DNA from: Bacteroidota bacterium | Lineage (GTDB): Bacteria > Bacteroidota > Bacteroidia > Chitinophagales > Chitinophagaceae | DNA length: 64,000 bases | Assembly (NCBI GenBank): GCA_030706735.1 | Contig: JAUZNZ010000002.1 | Coordinates: forward strand, 1-64,000 | Reading direction: 5' to 3' | Part shown: one piece after another, positions 1-64,000 of the stretch | How the letters are laid out: the number at the start of each line of letters is the position of its first letter | Numbering within the stretch: position 1 is the stretch's first letter | The notes under the pieces: generated by a model | What the model was told of the DNA's origin: nothing | What the model saw: only the letters and a program-made list of their open reading frames with translations | Databases searched by the model: none | Made by a program: the position numbers and the translations under genes

Positions 1-107
1 AGATGAGTTTTCTTTTAAGGGTCGTCAGAGACTATGACGTTGATAGGCTACAGGTATAAAACTGGTAACAGTAAAGCCGAGTAGTACTAATTGCCCGTAT
101 GCTTTAA
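1..107 (+). rRNA. 23S ribosomal RNA, 3' end (partial)
   Basis: The first ~107 bases match the conserved 3' end of bacterial 23S rRNA, including the GACGTTGATAGGC segment and the AGTACTAATTGCCC segment near the 3' terminus. The rest of the gene lies before the window. The exact end is approximate, placed just before the T-rich spacer. A 5S gene follows about 80 bases later, so this is the distal end of an rRNA operon. Confidence 0.93.
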
Positions 108-188
108 TTTTTTTTTACTTAGTATTACAACCTCCCAATATGTACTTTATTGATCCGAAGCCTCACCGCTCCGGATCTGAATTTCTTA

Positions 189-296
189 TGGTGGTTTTGC
201 CGAGGGTGTTCACCTCTTCCCATACCGAACAGAGAAGTTAAGCCCCTCATGGCCGATGGTACTGCACCACAATGCGGGAGAGTAGGTAGCTGCCAT
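189..296 (+). rRNA. rrf: 5S ribosomal RNA
   Basis: About 108 bases with the 5S hallmarks: a 5' TGGTGG helix I strand that pairs with the 3' end, the loop segment CCCATACCGAACAGAGAAGTTAAG, given here only as CCCATACCGAAC and GAAGTTAAG, and the GCGGGAGAGTAGGT segment near the 3' end. It sits directly after 23S and before a strong terminator, as in a normal rRNA operon. Ends are placed by helix I pairing and could be off by a few bases. Confidence 0.95.
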
Positions 297-305
297 ATTC
301 ATTGA

Positions 306-337
306 AGCCCCGTCATTCATTTGATGGGGCTTTTTTT
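306..337 (+). terminator. rRNA operon terminator
   Basis: A 10-bp stem (AGCCCCGTCA / TGATGGGGCT, one G-T pair) with a six-base loop is followed by a run of seven T. It lies ten bases after the 5S gene and ends the rRNA operon. Confidence 0.9.
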
Positions 338-474
338 ATTCCCGCACTGCCCCACGCGCCCTCCCCGCCGCACCATCTACCTCAACTCGCAGCCTGCCTC
401 CTGTGACCGGCAAAAAAAATCCTCCCGGCAGAGACCGGAAGGATTTAACGGAACAAAGATGTATTGATGATGTA

Positions 475-840
475 TTAATAATCCCTGTTGTAGCCACCGC
501 CGCCGCCGCCGCGGTCATAACCACCTTTCTTGTAGCCGCCTCCGCCGCCTCCGCCGCCAAAGCTTCTCTTCTTGTAACCACCGCCGCCACCACCCTGTTG
601 CTTGGGCTGTGACTCATTTACGATGATCTTACGACCCTGAACTTCGCTGTCGTATAGATTGGTGATCGCGGCTTGCGCCTCGGTATCATCCTCCATCTCT
701 ACGAAACCAAAGCCCTTGCTGCGGCCTGAAACTTTGTCTTTAACAATTTTGGCAGACGCAACGGTGCCGTGTTGTTCAAAAAGATTTCTGAGATCCTCAT
801 CGGTCATTTGCCAGGAGAGGTTGCCTACATAAATGTTCAT
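475..840 (-). CDS. RRM-domain RNA-binding protein with glycine-rich tail
   Basis: The 121-residue protein has one RNA recognition motif at residues 1-80, with RNP2 (IYVGNLS) at the start and RNP1 (KGFGFVEM) near residue 42. A tail of Gly runs broken by YKK and Tyr/Arg residues follows. Small RRM proteins like this are common in Bacteroidota and cyanobacteria and bind single-stranded RNA. Some Bacteroides members act as global post-transcriptional regulators, but the targets here cannot be read from the sequence. The ATG is preceded by an AT-rich TTTTTG segment only 4 bases upstream. The Gly-rich coding repeats make the 480-600 region GC-skewed. The gene stands alone, with the L9 operon ending upstream of it. 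Confidence 0.93.
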   Translation of the reverse strand: MNIYVGNLSWQMTDEDLRNLFEQHGTVASAKIVKDKVSGRSKGFGFVEMEDDTEAQAAITNLYDSEVQGRKIIVNESQPKQQGGGGGGYKKRSFGGGGGGGGYKKGGYDRGGGGGGYNRDY

Positions 841-1050
841 TGTACAAAAATTAAAAAATGAAAAAAACTCACCCCCTCGAAAAGGGCTCTTGTAAAGATA
901 GGGATTTTTATTACTTGGAGAATTTTTGCACTAAATTGACGGGATTCCCTGTTCGTCAGGGTTTTAGGGCGGTTGATCGCCTGCAAAAAACCGATTGGTA
1001 TGCCCCCGCTTTGATAATATTTAAGGAATCTGCTAAAATGTAGCAATACG

Positions 1051-1080
1051 AATAAAAAAGCCCGTGATTTATTCACGGGC
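1051..1080 (-). terminator. terminator of the rpsF-rpsR-rplI operon
   Basis: On the minus strand an 8-bp stem GCCCGTGA / TCACGGGC is followed by a T-rich run (complement of 1051-1059). It lies 30 bases after the rplI stop. Confidence 0.85.
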
Positions 1081-1109
1081 CTTTAAAATAACTTGAATTG
1101 CAGCCCTGC

Positions 1110-1556
1110 CTATTCAGCTGCCACTTCGAATTCCACCTCCGCCTCATTGCCATTTCCAAAGTCAACCCTGGCCTTGTACGTCCCCAGTTCCTTAACCTCA
1201 TCGAGGATATGGATCCGGCGACGATCGATCTCATAGCCTTTCTGGTCCCGGATGGCACGGGCGATCTGAACCGACGTGACACTTCCGAAGATCTTGCCGC
1301 TGGTGCCCGTCTTGGCCCCGATCTTTAAGGGAGAAGCCTTCAACACCTCGATCACTTTATTGACCTCCGCTAACAACTTGGCCTCTTTCTTCTGCAACTG
1401 CTTGACACGCTCATTAAGCTGCTTCAAATTGGAAGGATTGGCTTCCACGGCCAGCTTGCGGGGGATCAGAAAGTTACGGGCATACCCGTTCCGGACACTC
1501 ACCTTTTCGTGAGCCGCCCCCAGATTGTCAACATCTTGAATTAAAATGATTTCCAT
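1110..1556 (-). CDS. rplI: 50S ribosomal protein L9
   Basis: The 148-residue protein has the L9 N-terminal signature (MEIILIQDVDNLG, then NGYARNFLIP at about residues 23-32), a long central helix around residues 42-75, and a C-terminal rRNA-binding domain. L9 binds domain V of 23S rRNA and spans the subunit with its rigid helix. Length is typical. It is the last gene of the conserved rpsF-rpsR-rplI order, starting 7 bases after the rpsR stop. A hairpin terminator follows. Confidence 0.98.
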   Translation of the reverse strand: MEIILIQDVDNLGAAHEKVSVRNGYARNFLIPRKLAVEANPSNLKQLNERVKQLQKKEAKLLAEVNKVIEVLKASPLKIGAKTGTSGKIFGSVTSVQIARAIRDQKGYEIDRRRIHILDEVKELGTYKARVDFGNGNEAEVEFEVAAE

Positions 1557-1563
1557 GATTGGT

Positions 1564-1830
1564 TTACTTTAAAAGATCCACAACATAGGGCAGTAAGGCC
1601 ATCTGACGCGCCTTTTTGACGGCATCGGAAACCTTCCGCTGATACTTCAGGGAATTACCGCTCAAACGACGGGGCAGGAGCTTGCCCTGCTCATTCAGGA
1701 ACTTTTTCAGGAACTCGGCATCCTTGTAATCGATGTACTTAATGCCATACTTCTTGAAACGGCAGAATTTTTTGGCCCGCTTCTCCGGCTTGATCGCCGT
1801 AAGATACTTGATCTCATTTGCTTTTGCCAT
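1564..1830 (-). CDS. rpsR: 30S ribosomal protein S18
   Basis: The 88-residue protein has the S18 core motif ([19 protein letters not shown] at about residues 23-41, then ILPRRLSG-type LLPRRLSGN). S18 pairs with S6 on the platform of the small subunit. It starts 3 bases after the rpsF stop and is clearly co-transcribed with rpsF and rplI. The length is usual for Bacteroidota. Confidence 0.98.
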
Positions 1831-1833
1831 GTC

Positions 1834-2187
1834 TTATGCCTCCACTTTTTCGGTTCCTGTCGGTACGCCGCTTCTTTTCCTGGCATTGTACTCGACGGCG
1901 TATTTATCGAGTTTCGTAGCCATAAACCGCAGTACGGTCTCATCACGGAGAATCTGGATCTTCAGCTTCTCATTGAAGTCGGATGGCGCATTGTACTCCA
2001 GAACCCAGTATAAACCGGTAGTCTTCTTCTGGATGGGATACGCCAGTGATTTCAGTCCCCAGGGATTATCGTGCACGATGACGCCGCCATTGTCTTTGAC
2101 GAAGGCAGCATACTTTTTCTGAGCAAGCTTGAAATCCTCCTCAGACAGCACAGGGGTAAAAATCACCATCAATTCGTAATTGTTCAT
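1834..2187 (-). CDS. rpsF: 30S ribosomal protein S6
   Basis: The 117-residue protein has the S6 ferredoxin-like fold signature, beginning MNNYELMVIFTP, with the NPWGLKSLAYPI segment near residue 42. It binds S18 and the central domain of 16S rRNA. It is first in the rpsF-rpsR-rplI operon, with a promoter of phylum type about 50 bases upstream. No ssb gene lies between rpsF and rpsR, unlike in Firmicutes. Confidence 0.98.
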   Translation of the reverse strand: MNNYELMVIFTPVLSEEDFKLAQKKYAAFVKDNGGVIVHDNPWGLKSLAYPIQKKTTGLYWVLEYNAPSDFNEKLKIQILRDETVLRFMATKLDKYAVEYNARKRSGVPTGTEKVEA

Positions 2188-2239
2188 GATCCCTGTTTTT
2201 GGTTAAAAAATAAGAAAAAATCAAAAATTAAACGGGTTG

Positions 2240-2269
2240 CAAAGGTAACTCTTTCAGGTCAAAGGGCAA
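2240..2269 (-). promoter_or_regulatory. Bacteroidota-type promoter of the rpsF operon
   Basis: On the minus strand TTG (2269-2267), a 19-base spacer and TACCTTTG (2247-2240) match the phylum consensus TTG-N19-TAnnTTTG for the housekeeping sigma factor. The predicted leader before rpsF is about 48-50 bases. Experimental start mapping is absent; the call is by consensus and spacing. Confidence 0.75.
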
Positions 2270-2333
2270 TAGAAGTAACCATAAAAAATTTTACGGCCGC
2301 AAAGACTTGACAGTGTGGCAGAATGGTACGGGA

Positions 2334-2349
2334 TGGCATCCGGTTTGCA
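2334..2349 (+). promoter_or_regulatory. sigma-54-like promoter upstream of htpG
   Basis: TGGCATCCGGTTTGCA fits the -24/-12 consensus TGGCAY-R-N4-TTGCW at every key position (GG at -24, GC at -12, correct distance), with one deviation at the R position. The expected start lies near 2360, about 22 bases before the htpG ATG. No TAnnTTTG box is visible between the divergent rpsF promoter and htpG. Control of this chaperone by RpoN is inferred only from this match. Confidence 0.55.
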
Positions 2350-2381
2350 CCCTCTAACCCATTAAAAATTATATCCCATTT

Positions 2382-4232
2382 ATGCAAAAAGGCAGTATCC
2401 GGGTTCAGACAGAAAACATTTTCCCGATCATTAAGAAATTCCTGTACAGCGATCACGACATCTTCATACGAGAGCTGGTCAGTAATGCCGTCGATGCGAC
2501 CCAAAAATTGAGGACCCTGTCTTCCCTGGGTGAAGCCAAAGGGGAACTGGGTGATTTGGCTATTGAAATTCAATTAGATACAGAAAAAAAGACGATTACC
2601 ATCTCCGACAGGGGGATCGGAATGACGGCCGAAGAAGTAGACAAATTCATCAATCAGGTCGCCTTTAGCGGCGCCGAAGAGTTCCTTAATAAGTATAAGG
2701 GTCAGAATGAAGCAAACATCATCGGTCATTTTGGCCTGGGCTTCTACTCCTCCTTCATGGTCTCTGAAAAGGTCGAAGTGATCACCAGGAGCTATAAGGA
2801 AGATAGCCAGGCGGTCAGATGGGAATGTGACGGCAGCCCGGAATATAGCCTGGAAGAATCCGACAAAGCCACCCGCGGAACCGATATCGTACTGCATATC
2901 AACGAAGAGAGCAAGGAATTCCTGGATGCTGGACGCATCCGTGGCATCCTTCAGAAATTTTGCCGCTTCCTGCCCGTACCCATTGTTTTCGAAGGCAAGA
3001 CCGTCAATAACACGCATCCCGCCTGGACCAAAAAGCCAGGCGACCTGACTACCCAGGACTACCAGGATTTTTATAAGGAATTATACCCTTTTAGCGAAGC
3101 GCCCCTTTTCTGGATCCACCTGAACGTGGACTATCCCTTCAACCTGACCGGTATTCTTTACTTTCCGAAGATCAAGCAAAGCTTCGAGATTCAGAAGGAC
3201 AAGATCCAGTTATATAGTAACCAGGTATTCGTTACCGATGAGGTCAAGGATATTGTCCCGGAATTCCTGATGCTGCTGCATGGGGTGATCGATAGCCCGG
3301 ATATACCGCTGAACGTCAGCCGCAGTTATCTGCAGGGCGATCCCAATGTGAAAAAGATCGGCAACCATATTACAAAAAAGGTGGCCGACAAACTCGAAGA
3401 GATCTTCGAAAAAGAAAGAAAGGAATTCGAGGAGAAATGGGAAAGTCTCGGTCTCTTTGTCAAGTACGGCATGATGACGGACGACAAGTTCCTGGACAGG
3501 GCCGCCAAATTCCATATCATGGAAGATACCGGGGGCAGCAAGTTCTATACCCTCGACGAATACAGAAAAGAGACCGAAGCCATTCAGAAGAACAAGGACG
3601 GTAAACTGGTTATCCTCTATACCAGCAATCCTGTACAGCAGGACGGATATATCAGGCAGGCCCTTGCCAAAGGGTACAAAGTGGTAAAGCTTGAAACGAT
3701 CGTCGACGCGGCATTTATCAACCAGATGGAACAGAAATGGACGGACGTTCATTTCACGCGCGTCGATTCGGAGATCGCCGATAACCTGATCGACAAGGCC
3801 GAAGGCATCGATGCCGTTTTGAGCAAGGAGGAAGAGAACCGGCTTAAGGAATTGTTCGACCGGCAGGTGGCGGACCTCCACGTGACGGTGGAGATCAAAG
3901 GGCTGAGCCCCGACGCTCCGCCGGTTCTGGCCACCCGTCCCGAGTTCATGCGACGCATGAAGGATATGGCCGCGGTGAGCGGGCCCATGGGCAGCTTTTA
4001 TGCGAATATGCCGGATGAAGTAACCATGACGGTGAACGGCAATCACCCCATCTATCAGACGATCCTGAAACAGGAGGATAAGGAAAAGCAGGAAAAGCTT
4101 GTGCACAACCTGGCGGATCTGGCCTTGCTTTCCCAGGGATTATTGAAAGGAGGGAACCTGACCAGCTTCATCCAGCGCAGTGTCGACCTGATGTCGGGCG
4201 AGACCAGGAGTAAGATTATTTTGGAGGTATGA
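2382..4232 (+). CDS. htpG: molecular chaperone HtpG (Hsp90)
   Basis: The 616-residue protein has the Hsp90 N-terminal ATPase domain: the Glu-bearing IRELVSNAVDA near residue 28, DRGIGM near residue 78, and GHFGLGFYSSFMV near residue 111. The middle domain includes GVIDSPDIPLNVSRSYLQ near residue 305, and a C-terminal dimerisation domain follows. It is a cytosolic ATP-dependent folding chaperone. Length and architecture are normal for the bacterial family. It stands alone behind a sigma-54-like promoter. Its last 17 bases overlap the 3' end of recJ, which converges from the other strand. Confidence 0.98.
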   Translation: MQKGSIRVQTENIFPIIKKFLYSDHDIFIRELVSNAVDATQKLRTLSSLGEAKGELGDLAIEIQLDTEKKTITISDRGIGMTAEEVDKFINQVAFSGAEEFLNKYKGQNEANIIGHFGLGFYSSFMVSEKVEVITRSYKEDSQAVRWECDGSPEYSLEESDKATRGTDIVLHINEESKEFLDAGRIRGILQKFCRFLPVPIVFEGKTVNNTHPAWTKKPGDLTTQDYQDFYKELYPFSEAPLFWIHLNVDYPFNLTGILYFPKIKQSFEIQKDKIQLYSNQVFVTDEVKDIVPEFLMLLHGVIDSPDIPLNVSRSYLQGDPNVKKIGNHITKKVADKLEEIFEKERKEFEEKWESLGLFVKYGMMTDDKFLDRAAKFHIMEDTGGSKFYTLDEYRKETEAIQKNKDGKLVILYTSNPVQQDGYIRQALAKGYKVVKLETIVDAAFINQMEQKWTDVHFTRVDSEIADNLIDKAEGIDAVLSKEEENRLKELFDRQVADLHVTVEIKGLSPDAPPVLATRPEFMRRMKDMAAVSGPMGSFYANMPDEVTMTVNGNHPIYQTILKQEDKEKQEKLVHNLADLALLSQGLLKGGNLTSFIQRSVDLMSGETRSKIILEV

Positions 4233-5937
4233 CCCCGCCATGCAGAGCAAGGTCGATTACCCTGATCTGCAGGCTTTTCTGCCCGTTCCAGTCATTCTCA
4301 TCCACGGTAAACAGGATGTCCAGTGGGCCCTTGGAGGCGACCAGGGGGAACTTGTGGGCCAGTCCGAAACCTATTCCGCTCAGCGTGCATCCCCCTTGCG
4401 AAAGGGAAAACCGGATATGCTGTTCTTTCACAATTTTGGACCATCCCTTGTCGATGACCTTCCTGGCCAGGAATACGGGCTTTGGATTTCCCGGCCCGAA
4501 CGGCTCCATTTGGCATAAGATATGGTGAAGCGTGGGTCTGACCGCAGCGAAGGCCAGCTCGGCGTCGATGGCAATCTCGGGCACCAGGGACCGAGGATCG
4601 ATCATGCCTGACACGATCTCCTCGAATTTCAGGGCGAAAGCGGGGACCTGCTCGGGTAAAAGAGTGAGTCCGGCGGCGGCAAAGTGGCCGCCATAACCCA
4701 ATAGATGTTCCCGGCATGCGTGAATGGCCTCATAGAGGTTGAACCCCCGTACGCTCCGGGCGCTCCCGGAAACCAACTCCCCGCTCCTGGTCAATACGAC
4801 CGTCGGACGGTAGTATTTCTCGATTAGCCTGGATGCCACGATCCCCACCACGCCTTTATGCCAGTGCGGCCTGAATAATACGGTGGATTTCCTGCTCAGA
4901 TGCCTTTCATCCTGTTCCAGCATGGCGAATGCCTCCTCGGTAATGCTAAGATCTGCCTCCTTCCGGTCCGAATTGGCAGCGTGCAGAAGAGAGGCGAAAA
5001 GCAGGGATTCCTGGTAGTCGGCGGCCGTGAACATCTGAACGACCTTCCTGGCGTCATCCATCCTGCCTGCGGCATTCACCCTGGGTGCGATCATAAAGAT
5101 GAGGTTGTCGACACGCACGTCTGCCGTGGCGCCGCTGAGCTGGATCAAAGCCCTGATGCCGTGATTTGGACATTCATTGGCGCGTTTGAGCCCAAAATGA
5201 ACAAGTACCCGGTTTTCCCCATCGATGGGTACGATATCGGCGGCGATCGCCGTCGCAACGAGGTCCAGGAAAACAAATGGCTCGTCTTCCGGAAAGCCAA
5301 GCCGTTCCGCCAAAGCCGTGATCAATTTAAAACCTACCCCGCAACCGCAAAGCTCCTTGTAAGGGTAGGCGCAATCTTTTTGCCTGGGGTTCAGGATCGC
5401 CACGGCAGGCGGCAAATCGGCATCCGGCAGATGATGATCGCAGACGATGAAGTCGATCCCCTGCTCCCTGGCGTAACTGATCATGTCGGCCGACTTGATC
5501 CCGCAATCCAGCGAAATGATGAGCTTGAAGTCTTCCGACCGGGCGAAGTCAATTCCGGCACGCGATACGCCATATCCCTCCCGGTACCTGTGCGGTATAT
5601 AGAAATCCAGCAAGTCTTTCGGGTACCATTTCTGGAGGAAGCGGAACAGGCAGGCCACGGCAGTGGTTCCATCGACGTCGTAGTCGCCATAGACCAGGAT
5701 CTTTTCGCCCTTGTCCCGCGCGGACAAGATCCGGTTCACGGCCTTGTCCATATCTTTCATCAACCAGGGTGAGTGCAGGTCGCTGAGCTGCGGCCGAAAG
5801 AATTTCTTGGCCTGGCTGAAGGTCTCGACTCCGCGCTGGACCAGGATCCGGCAAAGGACGGGATCGATCCTGAGGGCTGCCTGGAGAGCGTCCACCTTAC
5901 CTTCGTCCGCGTCTGTCAGGGTCCAGCGTTTTTCCAT
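4216..5937 (-). CDS. recJ: single-stranded-DNA-specific exonuclease RecJ
   Basis: The protein of about 573 residues has the DHH phosphoesterase motifs: VYGDYDVDGTTA near residue 82, the SLDCGI segment, CDHH (DHH motif), and a late GGHFAAAG motif of the DHHA1 domain. RecJ degrades single-stranded DNA 5' to 3' in recombination, base-excision and mismatch repair. The ATG at 5937 (MEKRW) is preferred over an in-frame TTG at 5955, because MEKRW is the usual family start. It follows the polyprenyl synthase by 38 bases on the same strand and may be co-transcribed. It overlaps htpG convergently. Confidence 0.97.
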   Translation of the reverse strand: MEKRWTLTDADEGKVDALQAALRIDPVLCRILVQRGVETFSQAKKFFRPQLSDLHSPWLMKDMDKAVNRILSARDKGEKILVYGDYDVDGTTAVACLFRFLQKWYPKDLLDFYIPHRYREGYGVSRAGIDFARSEDFKLIISLDCGIKSADMISYAREQGIDFIVCDHHLPDADLPPAVAILNPRQKDCAYPYKELCGCGVGFKLITALAERLGFPEDEPFVFLDLVATAIAADIVPIDGENRVLVHFGLKRANECPNHGIRALIQLSGATADVRVDNLIFMIAPRVNAAGRMDDARKVVQMFTAADYQESLLFASLLHAANSDRKEADLSITEEAFAMLEQDERHLSRKSTVLFRPHWHKGVVGIVASRLIEKYYRPTVVLTRSGELVSGSARSVRGFNLYEAIHACREHLLGYGGHFAAAGLTLLPEQVPAFALKFEEIVSGMIDPRSLVPEIAIDAELAFAAVRPTLHHILCQMEPFGPGNPKPVFLARKVIDKGWSKIVKEQHIRFSLSQGGCTLSGIGFGLAHKFPLVASKGPLDILFTVDENDWNGQKSLQIRVIDLALHGGVIPPK

Positions 5938-5975
5938 AACATAAAGATAGCTCAACTTCCGGCTTGCGGCTGCCT

Positions 5976-6938
5976 CTAATACCTCCGGTCTGTGGTATAT
6001 CTCACCAGTTCCTCGAGGCTCCTGCGCACGTCACTGTCCTGGAATTCATACAGGATAGCCAACGCCTGATCACGGTACGTATTCATTTTCCTGTTGGCGT
6101 ATTCCATGCCTCCTGCCGCGGCGACCTTTTGAATGACCCATTGCACCTTCGCGCGGTCCTTATTCTGGTTCTTGATGATGTAAATGATCTCGCGGCGGGT
6201 CGTTTTGTCGATGGTGTTCAAGGTATAAATGAGCGGAAGGGTCAACTTCTTTTCCCTGATGTCATTCCCGGTAGGCTTTCCCACATCCTCGCTGCCGTAA
6301 TCGAACAGGTCGTCCTTGATCTGAAAGGCGATCCCCACATTTTCGCCGAATCGACGCAGCTTGTCGGTAAGCGCCTCGTCCTGGGAACTGGCGAATGCGC
6401 CGGCAGCGCAGGAGGAGGCCAGTAAACTGGCCGTTTTGTTCCGGATGATCTCGAAATAAACGTTCTCGTCCAGATTGAGTGACCTCGATTTCTCCAATTG
6501 CAGCAACTCCCCTTCGCTGATCCGCCGGACCGCGTCGGAAAGCAGTTGCAGGATACGGAAATCGTCATGGTCCAGGGACAGGAGCAGTCCCTTGGAAAGC
6601 AAATAATCGCCAACGAGGATCGATACCTTGCTTTTCCAAAGTGCATATGTGGAGAAAAATCCCCTCCTTTCCAGGGACTCGTCAACGACATCGTCGTGGA
6701 CAAGGGTCGCCGTATGCAGCAATTCTACCAGCGACGCGGCGCGGTAAGACTGCTCGTTGACATGACCGCAAAGCTTGGCGGACAGCAGCACGAACATCGG
6801 CCGGAGTTGCTTGCCTTTCCGGTTGACAATGAACCGCATGATCCTGTCCAGCAAGGGCGTTTGGCTCTTTACCGCCTCTTTGAATCTTTCTTCAAATACC
6901 ACCAACTCTTCACGCAGTATTGCTTGTGCTAATTTCAT
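5976..6938 (-). CDS. ispB: all-trans polyprenyl diphosphate synthase
   Basis: The 320-residue protein carries both aspartate-rich motifs of the trans-prenyltransferase family: DDVVDE near residue 79 and KDDLFDYG near residue 209. A GKQLRP motif near residue 43 binds isopentenyl diphosphate. It elongates farnesyl or geranylgeranyl diphosphate to a long chain, presumably the side chain of menaquinone, which agrees with mqnB and mqnD elsewhere in the window. Chain length cannot be set from sequence. recJ follows 38 bases downstream. The symbol denotes family similarity to E. coli octaprenyl synthase. Confidence 0.92.
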   Translation of the reverse strand: MKLAQAILREELVVFEERFKEAVKSQTPLLDRIMRFIVNRKGKQLRPMFVLLSAKLCGHVNEQSYRAASLVELLHTATLVHDDVVDESLERRGFFSTYALWKSKVSILVGDYLLSKGLLLSLDHDDFRILQLLSDAVRRISEGELLQLEKSRSLNLDENVYFEIIRNKTASLLASSCAAGAFASSQDEALTDKLRRFGENVGIAFQIKDDLFDYGSEDVGKPTGNDIREKKLTLPLIYTLNTIDKTTRREIIYIIKNQNKDRAKVQWVIQKVAAAGGMEYANRKMNTYRDQALAILYEFQDSDVRRSLEELVRYTTDRRY

Positions 6939-7070
6939 TTGGTCTTGAAAGGAAAAGCAATATTACTACTTTGAGAATATTTTCATCCGGAAAGCATCTA
7001 ATTTTAAATTTAGCTTGTCTGGCACTGCAATTGAGGGAGTTTGGAAATAATCGGGGATTGTTAAAAAAAT

Positions 7071-7100
7071 TTGGTTTTTGCCCACCAATCTCTATTTTTG
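7071..7100 (+). promoter_or_regulatory. Bacteroidota-type promoter of the OmpA-family gene
   Basis: TTG (7071-7073), a 19-base spacer and TATTTTTG (7093-7100) match TTG-N19-TAnnTTTG exactly. The leader before the ATG at 7149 is about 44 bases. Confidence 0.8.
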
Positions 7101-7148
7101 CAGATATTCTTCTCAGGTTTAATTCATTCATTCACATAAACTTCAGTT

Positions 7149-8834
7149 ATGGCAAGTAAAAAATCGACTCTTTTATTTGGATTACTCTGCCTGTTTATAT
7201 CAAGCTCGTTTGCCCAGGTGGGTAGCAGTTATGATGTGCGGGACTCATCTCTAATACCGACCAGACGTCTGTCCCAGCATAATGAATTCCTGAATAACGC
7301 ATATCCTTTTCCGGCAAAACCGCGTAATCAATGGGAACTCGGGGTGAAAGGCGGCCTTACTCAGGGCATAACGGATATCAGAGGCTGGGGCCCGACTGGA
7401 GGTTTTGGTTTTCATGTGAGAAAAGCGCTGGGATATGTGTTCTCGTTACGCGCTGAGTATGATTGGATCAGGTTGAGAGGCCTCGACTGGCAGCCGACGC
7501 AGGCTTATGGCAGGAACCCGGTACTGTCGACTTATTACCCCTCGGATAATCTGGGCAACTATAAGCCGATCTTTTACAACTACCGCTCTACAGTTCATGA
7601 ACTGACGATCCAGGGCTTGTTTTCACTCAATAACATCAATTTCCATCGCGCTAAGACCGGTTGGAACGCATACCTGTTCGGCGGCGTGGGAGCATTCACC
7701 TACAGCACCTTTTACAAAACGCTGGATCCGAGCGGCAAGCCATACGATTACACCAACATAGTTAACCAGTTCGCCGGGAGCGGGTTTACCTATTCCAACC
7801 GGAAGGCGATCAAGAGCGCGCTGAAAAGCCTTTGGACGGGACCCTGGTCCACCATGGCGGAGAGGGACAACAGCCGCCCGACCCTGGGCGGCGCGCCATT
7901 AGGCTTCGTCGGGGTTTTCGGTGTAGGCTTCGAAGTCAAGCTGAACAACAGGTGGAATCTCGCACTTGAAGATAAAGTGTCGATCTCCACCTCCGACCTC
8001 GTCGATGGCCAGCAATGGCAGAATAACACGACGCCCCTTGCACAGAATAGCATCGCGACCACCAGGTCGGCAGACGGCTACAATATGGTCTCTATCGGCC
8101 TGAATTACAATATTGGCAAGCATGCCGTCGAGCCCCTCTGGTGGATCAACCCGCTCGACTACGCTTATAACGAGATCAATGCCCCCCGCCATATGAAGTT
8201 GCCGAAGCCGGTGCTTGATGATTCCGATGGCGATGGCGTTACCGATCAGTTTGACCTGGAACCAAATACGCCCAAAGGCTGCCCGGTTGATACGCATGGC
8301 GTAAGCCGCGATACGGACGGTGACGGCGTACCGGATTGTAAGGATAAGGAACTCATCACCCCGACCCAATGTCAGCCGGTGGATGCCGATGGCGTAGGCA
8401 AATGCCCTGATCCCCAATGCTGTAAGGACCTCAGGGACTCCCTGCAGGCTGGAGTTTATGGCGGCGGTCACGGAAAATGCAACGTTGGCGACCTGCCCAG
8501 CATTACCTTCAAGGGTAGATCCGTTACGCTTAGCAAGGATGCGCAGGCCCTCCTCGCCAGCACCGCTGAAAAGCTCCGTAACAGCCCCAATTGCCGCGTA
8601 GCCGTCGTAGGTTATGGCGAATCCAGCAAGGCCGCTCAACAGTTGAGCTGGGATCGCGTAAATGCCGTGATCAACTACCTGGTTGAGAAGGAAGGCATCA
8701 GTTCCGATCGCTTCATCTTCCGCTACGGTCAGAGCGGTGGCGACGAGAATACGGTGGATCTGAAAGATGGTTCCAATGAGGAAGGTCCCAACACGGTGCC
8801 GGCGCCTCACCCGAACCTTCGGAGGAACAAGTAA
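7149..8834 (+). CDS. OmpA-family outer membrane protein with TSP3 calcium repeats
   Basis: The 561-residue protein has a signal peptide (lysine-rich start, hydrophobic stretch, cleavage after SSFA), then a beta-barrel-like region of about residues 45-345. Thrombospondin type 3 Asp-rich repeats follow near residues 358-405 (DSDGDGVTDQFD and DTDGDGVPDCKD). A C-terminal OmpA-like peptidoglycan-binding domain spans about 440-530. It probably tethers the outer membrane to peptidoglycan. In the OmpA domain the usual GHTD motif reads GYGE, so the diaminopimelate-contacting Asp is replaced by Glu, while the later Arg (WDRVNAV) is kept. It has its own promoter and terminator. Confidence 0.9.
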   Translation: MASKKSTLLFGLLCLFISSSFAQVGSSYDVRDSSLIPTRRLSQHNEFLNNAYPFPAKPRNQWELGVKGGLTQGITDIRGWGPTGGFGFHVRKALGYVFSLRAEYDWIRLRGLDWQPTQAYGRNPVLSTYYPSDNLGNYKPIFYNYRSTVHELTIQGLFSLNNINFHRAKTGWNAYLFGGVGAFTYSTFYKTLDPSGKPYDYTNIVNQFAGSGFTYSNRKAIKSALKSLWTGPWSTMAERDNSRPTLGGAPLGFVGVFGVGFEVKLNNRWNLALEDKVSISTSDLVDGQQWQNNTTPLAQNSIATTRSADGYNMVSIGLNYNIGKHAVEPLWWINPLDYAYNEINAPRHMKLPKPVLDDSDGDGVTDQFDLEPNTPKGCPVDTHGVSRDTDGDGVPDCKDKELITPTQCQPVDADGVGKCPDPQCCKDLRDSLQAGVYGGGHGKCNVGDLPSITFKGRSVTLSKDAQALLASTAEKLRNSPNCRVAVVGYGESSKAAQQLSWDRVNAVINYLVEKEGISSDRFIFRYGQSGGDENTVDLKDGSNEEGPNTVPAPHPNLRRNK

Positions 8835-8862
8835 TAAATGGTTCATTTTCAATCGAATAATG

Positions 8863-8891
8863 GCCCCCCGGATCCCCGGGGGGCTTTTTTT
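8863..8891 (+). terminator. terminator after the OmpA-family gene
   Basis: A GC-rich stem GCCCCCCGG / CCGGGGGGC with a short ATCC-type loop is followed by seven T, 28 bases after the stop codon. Confidence 0.93.
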
Positions 8892-8951
8892 GCGCCTTTT
8901 ATCTTATTGTTAACGGCCTTTTTTTGGGCCTGCTGCCAAATACTTCCATAT

Positions 8952-8982
8952 TTGTCCACCCGAACTAAAAACCTTAATTTTG
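8952..8982 (+). promoter_or_regulatory. Bacteroidota-type promoter of the bamD cluster
   Basis: TTG (8952-8954), a 20-base spacer and TAATTTTG (8975-8982) match the phylum consensus. The ATG of bamD is 9 bases downstream, so the leader is very short. Confidence 0.8.
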
Positions 8983-8991
8983 CAGGCTTCT

Positions 8992-9813
8992 ATGCGACTA
9001 TCCTCGATACTGTTCATCGGCGCAATTACCCTTTCCTCTTGCTCTGGCTTTACAAAGGTCATGAAGAGCAATGATTATGATTATAAGCTCCGGATGGCCG
9101 ACAAATACTATGCGGCAAAAGACTATAACCACGCCCAGCAGCTTTTTGATGAGTTGTTCCGTGTATTCAAAGGCAGCGAGCATTTCGAGGACATCTACTA
9201 TAAGCTGGCCTATTGCGCCTACTACCTGAAAGACTATGCCAATGCGGAAAACCTTTTCAAGGGCTTTGTGGAAGTCTTTCCGAACAGCAACAAGGCGGAA
9301 GAGATGGATTACATGCGGGCCTATACTTTCTATAAGCAATCGCCCAAAGTAGAGCTGGATCAGACGAACACAACCAAGTCGATCGGTTTCATGCAGGCAT
9401 TTATCAATACCCACCCCGGCTCCCCCCGCATCAAGGAGGCAGGCGAGATCATCGACAAATGCAGGGCCAAGCTGGAACTAAAGGAGTTCGAGAACGCCCG
9501 ATTGTATTTTGATATGGGCAATATGTACTTTAAGGCGGCCGCCGTCGTACTGAACAGTCTGATGAACAGCTACCCGGACTCTGAGAAAAGTGATCAGTAT
9601 AAGTTGCTGATAATCAAGGCTGACTATCAATACGCCAGCTTGAGCGTGGAAGAGAAGAAAGAAGAGCGCTTTGAAATGGTGGTCACCCAGTGCAACGAGT
9701 TCATCGACCGCTTCCCGGACAGTAAGCTGATGAAGACGGTACAGGAATACCTGAATTTATCTCAAACTAATCTTAAAGCGTTAAAAAATGAGCAGGCTAA
9801 GAAGACAAGTTAA
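8992..9813 (+). CDS. bamD: outer membrane protein assembly factor BamD
   Basis: The 273-residue lipoprotein begins with a signal peptide and lipobox (LSSC near residue 15) and contains TPR-like helical repeats across the rest. BamD is the essential lipoprotein partner of BamA in inserting beta-barrel proteins into the outer membrane. The ATG at 8992 is chosen over an upstream in-frame alternative at 8980, because the latter lies inside the -7 promoter box. The 3' end overlaps rpoZ by 26 bases. The order bamD-rpoZ-coaBC-DUF4835 is widely conserved in the phylum. Confidence 0.93.
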   Translation: MRLSSILFIGAITLSSCSGFTKVMKSNDYDYKLRMADKYYAAKDYNHAQQLFDELFRVFKGSEHFEDIYYKLAYCAYYLKDYANAENLFKGFVEVFPNSNKAEEMDYMRAYTFYKQSPKVELDQTNTTKSIGFMQAFINTHPGSPRIKEAGEIIDKCRAKLELKEFENARLYFDMGNMYFKAAAVVLNSLMNSYPDSEKSDQYKLLIIKADYQYASLSVEEKKEERFEMVVTQCNEFIDRFPDSKLMKTVQEYLNLSQTNLKALKNEQAKKTS

Positions 9814-10129
9814 TGCCAATACGACCAACGTAGTGGAAACAAAGAACCTTACCGATATCAAGGCCAAGACCGGGAATCTGTACGAGTCCATCGCGATCAT
9901 CGCCAAAAGGGCTAATCAGATCAATATTTCCCTCAAGGAGGAATTGCATAACAAGTTGGAGGAGTTCGCCAGCCATACGGATAGCCTGGAAGAGATCCAT
10001 GAGAACAAGGAACAGATCGAGATATCCAAGGCCTACGAGAGAATGCCCAACCCGGCCCTGTTGGCCACGCAGGAGTTCATGGAAGACAAGATCTATTATC
10101 GCAAGAACGATGACGACCTTTTCAAATAA
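9788..10129 (+). CDS. rpoZ: DNA-directed RNA polymerase omega subunit (Rpb6-like)
   Basis: The 113-residue protein matches the diverged omega/Rpb6 family of Bacteroidota: the N-terminal helix region contains GNLYESIAIIAKRANQI near residues 28-44, where omega chains bind the beta-prime C-terminus, and the tail is acidic. It assists assembly of RNA polymerase. Position confirms the call, since it sits between bamD, which it overlaps by 26 bases, and coaBC, 9 bases downstream. The overlap suggests translational coupling. Confidence 0.88.
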   Translation: MSRLRRQVNANTTNVVETKNLTDIKAKTGNLYESIAIIAKRANQINISLKEELHNKLEEFASHTDSLEEIHENKEQIEISKAYERMPNPALLATQEFMEDKIYYRKNDDDLFK

Positions 10130-10138
10130 GCTTTTCCT

Positions 10139-11383
10139 ATGTTCCAGGGGAAAAAGATCATACTGGGTGTCACCGGCAGTATCGCGGCCTATAAGTCGCT
10201 GATGCTGGTCAGGCTCCTGGTAAAGGAAGGAGCCTCCGTAAAGGTGATCATTACCCCCGCCGCCAGAGATTTTGTCACCCCGCTATCCCTTTCCACGCTG
10301 TCCAGGAACCCGGTTTTGACTGATCTGGTAAGGGATGATAACTGGATCAATCATGTCGATCTCGGGCGTTGGGCCGACTGCATGCTGATTGCCCCACTGA
10401 GTGCAAACACCCTCGCCAAAATGGCCACCGGCCTTTGCGATAACCTCCTGCTCGCTACCTATTTGTCAGCAGCTTGTCCCGTGATTGTGGCTCCCGCCAT
10501 GGACGAAGATATGTGGCGACACCCATCCACTCAGGCCAATCTCGAACGCATCCGCTCCTATGGCAATACGGTTATTCCCGTCGAAAAGGGAGAACTGGCC
10601 AGCGGGTTGAACGGAGAAGGCAGAATGGCCGAACCCGGATCGATCATGTCGTTCCTGCAGGCACACCTGGAGCAAAATAAACAGACCTCAGATTCCAAGT
10701 TCGGATCAGCCGATGTAGCGATCAGACAAGACCTTTCCGGTAAACGTGCGCTGGTCACGGCAGGCCCAACCTATGAAGCGATCGATCCGGTCCGCTTTAT
10801 CGGCAATCATTCCTCCGGCAAGATGGGACTGGCCCTCGCCAGGGCGCTCGCCGAAAGAGGGGCAGCGGTGGACCTTGTATTGGGCCCATCCTCGCTCGAT
10901 ACGGACTTTCCGGGGATTACCGTAAAAAGGGTTCAATCAGCGGGGGAGATGTATGAGGCTTGCCTCGAACGGTTTCCACATGCCGATCTGGCCATCATGG
11001 CCGCCGCCGTGGCGGATTATTCGCCTGTTGCCGTGGCTGCCGATAAGATCAAAAAAAACGGGGATACGCTGATCCTGGAGCTTAAACGGACAAAGGACAT
11101 CCTGGCCGCTCTCGGCGCCCAAAAACGGCCGGGGCAGGTTCTTGTCGGATTTGCCCTGGAGAGTGCCCATGGCCGGGATTACGCTTTGAGCAAGCTGAAG
11201 ACCAAGCGGGCGGACCTGATCGTGTTGAACTCGCTGGCCGACGAGGGTGCCGGCTTCGGGATCGATACGAACAAGATCACGATTTTTGGATCAGACGGCG
11301 CCGAACTACCCTACGAAAGGAAACCCAAGCAACAAGTGGCGCGTGACATCGTTGATAGAGCTGTAAAGATTTTGTATGCGTAA
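10139..11383 (+). CDS. coaBC: bifunctional phosphopantothenoylcysteine decarboxylase/phosphopantothenate-cysteine ligase
   Basis: The 414-residue fusion has an N-terminal flavoprotein decarboxylase (CoaC: GVTGSIAAYKS near residue 9, catalytic His in NHVDLG near residue 61, PAMDEDMW near residue 121) and a C-terminal ligase (CoaB: TAGPTYEAIDPVRFIGN near residue 204, KIKKN near residue 302). It makes 4'-phosphopantetheine for coenzyme A. The usual ACG clamp motif of CoaC, whose Cys is catalytic in E. coli, reads ASG here (GELASGLNGEGRM). I recall this substitution in relatives but cannot check it. It overlaps the next gene by 8 bases. Confidence 0.96.
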   Translation: MFQGKKIILGVTGSIAAYKSLMLVRLLVKEGASVKVIITPAARDFVTPLSLSTLSRNPVLTDLVRDDNWINHVDLGRWADCMLIAPLSANTLAKMATGLCDNLLLATYLSAACPVIVAPAMDEDMWRHPSTQANLERIRSYGNTVIPVEKGELASGLNGEGRMAEPGSIMSFLQAHLEQNKQTSDSKFGSADVAIRQDLSGKRALVTAGPTYEAIDPVRFIGNHSSGKMGLALARALAERGAAVDLVLGPSSLDTDFPGITVKRVQSAGEMYEACLERFPHADLAIMAAAVADYSPVAVAADKIKKNGDTLILELKRTKDILAALGAQKRPGQVLVGFALESAHGRDYALSKLKTKRADLIVLNSLADEGAGFGIDTNKITIFGSDGAELPYERKPKQQVARDIVDRAVKILYA

Positions 11384-12314
11384 AAATCCGTTCTTTTTGA
11401 CGGCCCTCCACCTCCTCCTCCTGGCGGGGATGGGCTATGCTCCCCTTCAAGCGCAGGAATTGCAGGCAAATATCACGGTACTGGCCAGTCGCATTCCTTC
11501 ATCCGTTGACCATAAGGTTTTTCAAACGCTGCAGAACGCCATGCACGATTTCCTGAACAACCGCAAATGGACAAATGAGACCTTTCAGACGAACGAAAAG
11601 ATCGCCTGCAATTTCCTGGTGAATATTAACGGAGCCGGGGATAATAACACGTATACAGCCTCATTGACCGTCCAGGCAGGAAGGCAGATCTTCAATTCCG
11701 GCTACCAGAGTCCGCTGATCAATTTCAATGATGATAATTACAGTTTCCGGTACGTGGAATACCAGCCTCTTGATTTTAACGACAACAGGGTACAGGGCTC
11801 CGAGCCCTTCGCGGCCAATCTGACGGCGGAACTCGCATACTATGTTTATCTGATCCTCGGCCTGAATTTCGATTCCTTTTCGCTGCGTGGCGGCGATACC
11901 TACTACCAGCGGGCCCTGAATATTGTCAATAACGCTCCCGATAGCCGCGATATCCTGGGCTGGAAGGCATTCGATGGCGTGCGCAACCGTTATTGGCTGA
12001 TCGAGAACCTGACCAACCCGAAATATAACCTGATCCACGACGCCTTTTACAATTACTATCGCATGGGCCTTGATCAGATGTATGATAAGGAAGCCGACGG
12101 CCGGGCCGCCATCCTGAATGCATTAAATATGCTCAACACGATCAATACCGAGAACCCCAATTCGATGATCATGCAATTTTTTTTCCTGGGCAAATCGAAT
12201 GAACTGGCGAGGATCTTCACCCGTTCCGCCCCCGATGAAAAAAGCCGCGCCCTGGACCTGCTCACCAGGCTCGACATTCCCAATATCAACAACTACAAAC
12301 AGGCACTCCAATGA
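11376..12314 (+). CDS. DUF4835 family secreted protein, possibly linked to type IX secretion
   Basis: The 312-residue protein begins with a signal peptide (hydrophobic stretch ending APLQAQ). Its body fits the DUF4835 family, with conserved segments such as ADLxxYVYLILG-like AELAYYVYLILGLNFDSFS near residue 148 and DSFYNYYR-like segments later. Members are found across Bacteroidota downstream of coaBC and some are annotated as PorD of the type IX secretion system; I treat that link as tentative. It overlaps coaBC by 8 bases and couples to the next gene by an ATGA overlap. Confidence 0.8.
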   Translation: MRKNPFFLTALHLLLLAGMGYAPLQAQELQANITVLASRIPSSVDHKVFQTLQNAMHDFLNNRKWTNETFQTNEKIACNFLVNINGAGDNNTYTASLTVQAGRQIFNSGYQSPLINFNDDNYSFRYVEYQPLDFNDNRVQGSEPFAANLTAELAYYVYLILGLNFDSFSLRGGDTYYQRALNIVNNAPDSRDILGWKAFDGVRNRYWLIENLTNPKYNLIHDAFYNYYRMGLDQMYDKEADGRAAILNALNMLNTINTENPNSMIMQFFFLGKSNELARIFTRSAPDEKSRALDLLTRLDIPNINNYKQALQ

Positions 12315-12862
12315 GGACCGCCGCCTGCCTGCTTGTTCTGTCGTTTTTGCTTGGTTGCTCGAACAAGGACAAAGTGCCTTCGGGCATTATCCCTCGCGAC
12401 CGGATGAGCGGCATTCTATGGGACATGGTGCAGGCTGACCAATACACAGACACATACCTGGTGAAGGACTCCGCGCACATAAATGTAAAGACGGCGACCA
12501 TGCAGCTCTACCTGAAAGTTTTCCAGCTGCACAAGATCTCACTGGAAGAGTTCCGGAAGAGCATGCGTTATTACCTCGATCATCCCGATATGACGCGCAG
12601 CCTGTTCGATTCCGTCATCAACAGGGGTAATCGCCAGCGTGCAGAGTCCTTTAAGACGATCCCGGCATTACCATCGCACGGCCAGGGCGCGGTCATACCC
12701 CCGCCGGTCCCGGGACATCCGTCCGCGACGCCGGCCCGGGGTTCCGGAATGCCCGGAACGCACCTGCCCTTCGTGACCAAACCTGGCCTGGTTTCCGACT
12801 CCGTCCATGCATCGTCTCACAAGTCGCGCCCAAAGACCGGCCCTTCCGTAAAATGGCAGTAG
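12311..12862 (+). CDS. DUF4296 domain lipoprotein
   Basis: The 183-residue protein has a signal peptide with lipobox (LLGC near residue 16). A DUF4296-like domain follows (about residues 24-100), including the IIPRDRMSGILWDMVQAD start and a YYLDHPD segment. The tail beyond residue 115 is Pro/Gly/Ser-rich and probably unstructured. Function is unknown. The start overlaps the DUF4835 stop (ATGA), so the two are translationally coupled. In many relatives recN follows DUF4835; here it does not. Confidence 0.75.
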   Translation: MRTAACLLVLSFLLGCSNKDKVPSGIIPRDRMSGILWDMVQADQYTDTYLVKDSAHINVKTATMQLYLKVFQLHKISLEEFRKSMRYYLDHPDMTRSLFDSVINRGNRQRAESFKTIPALPSHGQGAVIPPPVPGHPSATPARGSGMPGTHLPFVTKPGLVSDSVHASSHKSRPKTGPSVKWQ

Positions 12863-12934
12863 GAGGGTTCCCCCACGAACTCCTGCACATTGAATCCTTC
12901 TTAATTGTATTTTTGTGACCCTAAATCTTTGCAA

Positions 12935-13636
12935 ATGCGAAAAGTGATTGCCGGCGCCGACGAGGCGGTTCATGACATTCCCCATGGGGCGGTGATCATG
13001 CTGGGAGGATTTGGCCTTTGCGGAATTCCCGAAAATTCCATAGCCGCCCTTGCGAGAGGCGGAGTAAAGAATCTTACCTGTATTTCCAATAATGCCGGAG
13101 TGGACGGATTTGGTCTTGGCCTCCTCTTGCAGACCAGGCAGATAAAAAAAATGGTCAGTTCCTACGTGGGCGAGAACGAGGAGTTTGAACGGCAGTTGTT
13201 GAGCGGCGAACTGGAGGTAGAGCTCAACCCTCAGGGGACGCTTGCCACACGCATCCAGATGGCCGGCATGGGAATTCCCGCATTTTTTACGCCGGCTGGC
13301 TACGGTACCGAGATCGCCGAAGGCAAGGAGGTCAGGGAGTTTAATGGCAGGCCCTACCTGATGGAATATGCGCTGCATGCCGATTTTGCCATCGTAAAGG
13401 CCTGGAAAGGAGATACTATGGGCAATCTGGTCTTTCGCAAGACAACCCGGAATTTCTCTACTTCGATGGCCAAAGCGGGCGATATTACTATTGCCGAGGT
13501 AGAGCAGCTTGTCCGGCCCGGCGAACTGGATCCCGACGAGGTACATGTACCAGGCATCTACGTCCATCGGATTTTCCAGGGCATGGGTTATGAGAAACGG
13601 ATCGAACGAAAAACAGTCAGCCTGCCGGCCAAATAA
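12935..13636 (+). CDS. scoA: succinyl-CoA:3-ketoacid CoA transferase subunit A
   Basis: The 233-residue protein starts [12 protein letters not shown]. It has the glycine-rich [13 protein letters not shown] motif near residue 27 and [12 protein letters not shown] near residue 53, both typical of family I CoA-transferase alpha subunits. It moves CoA between succinate and acetoacetate with subunit B. The ATG at 12935 is chosen over an in-frame TTG at 12905, which lies within a TAnnTTTG-like box (12908-12915). scoB follows after 14 bases. Confidence 0.94.
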
Positions 13637-13650
13637 TAAAACCAGGGATT

Positions 13651-14316
13651 ATGGCATTGGATAAATTCGGTATCGCCAGGCGGATCGCCCTTGAGCTACG
13701 GGATGGCATGTATATCAACCTGGGCATCGGGATCCCGACCCTGGTCGCCAATTACATACCGGCGGGTATTTCGGTCGTCCTGCAATCCGAGAATGGAATG
13801 CTGGGGATGGGGCCTTATCCGGTCGAGTCGGAGGTGGATGCCGATCTGATCAACGCGGGCAAGGAGACGGTGACGATTCTCCCCGGTGGCGCCTTCTTCG
13901 ATAGTGCGGAGAGTTTTGGCATGATCAGGGCAGGGAAGGTTGACCTCACGGTCCTCGGGGCTATGGAAGTGTCCGATCGCGGCGACATCGCCAATTGGAA
14001 AATACCGGGGAAAATGGTGAAAGGCATGGGTGGCGCCATGGACCTGGTGGCCAGCGCCCGTAACATTATCGTCGCGATGCAGCACACCAATCCTAAGGGG
14101 GAATCGAAACTCCTGCCCGCTTGCACGCTCCCGCTGACCGGCGTCCGTTGCGTAAAAAAGATCGTTACCGACCTGGCCGTGTTGGACGTTACGGAAGATG
14201 GATTTCGGCTGGTGGAGCGGGCGCCGGGCGTATCGGTGGAGGAGATCCGTGAGAAGACGAAAGGAAGGCTCCTCATTGGGGGAGAAATCCCGGAAATGCA
14301 GCCTTTCAATCGATAA
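13651..14316 (+). CDS. scoB: succinyl-CoA:3-ketoacid CoA transferase subunit B
   Basis: The 221-residue beta subunit has NLGIGIPT near residue 24 and the catalytic Glu in [11 protein letters not shown] near residue 46, the residue that forms the CoA thioester. It pairs with subunit A for ketone body or short-chain acid activation. It is the second gene of a two-gene operon. Its last 11 bases overlap the 3' end of the response regulator on the opposite strand. Confidence 0.95.
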
Positions 14317-14956
14317 GATTATTCTTGACGGCAAAGAAAACCAGTCCCGCGGTGTTTTTCGCGCCGAATCGCTCCATAAGTCGGTCCTTTATGGCTTCCA
14401 CAGTGCGTGGACTCACATCCAGTTTTTGGGCGATCTCCTGCGCCGTGAATTCCATGCAAATGTATTTGATCACCTCCCGCTCCCTGTCGTTCAACGTAAT
14501 TTCCGTATTCAGGCTGGGAACGATCTTGGTTCGCGAGTGCGATTTCTTCAGCAGGATCCGGTTGACGAAATTATTCAGGTAATAGCCTTTCGTGGCTACC
14601 TCCACAATGGCCCGCTTGATCTCCGAAGGGTCGGCGCTTTTGAGAAGATAGCCATTCGCGCCGATCTCCATCATGTGGCTGACAAAGCGTTCGTCCTCAT
14701 ACATGGTCAGGGCGATAATGTGGATGCTGGGATATTCCTTCGCGATGATCTTGGTGGTTTCGATGCCATCCTTGAGTGGCATCCGAAGATCCATCAGAAC
14801 GACATCCGGCTCGGACGCGGCCAGCCCATCGAGTAATTCCTGGCCATTCTCGGCCTCCTGCACGAATTTTATGGCATTATAGGGGCGTAAAGAGAGGATC
14901 ACCCCCTTCCTGAAAATTTTGTGGTCGTCGGCTATAGCAACTTTAATAACTCCCAT
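14306..14956 (-). CDS. NarL/LuxR-type response regulator
   Basis: The 216-residue regulator has a receiver domain (acidic pair in IADDHKIF, phosphoacceptor Asp56 in VLMDLRMP, Lys in LLKSADP near 105) and a C-terminal LuxR-type helix-turn-helix ([12 protein letters not shown] near residue 185). It is the distal gene behind the histidine kinase (60-base gap) and so probably its partner. It is paralogous to the two regulators at 17912 and 19167. Confidence 0.93.
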
Positions 14957-15016
14957 AGGTATTGCGACATTTCATTGCCCTCCGGCCGGAACATGGAGCC
15001 CTAAATATAATATATT

Positions 15017-15862
15017 CTAATCTACTTTGGTAAGCTTATGTTCGTCGTCCTTGACCAGCTCGATCGTGACCTTATAATAGGTCTGGGACATGTCCTTTTC
15101 GAAGAAGATCTTTCCGTGCAGTACCTTCAGGCGGCTCTGGATATTCTTTAACCCGAGGCCCACATTGCTCTTGTTCAGCTTGTCGAAATCCGTTTGGGTG
15201 ATCCCCCGCCCATCATGGTGCAGCCTGATGAAGAAGCGGTCGCCGCTGGTGTTTTGCGTAAGGTGGATGAAGCTGGCATTGCTGTGTTTGAGGATATTGT
15301 TGACCAGTTCCTGGATGACCCGGAAAATGATCAGTTCGTTCTCCGCCTGGAGGCGTTCACGATAATCGTGAAAGCGGGAACTGGCGTTCATGCTGCCCGA
15401 TCCGCTGATCTTCTGGAAAAGATCGTTCACGGCCGATTCCAGCCCGAAGTTCTTCAGGGTCGGAGGCATCAGGCTATGCGATATATTACGGATCAGCTGG
15501 ATCGTGTCGTCGATGATCTGCTTGGCGTTATAGATGCTCTGCAACTGCGTTGTCTTGTCCAGGTTGACGAGGTTCTCGTTGAGATAAAGACGGGCAGTCG
15601 CCAACAACGGTCCCGCGTCGTCATGCAGATCCGCGGCAATTCGCTGGCGCTCCTCCTCCTGCAAACGGATGGACGCATTAAGGAGCATCTTTTGCTGGTC
15701 CTGCTCCAATTTCTGCAAACGCATCTGGTAACGGATCACTTTGCGCTGGTGAAAGATGATGAAGACGATGAGCCCGATCGTCAGGGAAAGCATACCGATA
15801 GTCCCAAAGAATAATACCGTGGGAACGCTGCTACCGGGGTTGGCGATTTGTAATAGTATCAT
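15017..15862 (-). CDS. sensor histidine kinase (NarX/HPK7 type)
   Basis: The 281-residue kinase has one transmembrane helix at about residues 14-37 and almost no periplasmic sensor. A coiled linker follows, then a HisKA_3 dimerisation helix with the phosphoacceptor His80 in RQRIAADLHDDAG. The HATPase domain shows the N box (ELVNNILKHS near residue 186) and the G2 box (GLGLKNIQSR). The absence of a sensor domain suggests that the membrane protein encoded just upstream, or membrane state, supplies the signal. It probably phosphorylates the adjacent regulator. Confidence 0.92.
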   Translation of the reverse strand: MILLQIANPGSSVPTVLFFGTIGMLSLTIGLIVFIIFHQRKVIRYQMRLQKLEQDQQKMLLNASIRLQEEERQRIAADLHDDAGPLLATARLYLNENLVNLDKTTQLQSIYNAKQIIDDTIQLIRNISHSLMPPTLKNFGLESAVNDLFQKISGSGSMNASSRFHDYRERLQAENELIIFRVIQELVNNILKHSNASFIHLTQNTSGDRFFIRLHHDGRGITQTDFDKLNKSNVGLGLKNIQSRLKVLHGKIFFEKDMSQTYYKVTIELVKDDEHKLTKVD

Positions 15863-15921
15863 TTAATAATTCGTCGGCGACGGGGTTGTTAGGGTTATAT
15901 TAGGTTGAATCATCTTGCTAT

Positions 15922-16569
15922 TCAGGTATCGGCATACGTGTTCTCCATGGTATATTGTTGTTTTTTATTGGTTTTAAGGGCAAATGCGACGGTGAACAGC
16001 ATGTTTTTAACGATGTCAAAAATATTATTAATCACCCAGTAGGTGCTGTTTTTTTCAAAGCTCTTCCCATAGATGAACAGGAACAGGGTCGACGAGAAAT
16101 AGATCAGGAAGGCAATGATGATCCAGAATGACTTGGATTGATAGATAAAAAAGGCGGCCGGGCCCTTGATCTGCTCGTAAAGGAAAAAGATGCTGTAAAT
16201 GATGATGAGGATATCTTCCACCGAGGCGGTGAGGCTGTCGAAACCCTCACTTTTCTTCCCGATCACGTTGAATACGGCAAAGAGGTAAAAGGCCAGTGAA
16301 GATAAGAGCAGAATATAACGGAATAAAGCCTCCTTTAACGACAGATAGACAAAGAGGGTAAATAGCGTGTATTCGACAAAGGTAAAGCTAAAATATACAT
16401 AGAATCGTTCGGTATCGTTACTCAGGTGTCCATAAACCTTGTCTGTAACGAACGAGGCCAGGCAATAAACAAAAATTACCCAAAATCCCCCAATTCTGTT
16501 CCTTTTCAGGAACAACAAAAAGAAGATAACGGGTAATATTGAAGAAATTCGGCTTAGACTAGGAAGCAA
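15922..16569 (-). CDS. multi-pass membrane protein of unknown function, TTG start
   Basis: The 215-residue protein has about six or seven hydrophobic segments: near residues 8-21, 28-40, 60-80, 83-103, 115-130, 145-168 and 185-198. I do not recognise the family. It is first in an operon with the kinase and regulator (gaps of 59 and 60 bases), so it may sense or modulate the kinase. The start must be the TTG at 16569: an in-frame TAA lies five codons upstream, no ATG occurs before residue 190, and a consensus promoter lies 17 bases upstream. Confidence 0.78.
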   Translation of the reverse strand: MLPSLSRISSILPVIFFLLFLKRNRIGGFWVIFVYCLASFVTDKVYGHLSNDTERFYVYFSFTFVEYTLFTLFVYLSLKEALFRYILLLSSLAFYLFAVFNVIGKKSEGFDSLTASVEDILIIIYSIFFLYEQIKGPAAFFIYQSKSFWIIIAFLIYFSSTLFLFIYGKSFEKNSTYWVINNIFDIVKNMLFTVAFALKTNKKQQYTMENTYADT

Positions 16570-16585
16570 TGCCCATAAATTTTAT

Positions 16586-16616
16586 CAAATATAGAAGGCA
16601 TGGGGCTATAATCCAA
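16586..16616 (-). promoter_or_regulatory. Bacteroidota-type promoter of the membrane protein-kinase-regulator operon
   Basis: On the minus strand TTG (16616-16614), a 20-base spacer and TATATTTG (16593-16586) match the phylum consensus. The downstream start codon is the TTG at 16569. Confidence 0.75.
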
Positions 16617-16639
16617 GCAAAAAGGTAATAACCTGAGAC

Positions 16640-17026
16640 TTAGAACCAGGTCAACGGATTCCACCAGGTGATACCGCCGCCAGTGCCCGTGTCGTTACCG
16701 TTCCTGTCCGCAGCAACGCCGTTGATCGTGGAGATCGAGCCGTCTTCGTGTACGACGGTTCTCTTGATGATGTCTTTTCCTTCGGCATCGATCCCGATAT
16801 ATACCAAAGTCTTTTGTCCTTTTTCGTTGATCCCGTTATAAAAGCGGATCCCGGCGCAGCCCGGTTGGGCAAGGATCCTCTCCAGGATGGTCTTCCCCAT
16901 GTGGAATGCCAGAATATCATTAGGATATGCTTCGGTATGGGTCCGTATGAAATCTGCAGCCATTTCATGACTGATCTCTTCCCCAACTGCAGCGTAATCT
17001 TTCTTTACTAATAGCTCTTTTTGCAT
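16640..17026 (-). CDS. hypothetical protein, 128 residues
   Basis: The protein has no signal peptide or membrane segment that I can see. It has a charged N-terminal half (helix-like, residues 1-55) and a beta-like half with the GIRFYNGINEKGQKTLVYIGIDAEGKDI region, given here as GIRFYNGINEKG and TLVYIGID. A Gly-rich tail ends NPLTWF. Coding is credible by codon use and by lack of a competing frame. It is not recognised. It stands alone upstream of the signalling operon, in the same direction but before that operon's promoter. Confidence 0.6.
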   Translation of the reverse strand: MQKELLVKKDYAAVGEEISHEMAADFIRTHTEAYPNDILAFHMGKTILERILAQPGCAGIRFYNGINEKGQKTLVYIGIDAEGKDIIKRTVVHEDGSISTINGVAADRNGNDTGTGGGITWWNPLTWF

Positions 17027-17911
17027 ACTAATGAGTTTTTAGAGGTTTGAAAATGTTAGTTTGGAAGACTAAATAACCCCTAAAAAAAAAGATGGACAAC
17101 GGCCTGAATTTATGGTAAAATGCTTTAAATTGCTTGAAATTCAAGGTAGTACTGGGTTTGAGGGGTTTTTACGAGGATGTTTACTAGCTCAAATTTGAGT
17201 AAATCCACCCTATAAAAATAGTAATTTTACTAAGGCAAATCTAGTAAAAAGGCCATCGGAAAAACCCTGTATCAGGGAATATTCACATTTTTTTAGATAA
17301 TGTGAATAATTTGCGGAAAAGGGGGGAGGGGTCGGTGCTGGATTCTAAAAACGGGGCGCGCACGGTTAATAACGAAGGATAAGTCAGACTTTTTGGTCAA
17401 AAGTATTGCCGGGTACCTAAAAACGGGCCTGATATTGCCTGACTATGAAATTAAATTAGTGCTTTGCCGTTCTAGTGATCCGTTTTAATGGCTTCGCAGG
17501 GATTTCATCAGGGAGGGACGGATTTTGCGGAAAATTGGGTCTTTAGCAGGCTAATGGAGCAATAAAAAAGGAAGAAGTTGACTGATATTGGATTTTGCCT
17601 GGTCTTTCACGGATATTGAAATCTCTTACTGGACGGTAATTGGACATTGGATGGTTTGCGATAGTAGCGATCCTAATCAATCAACTTCCGATACAAATGT
17701 AACTGGCAGCAACGAACCGTACAATAGCAGAACTGCCCGTTTTATTCCGTACATAAATTACATTCCGGTTCGTAAAATTGCGAGTGCTGCATTGGTATTT
17801 TTCCGTTCCCTCTGGATATCCGGCCGCCCCGGCGCGGCAAAAGAAACAGTAACCTGATTTTCAACCTAAAACACAGGCTTATACCCATTAATTTTACAAA
17901 CCTGCTCCGGT
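17027..17911. other. long AT-rich non-coding region before a response regulator
   Basis: These 885 bases hold no convincing gene. A short open frame at 17588-17857 runs through the repeated element and lacks protein-like character. The region contains copy A of the terminal-inverted-repeat element (17575-17687). No consensus promoter directly before the regulator at 17912 is fully matched; the best is TAATTTTA near 17890. Confidence 0.6.
17575..17687 (+). repeat. terminal-inverted-repeat element, copy A
   Basis: A 113-base segment is bounded by AAGTTGACTGAT and ATCAATCAACTT, which are inverted repeats with one mismatch. It aligns almost end to end with copy B at 18781-18891, sharing the blocks TTTGCCTGG, GATATTGAAA, CTGGACGG and GGACATTGGATGGT in the same order and similar spacing. 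Both copies precede a NarL-type regulator in the same orientation. It may be a small non-autonomous mobile element or a regulatory segment copied with the regulator. Confidence 0.7.
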
Positions 17912-18571
17912 ATGACTGCTGAACTCGTAATTAAGGTATCGATCGCCGATGACCACAAGATCTTTCGCGACGGTATTAAGATGGCCCTAAAAAACAAAGA
18001 GTACCTGAGGATCCTTTGGGAAGCCGAAGATGGTAGGGACCTGATGCATAAGATGCAAATCAAACGCCCTGACGTACTGCTGATGGATATCAGGATGCCG
18101 GAGGTCGATGGCATCAACGCCATCGGTATGCTTCGGAAAGAATACGAGGAAGTGAAGATCATCGTTTTGACCATGTACGATGATCAGGAAATGATTTCCA
18201 AAATGATGGAAATGGGGGCAAATGCCTACCTGACCAAGACCACGGATCCCGATGAGATCTACCAGGCCATACTTACCTGCATGAACGACGATTTTTATTT
18301 TAACGACCTGGTCAATAAGGCCGTGCTCTCCAAACTCCAGACCAAGCGCCAGGTACGTCAATTCTACCCCAGCCCGATCAAATTCTCGGAAAAGGAGATC
18401 CGCATCCTTAAGCTGCTCGCCGAAGACAAGACGACGGAAGAGATATCCAAAGAGGTTTTTCTCAGCCCCCGCACGATAGAAACGATCAGGCAGAACATGA
18501 AGACCAAGGTCGGCGCCAAAACGATCGCAGGCCTGATCATGTACGGGATGCGTAATAAACTCATAGACTAA
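17912..18571 (+). CDS. NarL/LuxR-type response regulator
   Basis: The 219-residue regulator has a receiver domain with the phosphoacceptor Asp59 (VLLMDIRMP) and Lys in LTKTTDP near 111. A LuxR-type helix-turn-helix (SPRTIETIRQNMKTKVGA near residue 190) follows. No kinase is adjacent on this strand. It is closely similar to the regulator at 19167 and the two are probably a tandem duplication, since their upstream repeats also match. A long hairpin follows the stop codon. Confidence 0.92.
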   Translation: MTAELVIKVSIADDHKIFRDGIKMALKNKEYLRILWEAEDGRDLMHKMQIKRPDVLLMDIRMPEVDGINAIGMLRKEYEEVKIIVLTMYDDQEMISKMMEMGANAYLTKTTDPDEIYQAILTCMNDDFYFNDLVNKAVLSKLQTKRQVRQFYPSPIKFSEKEIRILKLLAEDKTTEEISKEVFLSPRTIETIRQNMKTKVGAKTIAGLIMYGMRNKLID

Positions 18572-18602
18572 GACGGGAACCTTCGCTGAAAGGCATGAAA
18601 AA

Positions 18603-18654
18603 GCCTGCTTTTTTTTGTGTTGTCATCACTTACCGTACACGCAAAAAAGCAGGC
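18603..18654 (+). terminator. long hairpin after the regulator, probable terminator
   Basis: GCCTGCTTTTTT (from 18603) and CAAAAAAGCAGGC (18642-18654) form a 12-13 bp stem with a loop of about 25 bases. It lies 32 bases after the stop codon. The stem itself holds the T run, so it is not a textbook terminator. Confidence 0.5.
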
Positions 18655-18780
18655 AGAATAGCTTAAAAATCTGCGGGTTCAATCAGAATAAGGTTTAATC
18701 AAAGGATTTGGATCACAGTTCCATAGGATTTAGACGATCAGCGCTTTCGATTTATCAGGATAAAGGATCAGTCGGTTAAA

Positions 18781-18891
18781 AAGTTGATTGACATTGGACT
18801 TTGCCTGGGCTTCATAAGATATTGAAAAATTTCTGGACGGTTTCTACTAGGACATTGGATGGTCTGAGGTTGCTAATCCGTCAATCAACTT
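18781..18891 (+). repeat. terminal-inverted-repeat element, copy B
   Basis: A 111-base segment bounded by perfect 12-base inverted repeats AAGTTGATTGAC (18781-18792) and GTCAATCAACTT (18880-18891). It is the direct-orientation partner of copy A. No open reading frame or clear target-site duplication is seen. Confidence 0.75.
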
Positions 18892-19166
18892 GTAAAACAA
18901 AAATAAATGTGAATTACTATGTGGACAAGAGCACAATTGCCCGATTTGCATAATTCGGGTTTTACGGCCTTCCTGGTAAAATAACGATCCGGGGGCCTGT
19001 ATAATTTCGAATTCATTTTCATCAATACCGCTTATCTTCGTTTCTACGTATATTCCGCAATGCACTTTTCTCGTAATTTTCCTATAGTAAGTCTTGCATT
19101 TTTTGCTTCATTTTGCATAGGGACTCTCGCAGTGCCCGGACACCTGTCCTTAAAATACAAAATCGT

Positions 19167-19841
19167 ATGAAAAGACCCGAGTTGAACCAGGCTATCAAGG
19201 TAGCTATCGCCGATGATCATGCCCTTTTCAGGGCCGGCGTAAAGACCGCCCTTTCCGTCAAGAAGGACGTCGAACTGGTTGCCGAAGCCGATAATGGTAT
19301 GCAATTGCTGAACCTGCTGAAACACGTAGAGCCCGACGTAATTCTACTCGATATCCAAATGCCCATCATGGATGGCATCCAAACGCTTCCGGAGATCAGA
19401 AAAGAGCATCCTCATGTCAAGGTGATCATCCTTTCCATGCATAATGACCATTCTATGATCTCCAAGTTGATGGAGATCGGCGCCAACTCTTATTTGACCA
19501 AGAATTCCGATTCGGAAACCATCTATCAGGCGATCAAGACCTGCTATGAGCAGGAATTTTTCTTTAATGAACTGACAAACAAGGCTTTACTTACTGGCTT
19601 GCGCACCAAGAGGCCTGAGATCGGCGCCCCTCACGACGTCAATCTTACGGAAAAAGAGCTGACGGTGCTGAAACTAATGTGCGAGGAAAAGACGACCAAG
19701 GAGATCGCAGATATTGTCGATATCAGCCCGCGCACGGTAGAGGCCATTCGCGACAAGCTCAAGACCAAGACAGGGGCAAAGTCCATGGCCGGTTTGGTCA
19801 TGTACGCAGTAAAGCATGGTATCATCGAACAACAACAATAA
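19167..19841 (+). CDS. NarL/LuxR-type response regulator
   Basis: The 224-residue regulator has a receiver domain with phosphoacceptor Asp62 (ILLDIQMP), Lys in LTKNSDS near 114, and a LuxR-type helix-turn-helix ([15 protein letters not shown] near residue 190). The ATG at 19167 is chosen because the frame upstream shows no receiver homology. It is a paralog of the regulators at 14306 and 17912, without a neighbouring kinase. The aminotransferase gene begins 30 bases downstream. Confidence 0.92.
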   Translation: MKRPELNQAIKVAIADDHALFRAGVKTALSVKKDVELVAEADNGMQLLNLLKHVEPDVILLDIQMPIMDGIQTLPEIRKEHPHVKVIILSMHNDHSMISKLMEIGANSYLTKNSDSETIYQAIKTCYEQEFFFNELTNKALLTGLRTKRPEIGAPHDVNLTEKELTVLKLMCEEKTTKEIADIVDISPRTVEAIRDKLKTKTGAKSMAGLVMYAVKHGIIEQQQ

Positions 19842-19871
19842 CCGGTGCATGCCGGCTATACGACCGGGGTA

Positions 19872-20720
19872 ATGACCTACCTGAACTTTAACGGATCGAT
19901 CCTTCCTGCCGGCACAGCAATAATCACTGCCGATAATCCTGGCTTTCGTTTCGGGGATGGGCTTTTCGAGACCATTCGGATGGTGGACCGCCAACTTCTC
20001 CTTTCCGGGTACCACCTTGACAGATTATACGCCGGTGCCCAATTTCTCGGCTTTGACCTGACTTCGTTCCCTTCACGTGATGATCTCTCCGCAAGGATAC
20101 GGGCGGTATGCGACCAGAACGGCCACGGACCGAGGGCCAGGGTACGGCTGACGATCTTTCGTCAGGATCAGAGCCCGCTTGAGCCGCAGAACCAGGTTCC
20201 CGGCTGCCTGATCCAATCCTGGCCCCTGGGGAATCCTGAAAAGTACGACAGGGGCAACGGCTTGACCCTCGGCATCTTCCACGGCGGCCGGAAATCCTGC
20301 GACCTGTACGCCAATCTGAAATCGAATAATTACCTCATCTACACCCAGGCCGCCAGCTTCGCCCAACGGGAAGGATGGGACGATTGCCTCATACTTAACA
20401 GCCACGACCGCATTGCGGACAGCTCGATCTCCAACTTCTTCTATTGCCGCGATGGCAGACTTTACACCCCCCCACTCACGGAGGGCTGCGTGGCAGGGGT
20501 CATGAGGAGGTTCTTACTCGAGATCCTGCCTGGAGCCGGATTTCCCATTGAGGAAAAGAGGGTCATACCAGCAGACCTGGAATCTGCCGACGAGGTATTC
20601 CTTACCAATGCCATCCGTGGGATCAGGAGGGTGGGCCGCTTTAACGATACCCTGTTTGGCCATGAACTGACGGACCAGGTAGACGCGGTCCTGAATAAAT
20701 ATCTGCATTTTCCCCGATGA
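19872..20720 (+). CDS. class IV aminotransferase (ADC lyase/branched-chain/D-amino acid type)
   Basis: The 282-residue PLP enzyme has FGDGLFETIR near residue 27, the PLP-binding Lys in YANLKSNNYL near residue 151, and the late EVFLTNAIRGIRRV motif near residue 245. The TNAIRG motif and single-domain length resemble aminodeoxychorismate lyase (PabC), which makes 4-aminobenzoate, but class IV specificity is hard to call. The ATG at 19872 is chosen over an in-frame GTG at 19845. It couples to the photolyase gene by an ATGA overlap. Confidence 0.87.
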   Translation: MTYLNFNGSILPAGTAIITADNPGFRFGDGLFETIRMVDRQLLLSGYHLDRLYAGAQFLGFDLTSFPSRDDLSARIRAVCDQNGHGPRARVRLTIFRQDQSPLEPQNQVPGCLIQSWPLGNPEKYDRGNGLTLGIFHGGRKSCDLYANLKSNNYLIYTQAASFAQREGWDDCLILNSHDRIADSSISNFFYCRDGRLYTPPLTEGCVAGVMRRFLLEILPGAGFPIEEKRVIPADLESADEVFLTNAIRGIRRVGRFNDTLFGHELTDQVDAVLNKYLHFPR

Positions 20721-22057
20721 CCGCAACAACGGAATTATACATGAAGCCGTCAGTTTCTGTTTTCTGGTTCCGTCGCGACCTTCGGCTCGAGGACAATGCG
20801 GGCCTTTACCATGCTCTACGATCCGGCAGCCCGGTGTTGCCGATTTTCATCTTTGACCGGAATATACTGGACAAACTGAACGACAAGGCCGACCGGCGCG
20901 TGGAATTCATCCACACGGCCCTGGTGGAAATGCAGGCCCAACTCGTCGGCCTGGGTTCCAGCCTGGAATGGTTCCACAATGATCCGCCCGGAGCCTGGAG
21001 GCAATTGTTGTCAAATTTCACCATCACGGGGGTCTTCGCCAATGAGGACTATGAACCTTATGCGAGGGATCGGGATGAGTCCGTCAAACGATTGCTGTCG
21101 GAAAACGGGGTGGTTCTTTATTTGTTCAAGGATCAGGTGATATTCAGTAAGGAGGAAGTGCGTAAAGACGACGGGCAGCCCTATACAGTCTATACCCCTT
21201 ATCGCCGAAGGTGGATGGCGCGATGGAATGAGTCCCGCCAATCCTCATATCCCACAAACGAATACCACGAACACTTCTATCGCCGGCCGGCCCGGCCTCT
21301 GCCTCCGTTGGAGTATTTCGGCTTTATTGGGACCGGAAGCCCTTTTCCCCGGAAAACCCTGAGCGAAGATCTGCTGGCAAAATATGCAGATCAGCGTGAT
21401 TACCCGGGTATTCAGGGCACGAGCCGGTTGAGCGTTCACCTCCGCTTTGGCACCTGCAGTATCCGCGATCTGGTTCGACGGGCATCCGCGGCCGGCGGAA
21501 ACTACCTGAACGAACTGATCTGGCGGGAATTTTACCAGATGATCCTTTGGCATTTCCCGGAGGTAGGGAAGGGCAAGTCATTCAAGCCCGCTTACGACTG
21601 GATCAGGTGGCGCAACAAGGAGGATGAATTTGAAAAATGGCGACTGGGCATGACAGGCTATCCGATCGTCGACGCCGGCATGCGGGAGTTGAACTCGACA
21701 GGGTTCATGCACAATCGGGTCCGGATGATCGTGGCTTCATTCCTGACCAGGCATTTGTTGATCGACTGGCGTTGGGGGGAGGCCTGGTTTGCCGCCAAGC
21801 TTCTGGATTTCGACCTGGCCGCGAACAATGGCGGCTGGCAATGGGCGGCCGGTTGCGGATGTGACGCGGCGCCGTATTTCCGGGTGTTCAACCCGGAGCT
21901 GCAAACCAGGAAATTCGATCTGCAACGTTCGTATGTGAGCCGCTGGGTTCCTGAATTCCAAAGTGCCGGCTACCCAAGGCCGGTGGTGGATCACGCCTTT
22001 GCCCGTAAACGGGCGCTGGAAGTTTACAGGCAGGCGCTGCAGCGTACGACGGATTAG
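20717..22057 (+). CDS. phrB: deoxyribodipyrimidine photolyase (class I)
   Basis: The 446-residue flavoprotein has the photolyase N-terminal domain (VFWFRRDLRLEDN near residue 12) and the FAD-binding domain with TGYPIVDAGMRELNSTG and the NNGGWQWAAGCGCDAAPYFR segment, given here as NNGGWQWAAG. It repairs cyclobutane pyrimidine dimers using light. The ATG at 20717 overlaps the previous stop; an internal ATG at 20741 (MKPSV) would fit the family start equally well. The stop is one base from the converging mqnD stop. Confidence 0.95.
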   Translation: MTATTELYMKPSVSVFWFRRDLRLEDNAGLYHALRSGSPVLPIFIFDRNILDKLNDKADRRVEFIHTALVEMQAQLVGLGSSLEWFHNDPPGAWRQLLSNFTITGVFANEDYEPYARDRDESVKRLLSENGVVLYLFKDQVIFSKEEVRKDDGQPYTVYTPYRRRWMARWNESRQSSYPTNEYHEHFYRRPARPLPPLEYFGFIGTGSPFPRKTLSEDLLAKYADQRDYPGIQGTSRLSVHLRFGTCSIRDLVRRASAAGGNYLNELIWREFYQMILWHFPEVGKGKSFKPAYDWIRWRNKEDEFEKWRLGMTGYPIVDAGMRELNSTGFMHNRVRMIVASFLTRHLLIDWRWGEAWFAAKLLDFDLAANNGGWQWAAGCGCDAAPYFRVFNPELQTRKFDLQRSYVSRWVPEFQSAGYPRPVVDHAFARKRALEVYRQALQRTTD

Positions 22058-22058
22058 C

Positions 22059-22907
22059 TCAGTTCATGGGCTCACCTGGCATGTCAGCGGCGATCTGCAT
22101 GAGGGTTCGGATCGCGTTTCTTCCATCGTCTCCCAGGGTCAGCGAATAATTATTGACATAGAGGTCGATATGCTGGCGCATGACGCGCTCATCCATTTCC
22201 TGCGCATGCTGCACCACGTAATCGGGCAGCATCGGGTAACGTTCAAAAGCATGTTCGAGGCTCCTCCTGATGAGCGTATTCACCTGCCCGCGGAGTGCGT
22301 TGCCATGCTTGCGCTTCATCACAATCCCGCCCAACGGTATCGGACCGCCCGTCCTCGTCTCCCAATACTCACCAAGGTCCACAAGTTTCACCAGCCCCCT
22401 TTGCTGATAGGTAAAGCGGTTTTCATGAATGATCACGCCGCAATCTACCCTTCCGGAAAGTACGGCATCTTCGATGCCGGAAAAAACCATGAATTCCTTG
22501 CGCCGGGCTTCCGGAAAAGCGAGGGTGAAAAGGAGGTGGGCGGTAGTATGCCTCCCCGGGATGGCCACACAGGAACGGCCGATGCGGACCGGATCCAAAC
22601 CAGCCATGCCGGCGGGGCCCGAAGATCCTTCTCCGTATCCGGCTTTGGAGACCAACAGCGGCCCTACACCCTTTCCCAGCGCCCCGCCGGAGTCCAGCAG
22701 TTCATAGGATGAGGTCAGCAGGGGCAATACGCCATAGCTGACCTTGCTGATATCCAGCCGTTCCTCCAGACTCCATTGGTTAAGGGTTTCAACGTCTTCC
22801 AGAAAGACCTCCAGATCGAGGCCGGACGTGTCGATCTTCTTGTTGACCAGTGCGTCGAAAATAAAGGTGTCGTTGGGGCAGGGACTGAATCCGAGCGTTA
22901 ATTTCAT
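22059..22907 (-). CDS. mqnD: 1,4-dihydroxy-6-naphthoate synthase
   Basis: The 282-residue protein begins with the MqnD signature GFSPCPNDTFIFDALV near residue 6. A conserved SYGVLPLL segment follows near residue 57. MqnD cleaves cyclic dehypoxanthine futalosine in the futalosine route to menaquinone. It follows mqnB with an ATGA overlap, so the two are coupled. Their presence shows that menaquinone is made by this route rather than by the MenF-MenB route. Confidence 0.94.
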   Translation of the reverse strand: MKLTLGFSPCPNDTFIFDALVNKKIDTSGLDLEVFLEDVETLNQWSLEERLDISKVSYGVLPLLTSSYELLDSGGALGKGVGPLLVSKAGYGEGSSGPAGMAGLDPVRIGRSCVAIPGRHTTAHLLFTLAFPEARRKEFMVFSGIEDAVLSGRVDCGVIIHENRFTYQQRGLVKLVDLGEYWETRTGGPIPLGGIVMKRKHGNALRGQVNTLIRRSLEHAFERYPMLPDYVVQHAQEMDERVMRQHIDLYVNNYSLTLGDDGRNAIRTLMQIAADMPGEPMN

Positions 22908-23620
22908 GAATGATCATTTTTTCCCGGCAGATCACCGTGGAGTAAGCTTTGCATTTCCCCGCCGGTACCTGTCAGCCGGGTCAACAGATCGATCAGTGTG
23001 CTGTTAAGGGTATCCAGTGCCGTCCCGATGTTCCACCTGGCCTTATCCCTGATACCGATCGCATTGGAGACGCTCCGGATCTGCAAAAAAGCAATATTCT
23101 GTTGCAGACAGGTATAATGGAGCGCAGCGCCTTCCATGCTCTCAACAACCGGCCTCATATTTTGTTGTAGCCAACGTATACGGTCCGGGTCGGTGCTGAT
23201 TTCGTTGACGGTGACCCCGCGAACCCTTTCGAGACCCGTGAAGCCAAGCAATTTGGAATAGGGGTTCACGAGCAATCCGTTGGAAAAAGGCGGCGAATCG
23301 CCCGCCTGAAGACCCAGGTCGGTAAGCGTTCTGAATTGACGATCTTCCCAAACACCCAGATCTCCCAGAACCTCTTCCCCGACCACGACCAGATCGCCGG
23401 CCCTCTTATCGGTGAAGCAACCCGCAATCCCCGCCATGATGACCAGATCAGGCCGTCGGGCGATCAGGCTGTGCGTGAGCGAATAGGTGGCAGCCAGTGA
23501 GCCGACTCCCGTAGTAACGACCGAAGTTTCATGCCCGCCGGGAAGGAACGACGATCTTTCCAGGAAGGAACAAAGGGGCTGAATTTCAGGCGCGGTGGCG
23601 GAGGCCAACAGGATATACAT
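22904..23620 (-). CDS. mqnB: futalosine hydrolase
   Basis: The 238-residue protein belongs to the nucleoside phosphorylase fold: VTTGVGSLAATYSL near residue 35, MAGIAGCF near residue 61, and a late SMEGAALHYTCLQ active-site segment. With mqnD adjacent the futalosine role is well supported; MTA/SAH nucleosidase is the alternative. The ATG lies 4 bases after a GATATTTG box that resembles the -7 element, so the transcript may be leaderless. Confidence 0.92.
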   Translation of the reverse strand: MYILLASATAPEIQPLCSFLERSSFLPGGHETSVVTTGVGSLAATYSLTHSLIARRPDLVIMAGIAGCFTDKRAGDLVVVGEEVLGDLGVWEDRQFRTLTDLGLQAGDSPPFSNGLLVNPYSKLLGFTGLERVRGVTVNEISTDPDRIRWLQQNMRPVVESMEGAALHYTCLQQNIAFLQIRSVSNAIGIRDKARWNIGTALDTLNSTLIDLLTRLTGTGGEMQSLLHGDLPGKNDHS

Positions 23621-23697
23621 GTTGCAAATATCGGGGGAATGGCCCGCATCTCTATAAACCCTAACTTTGCGGCAATTTTTTACGTTAATTACAGCGT

Positions 23698-24105
23698 ATG
23701 GTGTATTTGACCCGTGTAGAGCATTTTAATGCCGCACACCGGCTGTTTAATCCGGGCTGGAGCCGGGAGCGGAATGAGTCCGTCTTCGGAAGATGCGCCA
23801 ATGAGAACTGGCACGGGCACAATTATGAGCTCTTCGTGACCATTAAGGGCGAGCCGGACCCCGATACCGGGTTTCTGTTCGACGCCAAGCGCCTTAGCGA
23901 ACTGATCAATGAACATGTGCTTGAAAAGCTGGATCATCGGAACCTGAATATGGATGTGGACTTCATGACCGGCAAAATGTGCTCTACGGAAAACCTTGCG
24001 ATCGGCATATGGCAACAGCTGGAGCCGCTCCTGCAAGGGAATATCCGGCTGCATTGTATTAAATTATATGAGACGCCCAGGATATTCGTTGAATATTATG
24101 GCTAG
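23698..24105 (+). CDS. 6-pyruvoyltetrahydropterin synthase / QueD family, copy 1
   Basis: The 135-residue protein has the T-fold family residues: HFNAAHRL with a zinc-binding His near residue 9, the catalytic Cys in GRCANENWHGHNYE near residue 34, and zinc His in HGH. The five-residue gap between Cys and HGH resembles eukaryotic-type PTPS rather than the three-residue gap of E. coli QueD. A late LYETPRIFVEYYG holds the substrate-binding Glu. It could make 6-pyruvoyltetrahydropterin or 6-carboxytetrahydropterin. TAACTTTG at 23662-23669 may be its -7 box. Confidence 0.9.
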   Translation: MVYLTRVEHFNAAHRLFNPGWSRERNESVFGRCANENWHGHNYELFVTIKGEPDPDTGFLFDAKRLSELINEHVLEKLDHRNLNMDVDFMTGKMCSTENLAIGIWQQLEPLLQGNIRLHCIKLYETPRIFVEYYG

Positions 24106-24143
24106 CGCCGGGGGCCAGGTAATAGTAAACTTAAAAAAGCAAG

Positions 24144-24171
24144 CTTGCAGCTCGGGGCTTGTGACTTGTAG
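24144..24171 (+). repeat. heptad repeat CTTGYAG, four units
   Basis: Four consecutive 7-base units read CTTGCAG, CTCGGGG, CTTGTGA and CTTGTAG, ending two bases before the ATG of the second PTPS gene. The same unit recurs at 28010-28030 before another start codon. Confidence 0.6.
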
Positions 24172-24173
24172 TT

Positions 24174-24593
24174 ATGAGAAGAGTGGCGGTTTTTCGAAAA
24201 GAGCATTTCAATGCGGCACATCGCTTGTTCAATCCGGCCTGGGACGACCGGAAGAACGGGGAGGTGTTCGGAAAGTGCGCATATCCTAATTACCATGGCC
24301 ATAATTATGAGGTCATTGTAAGAGTGATCGGTGTGCCCGATCCCGTGACGGGTTTCCTGATCGATATGAAGGTGCTATCCGGTATCATCAGGGAAGCGGT
24401 ACTCGATAAGTTCGATCATAAGAACCTCAATCTCGACACGCCGTATTTCAGGAACGTCAATCCAACCGCAGAGAATATCGTCATGGTGATCTATGATCTG
24501 CTCCGGGAGCGGATCGATCCGGCGCTTGAACTCCAGGTGCGCCTATATGAGACAGAAAGGAATTTTGTGGAGTACCCGGTTGACAAAGAGTAG
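24174..24593 (+). CDS. 6-pyruvoyltetrahydropterin synthase / QueD family, copy 2
   Basis: The 139-residue paralog of the preceding gene shares [27 protein letters not shown] with catalytic Cys, [10 protein letters not shown] and a late [12 protein letters not shown]. All zinc and catalytic positions are kept, so both copies look active. One may serve a pterin cofactor and the other 7-deazaguanine synthesis, since folE follows at 24625 and queE lies at 45265. The 68-base gap before it holds a heptad repeat. Confidence 0.9.
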
Positions 24594-24624
24594 GTATCCG
24601 GCTGACAAACTTAAACAGACGAAC

Positions 24625-25221
24625 ATGTCTTACAGGAAAATAGAGGAATACGACCCGAAAACCACGGCCTCCTTGACCGCCCACTACCGCGACTGCCTTG
24701 GACAACTGGGCGAAGATCCTGCGCGCGAGGGACTATTGATGACGCCGGAACGTGTGGCGAAGGCGATGCAGTTCATGACCCAGGGCTATCAGCAGGATGC
24801 CCGCGCGATCCTGAACTCGGCTAAGTTCCATGAGGACGTGAGTGAAATGATACTCGTCAAGGATATTGAGTTGTACAGTCTTTGCGAGCATCATATGCTG
24901 CCGTTCTTCGGGAAAGCCCACGTGGCGTATATCCCTAACGGATGGATAACCGGCCTGAGCAAGGTCGCCCGGGTAGTGGACATCTATTCCCGACGCCTGC
25001 AGGTGCAGGAACGGCTTACCACGCAAATCCTCCATGCCATCAAAGAGACGCTTAATCCACTCGGCGTTGCGGTGGTGATCGAAGCCTCACACCTGTGCAT
25101 GATGATGCGCGGCGTGCAGAAACAAAATTCGGTAACCACCACTTCGGCATTCTGGGGCGAGTTTGAAAAGAACGAAACCCGCAGCGAATTCACCAAGCTG
25201 ATCTCCGGAAAGTTGCACTGA
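24625..25221 (+). CDS. folE: GTP cyclohydrolase I
   Basis: The 198-residue enzyme has the FolE zinc and active-site motifs: [12 protein letters not shown] near residue 91, [23 protein letters not shown] given as GLSKVARVV near 118, and the zinc Cys in HLCMMMRG near 161. It converts GTP to 7,8-dihydroneopterin triphosphate, the shared substrate of folate, pterin and 7-deazaguanine pathways. The ATG at 24625 (MSYRK) is chosen because the upstream frame overlaps the PTPS gene and lacks homology. Confidence 0.96.
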
Positions 25222-25302
25222 TCCTCGCTCCCGGGCGCTCCGCCGGTTGATTGCACGCCCGATTTCACGAACTTGCCGCATCCTCGCCCGGCAAAATTTT
25301 CT

Positions 25303-25333
25303 TTGCTCAATTCCGCGCTTTGTGGCATATTTG
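25303..25333 (+). promoter_or_regulatory. probable promoter of fabD
   Basis: TTG (25303-25305), a 20-base spacer and CATATTTG (25326-25333) match the phylum consensus with one mismatch in the -7 box. The ATG follows about 51 bases later. Confidence 0.55.
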
Positions 25334-25384
25334 CGGTTTTAACTCCAGAGGAAGCTGACCGTTGGGGGATCTAAAAATATCCAG

Positions 25385-26275
25385 ATGAAGCACGCATATG
25401 TTTTTCCGGGGCAAGGTTCGCAGTTTCCGGGAATGGGAAAGAATCTCTATGATACGAGCGCTTTTGCGAAGAAGCTGTTCGAGCAGGCCAACGAGATCGT
25501 AGGATTCCGCATCTCTGACATCATGTTCGGCGGCTCGGATTCCGAATTGAAACAAACCGCTGTTACGCAACCCGCCGTATTCATTCATGCCGTCATCGCC
25601 TTTAAAGGGGTCGGAAATATCCGCCCCGATATGGTGGCGGGACACTCTCTCGGAGAATTGTCCGCGCTGGTGGCTGCCGGCGTATTGAGTTTTGAGGACG
25701 GATTGAACCTGGTTTGCATTCGCGCCCGGGCCATGCAACGCGCCTGCGAGTTGGTGCCTTCGACCATGGCTGCCATATTGGGCCTGGAGGATGGTGTAGT
25801 GGAAGGGATTTGCGAAGACGTGCAACGGGAGCTCGATGAGGTGGTCGTTCCGGCCAACTACAATTGCCCCGGCCAATTGGTGATCAGCGGCACGCTGAAC
25901 GCCGTAGAATCCGCCAGGACTCGTCTGAAAAATGCCGGCGCACGCAAATCGCTTCAGCTATCCGTGGAAGGGGCATTCCATTCCCCGCTGATGGAGCCTG
26001 CACGCGAAGTCTTCAGTGCGGCCATCGCCAAGACCTCTTTTTATACGCCTAACTGCCCTATTTATCAGAATATAGTAGCTCGCGCGATCGTCGATAAGGA
26101 AGAGATCAAAAAGAACCTCATCGATCAGCTGACCGGCGCCGTCCGGTGGACTCAAAGCGTTCAGGCCATGATCCAGGATGGCGCATCCCGATTTACGGAA
26201 ATAGGCCCGGGAAAGGTCTTGCACAAACTGATCCATACGATTAATAAGGAAATGCAGCTTGAAGGAGTTAGCTGA
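25385..26275 (+). CDS. fabD: malonyl-CoA:ACP transacylase
   Basis: The 296-residue enzyme has the acyl transferase signatures: FPGQGSQFPGMGK near residue 6, the nucleophilic Ser in GHSLGE near residue 84, and catalytic His in GAFHSPLM near residue 198. It loads malonate onto acyl carrier protein for fatty acid synthesis. Length is typical. It stands alone; the GNAT gene converges 9 bases after its stop. fabH is nearby on the other strand. Confidence 0.96.
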   Translation: MKHAYVFPGQGSQFPGMGKNLYDTSAFAKKLFEQANEIVGFRISDIMFGGSDSELKQTAVTQPAVFIHAVIAFKGVGNIRPDMVAGHSLGELSALVAAGVLSFEDGLNLVCIRARAMQRACELVPSTMAAILGLEDGVVEGICEDVQRELDEVVVPANYNCPGQLVISGTLNAVESARTRLKNAGARKSLQLSVEGAFHSPLMEPAREVFSAAIAKTSFYTPNCPIYQNIVARAIVDKEEIKKNLIDQLTGAVRWTQSVQAMIQDGASRFTEIGPGKVLHKLIHTINKEMQLEGVS

Positions 26276-26284
26276 TCCTGCGCG

Positions 26285-26749
26285 TTATCCGGGCTTTTGG
26301 AAATTGACGGCACAGTTCATCCAACCCGATTCGATGACGGCATTGTATTTCTTATAGAATGCGATCGCGGGCTCATTCCAGTCAAGCACCTGCCATGTCA
26401 TTCCATGAAAATTCTTTTCCCGCGCCTCGACCAGCAACCTGTCGAACAATAGTTTCCCCATGCCTTTGCCTCTCATCTTCTGCGTGACGATCAGGTCTTC
26501 CAGATACATACGCCTGCCCTTCCAGGTGCTATAACGAACATAGTAGAGCGCAAACCCTTGTACCCCGCCGTCACATTCGGCCACAAACGCCCACCAAACG
26601 GGGTTTATTCCGAAACCTGCGTCGGTGAAGTGATCCAGTCCCACCGTCACCTCATCCGGAGCGCGCTCGAATTCGGCCAGTTCCTTGATAAGTTCGAATA
26701 ATCTCGGGCAATCGTCTTTGATCGCCCTCCGAATGGTAATATCTTGCAT
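26285..26749 (-). CDS. GNAT N-acetyltransferase, diamine/thialysine acetyltransferase type
   Basis: The 154-residue protein is a GCN5-type acetyltransferase. It has the acetyl-CoA loop QKMRGKGMGKLLFD near residue 89 and the WQVLDWNEPAIAFYKKYNA motif, given as WQVLDWNEPA near 120. The YLEDLIV and DWNEPA segments resemble spermidine/spermine and thialysine N-acetyltransferases. Polyamine or thialysine substrates are likely but not certain. It lies 20 bases after the sulfur-amino-acid enzyme and may share its transcript. Confidence 0.85.
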   Translation of the reverse strand: MQDITIRRAIKDDCPRLFELIKELAEFERAPDEVTVGLDHFTDAGFGINPVWWAFVAECDGGVQGFALYYVRYSTWKGRRMYLEDLIVTQKMRGKGMGKLLFDRLLVEAREKNFHGMTWQVLDWNEPAIAFYKKYNAVIESGWMNCAVNFQKPG

Positions 26750-26769
26750 GTCCGCTGATTGCTGATGGG

Positions 26770-28002
26770 TTACTCGCCGCCAAGCGCCTGTTCAAGGTCG
26801 CCCAGGATATCCTGCACGTTCTCCATGCCGACGCTCATGCGGATCAATCCGTCCGTTATTCCGTACTGAAGACGTAGCTCGGCAGGGACGCTCTTATGGG
26901 TCATCGAGGCCGGATGGCTGAGTAACGTGTCGCAGGTGCCGAGAGAAACGGTACGCGTACACATGGCGAGCCGGTCCATGCATCGGATGCCGGCTTGCAA
27001 TCCGCCTTTGAGTTCAAAGCTCATCATCGCCCCGGGATGCCTCATCTGTCGCATGGCCACAGCATGGTCAGGATGAGAAGCAAGCCCGTTATAATTGACC
27101 CGGGCCACCGCCGGATGATCGACCAGCCAACGGGCAATTTCCATGGCATTTGCACAATGCCGCTCCATCCTGACCTCCAGGGTCTTCATCCCGTTTACCA
27201 GGAGGAAGGCATCGAACGGATTGCTGTTGCCTCCCAGCGTCTTGTAGGTCTTATACCCTTTTGTTTTCATGAATTCGATGTCGCGCCCAAGCAGCACGCC
27301 CCCGATGGCCGTGCCGTGCCCATTCAGGAACTTCGTCGTGGAATGGATCACGAAATCCACGCCGTAACGGAAGGGCTGTTGCAGATAAGGAGTGGCAAAC
27401 GTATTGTCGCAGGCGACGATGACTCCGTAAGGTTTGGCAAGTTGGGTGAGCGCCGCAATATCCACGCATTGAATGGTCGGATTGGCCGGCGTTTCGATAT
27501 ACAGCATCCGGATGGCGGGGTCCGCCCGTAGTGCCTCCTCGGCCCTGGCCGGATCGCGAAGATCGGCAATGATCGCAGTGATCCCCAACCCGGGCAGTAC
27601 GGTTTGCAGGATTTCCTGGGTGCCGCCATACAACGAAAAATGGGTCAATACTTTGTCCCCCGCCTTCAGATTCATGATCAGCAGCGTACTGATCGCTGCC
27701 ATCCCCGAGGCATGGAGAAGAGCCTTAAGTTCCAAAGGGTTACCTTGATCATCCTGTACGCCGAACGATTCCATCGCAGAGATCTTCTCTTCCGCTTCCG
27801 TAAAAGTGGGATTTCCCCAACGAGTATAGATATAACCCGGATCTTCACCGGCAAAACGGCGCATTCCCTGTTCCGCATTGTCATACACGAAGGTGCTGCA
27901 GGCGTATATAGGAGTAAGGTGGGCATATCGGGGATCCTTGGCATGCCCGGCGTGTATCGCCATCGAACCAAAACCGCTTGGAAAGAACTTTTGATCGGCC
28001 AT
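26770..28002 (-). CDS. trans-sulfuration PLP enzyme (methionine gamma-lyase/cystathionine synthase-lyase family)
   Basis: The 410-residue PLP enzyme has YTRWGNPTFTEAEEK near residue 60, HFSLYGGTQ, ETPANPT and the PLP-binding Lys in HSTTKFLNGHG near residue 200. Family members interconvert cysteine, homocysteine and methionine; specificity is unresolved between gamma-lyase and gamma-synthase. There are two in-frame ATGs, at 28071 (MTDQK) and 28002 (MADQK). I use 28002 because homology begins there, but 28071 is only 3 bases after the fabH stop. The 69 bases between include a heptad repeat. Confidence 0.9.
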   Translation of the reverse strand: MADQKFFPSGFGSMAIHAGHAKDPRYAHLTPIYACSTFVYDNAEQGMRRFAGEDPGYIYTRWGNPTFTEAEEKISAMESFGVQDDQGNPLELKALLHASGMAAISTLLIMNLKAGDKVLTHFSLYGGTQEILQTVLPGLGITAIIADLRDPARAEEALRADPAIRMLYIETPANPTIQCVDIAALTQLAKPYGVIVACDNTFATPYLQQPFRYGVDFVIHSTTKFLNGHGTAIGGVLLGRDIEFMKTKGYKTYKTLGGNSNPFDAFLLVNGMKTLEVRMERHCANAMEIARWLVDHPAVARVNYNGLASHPDHAVAMRQMRHPGAMMSFELKGGLQAGIRCMDRLAMCTRTVSLGTCDTLLSHPASMTHKSVPAELRLQYGITDGLIRMSVGMENVQDILGDLEQALGGE

Positions 28003-28009
28003 AATATAG

Positions 28010-28030
28010 CTGCAAGCTACAAGCTGCAAG
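28010..28030 (-). repeat. heptad repeat CTTGYAG, three units
   Basis: On the minus strand three adjacent units read CTTGCAG, CTTGTAG and CTTGCAG, ending 7 bases before the ATG at 28002. The flanks also repeat: ATG-x-CCGATCAAAA occurs on both sides of the array. Confidence 0.65.
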
Positions 28031-28074
28031 TTGCTTTTGTGAAGGTTATAAATGACTTTTTGATCGGTCATGCC

Positions 28075-29067
28075 CTAATGCCCCCACTTCACCCAGGTCG
28101 CTCCCCAGGTAAAGCCGCCCCCGAAGGCCGACAGGACCAGATTATCGCCTTTTTTGAGCTGGCTTTCCCAATCCCATAGGCAAAGTGGGATCGTCCCGGC
28201 GGTAGTATTTCCATACCGCTGAATATTGACCATGACCTTGTCTGCGGAGAGCCCCATGCGGCTGGCCGTGGCGTCAATGATCCGCTTGTTGGCCTGATGA
28301 GGCACTAACCACGCAATATCATTGGATGTCAGATTATTGCGTTCCATGAGGGCCGCACTGACGTCCGCCATCCCCTTTACGGCGAATTTGAAGACCGGCT
28401 GGCCTTCCTGATATATAAAATGCTCCTTGGCTGCGACCGTCTCCTGAGAGGCAGGTTTCAACGATCCTCCCGCCTTCATATGTAGGTGAGTCCGTCCGCT
28501 GCCATCACTCTTCAGGAGGCTGTCGAGCACCCCGTAGCCTTCATAGTTGGGCTCCAGCAATACGCCGCCGGCGCCGTCGCCAAAAATAATGCAGGTGGTC
28601 CGGTCACTATAATCCACAATGGCGCTCATTTTGTCGGCCCCGATCACGATCACCTTCTTATAGCGCCCGCTTTCGATATACATGGCCCCGGTTGTGATGG
28701 CGTATAGAAAGCCGGAGCAGGCGGCACTCATATCGAAGCCCCACGCATTGATCGCCCCCACTTTATCGCAAACGATATTGGCCGTGGCAGGGAACGTCAT
28801 ATCCGGCGTAACCGTCGCAACAATCAAGCAATCAATCTCTTCGGGTGAAATTCCTCTCTTGTTGCAAATCTCTTGAAAAACGGGCACGCAAAGGTCGGAA
28901 GTCGCCTTGCCAGCTCCCCTCAATATCCGTCTTTCCTCAACGCCGGTCCGGGTACGTATCCACTCGTCATTGGTATCTACCATTTTTTCAAGGTCGGCAT
29001 TGGTCAGACGGTCCTCGGGCACAAATCCTCCCAGCGCTGTGATCGCAGCAGTCATTTTTTGGCTCAT
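28075..29067 (-). CDS. fabH: 3-oxoacyl-ACP synthase III (KAS III)
   Basis: The 330-residue enzyme has the FabH triad: Cys in DMSAACSGFLYA near residue 119, His in VPHQANKRI near residue 257, and Asn in YGNTTAG near residue 287. It starts fatty acid chains by condensing acetyl-CoA or a branched acyl-CoA with malonyl-ACP. Several ATGs are clustered at 29073, 29067 and 29055; 29067 is chosen. The trans-sulfuration gene follows by 3 bases if its upstream ATG is used. Confidence 0.95.
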   Translation of the reverse strand: MSQKMTAAITALGGFVPEDRLTNADLEKMVDTNDEWIRTRTGVEERRILRGAGKATSDLCVPVFQEICNKRGISPEEIDCLIVATVTPDMTFPATANIVCDKVGAINAWGFDMSAACSGFLYAITTGAMYIESGRYKKVIVIGADKMSAIVDYSDRTTCIIFGDGAGGVLLEPNYEGYGVLDSLLKSDGSGRTHLHMKAGGSLKPASQETVAAKEHFIYQEGQPVFKFAVKGMADVSAALMERNNLTSNDIAWLVPHQANKRIIDATASRMGLSADKVMVNIQRYGNTTAGTIPLCLWDWESQLKKGDNLVLSAFGGGFTWGATWVKWGH

Positions 29068-29173
29068 TATCATTCCGATCTGGTGAAAAATGAATTTTGG
29101 CAAAGTTCTGGAAAAAAGTCCAAAGTCCCGGTTCGGAGACCAGGATCGCATTTTTCACCTATTTTCGCGGACT

Positions 29174-29758
29174 ATGATCGCTTTCTTGCGAGGCCAGTTT
29201 ACCTATAAATCGCCTGCCGTCATTCACATGGATGTCGCCGGGGTCGGTTATGAATTGCAGATCAGCCTGAACACGTATTCCCGGATTCAATCCTTGGACA
29301 ACGCCGTCCTGCAAACCTACCTGCATATCCGCGAGGATGCCCATATCCTCTACGGTTTTTTCGAACTGGCGGAAAAAGAGCTGTTTATCCAGCTAATCGG
29401 CGTATCCGGGGTCGGCGCGGCGACGGCCCGCATGATGCTGTCGTCCATGCGGCCCGAGGAGATTACGCGCGCCATTGCCCAGGGAAATACCCGGCAGCTC
29501 GAAAGCATCAAAGGGATCGGCAGGAAATCGGCCGAAAGGATCATTCTCGAATTGCGCGACAAACTCAGTCGCAGCAAGGGGGAATCAAATATTTCCCCCT
29601 TGATAAACAATACCTTGGAACAGGACGCGTTAAATGCTCTAATCACCCTAGGCATCGCCAGATCTGCCGCAGAGCAAGCCATTAAAAGGATAATGAGTGA
29701 CGCGTCCGGAACAGAGAAAGTGGAGGATGTTATTAAGAAAGCTTTAAAAATCTTGTAG
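29174..29758 (+). CDS. ruvA: Holliday junction branch migration protein RuvA
   Basis: The 194-residue protein has the three RuvA domains: an OB fold (MIAFLRGQF start), helix-hairpin-helix motifs (GVSGVGAATARMML near residue 77 and IKGIGRKSAERIILEL near residue 112), and a C-terminal RuvB-contacting domain. It forms the tetramer that binds Holliday junctions. The ATG at 29174 is the family start. A ruvA-sprA adjacency is common in the phylum; sprA starts 43 bases later. Confidence 0.96.
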   Translation: MIAFLRGQFTYKSPAVIHMDVAGVGYELQISLNTYSRIQSLDNAVLQTYLHIREDAHILYGFFELAEKELFIQLIGVSGVGAATARMMLSSMRPEEITRAIAQGNTRQLESIKGIGRKSAERIILELRDKLSRSKGESNISPLINNTLEQDALNALITLGIARSAAEQAIKRIMSDASGTEKVEDVIKKALKIL

Positions 29759-29801
29759 CCTATCGTCTCTGATCTCTACTTAACTAATTCTTGAGGAAAG
29801 T

Positions 29802-32800
29802 TTGATTCGCTATCTGTTCCAGCTGGTATTTGTAACGGTGATCCTGGGAGCCGCTTCGGTCGTGCTGTGCACGACAGCGTCTGCTCATGCTTGTCCGCAA
29901 CTTCCCGCCCAGGATACCGCGAAACCTCACCTGGACAGCGCAGGACGAAGGATCGACTCCGCCGGACACAAACGGGATACCCTCCGATTTCCGCTCATGG
30001 ACAGACGGGGTGACCCGATCTCCAATCCCAACCGGAATCCTTTCGACCTCAAAAATCCGGTCAATCTTCACGATTCCATCGAATACGATCCCGTAACGCA
30101 GCAATATTACATCCTCGAAAAGATCGGGAACCAGTATTACCGGAAGCCAACCTACCTCACCTTTGATGAGCTGATGCGCATGCGGGCGCGCCAGGACGAA
30201 AATGAATATTTCCGAAAACGCGCCGACGCCGTGGACGCACTGAATAAGAAGCTCCTCCGGCCCAAACTCTCCGTTACAGAAAGCCTCTTTAACCGGATCT
30301 TCGGCAACGCCAAGCCCGATATTCGCCCGCAGGGCAACGTCGATATCACCGCCGGCTATCAGGGCCAGAATATCCAAAATCCGACCTTGCCGGAAAGCGC
30401 ACGCAAGACCGGCGGCTTCGACTTCAATGAGTCCGCCAACATTAATGTCATCGGCAATATCGGCAACAAGCTGAAACTGCCCATTTCTTACAATACGCTC
30501 GCGAATTTCGATTTCGAGAACCAGCTCAAGCTCGACTACACCGGAGGACCGGATGAGATCATCAAAAAGATCGAGGCGGGCAACGTGAACTTTACTACCA
30601 AGTCGACCCTGATTGGCGGAGCCCAATCCCTCTTCGGTATCAAAACGCAATTACAATTCGGCAAACTCTCGGTGACCGCCGTGCTTGCCAATCAGCGTTC
30701 GCAGCGCCAATCTGTTGCTTCGCAAGGAGGAGCGGCAGTTACTTCATTCCAGTTCAAAGCCGATAATTACGAAGAGAACCGGCACTTCCTGCTGGCGCAG
30801 TACTTTCATAACAATTACAACAAGGCGATGGCCAACCTTCCGGTTGTGACCTCGCAGGTGCAGATCCTTCGGATGGAGGTGTGGGTGACTAATCGCGGCG
30901 GTATCGACACGGGCTCGCGCAATATCGTCGGCCTGATGGACCTGGGAGAGAGCGCTCCCTATAACCCCAACATCCATCCGCAAACAGGACTCGCCTACCC
31001 ATTCAACGACGCCAATACCGAATACCGCAGCATTGTGAACGACCCGGCCAGCCGGATTCCTTCTCAGGCCGCTAACAAACTCAACTCTCTCGGGCTCGTA
31101 CAGGTGCAGGATTTTGAAATGGTTTATGCAAAAAAACTTAGCCCAACCGATTATTATTTCAATCCGCAGGTGGGATTTCTTTCTATCAATCAGACCCTTC
31201 AGTCCAATGACGTTCTTGCCGTGGCCTATCAGTACAGTTACAACGGCCGTATTTACCAGGTCGGGGAATTCTCGACCGACGTTCCGCCCGACACGGCGGC
31301 AGGAACGGGCTCCGGATCACAAAAGGTGCTTTACCTGAAGCTGTTGAAAGCCACTTCGCAACGCACCAATCTCCCGCTGTGGAACCTGATGATGAAGAAT
31401 GTCTATTCTTTGCAGACGGCCGGCGGCAGCTATCTGTCAAATATCCAGTCGGCGGGATTCCAGCTGAACGTGATGTACGACGAGCCGAGCAAGGGGACCA
31501 AGCGCTATTTGCCCGAAGGTCCAAAGGCCGATACGCCGCTGCTGAATATTCTCAACCTGGACCGGCTAAACGCCCGGAATGACCCCCAGCCCGATGGCGT
31601 GTTTGACTATATCGAAGGCTACACTGTACTGTCCACGCAGGGCAAGATCATCTTTCCCGTCCTGGAACCGTTCGGCCGCGACCTGGACTCCCTGGCGTTC
31701 AGGGGCGCATCGCAGGCGCTTAAGAACAAGTATGTCTTCTACCAACTGTACGATACGATCAAGGCCGTGGCACAGACCTTTGCTAATGTGGACAGGTATA
31801 TCCTGCAGGGCTCCGCCAAGGGACAATCCACGTCCAACTTATCTCTCGGCGCCTTCAATGTCCCGCAGGGATCGGTGCTCGTCACGGCGGGGGGCCAGAC
31901 GCTCAAAGAGAATGTCGACTACGTGGTGGATTATAACCTCGGTACGGTGCAGATCATAAACCAGGCGATCATAAATTCAGGTGTGCCGGTGAATGTTTCT
32001 TATGAAAATAATGCCAGCTTCGGTACGCAACAGCGAAGCTTCCTCGGGCTCAGGTTGGACTACCTCGCCAAAAGCAGCGCCACCCAGTCATTGACCCTTG
32101 GCGGTACGATTGAACGTCTGAATGAGCGCCCTTTTTTCAGTAAGACGGATTACGGCGAAGACCCGATCCGCAACACCATGTACGGCGCCGATTTCAACTA
32201 TCGCACCCAGGCGCCCCAGATAACCCGCCTGCTGGACAAGCTGCCATTTTATACGACGCGCGAAATGAGTACGGTGACCGCCTACGGTGAAGCGGCCATT
32301 CTCAAACCCGGCCATCCTCCGCAAATTGGCAAAGGCAGCAGCGGTGCGGTCTACATCGACGACTTCGAGGGATCTACAAGCGCCATCGATCTCCGGTTCC
32401 CGCTGACGAGCTGGGCCCTGGCCTCCACGCCGAACGGGACAGGAGGCCAATACCCGCCATTGTTTCCAGAAGCGAGCATGACCGATACCCTGGACTATGG
32501 GTTCAACAGGGCCAAGCTCGCCTGGTACAATATCGAACCCACCTTGCAGGACCCCAGTAATTCAAATAACCCGGACCGCTACGAGAACGTCCTGGCCGAC
32601 CCACGCATCGCACCCGTCAATACACAGCAGCTGTTCCCGCAGCAAACGGTGCAGACCGGCCAGGCGCAGTTGATCACCTTCGATATGGCCTTTTATCCGA
32701 AAGAACGGGGACCGTATAATTTCGATGCCAGGCCAGGCAGCGTAGGACCCGACGGCAAGCTGCTCAACCCGCAAAAACGCTGGGGAGGCATCATGCGTGC

Positions 32801-35800
32801 GATCGACCAGACCGATTTCGAAACGAACAATATCGAAGTGATCCAGTTCTGGCTGCAAAATCCTTTTTTGACCAACCCCGCCAGCACAGGCGGTTATTTA
32901 TACTTTGACCTCGGCAGCGTATCCGAAGACATCCTGAAGGATGGAAAGAAAGAATTCGAGAACGGCCTGAGGACGCCCAATATCAATGCGGCCGTGGATA
33001 GTTCGTCCGTGTGGGGAACGGTGCCGGCCAACCCGATCCAGGTGACTACTGCCTTCAGCAATGACGCTGCCGACCGGCAGTTCCAGGACGTAGGCCTGGA
33101 CGGCATGGACGATGCCACCGAAAGGACCAGGTATAACGCCTATCTGAACTCCCTTGCAGCTAACTTCGGATCGACCTCGCCGGCCTATCTGAATGCGCTG
33201 GCCGATCCTTCGACTGACGATTTCACCAACTACCGGGACGGCCTTTATGACGCATCAAAGACAGGTATCCTTGGACGTTATAAGAACGTGAATAATCCCC
33301 AGGGAAATTCTCCTGTGGCCGCCGCGGGTCAGACTACCATTACGGCCTATACCCTCTATCCCGATCAGGAAGACCTGAACAAGGATAATACGATGAATAC
33401 GCTGGAAGAGTATTTCGAATATCGCGTGGCGCTGATGCCGGATAGCCTCCAGCGGGTGGGACAGAACTTTATAACGGACAGCATCAGCTTTACTCCCAAC
33501 GGCGGAGCGAGGCAAACCTGGTACCAGTTCTCGATCCCGATCTCGGAGTATTACCAAAAGGTCGGTAATATCCCTGATTTCAAATCCATCCAGTTCATAC
33601 GTATGTACCTGACCGGTTTTAACGATTCCGTGGTATGTCGTTTTGCCCAGCTCCAGATGGTCAGGAACTCCTGGAGGAATTTTACCTACCGGATCGACAC
33701 GACAGGCCAATATGCCGTATTGCCCTCCAATAACATTACCACATTCAATGTGACTGCAGTCAATATAGAGCAGAATAGTTCCCGTACACCCGTCCGGTAT
33801 GTTTCGCCTCCCGGGGTGCTGCGCCAGCAGGAACTGAGTAACAACAACGTCAACCTCTTGCTGAACGAACAAGCCATGAGCCTCCAGATCTGTAACCTGG
33901 CGCAGGGAGATGTGCGCGGAGTATATAAGACCACCGCTCTCGACCTTCGCCGCTATGGTAACATGGATATGTTTATTCATGCCGAGTCCGCCGGCGGAGG
34001 AACAGACGTGTTAAACGACAAGGACCTGACAGCGATCATCCGCCTGGGCAGCGACTTCGTCAGTAATTACTATGAGATACGGATCCCGCTTAAGAAGACA
34101 AAATGGTTCGCCACGGCGGATACGGCGATCTGGCCGGCCGCAAACAATCTTAACCTGGCGCTTGATCGCCTGATCAGGCTCAAATCGGACCGAAATAACT
34201 CAGGCACCAGTGATGTGTATTTTAAAGAAACAGATGCGGCGACGGGGAGGACGTACGCCATATTGGGCAATCCCAATCTCGGGGCGGTAGATGCATTCTT
34301 CCTCGGGGTTGAGAACCAGCAGCAACCTTCGATATGTACTGAGGTCTGGTTCAATGAGCTGCGATTGACCGATATCAGCCAGCAGGGAGGCTGGGCCGCT
34401 GTCGGTAGGGTGGACATCAAACTGGCCGACCTGGGAACAATGACCTTGTCGGGCAGCTACCGCTCCGCGGGATTCGGGTCGATCGATCAGAGCACAAATC
34501 AGCGATCCCTCGATAACAACTCGGAGGTGGATGCGGCTACCAATCTGGAGCTTGGGAAGCTATTGCCAAAGCGGGCCTCCATGTCCATTCCCCTGTATGC
34601 CGGCCTTACTAAGACAACGAGTACGCCCGAATACGACCCGTTCGACCTGGATATCAAGCTCGCCGATAAGATCAAGGCAGCCCCGGCAGCCCAGAAAGAT
34701 TCGATCAGGCAACAGGCAGTGGATCAGACAACCGTGCAGACGATCAATGTGACTAATGCCCGAAGGGCTAACCCAAGGGGGAAAAAACTGAAGCCCTGGA
34801 GTATCGAGAATGTCGACGTCAGCTATTCTTATACGCGCTCTGAACACCATAGCCCCCTTGCCGTGGAGGACGAGCTCGTCACGCACAAGGCCGCGCTGAA
34901 CTATAACTATAACCATGTCGCCAAATATTGGGAGCCCTTCCGGAGACGGATCAAGGCCAAAACGCCATGGCTTGGCCTGATCAGGGATTTCAATTTTAAT
35001 CCGGTGCCGACGGTATTCAGCTTTCACGCAGATATTGATCGCCAGTTTGGGGCCTACCGTTCGCGCAATATTGGCGGCCCGGCGAACGCCCTTCCCGAGA
35101 CCTATAATAAATTCTTCACCTACAACCGTATCTATACGCTCCGCTGGGACCTGACCCGGTCGCTGGCCCTGGATTTTACCGCCACGAATAATTCCTGGGT
35201 GGACGAGGATAACGGGCGTCTGAGCAAGGTCCAAAGGCAGAGTATGTGGGCAAACTTCTGGAAAGGAGGAAGGACCATCCTGTACTCGCAAAATACCAAC
35301 CTGACCTACACATTGCCGACGGCGAAGCTGCCCCTGCTGGACTGGACGACGATGCGCATCGGATATTCCGGAACCTATACCTGGACCGGTGCATCCCAAC
35401 TGGCGCGGAACCTGGGCAATAGCCTGCAAAATACCCAGCAACGGTCCGCCCTGGCGGAGTTGGACTTCACCAAGCTCTACGCCAAATGGCGACTGTTGAG
35501 ACCGCTGGACCAGGCCCCCGCCTCAGCCAGGAATCAGGCCGGCGCCAGGAACGCGCAGGATAGCGCCCGCAGGCGGCAGGCAGAAAGGGAAACCCACGAA
35601 CTAAGCGGGGTGCCCCGGGCTCTTGCCAAGATGCTGACTTCGCTCAAGCACGTCACGTTCAATTATGCGGACAATTCTTCTTCTGCCATCTATGGCTTCC
35701 TGGACAGCACTCGCGTGCTGGGGATGGATCTGCATGGAATGCAGCCGGGTTGGGGGTACGTATTCGGTCAGCGACCGGATACCAATTTCGTGAACAAGCT

Positions 35801-37040
35801 TGGCAGGCGCGGACTACTGACCATGGATACTGCCTTCAATAATCAGAATATGATCAGCTATACCCAAAAGATCAGTGCCGTGGCCACCCTGGAACCGGTT
35901 CGCGACCTGCATATTTCGGTTAGCTTCTCCAAGACATTTGGCAAGAATTATTCCGACCTGTACAAAGACACCGCGGGCGGCGCCGGCCTGACCAGGCTCA
36001 ATCCATACACGGCAGGCACCTTCTCCGTGAGCTTCATCTCGTTCCAGACGCTTTTCGAGAAGTACAAGCCCAATGAGTTATCGACTACCTTCCAGAAGTT
36101 TGAAAATTACCGGTCCATCATTTCGCAGCGATTGGGAAATATCAACCCGTATACCGGCAGCCTGGTCGGTACGGACGGATATGCGAAAGGATATGGTAAA
36201 TATGCGCAGGATGTACTGATTCCCGCTTTCATTGCCGCATACACCGGCAAGAGCCCGACGGCCATTGCCCTGATCAATGAAAGTAATTCCAGCATTACCT
36301 CAAATCCTTTTTCCGGCTATTTGCCAAAACCGAACTGGAATATCAGTTATAACGGTTTAAGCCGGTTGCCCGTTTTCAGTAAGATCTTTACCAACTTCAC
36401 GATCACCGATGGTTATACCAGTACGTTAAGCATGAACAGCTTCAGCTCCCAACTGAACTATGCGGACCCGTTGGGCTATGGCCAGCCGGGCTTTGTCGAT
36501 ACGCTGACGGGGAATTTTGTACCCTATTTCCTGGTTCCGAATATTACGATCTCCGAACAGTTCGCGCCGCTGCTCGACGTGGATATGCAATTCGTCAATA
36601 ATTTCCAGGCGAAAGTGGGCTATAGTAAATCCCGTCAACTGAGCCTGAGTCTTATCGATTTCCAGCTGAGCGAGACCCACTCCTCCGAATTGTCCATTGC
36701 AGCGGGATTTAAGGCCCGTGGCGTAAATCTTCCGTTCAAGCTGAAGATGCCTGGTCAGAACGAGTCATCCAGGAAACTGCAGAATGACCTGACGATCCGG
36801 TTGGAGATGAGCGTTCGGGACGACGCCACGTCCAGCAGCTATCTGGATCAGAATGCCAGCCTGCCGACGGGCGGAGCACGCACCATCACGATCTCCCCTT
36901 CGATCGACTATGTATTGAATAACCGTATCAACCTGAAGTTCTATTTCGACCAGCGGAGGACCGAACCCAAAATATCCACCACGCCTCCGATCATCACGAC
37001 CAAGGGCGGTATTCAGATCAGGATCTCGCTGGCGCCATAG
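29802..37040 (+). CDS. sprA: SprA, outer membrane translocon of type IX secretion
   Basis: The 2412-residue protein is the giant SprA/Sov translocon of the type IX secretion system, which also supports gliding in motile relatives. It has an N-terminal signal-like hydrophobic segment (residues 6-27) and SprA-type domains, including the FNESANINVIGNIGNKLKLPI segment, given as NIGNKLKLPISYNT near residue 220. The rest is rich in alternating beta strands and aromatic residues, ending in the short hydrophobic strand IQIRISLAP. The start is a TTG at 29802: an in-frame TAA lies 21 bases upstream, no ATG is available, and GAGGAAAG precedes it. Confidence 0.95.
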   Translation: MIRYLFQLVFVTVILGAASVVLCTTASAHACPQLPAQDTAKPHLDSAGRRIDSAGHKRDTLRFPLMDRRGDPISNPNRNPFDLKNPVNLHDSIEYDPVTQQYYILEKIGNQYYRKPTYLTFDELMRMRARQDENEYFRKRADAVDALNKKLLRPKLSVTESLFNRIFGNAKPDIRPQGNVDITAGYQGQNIQNPTLPESARKTGGFDFNESANINVIGNIGNKLKLPISYNTLANFDFENQLKLDYTGGPDEIIKKIEAGNVNFTTKSTLIGGAQSLFGIKTQLQFGKLSVTAVLANQRSQRQSVASQGGAAVTSFQFKADNYEENRHFLLAQYFHNNYNKAMANLPVVTSQVQILRMEVWVTNRGGIDTGSRNIVGLMDLGESAPYNPNIHPQTGLAYPFNDANTEYRSIVNDPASRIPSQAANKLNSLGLVQVQDFEMVYAKKLSPTDYYFNPQVGFLSINQTLQSNDVLAVAYQYSYNGRIYQVGEFSTDVPPDTAAGTGSGSQKVLYLKLLKATSQRTNLPLWNLMMKNVYSLQTAGGSYLSNIQSAGFQLNVMYDEPSKGTKRYLPEGPKADTPLLNILNLDRLNARNDPQPDGVFDYIEGYTVLSTQGKIIFPVLEPFGRDLDSLAFRGASQALKNKYVFYQLYDTIKAVAQTFANVDRYILQGSAKGQSTSNLSLGAFNVPQGSVLVTAGGQTLKENVDYVVDYNLGTVQIINQAIINSGVPVNVSYENNASFGTQQRSFLGLRLDYLAKSSATQSLTLGGTIERLNERPFFSKTDYGEDPIRNTMYGADFNYRTQAPQITRLLDKLPFYTTREMSTVTAYGEAAILKPGHPPQIGKGSSGAVYIDDFEGSTSAIDLRFPLTSWALASTPNGTGGQYPPLFPEASMTDTLDYGFNRAKLAWYNIEPTLQDPSNSNNPDRYENVLADPRIAPVNTQQLFPQQTVQTGQAQLITFDMAFYPKERGPYNFDARPGSVGPDGKLLNPQKRWGGIMRAIDQTDFETNNIEVIQFWLQNPFLTNPASTGGYLYFDLGSVSEDILKDGKKEFENGLRTPNINAAVDSSSVWGTVPANPIQVTTAFSNDAADRQFQDVGLDGMDDATERTRYNAYLNSLAANFGSTSPAYLNALADPSTDDFTNYRDGLYDASKTGILGRYKNVNNPQGNSPVAAAGQTTITAYTLYPDQEDLNKDNTMNTLEEYFEYRVALMPDSLQRVGQNFITDSISFTPNGGARQTWYQFSIPISEYYQKVGNIPDFKSIQFIRMYLTGFNDSVVCRFAQLQMVRNSWRNFTYRIDTTGQYAVLPSNNITTFNVTAVNIEQNSSRTPVRYVSPPGVLRQQELSNNNVNLLLNEQAMSLQICNLAQGDVRGVYKTTALDLRRYGNMDMFIHAESAGGGTDVLNDKDLTAIIRLGSDFVSNYYEIRIPLKKTKWFATADTAIWPAANNLNLALDRLIRLKSDRNNSGTSDVYFKETDAATGRTYAILGNPNLGAVDAFFLGVENQQQPSICTEVWFNELRLTDISQQGGWAAVGRVDIKLADLGTMTLSGSYRSAGFGSIDQSTNQRSLDNNSEVDAATNLELGKLLPKRASMSIPLYAGLTKTTSTPEYDPFDLDIKLADKIKAAPAAQKDSIRQQAVDQTTVQTINVTNARRANPRGKKLKPWSIENVDVSYSYTRSEHHSPLAVEDELVTHKAALNYNYNHVAKYWEPFRRRIKAKTPWLGLIRDFNFNPVPTVFSFHADIDRQFGAYRSRNIGGPANALPETYNKFFTYNRIYTLRWDLTRSLALDFTATNNSWVDEDNGRLSKVQRQSMWANFWKGGRTILYSQNTNLTYTLPTAKLPLLDWTTMRIGYSGTYTWTGASQLARNLGNSLQNTQQRSALAELDFTKLYAKWRLLRPLDQAPASARNQAGARNAQDSARRRQAERETHELSGVPRALAKMLTSLKHVTFNYADNSSSAIYGFLDSTRVLGMDLHGMQPGWGYVFGQRPDTNFVNKLGRRGLLTMDTAFNNQNMISYTQKISAVATLEPVRDLHISVSFSKTFGKNYSDLYKDTAGGAGLTRLNPYTAGTFSVSFISFQTLFEKYKPNELSTTFQKFENYRSIISQRLGNINPYTGSLVGTDGYAKGYGKYAQDVLIPAFIAAYTGKSPTAIALINESNSSITSNPFSGYLPKPNWNISYNGLSRLPVFSKIFTNFTITDGYTSTLSMNSFSSQLNYADPLGYGQPGFVDTLTGNFVPYFLVPNITISEQFAPLLDVDMQFVNNFQAKVGYSKSRQLSLSLIDFQLSETHSSELSIAAGFKARGVNLPFKLKMPGQNESSRKLQNDLTIRLEMSVRDDATSSSYLDQNASLPTGGARTITISPSIDYVLNNRINLKFYFDQRRTEPKISTTPPIITTKGGIQIRISLAP

Positions 37041-37062
37041 GTTGGGCCGGCCCATGCCGCAA

Positions 37063-37824
37063 TCAGCTCTTCCGGTAAAAATAGATGGCATCGGCTTGTG
37101 CGGTGCACGTGATCACCAGGTCATTGATGCAGACATGCGGGGGCAGGGTGGCGCAATAATAGACTACGTCCGCTATGTCATCGGCGATCAGGGGAATAAA
37201 GCCTTCATAGATCTTCCTGGCCTGCTGTTCATCCCCTTTAAAGCGGACCATGGAGAATTCTGTCTCCGCCGCCCCCGGGTGGATGGCGGTTACCTTAATG
37301 GCATGCCGTAGCAGGTCGATCCGCATGGAACGCGAGATCGCATCCACGGCGAACTTGCTGGCACAATAGGCATTCCCTTTCTCATAGACTTCCTTGCCCG
37401 CTACGGAGCCCATATTGATGATATGCGGGTGGGGCTGACCGACCATCAGCGGGATGACGGCGCGGGACACATAGAGGAGACCTTTCAGGTTGGTGTCGAT
37501 CATGGTTTCCCAATCGTCAAGGTCCGCTTCGTCGAAATAATCGCGGCCGAGCGCAAGCCCGGCATTATTGAACAGGATATCCACCTTTTTCCATTCTGCC
37601 GGAAGGCTTGCGATCGCAGAAAAGACCGCGTCTTTATCCTGAACGTCGAATGTCAGCGTGGTTACGCGGGTATTCCCGTTCTCCAACCGTCGTTTTAGTT
37701 CTTCCAGCCGTTCCTGTCTCCGGCCCGTTAGGATGAGGTCATAGCCGCCTGCCGCGGCAAATTTTTCGGCGCAGGCCTTTCCGAACCCGGACGTGGCGCC
37801 GGTGATGAGGACGATCTTGTTCAT
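37063..37824 (-). CDS. SDR-family NAD(P)-dependent oxidoreductase (YdfG-like)
   Basis: The 253-residue enzyme has the classical SDR pattern: cofactor motif TGATSGFG at residues 8-15, NNAG at 86-89, and the catalytic Ser140, Tyr153 and Lys157 (YCASK). The closest family by memory is the 3-hydroxy acid dehydrogenase YdfG group, which prefers NADP; the RR after beta strand 2 agrees. It is the last gene of the guaB-lnt-hydrolase-SDR operon, overlapping the hydrolase by 4 bases. Confidence 0.9.
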   Translation of the reverse strand: MNKIVLITGATSGFGKACAEKFAAAGGYDLILTGRRQERLEELKRRLENGNTRVTTLTFDVQDKDAVFSAIASLPAEWKKVDILFNNAGLALGRDYFDEADLDDWETMIDTNLKGLLYVSRAVIPLMVGQPHPHIINMGSVAGKEVYEKGNAYCASKFAVDAISRSMRIDLLRHAIKVTAIHPGAAETEFSMVRFKGDEQQARKIYEGFIPLIADDIADVVYYCATLPPHVCINDLVITCTAQADAIYFYRKS

Positions 37825-38690
37825 GGTTGATGTTCGTTTGTATGCGGTTTCTTGGGATGAGAGCCGGATATGCCGGACGCCCGGGCGATGGCGAACGCCA
37901 TGAATTCTTCGAGTATCGAGCGACAGTGCTCCGCCTCTTCCAGCATGCCCATATGTCCCGCCTTCTCCAGGATATGGATCGACGATATGGCAGCCATATG
38001 CGTTTGTTGCAGGCTGCTCACGAGCGGGATCGTATTATCTTTCTCCCCGATGATGAACAGGACGGGTTGCTTGCATTGTTTTAATATTTCGGTCCGGTCA
38101 GGCCGGCGGATCATCGCATTATAATAGTACACCAGCGAATGGGGATTGAAGGCGGAATAGGAGCTGATGACCTTCTCGACCCATTCGGGATGTTGCTCGC
38201 GGGAGTCCTCCGCGAATAGATTCGGCGTGGATTGTTGAATGAAGGGCGCCGCGCCATGCTTGCCGATGAACTCATTGCTCTTCCTTCGTAACGCTTTTTT
38301 TTCTTCGCTGTCTGCAAAGGCGGTGGAATGAAAGAGGCCGAGTGCAGACAGGCGCCCGGGATATTTTTCTGCAAAAGCCAGCGAGATATAGCCGCCCATG
38401 CTATGCCCGACCACAACGGCCTGTTTAATGCCTTCCGCATCCAGCAAAGCGGCGATGCTTTCCGCCATTTCCTCCATCGAAGTCTCGCCGCGGAGTGCCG
38501 AAGATCTGCCGCTCCCGGGAAGGTCCGGAATGATCACCTGGCACAGGTCTTGCAGGGCCGCGACCTGACCGTCCCAGATCCGTCCGTCTTCCGCAAATCC
38601 ATGGATGAGTAAGAGTGGGGGTTCATTGGTCGCTTTTCCCTCTACGCGATAGAATAAATGCGACAACCCGTGATTCAGCGTCTTATCCAT
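37821..38690 (-). CDS. alpha/beta hydrolase
   Basis: The 289-residue protein has the alpha/beta hydrolase fold: oxyanion HGFAEDG near residue 30, nucleophile Ser97 in GHSMGG, an acid Asp in IGEKDNTIP, and the catalytic His in KAGHMGMLEE. Substrate is unknown. The ATG at 38690 overlaps the lnt stop by 8 bases and is preferred over an upstream in-frame alternative at 38723. No signal peptide is seen, so it is probably cytosolic. Confidence 0.88.
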   Translation of the reverse strand: MDKTLNHGLSHLFYRVEGKATNEPPLLLIHGFAEDGRIWDGQVAALQDLCQVIIPDLPGSGRSSALRGETSMEEMAESIAALLDAEGIKQAVVVGHSMGGYISLAFAEKYPGRLSALGLFHSTAFADSEEKKALRRKSNEFIGKHGAAPFIQQSTPNLFAEDSREQHPEWVEKVISSYSAFNPHSLVYYYNAMIRRPDRTEILKQCKQPVLFIIGEKDNTIPLVSSLQQTHMAAISSIHILEKAGHMGMLEEAEHCRSILEEFMAFAIARASGISGSHPKKPHTNEHQP

Positions 38691-40320
38691 GGGATAACCT
38701 GCGTTTGAAGGTGACGAAAACACCCCAGATCACAACAAGGATGGAGCAGGGCAGGGCTAATTTGAAGAGGATATCCCCGTATCGGGCATAGAGGGTCAGC
38801 CCTTTGTTCGGGGGTACCGGCATCTTAATGACAGCTACCTTATCCCATGGCTGGGGATCGATCACCCGGCCGGCCGGATCGATGAAACAGGAGATCCCGG
38901 TATTGGCGCTGCGTACTACCCACCGGCGGTCTTCGATCGCGCGAAGACGGGCATAATTTTCGTGTTGTTTGTACCCCGCGGTATTGCCCCACCAGCCGTC
39001 ATTCGTGATCACTGCGATCAGATCGGCGCCATTTCTGATATAGGCGGACAGAAATTCTCCATAGATGCTTTCATAACATACAGCGGGGGCGATATGGTAA
39101 CCGCCATTTGCAGAATGAAGGACAGTTCGTTCTTCCTGGCCGGCATATCCGCTTCCCGTGCCGCCGAATTTCTCGAACAGGGGTCTCATAAACCGCAGGA
39201 AAGAGGGCAGCGTTTCTACTCCCGGCACCAGCCTGGATTTATGATAGATCCGGATCCCGTGACTGTCCAGCAAAGCCGCACTATTGTAGGAATCTTCATA
39301 AAGATCGGTGCCCGGTACCTTGATTGAGGTCGGGGTTTTGTCTTGCTCAGGATAAACACGAAACCCCTCGACGCCCGTAAGCAGGCTCAGCCCCGGGTGC
39401 CTGCTCAGCATGGCCCATATCGGCGCCATGAAGGGATGCAGCTTCATTTCATCCTCGTTGATGTCTTTGGGCACGGCCGTCTCGGGCCAGACGATCAGCG
39501 CGGTATGTAGGTCGATTTGGGATTCGCTCAGACTGATCATCCTTGCTAACTGACCTTCTTGGGTGCTATCCACAAATTTCTCGTTATAGGGATCGATATT
39601 GGGCTGAACGATGATCACGTTCGGCGTCGCTTGATCCGTCGCCGTGGTCTGCTCTTCTATGTTCGTCGCAAGCAGCCGGGAGAAAATGATGGGCCCCGCG
39701 AGCACCAGGAGGGCATACAGCGCGTAACGGGTGACGGAGCGCCCCAACCGGCCAGGCGGAGTGCGCGTTGCTCCCCGCTTGCCATCCCCGCCGTTGAATG
39801 CAGCCCGCAGCAGCAGGAAGACCGTCAGGTTCATCAATAATACCCAGAGGCTGCCCCCGCTGCAGCCGGTAAACTCGTACCACTGAACCCAGCCCGGATG
39901 CGTGGCAAAGACGTTGCCGACCGTAAGCCAGGGCCAGCTCAGCTCCCAGTTAAGGTGAATGTATTCGAAACTCAGCCAGAAAAATAGCAGCGAGGGGTAA
40001 CCGAACTTCGGCCCAAGAGCCCTTTTTATATGGTAAAAGCAGATCCAGGGCAGGCACATTAACAGGCTGTTGGCCAGCATGGCGGCCATGCCTCCGATCA
40101 ACGTGGAATTGCAAACCCACCAGGTCGTGGCGACATTCCAGATAAGCATGGTCAGGTAGGTCCAGCCGAAGAATTTTGCCCCCCGTGTGCTTTGCTGCTC
40201 CAACCATAGCAGCGGAATGAATGCGAAAAAGATCAGAAAGGTAAAGGGCAGGACGGGCCACGCAGCGTATAACAGCAAGCCGGATGACCCTGCGAGAATG
40301 AGCGGATGGATTTTTTTCAC
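38683..40320 (-). CDS. lnt: apolipoprotein N-acyltransferase
   Basis: The 545-residue inner membrane enzyme has about six N-terminal membrane segments and a nitrilase-type domain. It carries the catalytic Glu in VWPETAVP near residue 275, a Lys in YHKSRLVPGVE, and the Cys in APAVCYESIYGEF near residue 418. A C-terminal hydrophobic segment follows. It adds the third acyl chain to lipoproteins, which suits a phylum rich in surface lipoproteins. It starts 3 bases after the guaB stop. Confidence 0.95.
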   Translation of the reverse strand: MKKIHPLILAGSSGLLLYAAWPVLPFTFLIFFAFIPLLWLEQQSTRGAKFFGWTYLTMLIWNVATTWWVCNSTLIGGMAAMLANSLLMCLPWICFYHIKRALGPKFGYPSLLFFWLSFEYIHLNWELSWPWLTVGNVFATHPGWVQWYEFTGCSGGSLWVLLMNLTVFLLLRAAFNGGDGKRGATRTPPGRLGRSVTRYALYALLVLAGPIIFSRLLATNIEEQTTATDQATPNVIIVQPNIDPYNEKFVDSTQEGQLARMISLSESQIDLHTALIVWPETAVPKDINEDEMKLHPFMAPIWAMLSRHPGLSLLTGVEGFRVYPEQDKTPTSIKVPGTDLYEDSYNSAALLDSHGIRIYHKSRLVPGVETLPSFLRFMRPLFEKFGGTGSGYAGQEERTVLHSANGGYHIAPAVCYESIYGEFLSAYIRNGADLIAVITNDGWWGNTAGYKQHENYARLRAIEDRRWVVRSANTGISCFIDPAGRVIDPQPWDKVAVIKMPVPPNKGLTLYARYGDILFKLALPCSILVVIWGVFVTFKRRLSHG

Positions 40321-40323
40321 GGT

Positions 40324-41832
40324 TTAACGGCTATAGTTAGGCGCTTCCTTGGTAATCTCGATGTCATGGGCGTGGCTTTCCTTCATGCCGGCATTGGTGA
40401 TCTTGATGAATTGGGATTGCCGCTGAAGCGTGTCAATGTCCTTTGCGCCGCAGTATCCCATGCCTGCGCGCAGACCGCCCGCATATTGCTGAACGACTTC
40501 GCTGAGATTGCCTTTGAAGGCCACGCGGCCTTCGATGCCTTCGGGAACCAGTTTCTTCAGGTCGTCCTCCACGTCCTGGAAATAGCGGTCGCTGCTCCCC
40601 TGGGCCATGGCTCCGATCGAGCCCATGCCGCGGTATTGCTTGAATTTCCTGCCTTCATAAATAATGGTCTCGCCGGGGCTCTCTTCCACGCCGGCAAATA
40701 CACCGCCCATCATGACCACGTTTGCGCCCGCCGCCAATGCTTTGACCATGTCACCGGTATAACGGATACCACCGTCCGCAACAAGGGGAATATTCCTGCT
40801 TCGCAGAACGGAGGCTGCTTCCATGATGGCGGTGATCTGAGGGACTCCGGCCCCGGCCACAATACGGGTAGTACAGATGGAGCCCGGACCGATGCCGACT
40901 TTCACGGCATCAGCGCCCGCATCGGCCAACGCCTTTGCCCCTGCGGACGTGCCGATATTGCCGGCGATAACCTGCAGCTGCTTGAATGACTTCTTTAACG
41001 ACTTGAGCGCATTGATCACGCCTATATGATGTCCGTGCGCGCTATCGAGGGTTACGATATCGACGCCGATCTGCGATAAGGCGGCGGCTCTGTCAAGCAG
41101 GTCTTTGGTAATGCCCAGAGCGGCCCCTACCATGAGACGGCCGTAAACATCCTTGACCGCGTTCGGATGGCTCGTAAGCTGCAGGATATCCCGGTAGGTG
41201 ATCAGTCCGATGAGTTTCCCTTTCCGGTCAACCACGGGCAGCTTTTCGATCTTGTATTTTTGCAGGATCTTTTCTGCTTTCTTCAGGTCGGTGCCTTCAG
41301 GAGCGGTGATGAGACCCTCCTTGGTCATGACCTCGCTCACCTTACGACGCTTGTTATCTTCGAACCGAAGGTCCCGGTTCGTGAGGATTCCGACAAGGAC
41401 CCCTCCGTTATCGACGATGGGGATGCCCCCGATCCGGTTTTCCTTCATCAAACGCAGCGCGTCTCCGATGGTGGACTCTTCATGCAGCGTGATGGGATCG
41501 ATGATCAGCCCGCTTTCACTGCGTTTCACCTTCCTCACCTGCTCGACCTGCCGGTCAATGGACATATTCTTATGCAGGATGCCGATACCCCCTTCTCTTG
41601 CAAGTGCCATGGCCAGGTTGGCTTCAGTCACTGTGTCCATGGCGGCGGACAGCATGGGAATATTAAGCGTGATCTCTTTGGTCAATTTGCTTCGGATATC
41701 GACTTCCCTGGGCAGCACCTGGGAAAAAGCAGGTAACAATAAAACATCATCGAATGTAAGGCCTTCGCCGAAGAATTTTGAGGTAGTTGATTTGGAGGAC
41801 GACTTGCTGAGGGGAGTATTTATTCTTGCCAT
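40324..41832 (-). CDS. guaB: inosine-5'-monophosphate dehydrogenase
   Basis: The 502-residue enzyme has the IMPDH barrel with a tandem CBS pair near residues 100-220. The catalytic loop [17 protein letters not shown] lies near residue 310, with the nucleophilic Cys, and a flap region with [10 protein letters not shown] follows near 410. It makes XMP, the committed step to GMP. The ATG at 41832 lies 3 bases after a TACCTTTG box, so the mRNA may be leaderless. It heads an operon with lnt, a hydrolase and an SDR. Confidence 0.97.
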
Positions 41833-41835
41833 GTG

Positions 41836-41867
41836 CAAAGGTAGGCCAGCGGGTTAATTCACTCCAA
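41836..41867 (-). promoter_or_regulatory. promoter of the guaB operon, possibly leaderless
   Basis: On the minus strand TTG (41867-41865), a 21-base spacer and TACCTTTG (41843-41836) match the phylum consensus. The ATG starts at 41832, three bases after the box, so the transcription start is predicted at or near the A of the ATG. Confidence 0.65.
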
Positions 41868-41963
41868 AATTATTTGTTTGGCATGCCCTCCCTGGCTCAC
41901 CTGGTAACCTGCCCAGGCCAGGGCCCCCGCACGGGTTCTTTGCGGGACGGCTACTTCCCAGTG

Positions 41964-42045
41964 TACCCCCTGCAAGAAAGTGAACTTTTTTTAATTTATT
42001 AATAATGAGTGTATTGCAAAAAGTCCACCTTTTTGCAAGGGGGTA
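41964..42045. repeat. 82-base imperfect inverted repeat, MITE-like or terminator
   Basis: The left arm begins TACCCCCTGCAAGAAAGTG (41964 on) and the right arm, read in reverse complement from 42045, begins TACCCCCTTGCAAAAAGGTG. The arms are about 28-30 bases and the centre holds TTATTAATAA. It lies just after dprA and before guaB. It could fold into one long hairpin. No transposase or clear target duplication is present. Confidence 0.65.
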
Positions 42046-42100
42046 GCGCGAGAATTTTAACTTTCAAAAAAAGGTACAAGGGGACTCCTCTCGCACCGCT

Positions 42101-43279
42101 TTAAACCCGACCATAGCTCTTTCCTGGGAACGGGCGGATCAAACCCTGGATCTCCAGACGAAGCAGGGCAAGCGGAATTGACGGTCTGGACAAGAGCTCA
42201 TTTCTCATCAAATCATCAAGGCTGATCCTCTCCCCCGGCTGCAAGACCTCCATGATGGATCGCTCTTCAGGCGTTAATCTGGAAAGGCGGAGGTCTGTCC
42301 GCTGCCTTGCGGTTTCCTGCTCCGGACTAACGACACCGGAACGGCCCTCCGGAAGCATTCCCGGCAGGGCAGGCGCCACCGGGGATTTACTTTCTGGCTC
42401 TTTCTGCTGCTCCAATTCCCGGATCAACTGCCGTCCGTCCGATAACAACCGTGCCTTGCCTTGCTGAATGAGGGCATTGGCACCGGCGCTCTTGCTGTCC
42501 ATGATCCTGCCTGGAATGGCATAAACCTTTTTTCGGTAGGCAAGGGCATTGTCAACGGTTAGCATACTGCCTCCCCGACTGCCGGATTCCACGACCACGA
42601 CCGCATCGGACATGCCGGCGATGATCCGGTTGCGTAATGGGAAATGGTGTTCATCGGGCTCCGTGCCGATGCCGAATTCTGTTAGTAGTCCGCCCTGCGC
42701 GACCATTTGTCTGGCCAGACTGCTGTGCTGGGGAGGATAAATGCGGTCCAAACCATGACCCAGAACGCCCACGGTGGCAAGTTGCCGGCTAAGGGCGGCC
42801 TTATGTGCCAGGGCATCAATGCCATAGGCAAGGCCGCTGACGAGCAGCAAATCCGGGACCGTAAACTCCCTGACCACCCGATCGATCACTTCTTTCCCAT
42901 ACGACGTGGGTGTGCGGGTACCGATCACGGCCACCACGTTGGCCGCATTCAGATCGGCGGATCCCATGTAATACAGGAGTACCGGAGAATCGGCATGATC
43001 TGACAACCTCCGGGGATAACCGGCATCGGTAAAGAACAGTGCCCGTACCTTATACTTTTCAATGAAGGCCATCTCTTTTTCTACGGACCGGAATTGTTTG
43101 AACCCGGCGATCGCCCAGGCGCGCATCTTGCCGATCCCCCTGATCTTGCCAAGTGCAGTCGCAGGCGTTCGGAATATGACTGACGCCTCGCCGACATGGC
43201 GGAAAAGAGATTTGGCGAGCATGGGTCCGATGCCGGGGACCCGGGTCAGTGCGATTCGATAGAAGAGCTCACTTTCCAT
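42101..43279 (-). CDS. dprA: DNA-processing protein DprA
   Basis: The 392-residue protein has an N-terminal helix-hairpin-helix region (GIGPMLAKSLFRHVG near residue 17) and the DprA Rossmann domain (VIGTRTPTSYG near 120, SGLAYGIDALAH near 148, FPLRNRIIAG near 211). A C-terminal winged helix completes it. It loads RecA on incoming single-stranded DNA in transformation. The ATG at 43279 is preferred to an in-frame TTG at 43300, which sits inside a TAATTTTG box (43305-43298) that is the likely -7 element. Confidence 0.95.
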   Translation of the reverse strand: MESELFYRIALTRVPGIGPMLAKSLFRHVGEASVIFRTPATALGKIRGIGKMRAWAIAGFKQFRSVEKEMAFIEKYKVRALFFTDAGYPRRLSDHADSPVLLYYMGSADLNAANVVAVIGTRTPTSYGKEVIDRVVREFTVPDLLLVSGLAYGIDALAHKAALSRQLATVGVLGHGLDRIYPPQHSSLARQMVAQGGLLTEFGIGTEPDEHHFPLRNRIIAGMSDAVVVVESGSRGGSMLTVDNALAYRKKVYAIPGRIMDSKSAGANALIQQGKARLLSDGRQLIRELEQQKEPESKSPVAPALPGMLPEGRSGVVSPEQETARQRTDLRLSRLTPEERSIMEVLQPGERISLDDLMRNELLSRPSIPLALLRLEIQGLIRPFPGKSYGRV

Positions 43280-43346
43280 AAGACGGTTTTCGGCCGTCAA
43301 AATTAGGATAGGACCCAGAGAATTCTTGGCAAACTTTTACATGGTT

Positions 43347-45263
43347 CTAACGGCTGATGATCTTCAGCTCGGTTCGCCGGTTAAGCGCGCGGCCACCGGG
43401 CGTGGAATTGTCGGCGACAGGTTGGGTATCGCCCCAGCCTTTATAGGAGAGACGGAGCTGTGGAATGCCCTTGGATAGCAGATAGGTCGTAACCGAACGG
43501 GCCCTGGCTTCCGACAGTTTCAGGTTCTCGGCCTGTTTACCGGAATTGTCGGTATGACCATTGATTTGGATCTTGATGGCCGGATTGTCCCTCATGAATT
43601 GTACGATCTCGTCCAATTCGGCCCGGGATTCCGGTTTCAGGTCGTACCGGTTTGTTTCATAAAAGATGTTCTTCAGGATGACTACGGCATTCGCCTCGAT
43701 GGGCTGCAGAGGAATGTCCATATTATAAGCGGTATCGCCCTGCTCCTTGCTGAGCGGGAAGTTTTCGGAAAACAGCATATAGCCCTTCCTGTTGACATGG
43801 AAGGCATAGTCCTTCCCTTTAGGCAGCGTGATCAGGTAATTTCCCGTTTCATCGGTCTGCAGTTTGCTGACCGGCTCCTGGGTCGAAAGGTCGGTGAGCT
43901 CGACGCTCGAAGGCAATCCTTTATGAGTGGTTTTGTCGAACACCTTTCCCTGCACCCAAAGGGTTTGCGCCGGGCGTACATCGCTGCGTAGTTCGAAGGT
44001 ATACAGATCGAGGCCTCCCCGGCTATCGGCGCGATCGCTGGCATAATAGGCAGTTTTACCGTCTGCAGCGACCACGAGGCTGCCTTCATTTTCAATCGTA
44101 TTGATCGGATATCCCAGGTTCTCCGGCTTTCCCCAGGTTCCCTTCGGGCCCTTCCGGGAGACGAAGAGATCATCTCCTCCGTAGCCGGGATGCCCGTCTG
44201 AGGTGAAATAGAGGCTTTGGTTGTCGGCGTGTATGAATGGGGCGCTTTCGTTGCCCACCGTGTTGATCTCGGGGCCAAGATTCTCCGGCTGCGTCCACTT
44301 GCCGTTGAGCATGCGATGGCTGACATAGAGATCGTTCCCGCCATAACCTCCCGGCCGGCTACTGGTAAAATAAAGGTCCCGTTTATCCGGCGAAAGGGAC
44401 GGGGCGGACTCCCAGAACTCGGTGTTGATCGTCTCCCCTAAATTTTCCGGCGTGCTCCACCCGTCGGGGGTCAGATAAGAGATGTATAGGTCACAGCTGC
44501 CCAGTCCGTCGGGGAAATTGCAGCCGGTGAAGATCAGCCATTGTCCGTCCTGGGAGATGTTTTGCGCACCCTCGTTCATATTCGTATTGATATTGCCCGG
44601 CAGGCTCCTGGCCTTCTCCCAATGGCCACCGATCCGGTCGGACTCATAGAAATCTTCATTCAAATGGTTGACGCGACGGGTGAAGATTAGCTTACTACCG
44701 TCGATAGTGACCGTCGGGTAATATTCGGATACCTCACTGTTCACGCTGTCTCCCAGGTTCAGGGGCTCGAATTTATAATCCCTGGAGGGGTTGGTTGCCG
44801 CATAGTTCAGCGCGAACGTGTAACAAGCCTTTCGGTAATCGCCGGCCTTACGACTCGTCTCGTTGAGGTTGGAAATGGTCAGGAAGAGGTTTACTGCCTG
44901 GAGGGCTTTCTGAAAGGCCCCGACGCCGGCCAGATCGATGGAATACGGCAAATTGAAATCCAGGAAATAATTGCTGTCGATGGATTTGGCCTTCTCATAG
45001 TTCCTTATCGCCTCCGGATAGTTCTTGAGCTGGCCATACATGCCGGCCAGGGAAAGGTAGGCGTCTTCGAAGTTGCTGTCGATCGCAATAGCCTGCCTGA
45101 GCGCCTGGATCGCTCCCGGATAGTCGTCCCCATCTGCCAGTTCCAGGGCCTTCGAATGGTATTGGCCGGCCTTTTTGCTGACTTTTTCCGGGTTGTACTG
45201 TGCCTGCGTCGTAAAGCCGGCCATAAGAACGGGGAGCAGTAATAGTAGGATATGGTTTTTCAT
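43347..45263 (-). CDS. PorE-like protein: TPR, PD40 propeller, CRD and OmpA domains
   Basis: The 638-residue protein has a signal peptide (ending TQAQ), two or three TPR motifs (residues 20-120) and a beta-propeller of PD40 blades at about 180-410, with repeated YFTSxRPGGYGGxDLY-type segments. A carboxypeptidase-like regulatory domain spans about 430-510. A C-terminal OmpA domain (INGHTDNSGKQAENLKLSE near 575) keeps the Asp and Arg that bind diaminopimelate. This order matches PorE of the Porphyromonas type IX machinery, though similar paralogs are common. An alternative ATG is at 45275. Confidence 0.88.
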   Translation of the reverse strand: MKNHILLLLLPVLMAGFTTQAQYNPEKVSKKAGQYHSKALELADGDDYPGAIQALRQAIAIDSNFEDAYLSLAGMYGQLKNYPEAIRNYEKAKSIDSNYFLDFNLPYSIDLAGVGAFQKALQAVNLFLTISNLNETSRKAGDYRKACYTFALNYAATNPSRDYKFEPLNLGDSVNSEVSEYYPTVTIDGSKLIFTRRVNHLNEDFYESDRIGGHWEKARSLPGNINTNMNEGAQNISQDGQWLIFTGCNFPDGLGSCDLYISYLTPDGWSTPENLGETINTEFWESAPSLSPDKRDLYFTSSRPGGYGGNDLYVSHRMLNGKWTQPENLGPEINTVGNESAPFIHADNQSLYFTSDGHPGYGGDDLFVSRKGPKGTWGKPENLGYPINTIENEGSLVVAADGKTAYYASDRADSRGGLDLYTFELRSDVRPAQTLWVQGKVFDKTTHKGLPSSVELTDLSTQEPVSKLQTDETGNYLITLPKGKDYAFHVNRKGYMLFSENFPLSKEQGDTAYNMDIPLQPIEANAVVILKNIFYETNRYDLKPESRAELDEIVQFMRDNPAIKIQINGHTDNSGKQAENLKLSEARARSVTTYLLSKGIPQLRLSYKGWGDTQPVADNSTPGGRALNRRTELKIISR

Positions 45264-45264
45264 T

Positions 45265-45918
45265 TCAGGGGACATTGATATATTTATGGAGCTGGAGGGA
45301 GAGCTCCCATTGGGGATGCTCTTTAATGTATTCGACGATCAGCGGGGTCACCTGGTCGGCCTTACTCCATTCCGGCTGAAGAAAGAGCTTGCAGCCGCGG
45401 GTGACCTGCGCCGCCCATTTCTCCGCCCAATCGAGATCACTCTTATTATATACGACCACCTTCAGTTCATTGGCCAATGGAAGCAGTTCCGGCCGGGGTG
45501 CCTTGAATTTTTTAGGGGAAAGGCAGATCCAATCCCACTCCCCGCTAAGCGGCCAGGCGCCTGAGGTTTCGATATGGGTGGCAAATCCCGCCTTGTAAAG
45601 CCTGTTGGTTAGCGCGGTGCAATCATGCATAAGGGGCTCTCCGCCTGTCACCACGGCCATCCGGGCCGCATATTTCGCTGCTTCCTCGACTATTTCAGCT
45701 ACGCGGACCCTCGGATGCAGACCGGCATTCCAGCTTTCCTTTACATCGCACCAGGAGCACCCCACGTCACAGCCGCCAAGCCGGATGAAATAAGCCGCCT
45801 TTCCCTGGTGATAGCCTTCGCCCTGGAGAGTATAAAAGGCCTCCATGAGAGGCAGGGTCTCGGGGGCAGGCGCCGCAGCGGCCGCATCGGCGGTAATATG
45901 GTCGAAAATGGTCTCCAT
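45265..45918 (-). CDS. queE: 7-carboxy-7-deazaguanine synthase
   Basis: The 217-residue radical SAM enzyme has the family CX3CX2C cluster motif in GGCDVGCSWCDVKESW near residues 49-64 and the FYTLQGEG segment near residue 28. A VTGGEP motif follows near 92. QueE makes the 7-deazaguanine core for queuosine or related tRNA and DNA modifications from the QueD product. It starts 18 bases after folD and its stop is one base from the PorE-like ATG at 45263. Confidence 0.95.
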   Translation of the reverse strand: METIFDHITADAAAAAPAPETLPLMEAFYTLQGEGYHQGKAAYFIRLGGCDVGCSWCDVKESWNAGLHPRVRVAEIVEEAAKYAARMAVVTGGEPLMHDCTALTNRLYKAGFATHIETSGAWPLSGEWDWICLSPKKFKAPRPELLPLANELKVVVYNKSDLDWAEKWAAQVTRGCKLFLQPEWSKADQVTPLIVEYIKEHPQWELSLQLHKYINVP

Positions 45919-45936
45919 GCTTGGAATGGGTCAAAG

Positions 45937-46827
45937 TTAAGCAAGACTGCCTTCATTCCGGTTTGCACAGGCATGATAGCTGTTCTTCATCAGCGCGGCG
46001 ATCGTCATCGGCCCCACACCCCTGGGAACGGGGGTAATGTAGCTGCACCGGGGCGCAACCTCCTCGAATTTGACGTCTCCTTTCAGGGCAAAACCACTCT
46101 TTTTGGAGGCATCGGGCACCCGGGTAATGCCGACATCGATGACGATGGCCCCTTCTTTGACCATCGGGGCCGTAACGAACTCCGGCCTGCCAAGGGCCGC
46201 TACAAGGATATCCGCCTGCTGGCAATGGTCCCGCAGGTTACGCGTATGAGAATGGCAAATGGTGACTGTGCAATTGCCGGGCTGTGAATTACTGCTGAGA
46301 AGTATGCTCATTGGCCTTCCCACGATATTGCTTCGCCCCAGGATCACGGCGTGCATGCCCTTCGTATCTATCTTATAGTGCTCCAGCAACAACATGATGC
46401 CGTGCGGGGTCGCCGAGATAAAACTGGGCGCTCCCTGCACCATCCTCCCTACATTGGCCGGGTGGAACCCGTCTACGTCTTTTGACGGATGCAGGGCATT
46501 GATCACTTTTTCGTCTGAAATATGCTTGGGTAAGGGGAGTTGGACCAGGATGCCATCCACGTCCATATCGTTGTTCAGCTCATCGATCACCTGGAGGAGC
46601 TTATTCTCGCTGATCGACGCCTCCAGTCGGATCAAGGTGGAGTTGAATCCTATTTCGGAGCAGGCCTTCACCTTGGCGCCGACGTAGGTCTCGCTGGCCC
46701 CGTTATTGCCGACAAGCACCGCGGCCAGGTGCGGGATCTTCTTTCCTTCGGCTTTTAGCTGCGCCACCTTGAGCCTCAGGGAATCCTGAATTGCCTTTGA
46801 AACAAATTGTCCATCTAATAATTCCAT
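45937..46827 (-). CDS. folD: bifunctional methylenetetrahydrofolate dehydrogenase/cyclohydrolase
   Basis: The 296-residue enzyme has the FolD motifs: [16 protein letters not shown] with catalytic Tyr and Lys near residues 51-56, VQLPLPKHI near 97, and [10 protein letters not shown] near 168. It makes 10-formyl-tetrahydrofolate via methenyl-THF. The ATG lies 4 bases after TACCTTTG (46839-46832), so the mRNA may be leaderless. queE follows by 18 bases. Confidence 0.97.
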
Positions 46828-46983
46828 GGCGCAAAGGTAGTATTCGGAGGGGACTATGCGAAACAGCTGCGGCGAACAGAATACCCGGATACGTTGGCGT
46901 ATGCCCCTGCGTGGCGATGTGAAAATATTTGAATAATTGCAGCATTTGGAGCTAAAAGGATGTCTGAGTTAGAGGGGACTGCG

Positions 46984-47010
46984 AAATTTAACATTTTTTT
47001 TGTTAAATTT
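46984..47010. repeat. perfect inverted repeat in the susC promoter region
   Basis: AAATTTAACA (46984-46993) and TGTTAAATTT (47001-47010) are a perfect 10-base inverted repeat around seven T. The right arm contains TTG at 47000-47002, placed 19 bases before a weak -7 box TAATTTAC (47022-47029). It may be an operator site or an RNA hairpin. Confidence 0.5.
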
Positions 47011-47056
47011 AAAAGTTCCTATAATTTACAGCCCAAACTAAAAAAACTCAAGTCAC

Positions 47057-50000
47057 ATGAGAAAATTTCTAACACTGTTAGCAGTGCTGGTACTGTATTC
47101 GGTATCGGTATTCGCGCAAACAAAAGTAGTCACAGGAAGGATTACGGACCTGCAGGGACAACCAATTCCATTTTCATCAGTTCGGATCAAGGGTACAAAG
47201 ATGGGAACGAGCGCCGATGCCGATGGGAATTTTTCTCTCAGGGCAAAGACAGGAGATGTGCTGGTGATATCGGGTGCCGGTATCAACTCGAGAGAGGTAG
47301 CCGTCACTCCCGACGCGGCTCCGTTGGCCATTCAGGTGGAACGCAGCACAGCCGCCCTGACGGAAGTCGTCGTTACGGCTCTTGGTGTCCAGAGGGAGGC
47401 AAAGGAACTGGGATACGCTCAAACCAGCATCAATAATAAGACATTGACTGCCGCCAAATCGGTCAATGTACAGCAGGCACTGAACGGGAAAGTTTCAGGC
47501 TTGAATATCTCAACGGTCAATAGCGGGGTATTCGAGAACGCCAAGATCAATATCCGCGGGATCCGCTCCCTGACGGGTAACAACCAGCCGATGCTGGTCG
47601 TCGACGGCGCTCCCACGCCTCTTGGCTATCTCTCTTCCATCCCCCCGGACGATGTCGCGGACATCACAATTTTGAAAAGCGCCGCTTCAGCCGCCATCTA
47701 CGGCCCGGACGCAGTGAACGGGGTTATTATCATTACGACAAGAAGAGGCTCCCGGAAACCTACGGTCAATATCAGCTCGACCGTTGAGGCGTCAAGGGTA
47801 TCCTTCTTCCCCAAATTGCAACGGCAGTTCGGTGACGGGGCCGGGGAGATCATCGACCCGAATGGCGGTTATGGATATGTGCCTTATGAGAACCAGCAGT
47901 ACGGCCCCATGTTCGACGGCACGATCAAGCCCATCGGACCAGTGCTGGAGGATGGTTCGCAGCAGAGCGGTCCCTACAATGACAGCCATTACAAGGATAA
48001 GGTCAAATTCTGGAATACGGGCCTGACCACCCAGAATGCGGTATCCATCGCCGGCGAAGATTTCTTCATGAGCGTGGAAGATGCCAATATCAAAGGGCTG
48101 GTTCCCCATGACGTGAACCGCCGCACGAGCCTTCGGTTCAACGGAGGTAAGAAATACGGCGGTTTCTCGGTCAACTACGGACTGAACTATATCCTTAATA
48201 ATTATAATGTAGTCAATGAGAACGGTTTCCAGACTTCCTTTCCGGGCGCCTATGACGGCGGTCTGTTCTTCCTCGTAGAACAGGTGGCCTCCAACGTGCC
48301 GCTGCTTAGCTATGCGGATCAAAACAGCAAGTATGGCCAGTTCTCTAATTATTACAACGAATTTGCGGTCAACCCTTACTGGTTGATCCAGAACATCCGC
48401 AGCAAGGGAAGGACCGATAATATCCTGGGAAATATCGATCTGAACTACCAGTTCGCTCCCTGGCTTAAGGCTACGGCAAGGGTAAGCTCGACCCTGAACT
48501 TCTACGGCAATAAGAACACCAATTCGCCGGTCGTGGTGTCGGACTGGGCTGCTGCCCATCGTAGCGCTACCCAGTATTCGAACAGGCTGGGCGCCGAATC
48601 CGATGACCAGGGATATACGTCCCGGATCAACCTGGATTATTTCCTGAGCGGCGATCATAAGATCGTAAATGATCTGAACATCAACTATCTCATCGGTGGC
48701 TCGATTCGTCAGGATCGTGCGAAGGATGTCGCGCTGGGAGGCAATAACCTGGTGGTTCCCTATCTTTTCAATGTGGCAGTTCGCAGCGGCGACGCCAATG
48801 TGCCTTTATATCCGAATGACAACTATGATATAACGTCTCGCCTGTTATCTGCATACGGTACGGTGCGATTTAGCTACAAGGGTTGGGCGAACGTCGAATT
48901 TACAGGCCGTAATGACTGGGATAGCCGTTTGTTGCAACAAAACCGCTCCTTCTTCTATCCGGCGGCCAATGCCTCACTGGTACTTTCCGACGTGGTCGGC
49001 GCATTGCAGAACAGCAATACGATCTCATTCGTGAAGTTAAGGGGCGCTGTTTCTAAATCCGGTAATGTGAACCTTGCGCCTTATTCGCTCGCGGCAACCT
49101 ACTCTCAGCCGGGTGGCTTTCCCTATGGCAATGTGGTGGGTTTCACGGCTAACAATACCATTCCCAATTCCAACCTGAAACCCGAGTTTGTAAATACCCG
49201 GGAGATCGGCATGGAACTGGGCTTCCTGAAGAACAGGATCGATTTCGAAGCGACCTACTATTACCAGAAGAATACCAACCAGATCCTGCAGGTTACCCAG
49301 TCATGGACCACCGGCTATTCGGTAGGTCTGGCAAACGCTGCGGATTTCAACAACTACGGCGTGGAAATGGATCTCCGCCTGACCCCATTGATCAGGATCG
49401 GGGAAGGCAGGCTTGATTTCCGGATCAATGCAACGTACAATAATAATAAAGTGACCAGCACGTTGGGCAATGTACCCGTGGTGATCGGCGGCAATAACGG
49501 CTTTATCCAAAATGCCGTGGGTTATCCTACAGTAAACAATATCGCCACTGTCGGGGCGCCGGCCTTCCAGTTCCAGTTGTCCGATTACCTCAGGGACTCG
49601 GCTACCGGCAAAGTCATCGTAGACCCGGTCACCGGATACCCGACCCAGTCTCCCGGATTAGCGATCAAGGGCAGGTCCCTGCCGCTGTGGATCGTCGGTC
49701 TGACGCCTCAATACACGATAGGCAATTTTTCGGTTAGCATGACCTGGGATTTCAAGGGCGGACATGACTTCTACTCAGGCCTCGGCCCGGACGAAGATTT
49801 CGCCGGCATCAGCTTGCGCAGCGCAGAGTACGGCCGCAAACGGTTCGTGTTCCCCAACTCGGTTGTCATGGGATCGGGCGGCAAATACGTTCCCAATACG
49901 AATATTCAGACCCAGGACGGCAACTATAACTTCTGGACTGGTGCCAATACCAACACAGGCATTGCTACAAACTATTATTCCAGCGCCGCCGCATGGAGGT

Positions 50001-50239
50001 TGAGGGAATTGACCATATCCTACAGCCTGCCCAACAAATGGATCGGTGGCGGAAAGACCATCAAGAAAGTGACCGTATCCGCAGTCGGCAAGAATTTGTT
50101 ATTATTAGTTCCGAAGTCGAACCAGTGGGGTGATCCGGAGTTCAACTATTCGACCACTGGCAATACGTTCGGTTTGGCCAGCGGCTTCCAGGCACCTCCC
50201 AGCAGACTGTTTGGGGGATCTATCGCGGTAACATTTTAA
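47057..50239 (+). CDS. SusC/RagA-type TonB-linked outer membrane transporter
   Basis: The 1060-residue protein has a signal peptide (ending SVFAQ) and an N-terminal carboxypeptidase-like domain (VVTGRITDLQGQPIPFSSV near residue 25). A TonB-box-like TEVVVTALG follows near residue 97, then a plug domain with ADITILKSAASAAIYGPDAVNGVIIITT, given as LKSAASAAIYGP near residue 215, and a large beta-barrel. It imports oligomeric nutrients in complex with the SusD lipoprotein encoded 20 bases downstream. No sigma/anti-sigma pair or enzyme is nearby, so the substrate is unknown. Confidence 0.95.
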   Translation: MRKFLTLLAVLVLYSVSVFAQTKVVTGRITDLQGQPIPFSSVRIKGTKMGTSADADGNFSLRAKTGDVLVISGAGINSREVAVTPDAAPLAIQVERSTAALTEVVVTALGVQREAKELGYAQTSINNKTLTAAKSVNVQQALNGKVSGLNISTVNSGVFENAKINIRGIRSLTGNNQPMLVVDGAPTPLGYLSSIPPDDVADITILKSAASAAIYGPDAVNGVIIITTRRGSRKPTVNISSTVEASRVSFFPKLQRQFGDGAGEIIDPNGGYGYVPYENQQYGPMFDGTIKPIGPVLEDGSQQSGPYNDSHYKDKVKFWNTGLTTQNAVSIAGEDFFMSVEDANIKGLVPHDVNRRTSLRFNGGKKYGGFSVNYGLNYILNNYNVVNENGFQTSFPGAYDGGLFFLVEQVASNVPLLSYADQNSKYGQFSNYYNEFAVNPYWLIQNIRSKGRTDNILGNIDLNYQFAPWLKATARVSSTLNFYGNKNTNSPVVVSDWAAAHRSATQYSNRLGAESDDQGYTSRINLDYFLSGDHKIVNDLNINYLIGGSIRQDRAKDVALGGNNLVVPYLFNVAVRSGDANVPLYPNDNYDITSRLLSAYGTVRFSYKGWANVEFTGRNDWDSRLLQQNRSFFYPAANASLVLSDVVGALQNSNTISFVKLRGAVSKSGNVNLAPYSLAATYSQPGGFPYGNVVGFTANNTIPNSNLKPEFVNTREIGMELGFLKNRIDFEATYYYQKNTNQILQVTQSWTTGYSVGLANAADFNNYGVEMDLRLTPLIRIGEGRLDFRINATYNNNKVTSTLGNVPVVIGGNNGFIQNAVGYPTVNNIATVGAPAFQFQLSDYLRDSATGKVIVDPVTGYPTQSPGLAIKGRSLPLWIVGLTPQYTIGNFSVSMTWDFKGGHDFYSGLGPDEDFAGISLRSAEYGRKRFVFPNSVVMGSGGKYVPNTNIQTQDGNYNFWTGANTNTGIATNYYSSAAAWRLRELTISYSLPNKWIGGGKTIKKVTVSAVGKNLLLLVPKSNQWGDPEFNYSTTGNTFGLASGFQAPPSRLFGGSIAVTF

Positions 50240-50259
50240 TTAATTCTAAAGGACTTTAC

Positions 50260-51801
50260 ATGAAACGAATAAATAATCACCTTCTTAAAGTAATCCTGGC
50301 AGGCATCATATTGACTGGGTGTAACAAGAATTATCTCAATGTCAACAATGACCCCAACCGGGTAACAGACGCGAACGTTACGGCCGAGCTGATCTTCCCC
50401 CAGGCTGAGGCGACAGTAGGCAACAGGGCCGCAAGCGCCAATTTCCTGTTCCTGGACCACTGGATCGGATATTTCGCACAGAACGGAACCTTCGCGCCAC
50501 AGCAGAATGAGATCACCTATAACATCGATTTCAGTTTTGGGAACACGCTCTTTATAAATCACTTTGACGTCCTTTTCGATCTCCATCAGTGTCAGGTCAA
50601 GGGACTCGCCGGCGGAGATACAGCCCTGGCAGGAGCCTCCATGGTGCTTGCCGCCAAATTGTGGCAGGAACTGGTGGATCTGTATGGTGATATTCCCTAT
50701 TCGCAGACCTTCCAGGTGGCCACGATCACTTCGCCTGCATATGATAAGGCGCAGGATATTTATAATGACCTGCAGAAGAAATTGGATACGGCCATCACTT
50801 ATCTGAGCGGCAGCGTACCCAATAAATTCGCCGCCGCAGACATCATCGCGCATGGCAATACGAACGAATGGATCCTTCTGGCCAATACCTTGAAATTGCG
50901 TCTCCTCATCCGCCAGTCGGAGATCAGCGGCTTCAACCCCTCGGCTGACATTGCCAAGATACTCGCCAAAGGAGGTGTCCTGATGGCAGGTCAATCGGTG
51001 AGCGTCAATCCTGGTTATTCCAACCAGGCCGGCAAACAGAACCCTTTCTATGCAAACTTCGGCTTTACTCCGACCGGCGTTCAATCCACCACGGCCGATG
51101 ACGCGAATGCCTATATCGTTAAATTGGAAAAGACCGATAACGATCCGCGGCTTTCCCGGTTCTTCTATCCGGTTGGATTCGCCGGATCGAATTTTGTGGG
51201 AGACGTGTTTGGTGACCTCCAGTCAAACATCCCGGTGGGTTCCGCAAGCTCTTATTTTGGGCCTGGTTTGATCGGCGATCCCGGAGGGAGCGGCGACGTC
51301 ACCGCGGGACCTGGATCTTCACAGGATCAGTGGATCGTCCCTTCTTTCGAGAGCATGTTCTGGTACGCCGAAGCGGTCGCTCGTGGTTGGATCCCGGGCA
51401 ATGCACAGACGGCATATGCAGCTGCGGTGACTGAAAACTTTGTTTGGCTTGGCGTTCCAAACGCTGCTGCTGCCGCCACAAGTTATATGTCCGGCGCGGC
51501 GGATGCTGATCCCAATACCCTTGCCGGACTGGGAACCCCCTTCCTGAAGGATCAATTCATCGCCTATCAAAAATACCGTGCGCTGGTGGGTATCGATCCG
51601 CTGGAAGCTTATTCAGATATCAGGCGCCTGAATATTCTCACAGACAATTCCTACATTTCCGCTGCCCCGGGCAAGTTATCCAACAGCATCCCTGTGCGGT
51701 TATTGTATCCGCAAAGCGAATACACATCCAATTCGACAAATGTTTTAAAAGAAGGTACCATCAGTCCGTTCACCTCGAAAATTTTCTGGGACACCAATTA
51801 G
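50260..51801 (+). CDS. SusD/RagB-type nutrient-binding lipoprotein
   Basis: The 513-residue lipoprotein has a signal peptide with lipobox (LTGC near residue 21) and the helical TPR-like SusD fold. The N-terminal LNVNNDPNRVTDANVTAELIFPQ segment, given as NVNNDPNRVTDANV, is typical of the SusD-like family 2 group. It caps the SusC barrel and binds the ligand on the cell surface. It is 20 bases after susC and 41 bases before the DUF1735 gene. Confidence 0.94.
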   Translation: MKRINNHLLKVILAGIILTGCNKNYLNVNNDPNRVTDANVTAELIFPQAEATVGNRAASANFLFLDHWIGYFAQNGTFAPQQNEITYNIDFSFGNTLFINHFDVLFDLHQCQVKGLAGGDTALAGASMVLAAKLWQELVDLYGDIPYSQTFQVATITSPAYDKAQDIYNDLQKKLDTAITYLSGSVPNKFAAADIIAHGNTNEWILLANTLKLRLLIRQSEISGFNPSADIAKILAKGGVLMAGQSVSVNPGYSNQAGKQNPFYANFGFTPTGVQSTTADDANAYIVKLEKTDNDPRLSRFFYPVGFAGSNFVGDVFGDLQSNIPVGSASSYFGPGLIGDPGGSGDVTAGPGSSQDQWIVPSFESMFWYAEAVARGWIPGNAQTAYAAAVTENFVWLGVPNAAAAATSYMSGAADADPNTLAGLGTPFLKDQFIAYQKYRALVGIDPLEAYSDIRRLNILTDNSYISAAPGKLSNSIPVRLLYPQSEYTSNSTNVLKEGTISPFTSKIFWDTN

Positions 51802-51842
51802 TGATCTTCTTTTAATTTATTTAATAAAGTAAAAATCAAAAT

Positions 51843-52814
51843 ATGAAATTACATTTTATAAAGCCCCTCTCCCTCGCAGTCCTGGTCCTTTCCCTGACCC
51901 TGGCAAGCTGCCTGAAGGATAAGGCGTACGATAACGGGGAGATCCAATCCCTGCAGGGCTCGGGTATCAAGGTGATCAGCATCGGTACCTATGTAAGCAG
52001 CCAGGCCAATTTCGCCTCGTACGCCTACAATTCGTCCGCCAAGGATACCGTGGTAAACCTGATACCGGTTGAATTGGGTGGCCCTTCCGCCGCTCCATCG
52101 GATATCCATGTTAAGCTTGTCGAAAACGACCAATTGGTCACCGATTACAACACGAACAACGGGACGGACTATGCTCCCCCGACGGGCCTCTTCACAGTGG
52201 TGAATTCCGGCGGCGTGGTCACGATCCCCAAAGGGTCTCGCGTAGGTTACCTGCAGATCAAATTTGTCCCCAATGACCTGATCGGAACCGATTATGCTCT
52301 GGGCTATAGTGTCAGCTCTGTTCAGGAGCCGGGATATACGATTAGCGCCAACCTGAAAGATGGTATCGCGGCCATCCTCATCAAGAATAAATATGACGGA
52401 CTGTACACGTTGCGTGAACTGACGACCGGTTGGGGTGCATACAGCATTGCCGACGGTCAGGAGTATACCTGGCCAAGTCCGGTTGGATTTGCTACCGTTG
52501 GTTCCAACTCCAACCTCATCAGCACACAGGAAGTCGGCGTGGCCCAGGTTGCCTTCGCGCCAGGTGGCGGTCTTGCCGGTTTCGGCGCAGCGACACCACA
52601 GTATAACTTCGATCCCACAACCGATAAGCTGACCAGCATCACCAACCTCACGCCCGATAGCAGGAATAGGGCCTTTCCGATGAATCCCGCTATCACGACA
52701 AGCCGTTTCGACAATGCGACCCACAATATCTATCTGGATTATGAAATGACGCAGAACGGACGGCCTATTCAGTACATTTATGATACGTTGATCTATATAG
52801 GGCCCCGGAATTAA
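51843..52814 (+). CDS. DUF1735-type surface lipoprotein
   Basis: The 323-residue lipoprotein has a lipobox (LASC near residue 23). It has an N-terminal beta-sandwich like DUF1735/BT_3987 (VPVELGG-like LIPVELGGPSAAPSDIHV near residue 73), a YLQIKFVPNDL-type segment and a C-terminal unassigned domain. Proteins of this kind accompany SusC/SusD pairs and often bind glycans on the surface. There is no catalytic motif that I recognise. A strong terminator ends the operon. Confidence 0.8.
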   Translation: MKLHFIKPLSLAVLVLSLTLASCLKDKAYDNGEIQSLQGSGIKVISIGTYVSSQANFASYAYNSSAKDTVVNLIPVELGGPSAAPSDIHVKLVENDQLVTDYNTNNGTDYAPPTGLFTVVNSGGVVTIPKGSRVGYLQIKFVPNDLIGTDYALGYSVSSVQEPGYTISANLKDGIAAILIKNKYDGLYTLRELTTGWGAYSIADGQEYTWPSPVGFATVGSNSNLISTQEVGVAQVAFAPGGGLAGFGAATPQYNFDPTTDKLTSITNLTPDSRNRAFPMNPAITTSRFDNATHNIYLDYEMTQNGRPIQYIYDTLIYIGPRN

Positions 52815-52835
52815 TCGGCTCTACACGTTGAATAT

Positions 52836-52867
52836 GGCCGCCCGGCACCGCCGGGCGGCCTTTTTTT
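52836..52867 (+). terminator. terminator of the SusC/SusD operon
   Basis: A perfect 11-bp stem GGCCGCCCGGC / GCCGGGCGGCC with an ACC loop is followed by seven T, 22 bases after the stop. Confidence 0.95.
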
Positions 52868-52915
52868 AATCCCTCCGCTTATACGATTTCCTTATTTTTG
52901 CATGAAATACGACCT

Positions 52916-53230
52916 ATGGCTGAGCAGCAACAAGCTAATAATCAATTAAATATCGAAATAAGCGAGGAGACCGCCGAAGGCGAGTACGCCAACCTGGCTA
53001 TCATTACCCACTCCCATGCTGAATTTGTGATCGACTTCGTGAATGTCATGCCCGGCACGCCCAAGAGCAAGGTGAAGTCCAGGATCATCCTGACGCCCCA
53101 ACATGCTAAGCGCTTCATGAAAGCCCTGGTGGAGAATCTTGGGCGCTTCGAAGCCGCCAACGGCAAAATACAGGATCTGGAAGAAGTGCAGCTCCCCCTC
53201 AATTTCGGAGGCCCGACAGCCCAGGCCTAG
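52916..53230 (+). CDS. DUF3467 family protein
   Basis: The 104-residue protein fits DUF3467: EYANLAIITHSHAEFVIDFV near residue 24, and SRIILTPQHAKRFMKAL near residue 57. Function is unknown; no signal peptide or membrane segment is present. The ATG at 52916 is used; a TATTTTTG box (52893-52900) lies 15 bases upstream, so the in-frame TTG at 52898 falls inside the promoter. It converges on radC with an 82-base gap. Confidence 0.85.
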   Translation: MAEQQQANNQLNIEISEETAEGEYANLAIITHSHAEFVIDFVNVMPGTPKSKVKSRIILTPQHAKRFMKALVENLGRFEAANGKIQDLEEVQLPLNFGGPTAQA

Positions 53231-53312
53231 CCTAAATAGCTCGCCGGATATCCAGTTCTTCTGTCTTCTCCGGCCCGGCGGTATTTGTCTCGTCGTATTG
53301 CGCCCCACTTCC

Positions 53313-54005
53313 CTACAAGAGCCCCTCGTCCGCAAAGCTGAAGTGGCCCTCCGCACTGACAATGATATGATCTAACAGCTTGATATCGAATAAGCCCGCG
53401 GCTTGCCTGATCTTTAAGGTCAGTTCCTCGTCGGCCTTGCTGGGGCGCAGGTTCCCGGAAGGATGATTATGGCAGAGGATCAGGCTGACGGCGTCCTCGG
53501 CAAGGGCTTTCTTGATGACCAACCGGATGTCGACCAACGTTCCGGTTATGCCACCCTGGCTGATGGTCTCGACATGGTTGACCCGCCCGGCCCGGTTGAC
53601 AAAAACCACTGCAAATACCTCATGATCATGATCTTGCAGCATGGCCTGCATATAAATCGCTACCTCCCGGCTATTCTTTACACAGCGTTTTTCCAGCGGC
53701 TGGATGGCCTGGCGCCTGCGACCCAGCTCGAGGGCTGCAGCGATGGTAATGGCCTTCGCCTCACCGATACCTCGAATCCGCATGAACTCCCTGATAGGCA
53801 GCCTGCCCAGTTCCGTCACATTGTTCTTCCCGAGCTCCAGGACCCTTCGGGCCAGTTCGATGGCATTTGCTTGCGGGGAGCCCGACCGGATCAGAATGGC
53901 CAGCAATTCGGAGTCGCTGAGGGCACTGGGGTTTTTACTAAGTAGTTTTTCGCGTGGCCTGTCGTCTTTGGCCCAGTCCTTTATAGGGGGTTTCTGCTCT
54001 TGCAT
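53313..54005 (-). CDS. radC: RadC family JAMM-type protein
   Basis: The 230-residue protein has an N-terminal helix-hairpin-helix region (MRIRGIGEAKAITIAAALELG, given as RIRGIGEAKA near residue 75) and a C-terminal MPN/JAMM-like domain with HNHPSGNLRPSKAD near residue 180. The family is widely named DNA repair protein RadC, but its real role is unsettled. All metal-binding residues of the JAMM motif are kept (HxHPSG and the later Asp). Confidence 0.93.
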   Translation of the reverse strand: MQEQKPPIKDWAKDDRPREKLLSKNPSALSDSELLAILIRSGSPQANAIELARRVLELGKNNVTELGRLPIREFMRIRGIGEAKAITIAAALELGRRRQAIQPLEKRCVKNSREVAIYMQAMLQDHDHEVFAVVFVNRAGRVNHVETISQGGITGTLVDIRLVIKKALAEDAVSLILCHNHPSGNLRPSKADEELTLKIRQAAGLFDIKLLDHIIVSAEGHFSFADEGLL

Positions 54006-54133
54006 GGGTAAGATTTTCGTATTATTTTCGAAGCATAACGGAATGTTAAAATAAACCTTTTACCTCCGCCGTTATACCCAAAGTTACACCGTTCAAGATC
54101 CATTTGCCTTTGAAAACTTTTAATCTGAAATCC

Positions 54134-54343
54134 ATGAAACGTTCTACTTTTAGCGCCATCGGCGGCTGGCAGTCATTCCTTTTCGCAGTCGGTATGTATG
54201 TGGTAGCCCTCTTCTTTTCGATCTTCGTTTGCTCCTCCATTTTCTATGCCCTGAATTCAAGGACGGCGTCGAAAGACACGGCAAAGACGATCGTTGTTGC
54301 CCCTGCGTCCGGCCACGAACAGCTGGCTTCGGTCACGCATTAG
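54134..54343 (+). CDS. small single-pass membrane protein
   Basis: The 69-residue protein has one strongly hydrophobic segment at about residues 14-38 and a polar tail. It is not recognised. The ATG at 54134 is preferred to an in-frame TTG at 54104. It stands alone between radC and prs, diverging from radC. The 200 bases after it have no clear features apart from a pair of GC-rich complementary runs. It may be spurious. Confidence 0.45.
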   Translation: MKRSTFSAIGGWQSFLFAVGMYVVALFFSIFVCSSIFYALNSRTASKDTAKTIVVAPASGHEQLASVTH

Positions 54344-54559
54344 AAGAACAGAAAGGAACCGATCCCTTATCCCGGCCCGGCACGGGAATGCTTTAGCCTG
54401 CCTGTCCGCTTTTGACAGGTTTGCCGGGAATGCATTTGCTCCCCATCACCCCCCTAAGGTATATTAACAATTTGCCTTTCACCCTCGTTGATAAGTTTTT
54501 GAGAGGTCCGGGTCGCTATTCTTTTTTCATGTATATCTTCGCCGCATATCCACTCCATT

Positions 54560-55510
54560 ATGCAGCATACAGCCAAGATCTTCTCCGGAACAGGCTCGCA
54601 ATACCTCGCCGAGAAAATAGCCGAACAAGCCGATTATGCACCGGGGAAGATCACGATCCAACACTTCAGCGACGGGGAGATTCAGCCGATATTCGACGAA
54701 AGCATACGGGGAGATATGGTTTTCCTTGTGCAAAGCACTTGCTCCCCGGCCGAAAACCTGCTGGAACTATTGCTGATGATCGATGCTGCGCGTCGCGCAT
54801 CCGCTTATAAAGTGGTTGCCGTCATTCCCTATTATGGTTACGCACGTCAGGATCGAAAGGATAAACCTCGCGTGGCGATTGGTAGCAAGCTGATTGCCAA
54901 TATGTTAGTGGCTGCCGGGGCGGATCGGATCATTACCATGGACCTGCACGCCCCACAGATCCAGGGGTATTTTGACATTCCCGTGGACCACCTGGACAGC
55001 TCGGCCATTTTTATCCCTTATATAGAGGAACTTAAGACAGAAAACCTTACCTTTGCCGCCCCCGACGTGGGTAGCGCTAATCGTATCCGCGAGATCGCCT
55101 CCTATTTTAATGCGGAAATGGTGATTTGCGACAAGCATCGCAAGCGGGCAAACGAAATAGCGAGCATGGTGGTGATCGGGGACGTGACGGACAAGGACAT
55201 CGTGCTGATCGACGATATCTGCGATACGGGTGGAACGCTTGCGAAAGCCGCGGGCCTTCTCAAAGAGAAAGGGGCCAGGAGCGTACGCGCCCTCTGTACC
55301 CACCCGGTGTTAAGCGGCAACGCTTACGCCAATATTGAGAATAGCGTGCTGGAGGAGTTGGTCGTCTGCGATACGATCCCCTTGAGGCAACAAAGCAGCA
55401 AGATCAAAGTGGTGAGCGTCGCGGGACTTTTCGCCAAGGCCATCAGGAATGCACATGCCAACAAGAGCATTACCAGCTTGTTCATTCATTCGCAGCTTCG
55501 AAACAGGTAA
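54560..55510 (+). CDS. prs: ribose-phosphate diphosphokinase
   Basis: The 316-residue enzyme has the class I PRPP synthetase motifs: the flexible loop region YYGYARQDRKDKPR near residue 95, MDLHAPQIQGYFDIPVDHL, given as MDLHAPQIQGYF near residue 130, and the PRPP loop VLIDDICDTGGTL near residue 218. It makes PRPP for nucleotide, His and Trp synthesis. rplY follows 20 bases later. Confidence 0.97.
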   Translation: MQHTAKIFSGTGSQYLAEKIAEQADYAPGKITIQHFSDGEIQPIFDESIRGDMVFLVQSTCSPAENLLELLLMIDAARRASAYKVVAVIPYYGYARQDRKDKPRVAIGSKLIANMLVAAGADRIITMDLHAPQIQGYFDIPVDHLDSSAIFIPYIEELKTENLTFAAPDVGSANRIREIASYFNAEMVICDKHRKRANEIASMVVIGDVTDKDIVLIDDICDTGGTLAKAAGLLKEKGARSVRALCTHPVLSGNAYANIENSVLEELVVCDTIPLRQQSSKIKVVSVAGLFAKAIRNAHANKSITSLFIHSQLRNR

Positions 55511-55530
55511 TTATTAAACAGACATATAAC

Positions 55531-56217
55531 ATGAAGACGATTACAATCGAAGGACAACTCAGGACCGGACTTGGCAAACAAGCCACCCGCCAACTTCGCT
55601 CTGAGGAAAAAGTGCCCGGTGTAATTTATGGGGGTGCAAAGGAAGTGAACTTCTCCGCTCCGGCAACATCTTTCAAGACACTGGTTTACACACCCGATTT
55701 TCAATTGGCGGAAATCAAGGTGGAAGGCAAATCCTACAGGTGCATCCTGAAGGACCTGCAATTCGACAAGGTGAGCGATAGCCTGATCCATGCAGATTTC
55801 CTCGAATTGCTCGAGGACCGAAAAGTGATCGCTACGATCCCGATCAAATTCACCGGCGCAGCCGCCGGTGTCAAGGACGGAGGCAAGCTGATCACCAAAA
55901 TGAAGGCGTTGCGGGTAAAGACGCTGCCAAAGTATTTAAAGGAAAATATCGAAGTGGATCTGACAGAGCTCCAGCTGAATGGTAACGTTCGGGTGGAAGA
56001 CGTGAAGGTGGAGCATTATGAAATATTGAACTCTCCCCGGATCCCGATCGCCTCGGTGGTGCTGACGCGCGTGCTGAAGCAGGAAGAGGCCGCCGCCACT
56101 ACGCCGGTCGCGGGCGCTGCTCCTGCCACACCTGCCGGTCCCGGCGCGAAACCGGCTCCCGGCGCGGCCCCGGCCGCACCCGCCGCTGGCAAACCGGCCG
56201 GAGGAGGAAAAAAATAG
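55531..56217 (+). CDS. rplY: 50S ribosomal protein L25 (general stress protein Ctc)
   Basis: The 228-residue protein has an N-terminal L25 domain (GKQATRQLRSEEKVPGVIYG near residues 14-33), which binds 5S rRNA. A TL5/Ctc C-terminal domain (residues 100-185) and an Ala/Pro/Gly-rich tail follow. Long forms of L25 are normal in this phylum; the tail is compositionally biased and probably disordered. It follows prs by 20 bases and pth comes next, after a hairpin. Confidence 0.96.
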   Translation: MKTITIEGQLRTGLGKQATRQLRSEEKVPGVIYGGAKEVNFSAPATSFKTLVYTPDFQLAEIKVEGKSYRCILKDLQFDKVSDSLIHADFLELLEDRKVIATIPIKFTGAAAGVKDGGKLITKMKALRVKTLPKYLKENIEVDLTELQLNGNVRVEDVKVEHYEILNSPRIPIASVVLTRVLKQEEAAATTPVAGAAPATPAGPGAKPAPGAAPAAPAAGKPAGGGKK

Positions 56218-56234
56218 CCGAATTGAATTGCTTG

Positions 56235-56273
56235 GAACCCGGTTACGCTGTTAACCGGGTTCTTGTTATTTTT
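56235..56273 (+). terminator. terminator between rplY and pth
   Basis: GAACCCGGTTA (56235-56245) and TAACCGGGTTC (56252-56262) form a perfect 11-bp stem around a six-base loop, followed by TTGTTATTTTT. The pth ATG begins 10 bases later, so read-through or a promoter close by is needed. Confidence 0.85.
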
Positions 56274-56283
56274 AACCCTTTTT

Positions 56284-56868
56284 ATGGGTAAGTTTTTGAT
56301 AGTTGGCCTGGGCAATATAGGTCCGGAATACGAGGGTACTCGACACAATATCGGGTTCGATGTCCTGGATGCCCTGGTAAAGCGTCACGGGGCAACCTTT
56401 CGGTCCGCACGCCTCGCCGAAATGGTCGAGGTGAAATGGAAGAGCCATCTTCTCGAATGTATTAAGCCGACGACCTATATGAATAACAGCGGAAAGGCCG
56501 TCAAATACTGGATGGACAAGGAAAAGATCACTTTGGAGAATATCCTGGTCGTGGTGGATGACCTGGCGCTTCCGCTAACAAAGATCCGGCTCCGGCCCGC
56601 CGGCAGCGACGCCGGACATAACGGTCTTCGCAGCGTTCAGGAGACCCTGGGCACCGATGCTTATCCGAAGTTGCGATTCGGGATCGGGAATGATTTTCCA
56701 AAGGGATCGCAGATCGATTTTGTGCTGGGACGCTGGGACGAGAACGAGTTGCCCCTGGTCCGGGCTAAGACCGAAAAAGCGGTTGAATTGATCGAAAGCT
56801 TCGTCACCAGCGGAATTGAGCGGACGATGAGCCAGTATAATAAATTGGATTTTGGCTATGATTTATAA
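56284..56868 (+). CDS. pth: peptidyl-tRNA hydrolase
   Basis: The 194-residue enzyme has the Pth motifs: FLIVGLGNIGPEYEGTRHNIGF with catalytic His near residue 20 (given as GNIGPEYEGTRHN), KPTTYMNNSGKAV near residue 64, and DDLALPLTKIRLRPAGSDAGHNG, given as RPAGSDAGHNGL near 108. It releases tRNA from dropped-off peptidyl-tRNA. The ATG at 56284 (MGKFL) is the family start; the frame upstream runs into the terminator. Confidence 0.96.
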   Translation: MGKFLIVGLGNIGPEYEGTRHNIGFDVLDALVKRHGATFRSARLAEMVEVKWKSHLLECIKPTTYMNNSGKAVKYWMDKEKITLENILVVVDDLALPLTKIRLRPAGSDAGHNGLRSVQETLGTDAYPKLRFGIGNDFPKGSQIDFVLGRWDENELPLVRAKTEKAVELIESFVTSGIERTMSQYNKLDFGYDL

Positions 56869-57023
56869 GGCGGAATCTTTATTTTCGCATAATATTGCAT
56901 TCCTCCCTAATGCGCAGAACGGTTGATTTTCAATATGCCTATGCAAGAGCCGAGTGCCTCTGGCCTGTTCAGGCCGAATGAAAGCTGAATCAAGAATTTT
57001 CTATTTAAAAACCCTGATTGAAT

Positions 57024-57635
57024 ATGAAAATATTCTGTGTTGGCCGTAACTATGTGGCTCATGCCCAAGAGTTAAATAATGAGGTCCCCGACGAGCCCAT
57101 CATCTTTATGAAGCCTAAGAGCGCATTGCTGCAGGCACATACGCCCTTCTATTATCCCGAATTTACGAACGAACTCCACTATGAATGCGAACTCGTGCTT
57201 CGCATCTCCAAGAATGGGAAATATATCCAGGACCGTTTTGCCAGCAAGTATTATGACGCGGTGACGGCTGGCATCGATTTCACCGCCCGGGATATTCAAA
57301 ATGAATTGAAGGAAAAAGGCCTCCCCTGGGAAAAAGCCAAAGCATGGGATAACTCCGCCGCCGTCGGCAAATGGATCCCTCTTCAAAATATTAAGAATAA
57401 GAAAGATCTCAATTTTTGCCTGTACAAGAATAAGGAACTGGTACAACAGGGTAATTCCAGCCTGATGATCAACAGCTTCGATAAGGTGGTGGCCTATATC
57501 TCCAACTATTTCTCCGTCAATATCGGCGACCTTGTTTTCACGGGCACCCCGGCGGGCGTCGGTGAATGTGTGGTCGGCGATGAGCTCGAGGCCTTTATTG
57601 AGGACGACAGCATGTTGGCCATAGAAATAAAATGA
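57024..57635 (+). CDS. fumarylacetoacetate hydrolase family protein
   Basis: The 203-residue single-domain FAH protein has the metal-binding pattern HYECELVLRI (Glu residues near 56-58), GIDFTARD near 90 and FTGTPAGVG near 173, plus KAWDNSA. It resembles acylpyruvase/oxaloacetate decarboxylase FAHD1 members; the substrate is not certain. The ATG at 57024 is used rather than the in-frame TTG at 57018. Its stop overlaps the start of the E1 gene (ATGA), so they are translationally coupled. Confidence 0.88.
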   Translation: MKIFCVGRNYVAHAQELNNEVPDEPIIFMKPKSALLQAHTPFYYPEFTNELHYECELVLRISKNGKYIQDRFASKYYDAVTAGIDFTARDIQNELKEKGLPWEKAKAWDNSAAVGKWIPLQNIKNKKDLNFCLYKNKELVQQGNSSLMINSFDKVVAYISNYFSVNIGDLVFTGTPAGVGECVVGDELEAFIEDDSMLAIEIK

Positions 57636-59698
57636 TCACTGTCGATATCTTACTGAACGCCTATCGCCTTATGTGCGTCGCCAAAGAAATGGCGACGACT
57701 TATGAAAATAATCGCCAGCTCTGCAAATACGTTCATTCCACCTCGAGGGGACATGAGGCGATCCAACTCGCCGCCGCCTTTCACCTGTTGCCCTGCGACT
57801 ATGTTAGCCCTTATTACCGCGACGAAAGCCTCCTGCTCGGCCTCGGGTTCACGCCTTACCAACTGATGCTCCAATTGCTCGCCAGGCGGGATGACCCCTT
57901 CACCGGAGGACGGGAATATTATGCCCATCCGAATTACCGGGGCCAGGATAAGCCCGGCATCATCCACCAGAGCAGCGCGACAGGCATGCAGGCCATACCC
58001 ACCACCGGGATCGCCCAGGGTATCCAATACCTGGAGCGGATCGGTTCGGATCTCCTTAAAAAGGGTGCCGGCGGTGAGCTGCCCGTCGTCATTTGTTCTC
58101 TTGGAGATGCCAGCGTGACCGAAGGAGAGGTCAGCGAGGCCTTTCAATTCGCCGTCTTGAAAGAATTGCCGGTGATCTATCTTATTCAGGACAATGGCTG
58201 GGGCATCAGCGCGCATAGCGAAGAGACAAGGGTCATGGATGCTTATGACTATGCGGCCGGGTTCCGGGGCATGCGAAGGCTCCGTATCGATGGCAGCCAT
58301 TTCCAGGACAGCTATGACGCCATGGGCAGAGTGATCCGGGACGTAAGGGTAACCCGTCGTCCCTATCTGGTCCAGGCGAAGGTACCCCTGCTGGGACATC
58401 ATACAAGCGGCGTGAGAAAGGAATTCTATCGCGACAAAACGGAGCTCGAAATGCAGGCTGCCGATGACCCTTGCCTGAAATTAAGGGCCCGCCTCCTCGA
58501 CCTGGGCCTCGAAGAAGAACAACTACACGGGATCGAAGAGGAGGCAGCGCGAATGGTAGCACAACAGTTTGCCGACGCTGTCGCAGCGCCGGAACCAGAT
58601 CCGGGTACAGTCGGAGATCACGTATTCGCGCCCACCCCGGTTGTCATAGAGAAGGGCGAACGGCGCCCGGCCGGTGCGGAAAAGGTGATGATGGTAGACG
58701 CCGCTCTTTTTGCTATCCGGGAGATCATGGAATCCTGCCCCGAAGCCTTACTGTATGGTCAGGACGTCGGCAGGCGGCTGGGAGGGGTCTTCCGCGAGGC
58801 CGCTACCCTCGCCGAGCGCTTTGGCGACCATCGCGTTTTCAATACGGCCATCCAGGAGGCCTATATTATCGGATCTACGGTAGGGCTGAGCGCAGTAGGC
58901 GTGAAGCCGATCGTCGAGGTCCAGTTTGCTGACTACATCTATCCGGGATTCAATCAACTCGTCACGGAGATCTCGAAGTCCTGTTACCTGAGCTGCGGAA
59001 AGTTCCCGGTCCAGGCCCTGATCCGCGTCCCCATTGGCGCCTATGGCGGTGGCGGGCCCTATCATAGCGGCAGTATCGAGTCCACGCTCTTGTCGGTGAA
59101 AGGGATCAAGGTTGTTTATCCTTCCAATGCCGCCGATATGAAGGGGCTGATGAAGGCGGCCTTTCTGGATCCCAACCCGGTCGTGCTGCTGGAACATAAA
59201 GGATTGTATTGGAGTAAGGTCCCCGGTACGGAAGAGGCAAGGACGATCGAGCCCTCCGCCGACTACGTGCTGCCTCTCGGCAAGGCCGCAATCTGCCAGT
59301 CCGCTGAAACTACTCTCATTGAGGCCGGAGAGACTTGCTGCCTCGTCACCTATGGAATGGGCGTCTATTGGGCCAAAGCGGCAACCGCCGCCTTTCCGGG
59401 CCGGGTCGAGATCATCGACCTGCGCACACTCTACCCACTCGATGAGGAACTCGTTTTCGGAAGGGTGCGCATTCATGGGAAATGCCTGGTGCTCACCGAG
59501 GAACAGCAGACGAACTCTTTCGCCGAAGCGCTGGCCTGGCGGATATCTTCCGGTTGCTATTCTTATCTCGACGCGCCCGTGGAGGTATCGGGCGCCTTGG
59601 ACCTCCCCGCAGTGCCGATGAATGCCGGCCTCGAAGCCGCGATGCTTCCCAGCCCTGAAAAAGTCGCCATCCTCCTTGGGAAACTATTGTCTTATTGA
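57632..59698 (+). CDS. branched-chain/2-oxo acid dehydrogenase E1, fused alpha and beta subunits
   Basis: The 688-residue protein joins an alpha domain (residues 1-320: SRGHEAIQLAAA and the thiamine diphosphate motif GDASVTEGEVSEAF with the closing QDNGWGIS) and a beta domain (residues 345-688: YGQDVGRRLGGVFREA near 370, FADYIYPGFNQLVTE near 430, RVPIGAYGGGGPYHSGS near 470). It decarboxylates a 2-oxo acid and passes the acyl group to an E2 lipoyl protein, which is not in the window. Such fusions occur in Bacteroidota. It is coupled to the FAH gene upstream. Confidence 0.93.
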   Translation: MITVDILLNAYRLMCVAKEMATTYENNRQLCKYVHSTSRGHEAIQLAAAFHLLPCDYVSPYYRDESLLLGLGFTPYQLMLQLLARRDDPFTGGREYYAHPNYRGQDKPGIIHQSSATGMQAIPTTGIAQGIQYLERIGSDLLKKGAGGELPVVICSLGDASVTEGEVSEAFQFAVLKELPVIYLIQDNGWGISAHSEETRVMDAYDYAAGFRGMRRLRIDGSHFQDSYDAMGRVIRDVRVTRRPYLVQAKVPLLGHHTSGVRKEFYRDKTELEMQAADDPCLKLRARLLDLGLEEEQLHGIEEEAARMVAQQFADAVAAPEPDPGTVGDHVFAPTPVVIEKGERRPAGAEKVMMVDAALFAIREIMESCPEALLYGQDVGRRLGGVFREAATLAERFGDHRVFNTAIQEAYIIGSTVGLSAVGVKPIVEVQFADYIYPGFNQLVTEISKSCYLSCGKFPVQALIRVPIGAYGGGGPYHSGSIESTLLSVKGIKVVYPSNAADMKGLMKAAFLDPNPVVLLEHKGLYWSKVPGTEEARTIEPSADYVLPLGKAAICQSAETTLIEAGETCCLVTYGMGVYWAKAATAAFPGRVEIIDLRTLYPLDEELVFGRVRIHGKCLVLTEEQQTNSFAEALAWRISSGCYSYLDAPVEVSGALDLPAVPMNAGLEAAMLPSPEKVAILLGKLLSY

Positions 59699-59700
59699 TG

Positions 59701-61125
59701 TCAATACCTGGTCAGTTCCGGCTGCACCTCGTCGATATAGGAAAGGATGCCCCCTTTCAGGTTGTATAGGTTCGTGAAACCGAATTTCTCCTCCAGCTCC
59801 CGGATCGCTTTGGCACTCCGTCCGCCTACTTTGCAATGCACCACGACCTTGCGGTCCCGGTCGATCCTTTCGCTTTGAGCGGCTATGGTAGCCAGAGGGA
59901 TCAATTCCCCCCCGATATTGACGATGTCGAATTCATGCGGTTCCCTGACATCGACCAATTGGAATTTTTCACCGAGTACCTGCCAATTATACAATTCCCT
60001 GGCCGTGATCTCCTTAATGGGCGACGCCTCAACGGCACGCATCCCGCAGAATTGTTCGTAGTCGATGAGTTCGGTGATAGTCGGGTTCCTGCCATTGATC
60101 GGATTGTCTTCCCTTGCCTTGATCGTGAAGGTGCGGCTTTCGAAATTCAGGGCGTCAAAAATAAAGAAGCGTCCCGAGAGCGTTTCGCCTACGCCCGTGA
60201 TAACCTTTATGACCTCCAGTGCCTGCAGGCTGCCGATGATCCCCGGGAGGACGCCCAATACGCCGCCTTCCGCGCAGCTCGGCACCAGACCCGGAGGAGG
60301 CGGGGTGGGATAGAGGTCACGGTAGTTCGGCCCGGCCTGGCCATTCTTGTCCCGATAGTTGAACACGGATACCTGCCCTTCAAATTGGAAGATAGACGCA
60401 TAAACATTTGTCTTTCCAAGCAGAACGGAGGCGTCGTTGACCAGGTATCGCGTGGGGAAATTGTCGGTCCCGTCCGCAATCACATCATAGTCGCGCAGGA
60501 TATCCAGGGCATTCTGCGAATTGAGATGGGTGTTGTAGATGTTGAGGTGAATATGGGGATTGAGTGATTGAAGCCTTCTGCGTGCGGCCTCGACCTTGGG
60601 TTTGCCGATCTCTTCCACACCAAAGATAACCTGGCGCTGGAGATTGCTGTCATCGACGACGTCAAAATCGACGATGCCGAGAGTGCCCACCCCGGCGGCT
60701 GCGAGATACAGGAGAACCGGACTGCCCAGCCCGCCCGAACCGATCACCAGTACTTTGGCTGCCTTGAGTTTTTCCTGAGATTCCATCCCGAATTCAGGGA
60801 TAATGATATGACGGTTGTACCGCGCCAACTCTTCCTTCGTGAAGACGGATCCCGAGCCGCCCGCAATGGCCGGGACAATGCTGATCACCGTATCCTCCTT
60901 CACGGCTGTCTGGTCCTGCTGCAGGTTGCGGATATCGTCATTGCCCACAAAAATATTGACAAAGGAACGGATGTTGCCGCCTTCGTCGAGCAAGTGCTTT
61001 TTCAGGTCGGGAAAGTTGAGGGTCAGCTCCTGTACGGTATCCTTGATCGTGCCGGCCTTGACCTGCAGCCTGGCCGTATTGTTGGTGAATTTCCTTAAAG
61101 GTGTTGGAATGATGACGGTTGCCAT
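59701..61125 (-). CDS. fusion of CysO/ThiS-like sulfur carrier, MoeZ-type E1 and rhodanese
   Basis: The 474-residue protein has three parts. Residues 1-90 are a ubiquitin-fold sulfur carrier ending ISIVPAIAGG, the same end as the CysO/MoaD carriers; Gly89-Gly90 is here internal. Residues ~95-360 are an E1-type adenylyltransferase (ATP loop GSGGLGSP at 129-136, GTDNFPTRYLVND at 219-231, catalytic Cys284 in VPSCAEGGVLG). The CxxC zinc pairs of E. coli MoeB are absent, as in MoeZ. Residues ~375-474 are a rhodanese with Cys431 (HCKVGGRS). It would activate the carrier and place sulfur on it. It is the third gene of the cysM operon, 12 bases after the JAMM gene. Confidence 0.92.
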   Translation of the reverse strand: MATVIIPTPLRKFTNNTARLQVKAGTIKDTVQELTLNFPDLKKHLLDEGGNIRSFVNIFVGNDDIRNLQQDQTAVKEDTVISIVPAIAGGSGSVFTKEELARYNRHIIIPEFGMESQEKLKAAKVLVIGSGGLGSPVLLYLAAAGVGTLGIVDFDVVDDSNLQRQVIFGVEEIGKPKVEAARRRLQSLNPHIHLNIYNTHLNSQNALDILRDYDVIADGTDNFPTRYLVNDASVLLGKTNVYASIFQFEGQVSVFNYRDKNGQAGPNYRDLYPTPPPPGLVPSCAEGGVLGVLPGIIGSLQALEVIKVITGVGETLSGRFFIFDALNFESRTFTIKAREDNPINGRNPTITELIDYEQFCGMRAVEASPIKEITARELYNWQVLGEKFQLVDVREPHEFDIVNIGGELIPLATIAAQSERIDRDRKVVVHCKVGGRSAKAIRELEEKFGFTNLYNLKGGILSYIDEVQPELTRY

Positions 61126-61137
61126 GTTTATGTTGCT

Positions 61138-61575
61138 TTATGATGAATAGGTTGATTGGTAATCGATGATCTTTTCCTCTTCAAATTGTTGGTCCTCATT
61201 CAGCAGCCACGAACGGAACGTAATCACTTCTTTGTTCATTACGGAAATGATCAGGTAAGAGAAATAGGGCTGCGCGGCGACGCGGTCGTGTTCGGAAGGA
61301 ATTGCCGGATGGTTCGGATGCGAATGGTAGATGCCCAGCAAGGCCCAATCATGGTCCAGCGCATGCTGCTCGGCGATCAGGTAATCTGAAGGCGCGATCT
61401 CGAAGCGACGTGTCTTGTCTCCCTGCTTTGAGTTGTCTACCACGAGGATATCGATGATGTAGCGCGTCCCATCCGATTCCTCCTTGCCAAATAAAAATCC
61501 GCAGCATTCGTCCGGAAAACTTCCGACGGCGTCTTCGATCAACAGGTGCCTGATACTGGGTTCGATGATTAGCAT
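61138..61575 (-). CDS. JAMM/Mov34 metalloprotease (Mec-like)
   Basis: The 145-residue protein has the JAMM zinc site: Glu23 (PDECCGFLFG), His84 and His86 (YHSHPNHPAIPS), Ser94 and Asp97. In M. tuberculosis the homolog Mec removes cysteine from the C-terminus of the CysO carrier after CysM has attached it. The ATG at 61575 lies one base after the cysM stop; an in-frame upstream start at 61617 would overlap cysM. It may also cut the carrier free from the downstream fusion, as JAMM proteases do for carriers with extra residues after Gly-Gly. Confidence 0.9.
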   Translation of the reverse strand: MLIIEPSIRHLLIEDAVGSFPDECCGFLFGKEESDGTRYIIDILVVDNSKQGDKTRRFEIAPSDYLIAEQHALDHDWALLGIYHSHPNHPAIPSEHDRVAAQPYFSYLIISVMNKEVITFRSWLLNEDQQFEEEKIIDYQSTYSS

Positions 61576-61576
61576 A

Positions 61577-62515
61577 TTATAATACTTTTTGGATGACCTC
61601 GCCGTATTTGTCCGCATTGTCCGGAAAGACCGTTACAACAATGCCGCTCTCTAATTGTTCGCCGACCTTTATGGCCGCTGCCAGATTGGCGGCCGAAGAG
61701 GGGCTTAACAAAAGCCCTTCATGGCGATGAGCGGCCCGCATCATTTCATAGGCTTCCTCCGTGCTCACTTCATAGTTGGCGTCTGCAAGCGTAGGGTCGT
61801 AGATCCTGGGTACAATGGCCGTTTCCATATGTTTCCATCCTTCCAGCCCGTGCAAGGCGGAATCGGGCTGTAACGAGATCAGCCGGATGGAGGGATTCAG
61901 TTCACGAAGCCGCCTGCCCGTACCGGTAAAAGTTCCCGTCGTGCCCAGCCCGGCTACGAAATGAGTGATCCCGGGAAGGGCGGAAAAGATCTCGGGAGCC
62001 GTGGTATGATAATGGGCCTTCCAGTTATTCGGATTCTTATACTGATCGGCATAGAAGTATGCGGATGGGTTTTCCAGGGCCATGGCTTTTGCCGTCTGCT
62101 GCGCCCCATCCGTGCCCTCGAACCGCGAAGTAAGAATGAGGCGCACCCCCAGGGATTGCAGGATGTCCTTGCGCTCCCGGGAAGCGTTCTCCGGCAGGCA
62201 AAGCGCCACCGGGATATTCAGTAAACGGGCAATATGCGCATAGGCGATCCCGGTATTGCCGCTGGTCGCATCCAGTAGTGTGGTTTGCCGGTTGAGCTCG
62301 CCGCTTTCAATCGCTTTGCGGATGATCTGGTAGGCAGCACGGGCTTTCACGCTGCCGGACAGCTGCATCCATTCTTTTTTGGCAAACAGCTGCACGTTCC
62401 TCCTTTGGAACAAGTGCGTGACCGCATGCAAGGGCGTATGCCCGATCCGCTTTTCGAGGGCCTGGACGGCAGGAAGAAGGTCTGTATCTATTCGATGATG
62501 AACGGTCGTTTCCAT
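61577..62515 (-). CDS. cysM: cysteine synthase, CysM-like (thiocarboxylate-dependent type)
   Basis: The 312-residue PLP enzyme has Lys57 in LSGSVKARAA, TSGNTG at 84-89, and the ITHFVAGLGTTGTFTGTGR segment, given as THFVAGLGTTGTFTGTG near 178. That segment resembles M. tuberculosis CysM, which uses O-phosphoserine and a CysO thiocarboxylate. It joins the sulfur donor to a serine derivative. The ATG at 62515 (METTV) is used; the frame upstream crosses the leader terminator. It is first in the operon with the JAMM and fusion genes, behind a cysteine-codon leader. True substrate preference is inferred from context. Confidence 0.9.
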   Translation of the reverse strand: METTVHHRIDTDLLPAVQALEKRIGHTPLHAVTHLFQRRNVQLFAKKEWMQLSGSVKARAAYQIIRKAIESGELNRQTTLLDATSGNTGIAYAHIARLLNIPVALCLPENASRERKDILQSLGVRLILTSRFEGTDGAQQTAKAMALENPSAYFYADQYKNPNNWKAHYHTTAPEIFSALPGITHFVAGLGTTGTFTGTGRRLRELNPSIRLISLQPDSALHGLEGWKHMETAIVPRIYDPTLADANYEVSTEEAYEMMRAAHRHEGLLLSPSSAANLAAAIKVGEQLESGIVVTVFPDNADKYGEVIQKVL

Positions 62516-62535
62516 GATGTCGATTTGTGTCTGAA

Positions 62536-62549
62536 CCGGCCATGGCCGG
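62536..62549. other. 14-base perfect palindrome before cysM
   Basis: CCGGCCATGGCCGG lies between the leader terminator and the cysM ATG, 20 bases upstream of the latter. In RNA it could form a 5-bp hairpin with a four-base loop. It may be an operator or RNA stabiliser, or chance. Confidence 0.35.
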
Positions 62550-62550
62550 A

Positions 62551-62582
62551 AAATAAAAAAGCCCCACATCAGGTGGAGCTTC
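62551..62582 (-). terminator. attenuator terminator in the cysM leader
   Basis: On the minus strand GCTCCAC (62579-62573), loop CTGAT and GTGGGGC (62567-62561) form a stem with one G-T pair, extended by flanking A-T pairs, and are followed by a T-rich tract. It lies 30 bases after the leader stop codon and 35 bases before cysM. Its 5' arm CTCCACC is complementary to GGTGGAG inside the leader ORF (62633-62627). Confidence 0.88.
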
Positions 62583-62611
62583 TTAATATTGTTTGTTTAC
62601 AGTTAATCAGC

Positions 62612-62698
62612 CTATAAGAGGTCATCCTCCACCAAAATAACCATGCCTTGCCGACAACAGCAACAACAACAAGTACTATTTGAGAATGCCTGGTTCAT
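62612..62698 (-). CDS. cysteine-rich leader peptide for cysM attenuation
   Basis: An ATG-initiated ORF of 28 codons plus TAG encodes M N Q A F S N S T, then six consecutive cysteines (codons 10-15, 62671-62654: TGT TGT TGT TGC TGT TGT), then 13 more residues ending in Leu-Leu. Six adjacent Cys codons in so short an ORF before a cysteine synthase are the mark of a leader peptide. The 3' part of the ORF (62633-62627, GGTGGAG) can pair with the 5' arm of the terminator at 62578-62572. A competing small hairpin GAGG-ATGA-CCTC (62629-62618) lies at the ORF end. Low charged tRNA-Cys would stall the ribosome upstream of the pairing segment and allow read-through into cysM. The peptide itself probably has no separate role. 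Confidence 0.88.
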   Translation of the reverse strand: MNQAFSNSTCCCCCCRQGMVILVEDDLL

Positions 62699-62753
62699 CT
62701 GGTTTGAATGACAACTGTACAGCAAATGTAAGATAATAGTTTTATATTTCCTA

Positions 62754-62761
62754 CAAAATTA
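62754..62761 (-). promoter_or_regulatory. -7 box of the cysM leader promoter
   Basis: TAATTTTG on the minus strand matches TAnnTTTG. A TTG at 62787-62785 is 23 bases away, slightly far for the -33 box. The box overlaps the region just before the divergent rpiA ATG, and predicts a leader about 50 bases before the leader ORF. Confidence 0.55.
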
Positions 62762-62768
62762 GGGGCCA

Positions 62769-63458
62769 ATGGAGCAGCCGGTGGCAAACATTAAGAAAAT
62801 AGCCGCAGACAAGGCCATGAGCCATATTCAGGATGGCATGATCCTGGGCCTCGGGACCGGATCCACAGCCTACTGGGCCATTCGCGGGGTGGGAGAACTG
62901 GTGAAACAGGGCCTGCAGGTGCGGGCCGTTGCGACTTCCCTGCAGTCGGAAGGATTGGCAAGGGAAATGAATATCCCGATCGTATCTTTTTCCGATATCG
63001 ATCATATCGATCTGACGATCGACGGCGCGGACGAAGTAGATAAGGAATTGAACCTGATCAAGGGAGGCGGGGGCGCCCTGCTTCGGGAAAAGATAGTCGC
63101 TGCCGCCACGCACACCTATATTATCATAGTGGACGAGACCAAACTGGTCGACTGCCTCGGGAAATTCCCCCTGCCCGTGGAAGTTGTTCCGTTCGGTTGG
63201 GAAATGACGCAGCGTAAACTGATCTCCCTGGGTTGTACTGCCCGTCGGCGCATGGCAGAAGACAACAGCATCTTTCTGACGGATAATAACCACTATATCA
63301 TTGACTGCTTCTTCGGCAGGATTCCCGATCCCGGAAGTCTCGACGAGGCAGTGAATAACATTATCGGCGTGATGGACAACGGTCTCTTTGTCAATATGAC
63401 CGATTTCGTCATCGCCGGATTTTCCGACGGCAGCACGAAAGTGATAAAGAAAGGCTAG
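62769..63458 (+). CDS. rpiA: ribose-5-phosphate isomerase A
   Basis: The 229-residue enzyme has the RpiA motifs: GLGTGSTAYWAI near residue 27, TSLQSE near 58, DGADEVDKELNLIKGGGGALLREK, given as DGADEVD near 85 and KGGGGALLREK near 98, and a Lys in DETKLVDCLG near 120. It interconverts ribose 5-phosphate and ribulose 5-phosphate. It diverges from the cysM leader. The partial gene at 63469 follows 10 bases later. Confidence 0.96.
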   Translation: MEQPVANIKKIAADKAMSHIQDGMILGLGTGSTAYWAIRGVGELVKQGLQVRAVATSLQSEGLAREMNIPIVSFSDIDHIDLTIDGADEVDKELNLIKGGGGALLREKIVAAATHTYIIIVDETKLVDCLGKFPLPVEVVPFGWEMTQRKLISLGCTARRRMAEDNSIFLTDNNHYIIDCFFGRIPDPGSLDEAVNNIIGVMDNGLFVNMTDFVIAGFSDGSTKVIKKG

Positions 63459-63468
63459 CCGGCAAAGC

Positions 63469-64000
63469 ATGGATTCGATCACACATATCGTGCTGGGCGC
63501 GGCGATCGGCGAAGCGGTCGCCGGACGAACCCTGGGCAAAAGGGCGATGCTCATCGGCGCCATTGCCCAGAGCCTCCCCGACATCGATTTCATCACTTCA
63601 TTCGGCTGGGACACTTCCCGCGACTTGCTCTCTCATCGGGGTTTTACGCATTCTTTTTCTTTTGTCGTCCTGGCAGCCGTACTGCTGACATGGGGAGTGA
63701 AGCGATGGTTTAACAAGGAGGGACAAGGGTTAGGCTCCGCGTTGTCTTTTCGGGGATGGACCCTTTTTATCGGCCTGCAACTCTTCGTGCACATCTTCCT
63801 GGACGCATTCAATGTCTACGGCACGGGTTGGTTCGAGCCGTTTAGCCACTACCGCGTCTCGTTCAGGACCTTATTCGTGGCCGACCCTTTCTTTTCTCTG
63901 TTCCCCGGTATGGCCTTCCTCGCCCTGCTGGTCCTCCCCAAACATAGCAGGGCCAGAAAATACTGGATACGTCTGGCCCTGATCATTCCATGCCTCTATC
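63469..64000 (+). CDS. YdjM-like membrane-bound metal-dependent hydrolase (partial)
   Basis: The reading frame from ATG 63469 (MDSITHIVLGAAIGEAV) runs past the window end without a stop, giving about 177 residues. It has the YdjM/DUF457 pattern: LPDIDF near residue 37, the HRGFTHS motif near residue 57, an LFVHIFLDAFNVYGTG segment near 105, and several membrane helices. Proteins of this family are inner membrane putative metal hydrolases of unknown substrate. It begins 10 bases after the rpiA stop, so the two probably share a transcript. Confidence 0.88.
   Translation, partial: MDSITHIVLGAAIGEAVAGRTLGKRAMLIGAIAQSLPDIDFITSFGWDTSRDLLSHRGFTHSFSFVVLAAVLLTWGVKRWFNKEGQGLGSALSFRGWTLFIGLQLFVHIFLDAFNVYGTGWFEPFSHYRVSFRTLFVADPFFSLFPGMAFLALLVLPKHSRARKYWIRLALIIPCLY

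Follow-up and report, generated by a model that had tools for sequence, protein, structure and literature searches.

Is the short ORF with six consecutive Cys codons that precedes a cysM-like gene in a Bacteroidota bacterium the leader of a cysteine attenuator? The ORF lies near the end of the window, by which we mean the whole stretch of 64,000 nucleotides analysed (contig JAUZNZ010000002.1, positions 1 to 64,000). In the trp, his and leu attenuators, a leader ORF carries a run of codons for the amino acid made by the operon, and an antiterminator and an intrinsic terminator are mutually exclusive. To our knowledge, little is known about the regulation of cysteine synthesis in Bacteroidota. 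A previous reading of this DNA, made from the sequence only, proposed a trp/his/leu-type layout for this locus. The work described here suggests that the cysM leader is probably an attenuator of this known kind, in a phylum where we found none described, and part of a regulon.

According to the passages on leader peptides in an article of 2010, these had been known in Proteobacteria and Actinobacteria, and Firmicutes were the new addition (Naville & Gautheret, PMC2965389). Among the matches listed in the open-licence literature, we found none that describes a cysteine attenuator from Bacteroidota. In the passages matched, leader peptides of this phylum receive general mentions only (PMC9723704, PMC7366714); the first of these papers, on F. 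psychrophilum, mentions leader-peptide attenuation before amino-acid operons, and its cysteine passage concerns a protease.

The leader region and its operon

The features of the locus are listed below, with their basis in brackets.

62723..62730, minus strand: TAnnTTTG box (TACATTTG), 24 nt 5' of the leader ATG (sequence)
62612..62698, minus strand: leader ORF of 28 codons, 28-aa peptide MNQAFSNSTCCCCCCRQGMVILVEDDLL (sequence and Cys-run ORFs in relatives)
62654..62671, minus strand: six adjacent Cys codons, TGT TGT TGT TGC TGT TGT (sequence and amino-acid-run control)
62620..62642, minus strand: hairpin P1, GGTTAT-N3-GGTGG-N3-ATGACC, whose loop holds the antiterminator core (recurrence in the sequence group and fold prediction)
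62627..62633, minus strand: antiterminator segment (segment 2), GGTGGAG (sequence and pairing tests)
62572..62578, minus strand: terminator 5' arm (segment 3), CTCCACC, complementary to segment 2 (sequence and pairing test)
62558..62582, minus strand: intrinsic terminator hairpin, GAAGCTCCACC-TGAT-GTGGGGCTTT (predicted -13.5 kcal/mol)
62555..62560, minus strand: terminator U-tract (sequence)
61577..62515, minus strand: cysM-like PLP-dependent enzyme (PALP) (domain and NCBIfam searches)
61138..61575, minus strand: Prok-JAB (JAMM) peptidase (domain search)
59701..61125, minus strand: ThiS-ThiF-rhodanese fusion, sulfur carrier and MoeB/MoeZ-like activator (domain and NCBIfam searches)
62769-63458, plus strand: rpiA, divergent neighbour (ORF list and domain search)

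The leader ORF runs from an ATG at 62698-62696 to a TAG at 62614-62612. The sequence-only reading had described this 28-codon ORF with its six Cys codons and the complementarity of GGTGGAG to the CTCCACC arm of the terminator before cysM, and both were confirmed with the same coordinates. We propose the six-codon run as the site at which a ribosome would stall. The TAnnTTTG box, which we take to be the Bacteroidota -7 promoter consensus, recurs in two sequence groups: 18 of their 39 loci have it no more than 60 nt before the leader start codon, when shuffling predicts 1.4. As rpiA is divergent, the terminator cannot belong to the end of a gene upstream and can act only on transcripts begun in the leader region. 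Between the terminator and cysM there is also a perfect 14-bp palindrome, CCGGCCATGGCCGG (62536-62549), with no T-run after it. Searches of 62300-62900 with Rfam riboswitch, T-box and leader families gave no match at the gathering score, the best scores being GcvB (24 bits, gathering score 42) and Trp_leader (18.7, gathering score 41).

The cysM ORF as listed by the ORF caller begins at 62569, inside the terminator, which makes the ATG at 62515 a likelier start. The best NCBIfam models for the PALP protein are cysteine synthases (CysM and CysK), with scores below their cut-offs, and "cysM" is therefore a family-level name. Downstream, the JAB peptidase is presumably Mec+-like, judging from its context, and by its gene content the cysM - JAB - ThiS/ThiF/rhodanese operon resembles a sulfur-carrier cysteine pathway. 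We liken it to the CysO-CysM-Mec+-MoeZ pathway of Mycobacterium tuberculosis. As in that pathway, a PALP enzyme adjoins a JAB peptidase and ThiS, ThiF and rhodanese domains; unlike in M. tuberculosis, the carrier, activating and rhodanese domains are fused here in one protein.

Conservation of the Cys run upstream of cysM

The cysM protein was scanned against GTDB contigs, which gave 67 loci, 41 of them Bacteroidota-titled and 39 of these with upstream DNA. The sequence-only reading had suggested looking for Cys runs upstream of cysM in other Bacteroidota, and a run or tight cluster was indeed present within about 320 nt in 32 of the 39. It is missing within this distance from seven loci (L014, L017, L027, L029, L032, L033 and L035), L027 having a run only at -403, and the run of L015 has no in-frame ATG. 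In loci with other titles there is no run of at least four except a CCCC at -365 in L057; L046, L055 and L060 have CCC. Within the family of the window, nine close cysM loci have upstream DNA (among them the own locus and three identical to loci of the GTDB scan), and the leader was found at all nine. Among 296 genomes of the phylum, 22 have a close cysM (at our own cut-off of 1e-85), and 15 of 20 additional phylum loci carry a Cys-rich leader, counting L258, which has no ATG. Judging from these sequences, the leader recurs widely upstream of cysM in the phylum Bacteroidota. Family f23 (L258, L259, L261 and L262) has cysM leaders of another type, with no convincing terminator; in the last three the Cys run is followed by a Ser codon and the stop, and in L262 an inverted repeat, GTTACCGG/CCGGTAAC, lies 3' of the leader stop.

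Could the run have arisen by chance beside an ordinary terminator? TGY runs do occur elsewhere in the genome of the window, where we read every place among 45 matches to four consecutive TGY codons; but only two of these places, the cysM leader itself and one before cysH, are free of overlap with an ORF of at least 100 aa on either strand. For the amino-acid-run control, ATG ORFs no longer than 80 codons were taken from 94 cysM-type upstream regions, whatever their title; three family loci among these are duplicates. Runs of at least four identical residues were formed by Cys in 45 regions, Leu in 4, and Gln, Ala and Arg in one each, compared with 0 for Cys and 7 for Gln on the antisense strand of the same regions. 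By source, the 45 comprise 29 of 40 regions that are Bacteroidota-titled or from the window, 6 of 8 from the family, 9 of 20 from the phylum and 1 of 26 with other titles (L057). This control, the conservation and the covariation described below contradict a chance origin, which we consider to have virtually no probability. The cysK-like paralogues were ruled out as additional leader targets, as a run of at least four Cys was found upstream of none of the 20; one has a CCC within a 76-aa ORF.

Covariation of the leader segment and the terminator arm

A hairpin followed by a T-run lies between the leader ORF and cysM in 32 of 33 loci, namely the 32 Bacteroidota-titled loci with a Cys run or cluster and the window; the exception is L041. 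A Cys run with no terminator detected occurs in L041, L259 and L261. Counted from the Cys run, the pairing segment is mostly located at about +8 to +32. It is complementary to the 5' arm of the terminator, and the sequences of the two are lineage-specific: GGTGGAG/CTCCACC, GTGGAAAGG/CCTTTCCAC, GGCGGA/TCCGCC, GTGCGG/CCGCAC, TTCCGGAAAGG/CCTTTCCGGAA and GAAGGGC/GCCCTTC. Within family f13, GGGGCAAC/GTTGCCCC contrasts with GGTAGC/GTTACC (pairs assigned partly by eye).

Covariation was measured by comparing the pairing of each leader with its own arm and with permuted arms, shared ancestry being left uncorrected. Own arms paired better than permuted arms in a set of 32 loci (p = 5e-5) and in a set of 46 loci (-662.7 versus -543.7 ± 16.6, p ≤ 5e-5), from which L015 and L020 (no ATG in the 330-nt stretch, both included in the terminator count) and the duplicates L147, L148 and L152 were left out. 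Within the 46, the same holds for the 16 loci of the CCTTTCC-type group (p ≤ 5e-5) and for eight loci that belong to neither group (p = 0.036), but not for the window's group of 22 loci, in which leader and arm are so nearly invariant that own arms have no advantage over permuted ones (p = 0.96). As the permutation ignores ancestry, the result of the CCTTTCC-type group is the cleanest. Four loci had been dropped, L046, L055 and L057 for their non-Bacteroidota titles and L262 for its doubtful terminator and pairing. Removal of L057 reduced the window's group from 23 loci (p = 0.64) to 22, and removal of the other three changed p for the loci outside the two groups from 2e-4 (11 loci) to 0.036. 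The sequence comparisons thus show that the leader segment and the terminator arm covary between lineages; of the covariation that the sequence-only reading had proposed to look for, this part was found, and the part within the window's group was not.

The trp/his/leu-type layout is borne out by these results: adjacent Cys codons in a short ORF, a terminator before the first gene, and an arm-complementary segment that covaries across 46 loci and is uninformative in the window's group. The locus has in common with these attenuators, as the relevant passages of PMC2965389 present them, a codon-run leader ORF and the opposition of antiterminator and terminator; it differs from them in that the amino acid is cysteine, the phylum is another one, and there is no general 1:2 protector hairpin among the loci analysed. 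In family f13 (L268-L272), a stem of about 15 bp, seen by eye, has arms that flank the Cys run and segment 2, and is possibly a true protector hairpin.

What is conserved beyond the Cys codons is informative about the nature of the leader. In the window's group, the GGTGG core occupies all three frames among the 21 loci in which it was found (frame 2, 13 loci; frame 0, six loci, of which L149 is ambiguous; frame 1, two loci), and across loci the leader stop lies 3 to 60 nt past the Cys run (39 nt in the window). The presence of the core in three frames and the variable end of the ORF indicate that what is kept is not the peptide after the run but the RNA segment, together with its spacing from the Cys codons; in the sequences compared, spacing from the Cys codons is a steadier feature than spacing to the stop codon. 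The same two properties, and the lineage-specific variation of the residues that flank the run, argue against a leader ORF that encodes a functional Cys-rich small protein involved in metal or redox binding. The conserved Cys run and the similar peptides of close relatives would suit such a protein, which we nevertheless regard as very improbable.

Proposed mechanism and predicted folds

When cysteinyl-tRNA is scarce, a ribosome would stall at the Cys codons, its front edge not quite reaching segment 2; GGTGGAG would then be able to pair with the CTCCACC arm, the terminator would not form, and the operon would be transcribed. When cysteine is plentiful, the ribosome would cross segment 2 while the terminator is being synthesized, the hairpin would form, and transcription would end. 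The ORF, the Cys run, the terminator, the conserved spacing and the pairing that covaries between lineages are present in the sequences; from them we infer translation of the leader ORF, stalling and cysteine-responsive read-through. The attenuator is real by these sequence tests, and its control by cysteine is the most likely one. It is, in our opinion, highly likely that the cysM - JAB - ThiS/ThiF/rhodanese operon is under the control of a ribosome-mediated transcription attenuator by which charged tRNA-Cys is sensed. Such a leader would very probably let these bacteria switch on their cysteine-making genes when cysteine is low.

The stalled state was modelled as RNA free from +12 after the Cys run, which corresponds to a ribosome on the last Cys codon. 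At least five leader-arm pairs are predicted in 46 of 50 loci, the 50 including four doubtful ones (L046, L055, L057 and L262), compared with 23.0 ± 3.5 loci when leaders are shuffled (maximum 32 in 100 shuffles). The four loci below this threshold are L013, L145, L150 and the window, whose predicted fold is P1 (62642-62620) with only 4 pairs to the terminator arm. The proposal of the sequence-only reading that stalling frees GGTGGAG for the antiterminator therefore agrees with the predicted folds of most loci and not with that of the window. With a ribosome at the stop codon the terminator forms in 50 of 50 predicted folds, which is no test since the loci were selected for having a terminator. 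That a ribosome at the stop codon would cover GGTGGAG, another element of that reading, roughly suits the window, where 12 nt separate the end of the segment from the stop, given the size of a ribosome footprint. Such masking is not general: it does not fit L268-L272, in which the stop is at +54 to +60 and the pairing segment at about +10 to +22.

P1 has no Cys codons in its stem or loop, and may either compete with the antiterminator or present GGTGG. The latter raises the possibility, which we hold tentatively as the less likely one, that stalling, in the window's group, results in a pseudoknot-like contact of the P1 loop GGTGG with CCACC in place of a plain antiterminator hairpin; this would still be cysteine attenuation, through another RNA switch. 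It is consistent with the occurrence of the P1 motif in 15 of the 22 loci of this group, with pairs mostly preserved through changes, with the position of P1, which starts near the expected downstream edge of a ribosome on the last Cys codon, and with the fold predicted for the window. On the other hand, the count of P1 covers this group only, in which the sequence is under constraint from the peptide too, pairing within a 5-nt loop is strained, and 46 of 50 loci have the plain antiterminator pairing in their predicted folds. We therefore retain the plain pairing of segment 2 with the terminator arm as the preferred reading.

Other Cys-rich leaders

The genome of the window contains a second Cys-rich leader, MNTLSAPILELSFSCCNTCCCC, before cysH and cysD (L095, 1430-1570), in which the Cys codons directly adjoin the stop and no terminator was seen. 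In the family, the best-scoring 30 loci were taken for each of three genes from the genomes with a match (cysH, 78 of 117; metY, 44 of 98; cysS, 95 of 98), the cysS query protein passing the NCBIfam cut-off for cysteine--tRNA ligase and the metY query protein that for OAH/OAS sulfhydrylase. Short ORFs with clustered Cys codons lie upstream in 18 (cysH), 16 (metY) and 14 (cysS) of these 30, and antisense clusters were found in 0, 1 and 0, respectively. A terminator-like structure follows the leader in only 1 of 18 cysH, 4 of 16 metY and 0 of 14 cysS loci, so another mechanism is needed for most of these leaders and is probable in these genomes. By extension, the cysM leader could work through Rho-dependent termination or cysM translation, the hairpin being incidental; the terminator in 32 of 33 cysM loci and the covariation of its arm with the leader speak against this, and we judge it improbable for cysM. 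A rut-like composition was not upheld as evidence for Rho: C/G after the leader is 0.24/0.11 (cysH), 0.23/0.10 (cysS) and 0.25/0.11 (metY), and in loci with no leader 0.20/0.15, 0.19/0.17 and 0.19/0.08, the metY loci being G-poor there too.

In 60 family genomes we read 84 distinct runs of six TGY codons (three cysM sites already known and one site inside an ORF of the own genome not being counted), 68 of which are in ORFs of more than 150 aa. Seven of the other 16 are in an ATG short ORF, before cysM (one), cysH (two), metY (two), cysS (one) and a gene of unknown type (one). Five TGY codons followed by a stop were sought in 198 phylum genomes; 50 places were read among the matches listed, and ten of them are ATG short ORFs not inside an ORF of more than 150 aa. 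These precede cysS (L282, tested, and L312, by eye), cysH (L283, by eye), a sulfate ABC substrate-binding protein (L317, tested), PhyH-type dioxygenases (L296, tested, and L294, by eye) and TonB-receptor-type genes (L311, tested, and L309, weak), with no target named for L304 and L314. About half of these ten candidates, among the matches listed, are thus not before cysteine or sulfate genes; L209 is another Cys-run short ORF, before a gene of unknown type.

These leaders suggest a cysteine-attenuation regulon in Bacteroidota, which we consider likely, with poly-Cys leaders before cysM, cysH(D), metY, cysS and perhaps genes of sulfate uptake or other transport. It would comprise two architectures: an intrinsic terminator with an antiterminator at a nearly fixed distance from the Cys run (cysM), and Cys codons at or near the stop, mostly with no terminator, hence acting through Rho or translation (cysH, cysS, metY). 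The cysM version would extend beyond the window's class within the phylum. If this is true, a conserved cis-acting cysteine sensor is placed on a carrier-protein-type cysteine operon, the second form of leader ties sensing to genes of sulfate reduction, tRNA charging and OAH sulfhydrylase, and a ready regulon and simple reporters are at hand.

Cys codons in upstream ORFs have been described in other phyla. The passages on the uORFC-8-2 motif of Rhodobacterales present a prediction of uORF Cys codons followed by an intrinsic terminator before cysS (PMC8632094); the locus studied here shares this arrangement, but has six Cys codons where that motif has two, and is before cysM in Bacteroidota where that motif is before cysS in Alphaproteobacteria; the Cys codons of that motif are part of its first stem. 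The title of an article on mycobacterial polycysteine uORFs claims a cysteine response for them (Canestrari et al. 2020). The Actinobacterial cys/cbs leaders, as described in the passages of PMC1262725 that deal with them, carry their Cys run close to the stop codon and lack a conserved terminator hairpin. A Cys-codon run before cysteine or sulfur genes is common to the mycobacterial and Actinobacterial leaders and to those studied here; the cysM leader of the window departs from the Actinobacterial type by its stop 39 nt after the run and its terminator, and the cysH and cysS leaders are closer to that type than the cysM leader is (PMC1262725).

Two minor observations concern the leaders of the second type. 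Eight of the 16 metY leaders (L358-L387) terminate in Cys-Cys-Met-Pro-stop, a hint that Met or Pro may matter too. In several cysH promoters (L114-L143), a palindrome-like motif seen by eye, GTCYAYC-N5-GRTRGAC, lies near the presumed transcription start and is possibly a candidate repressor site.
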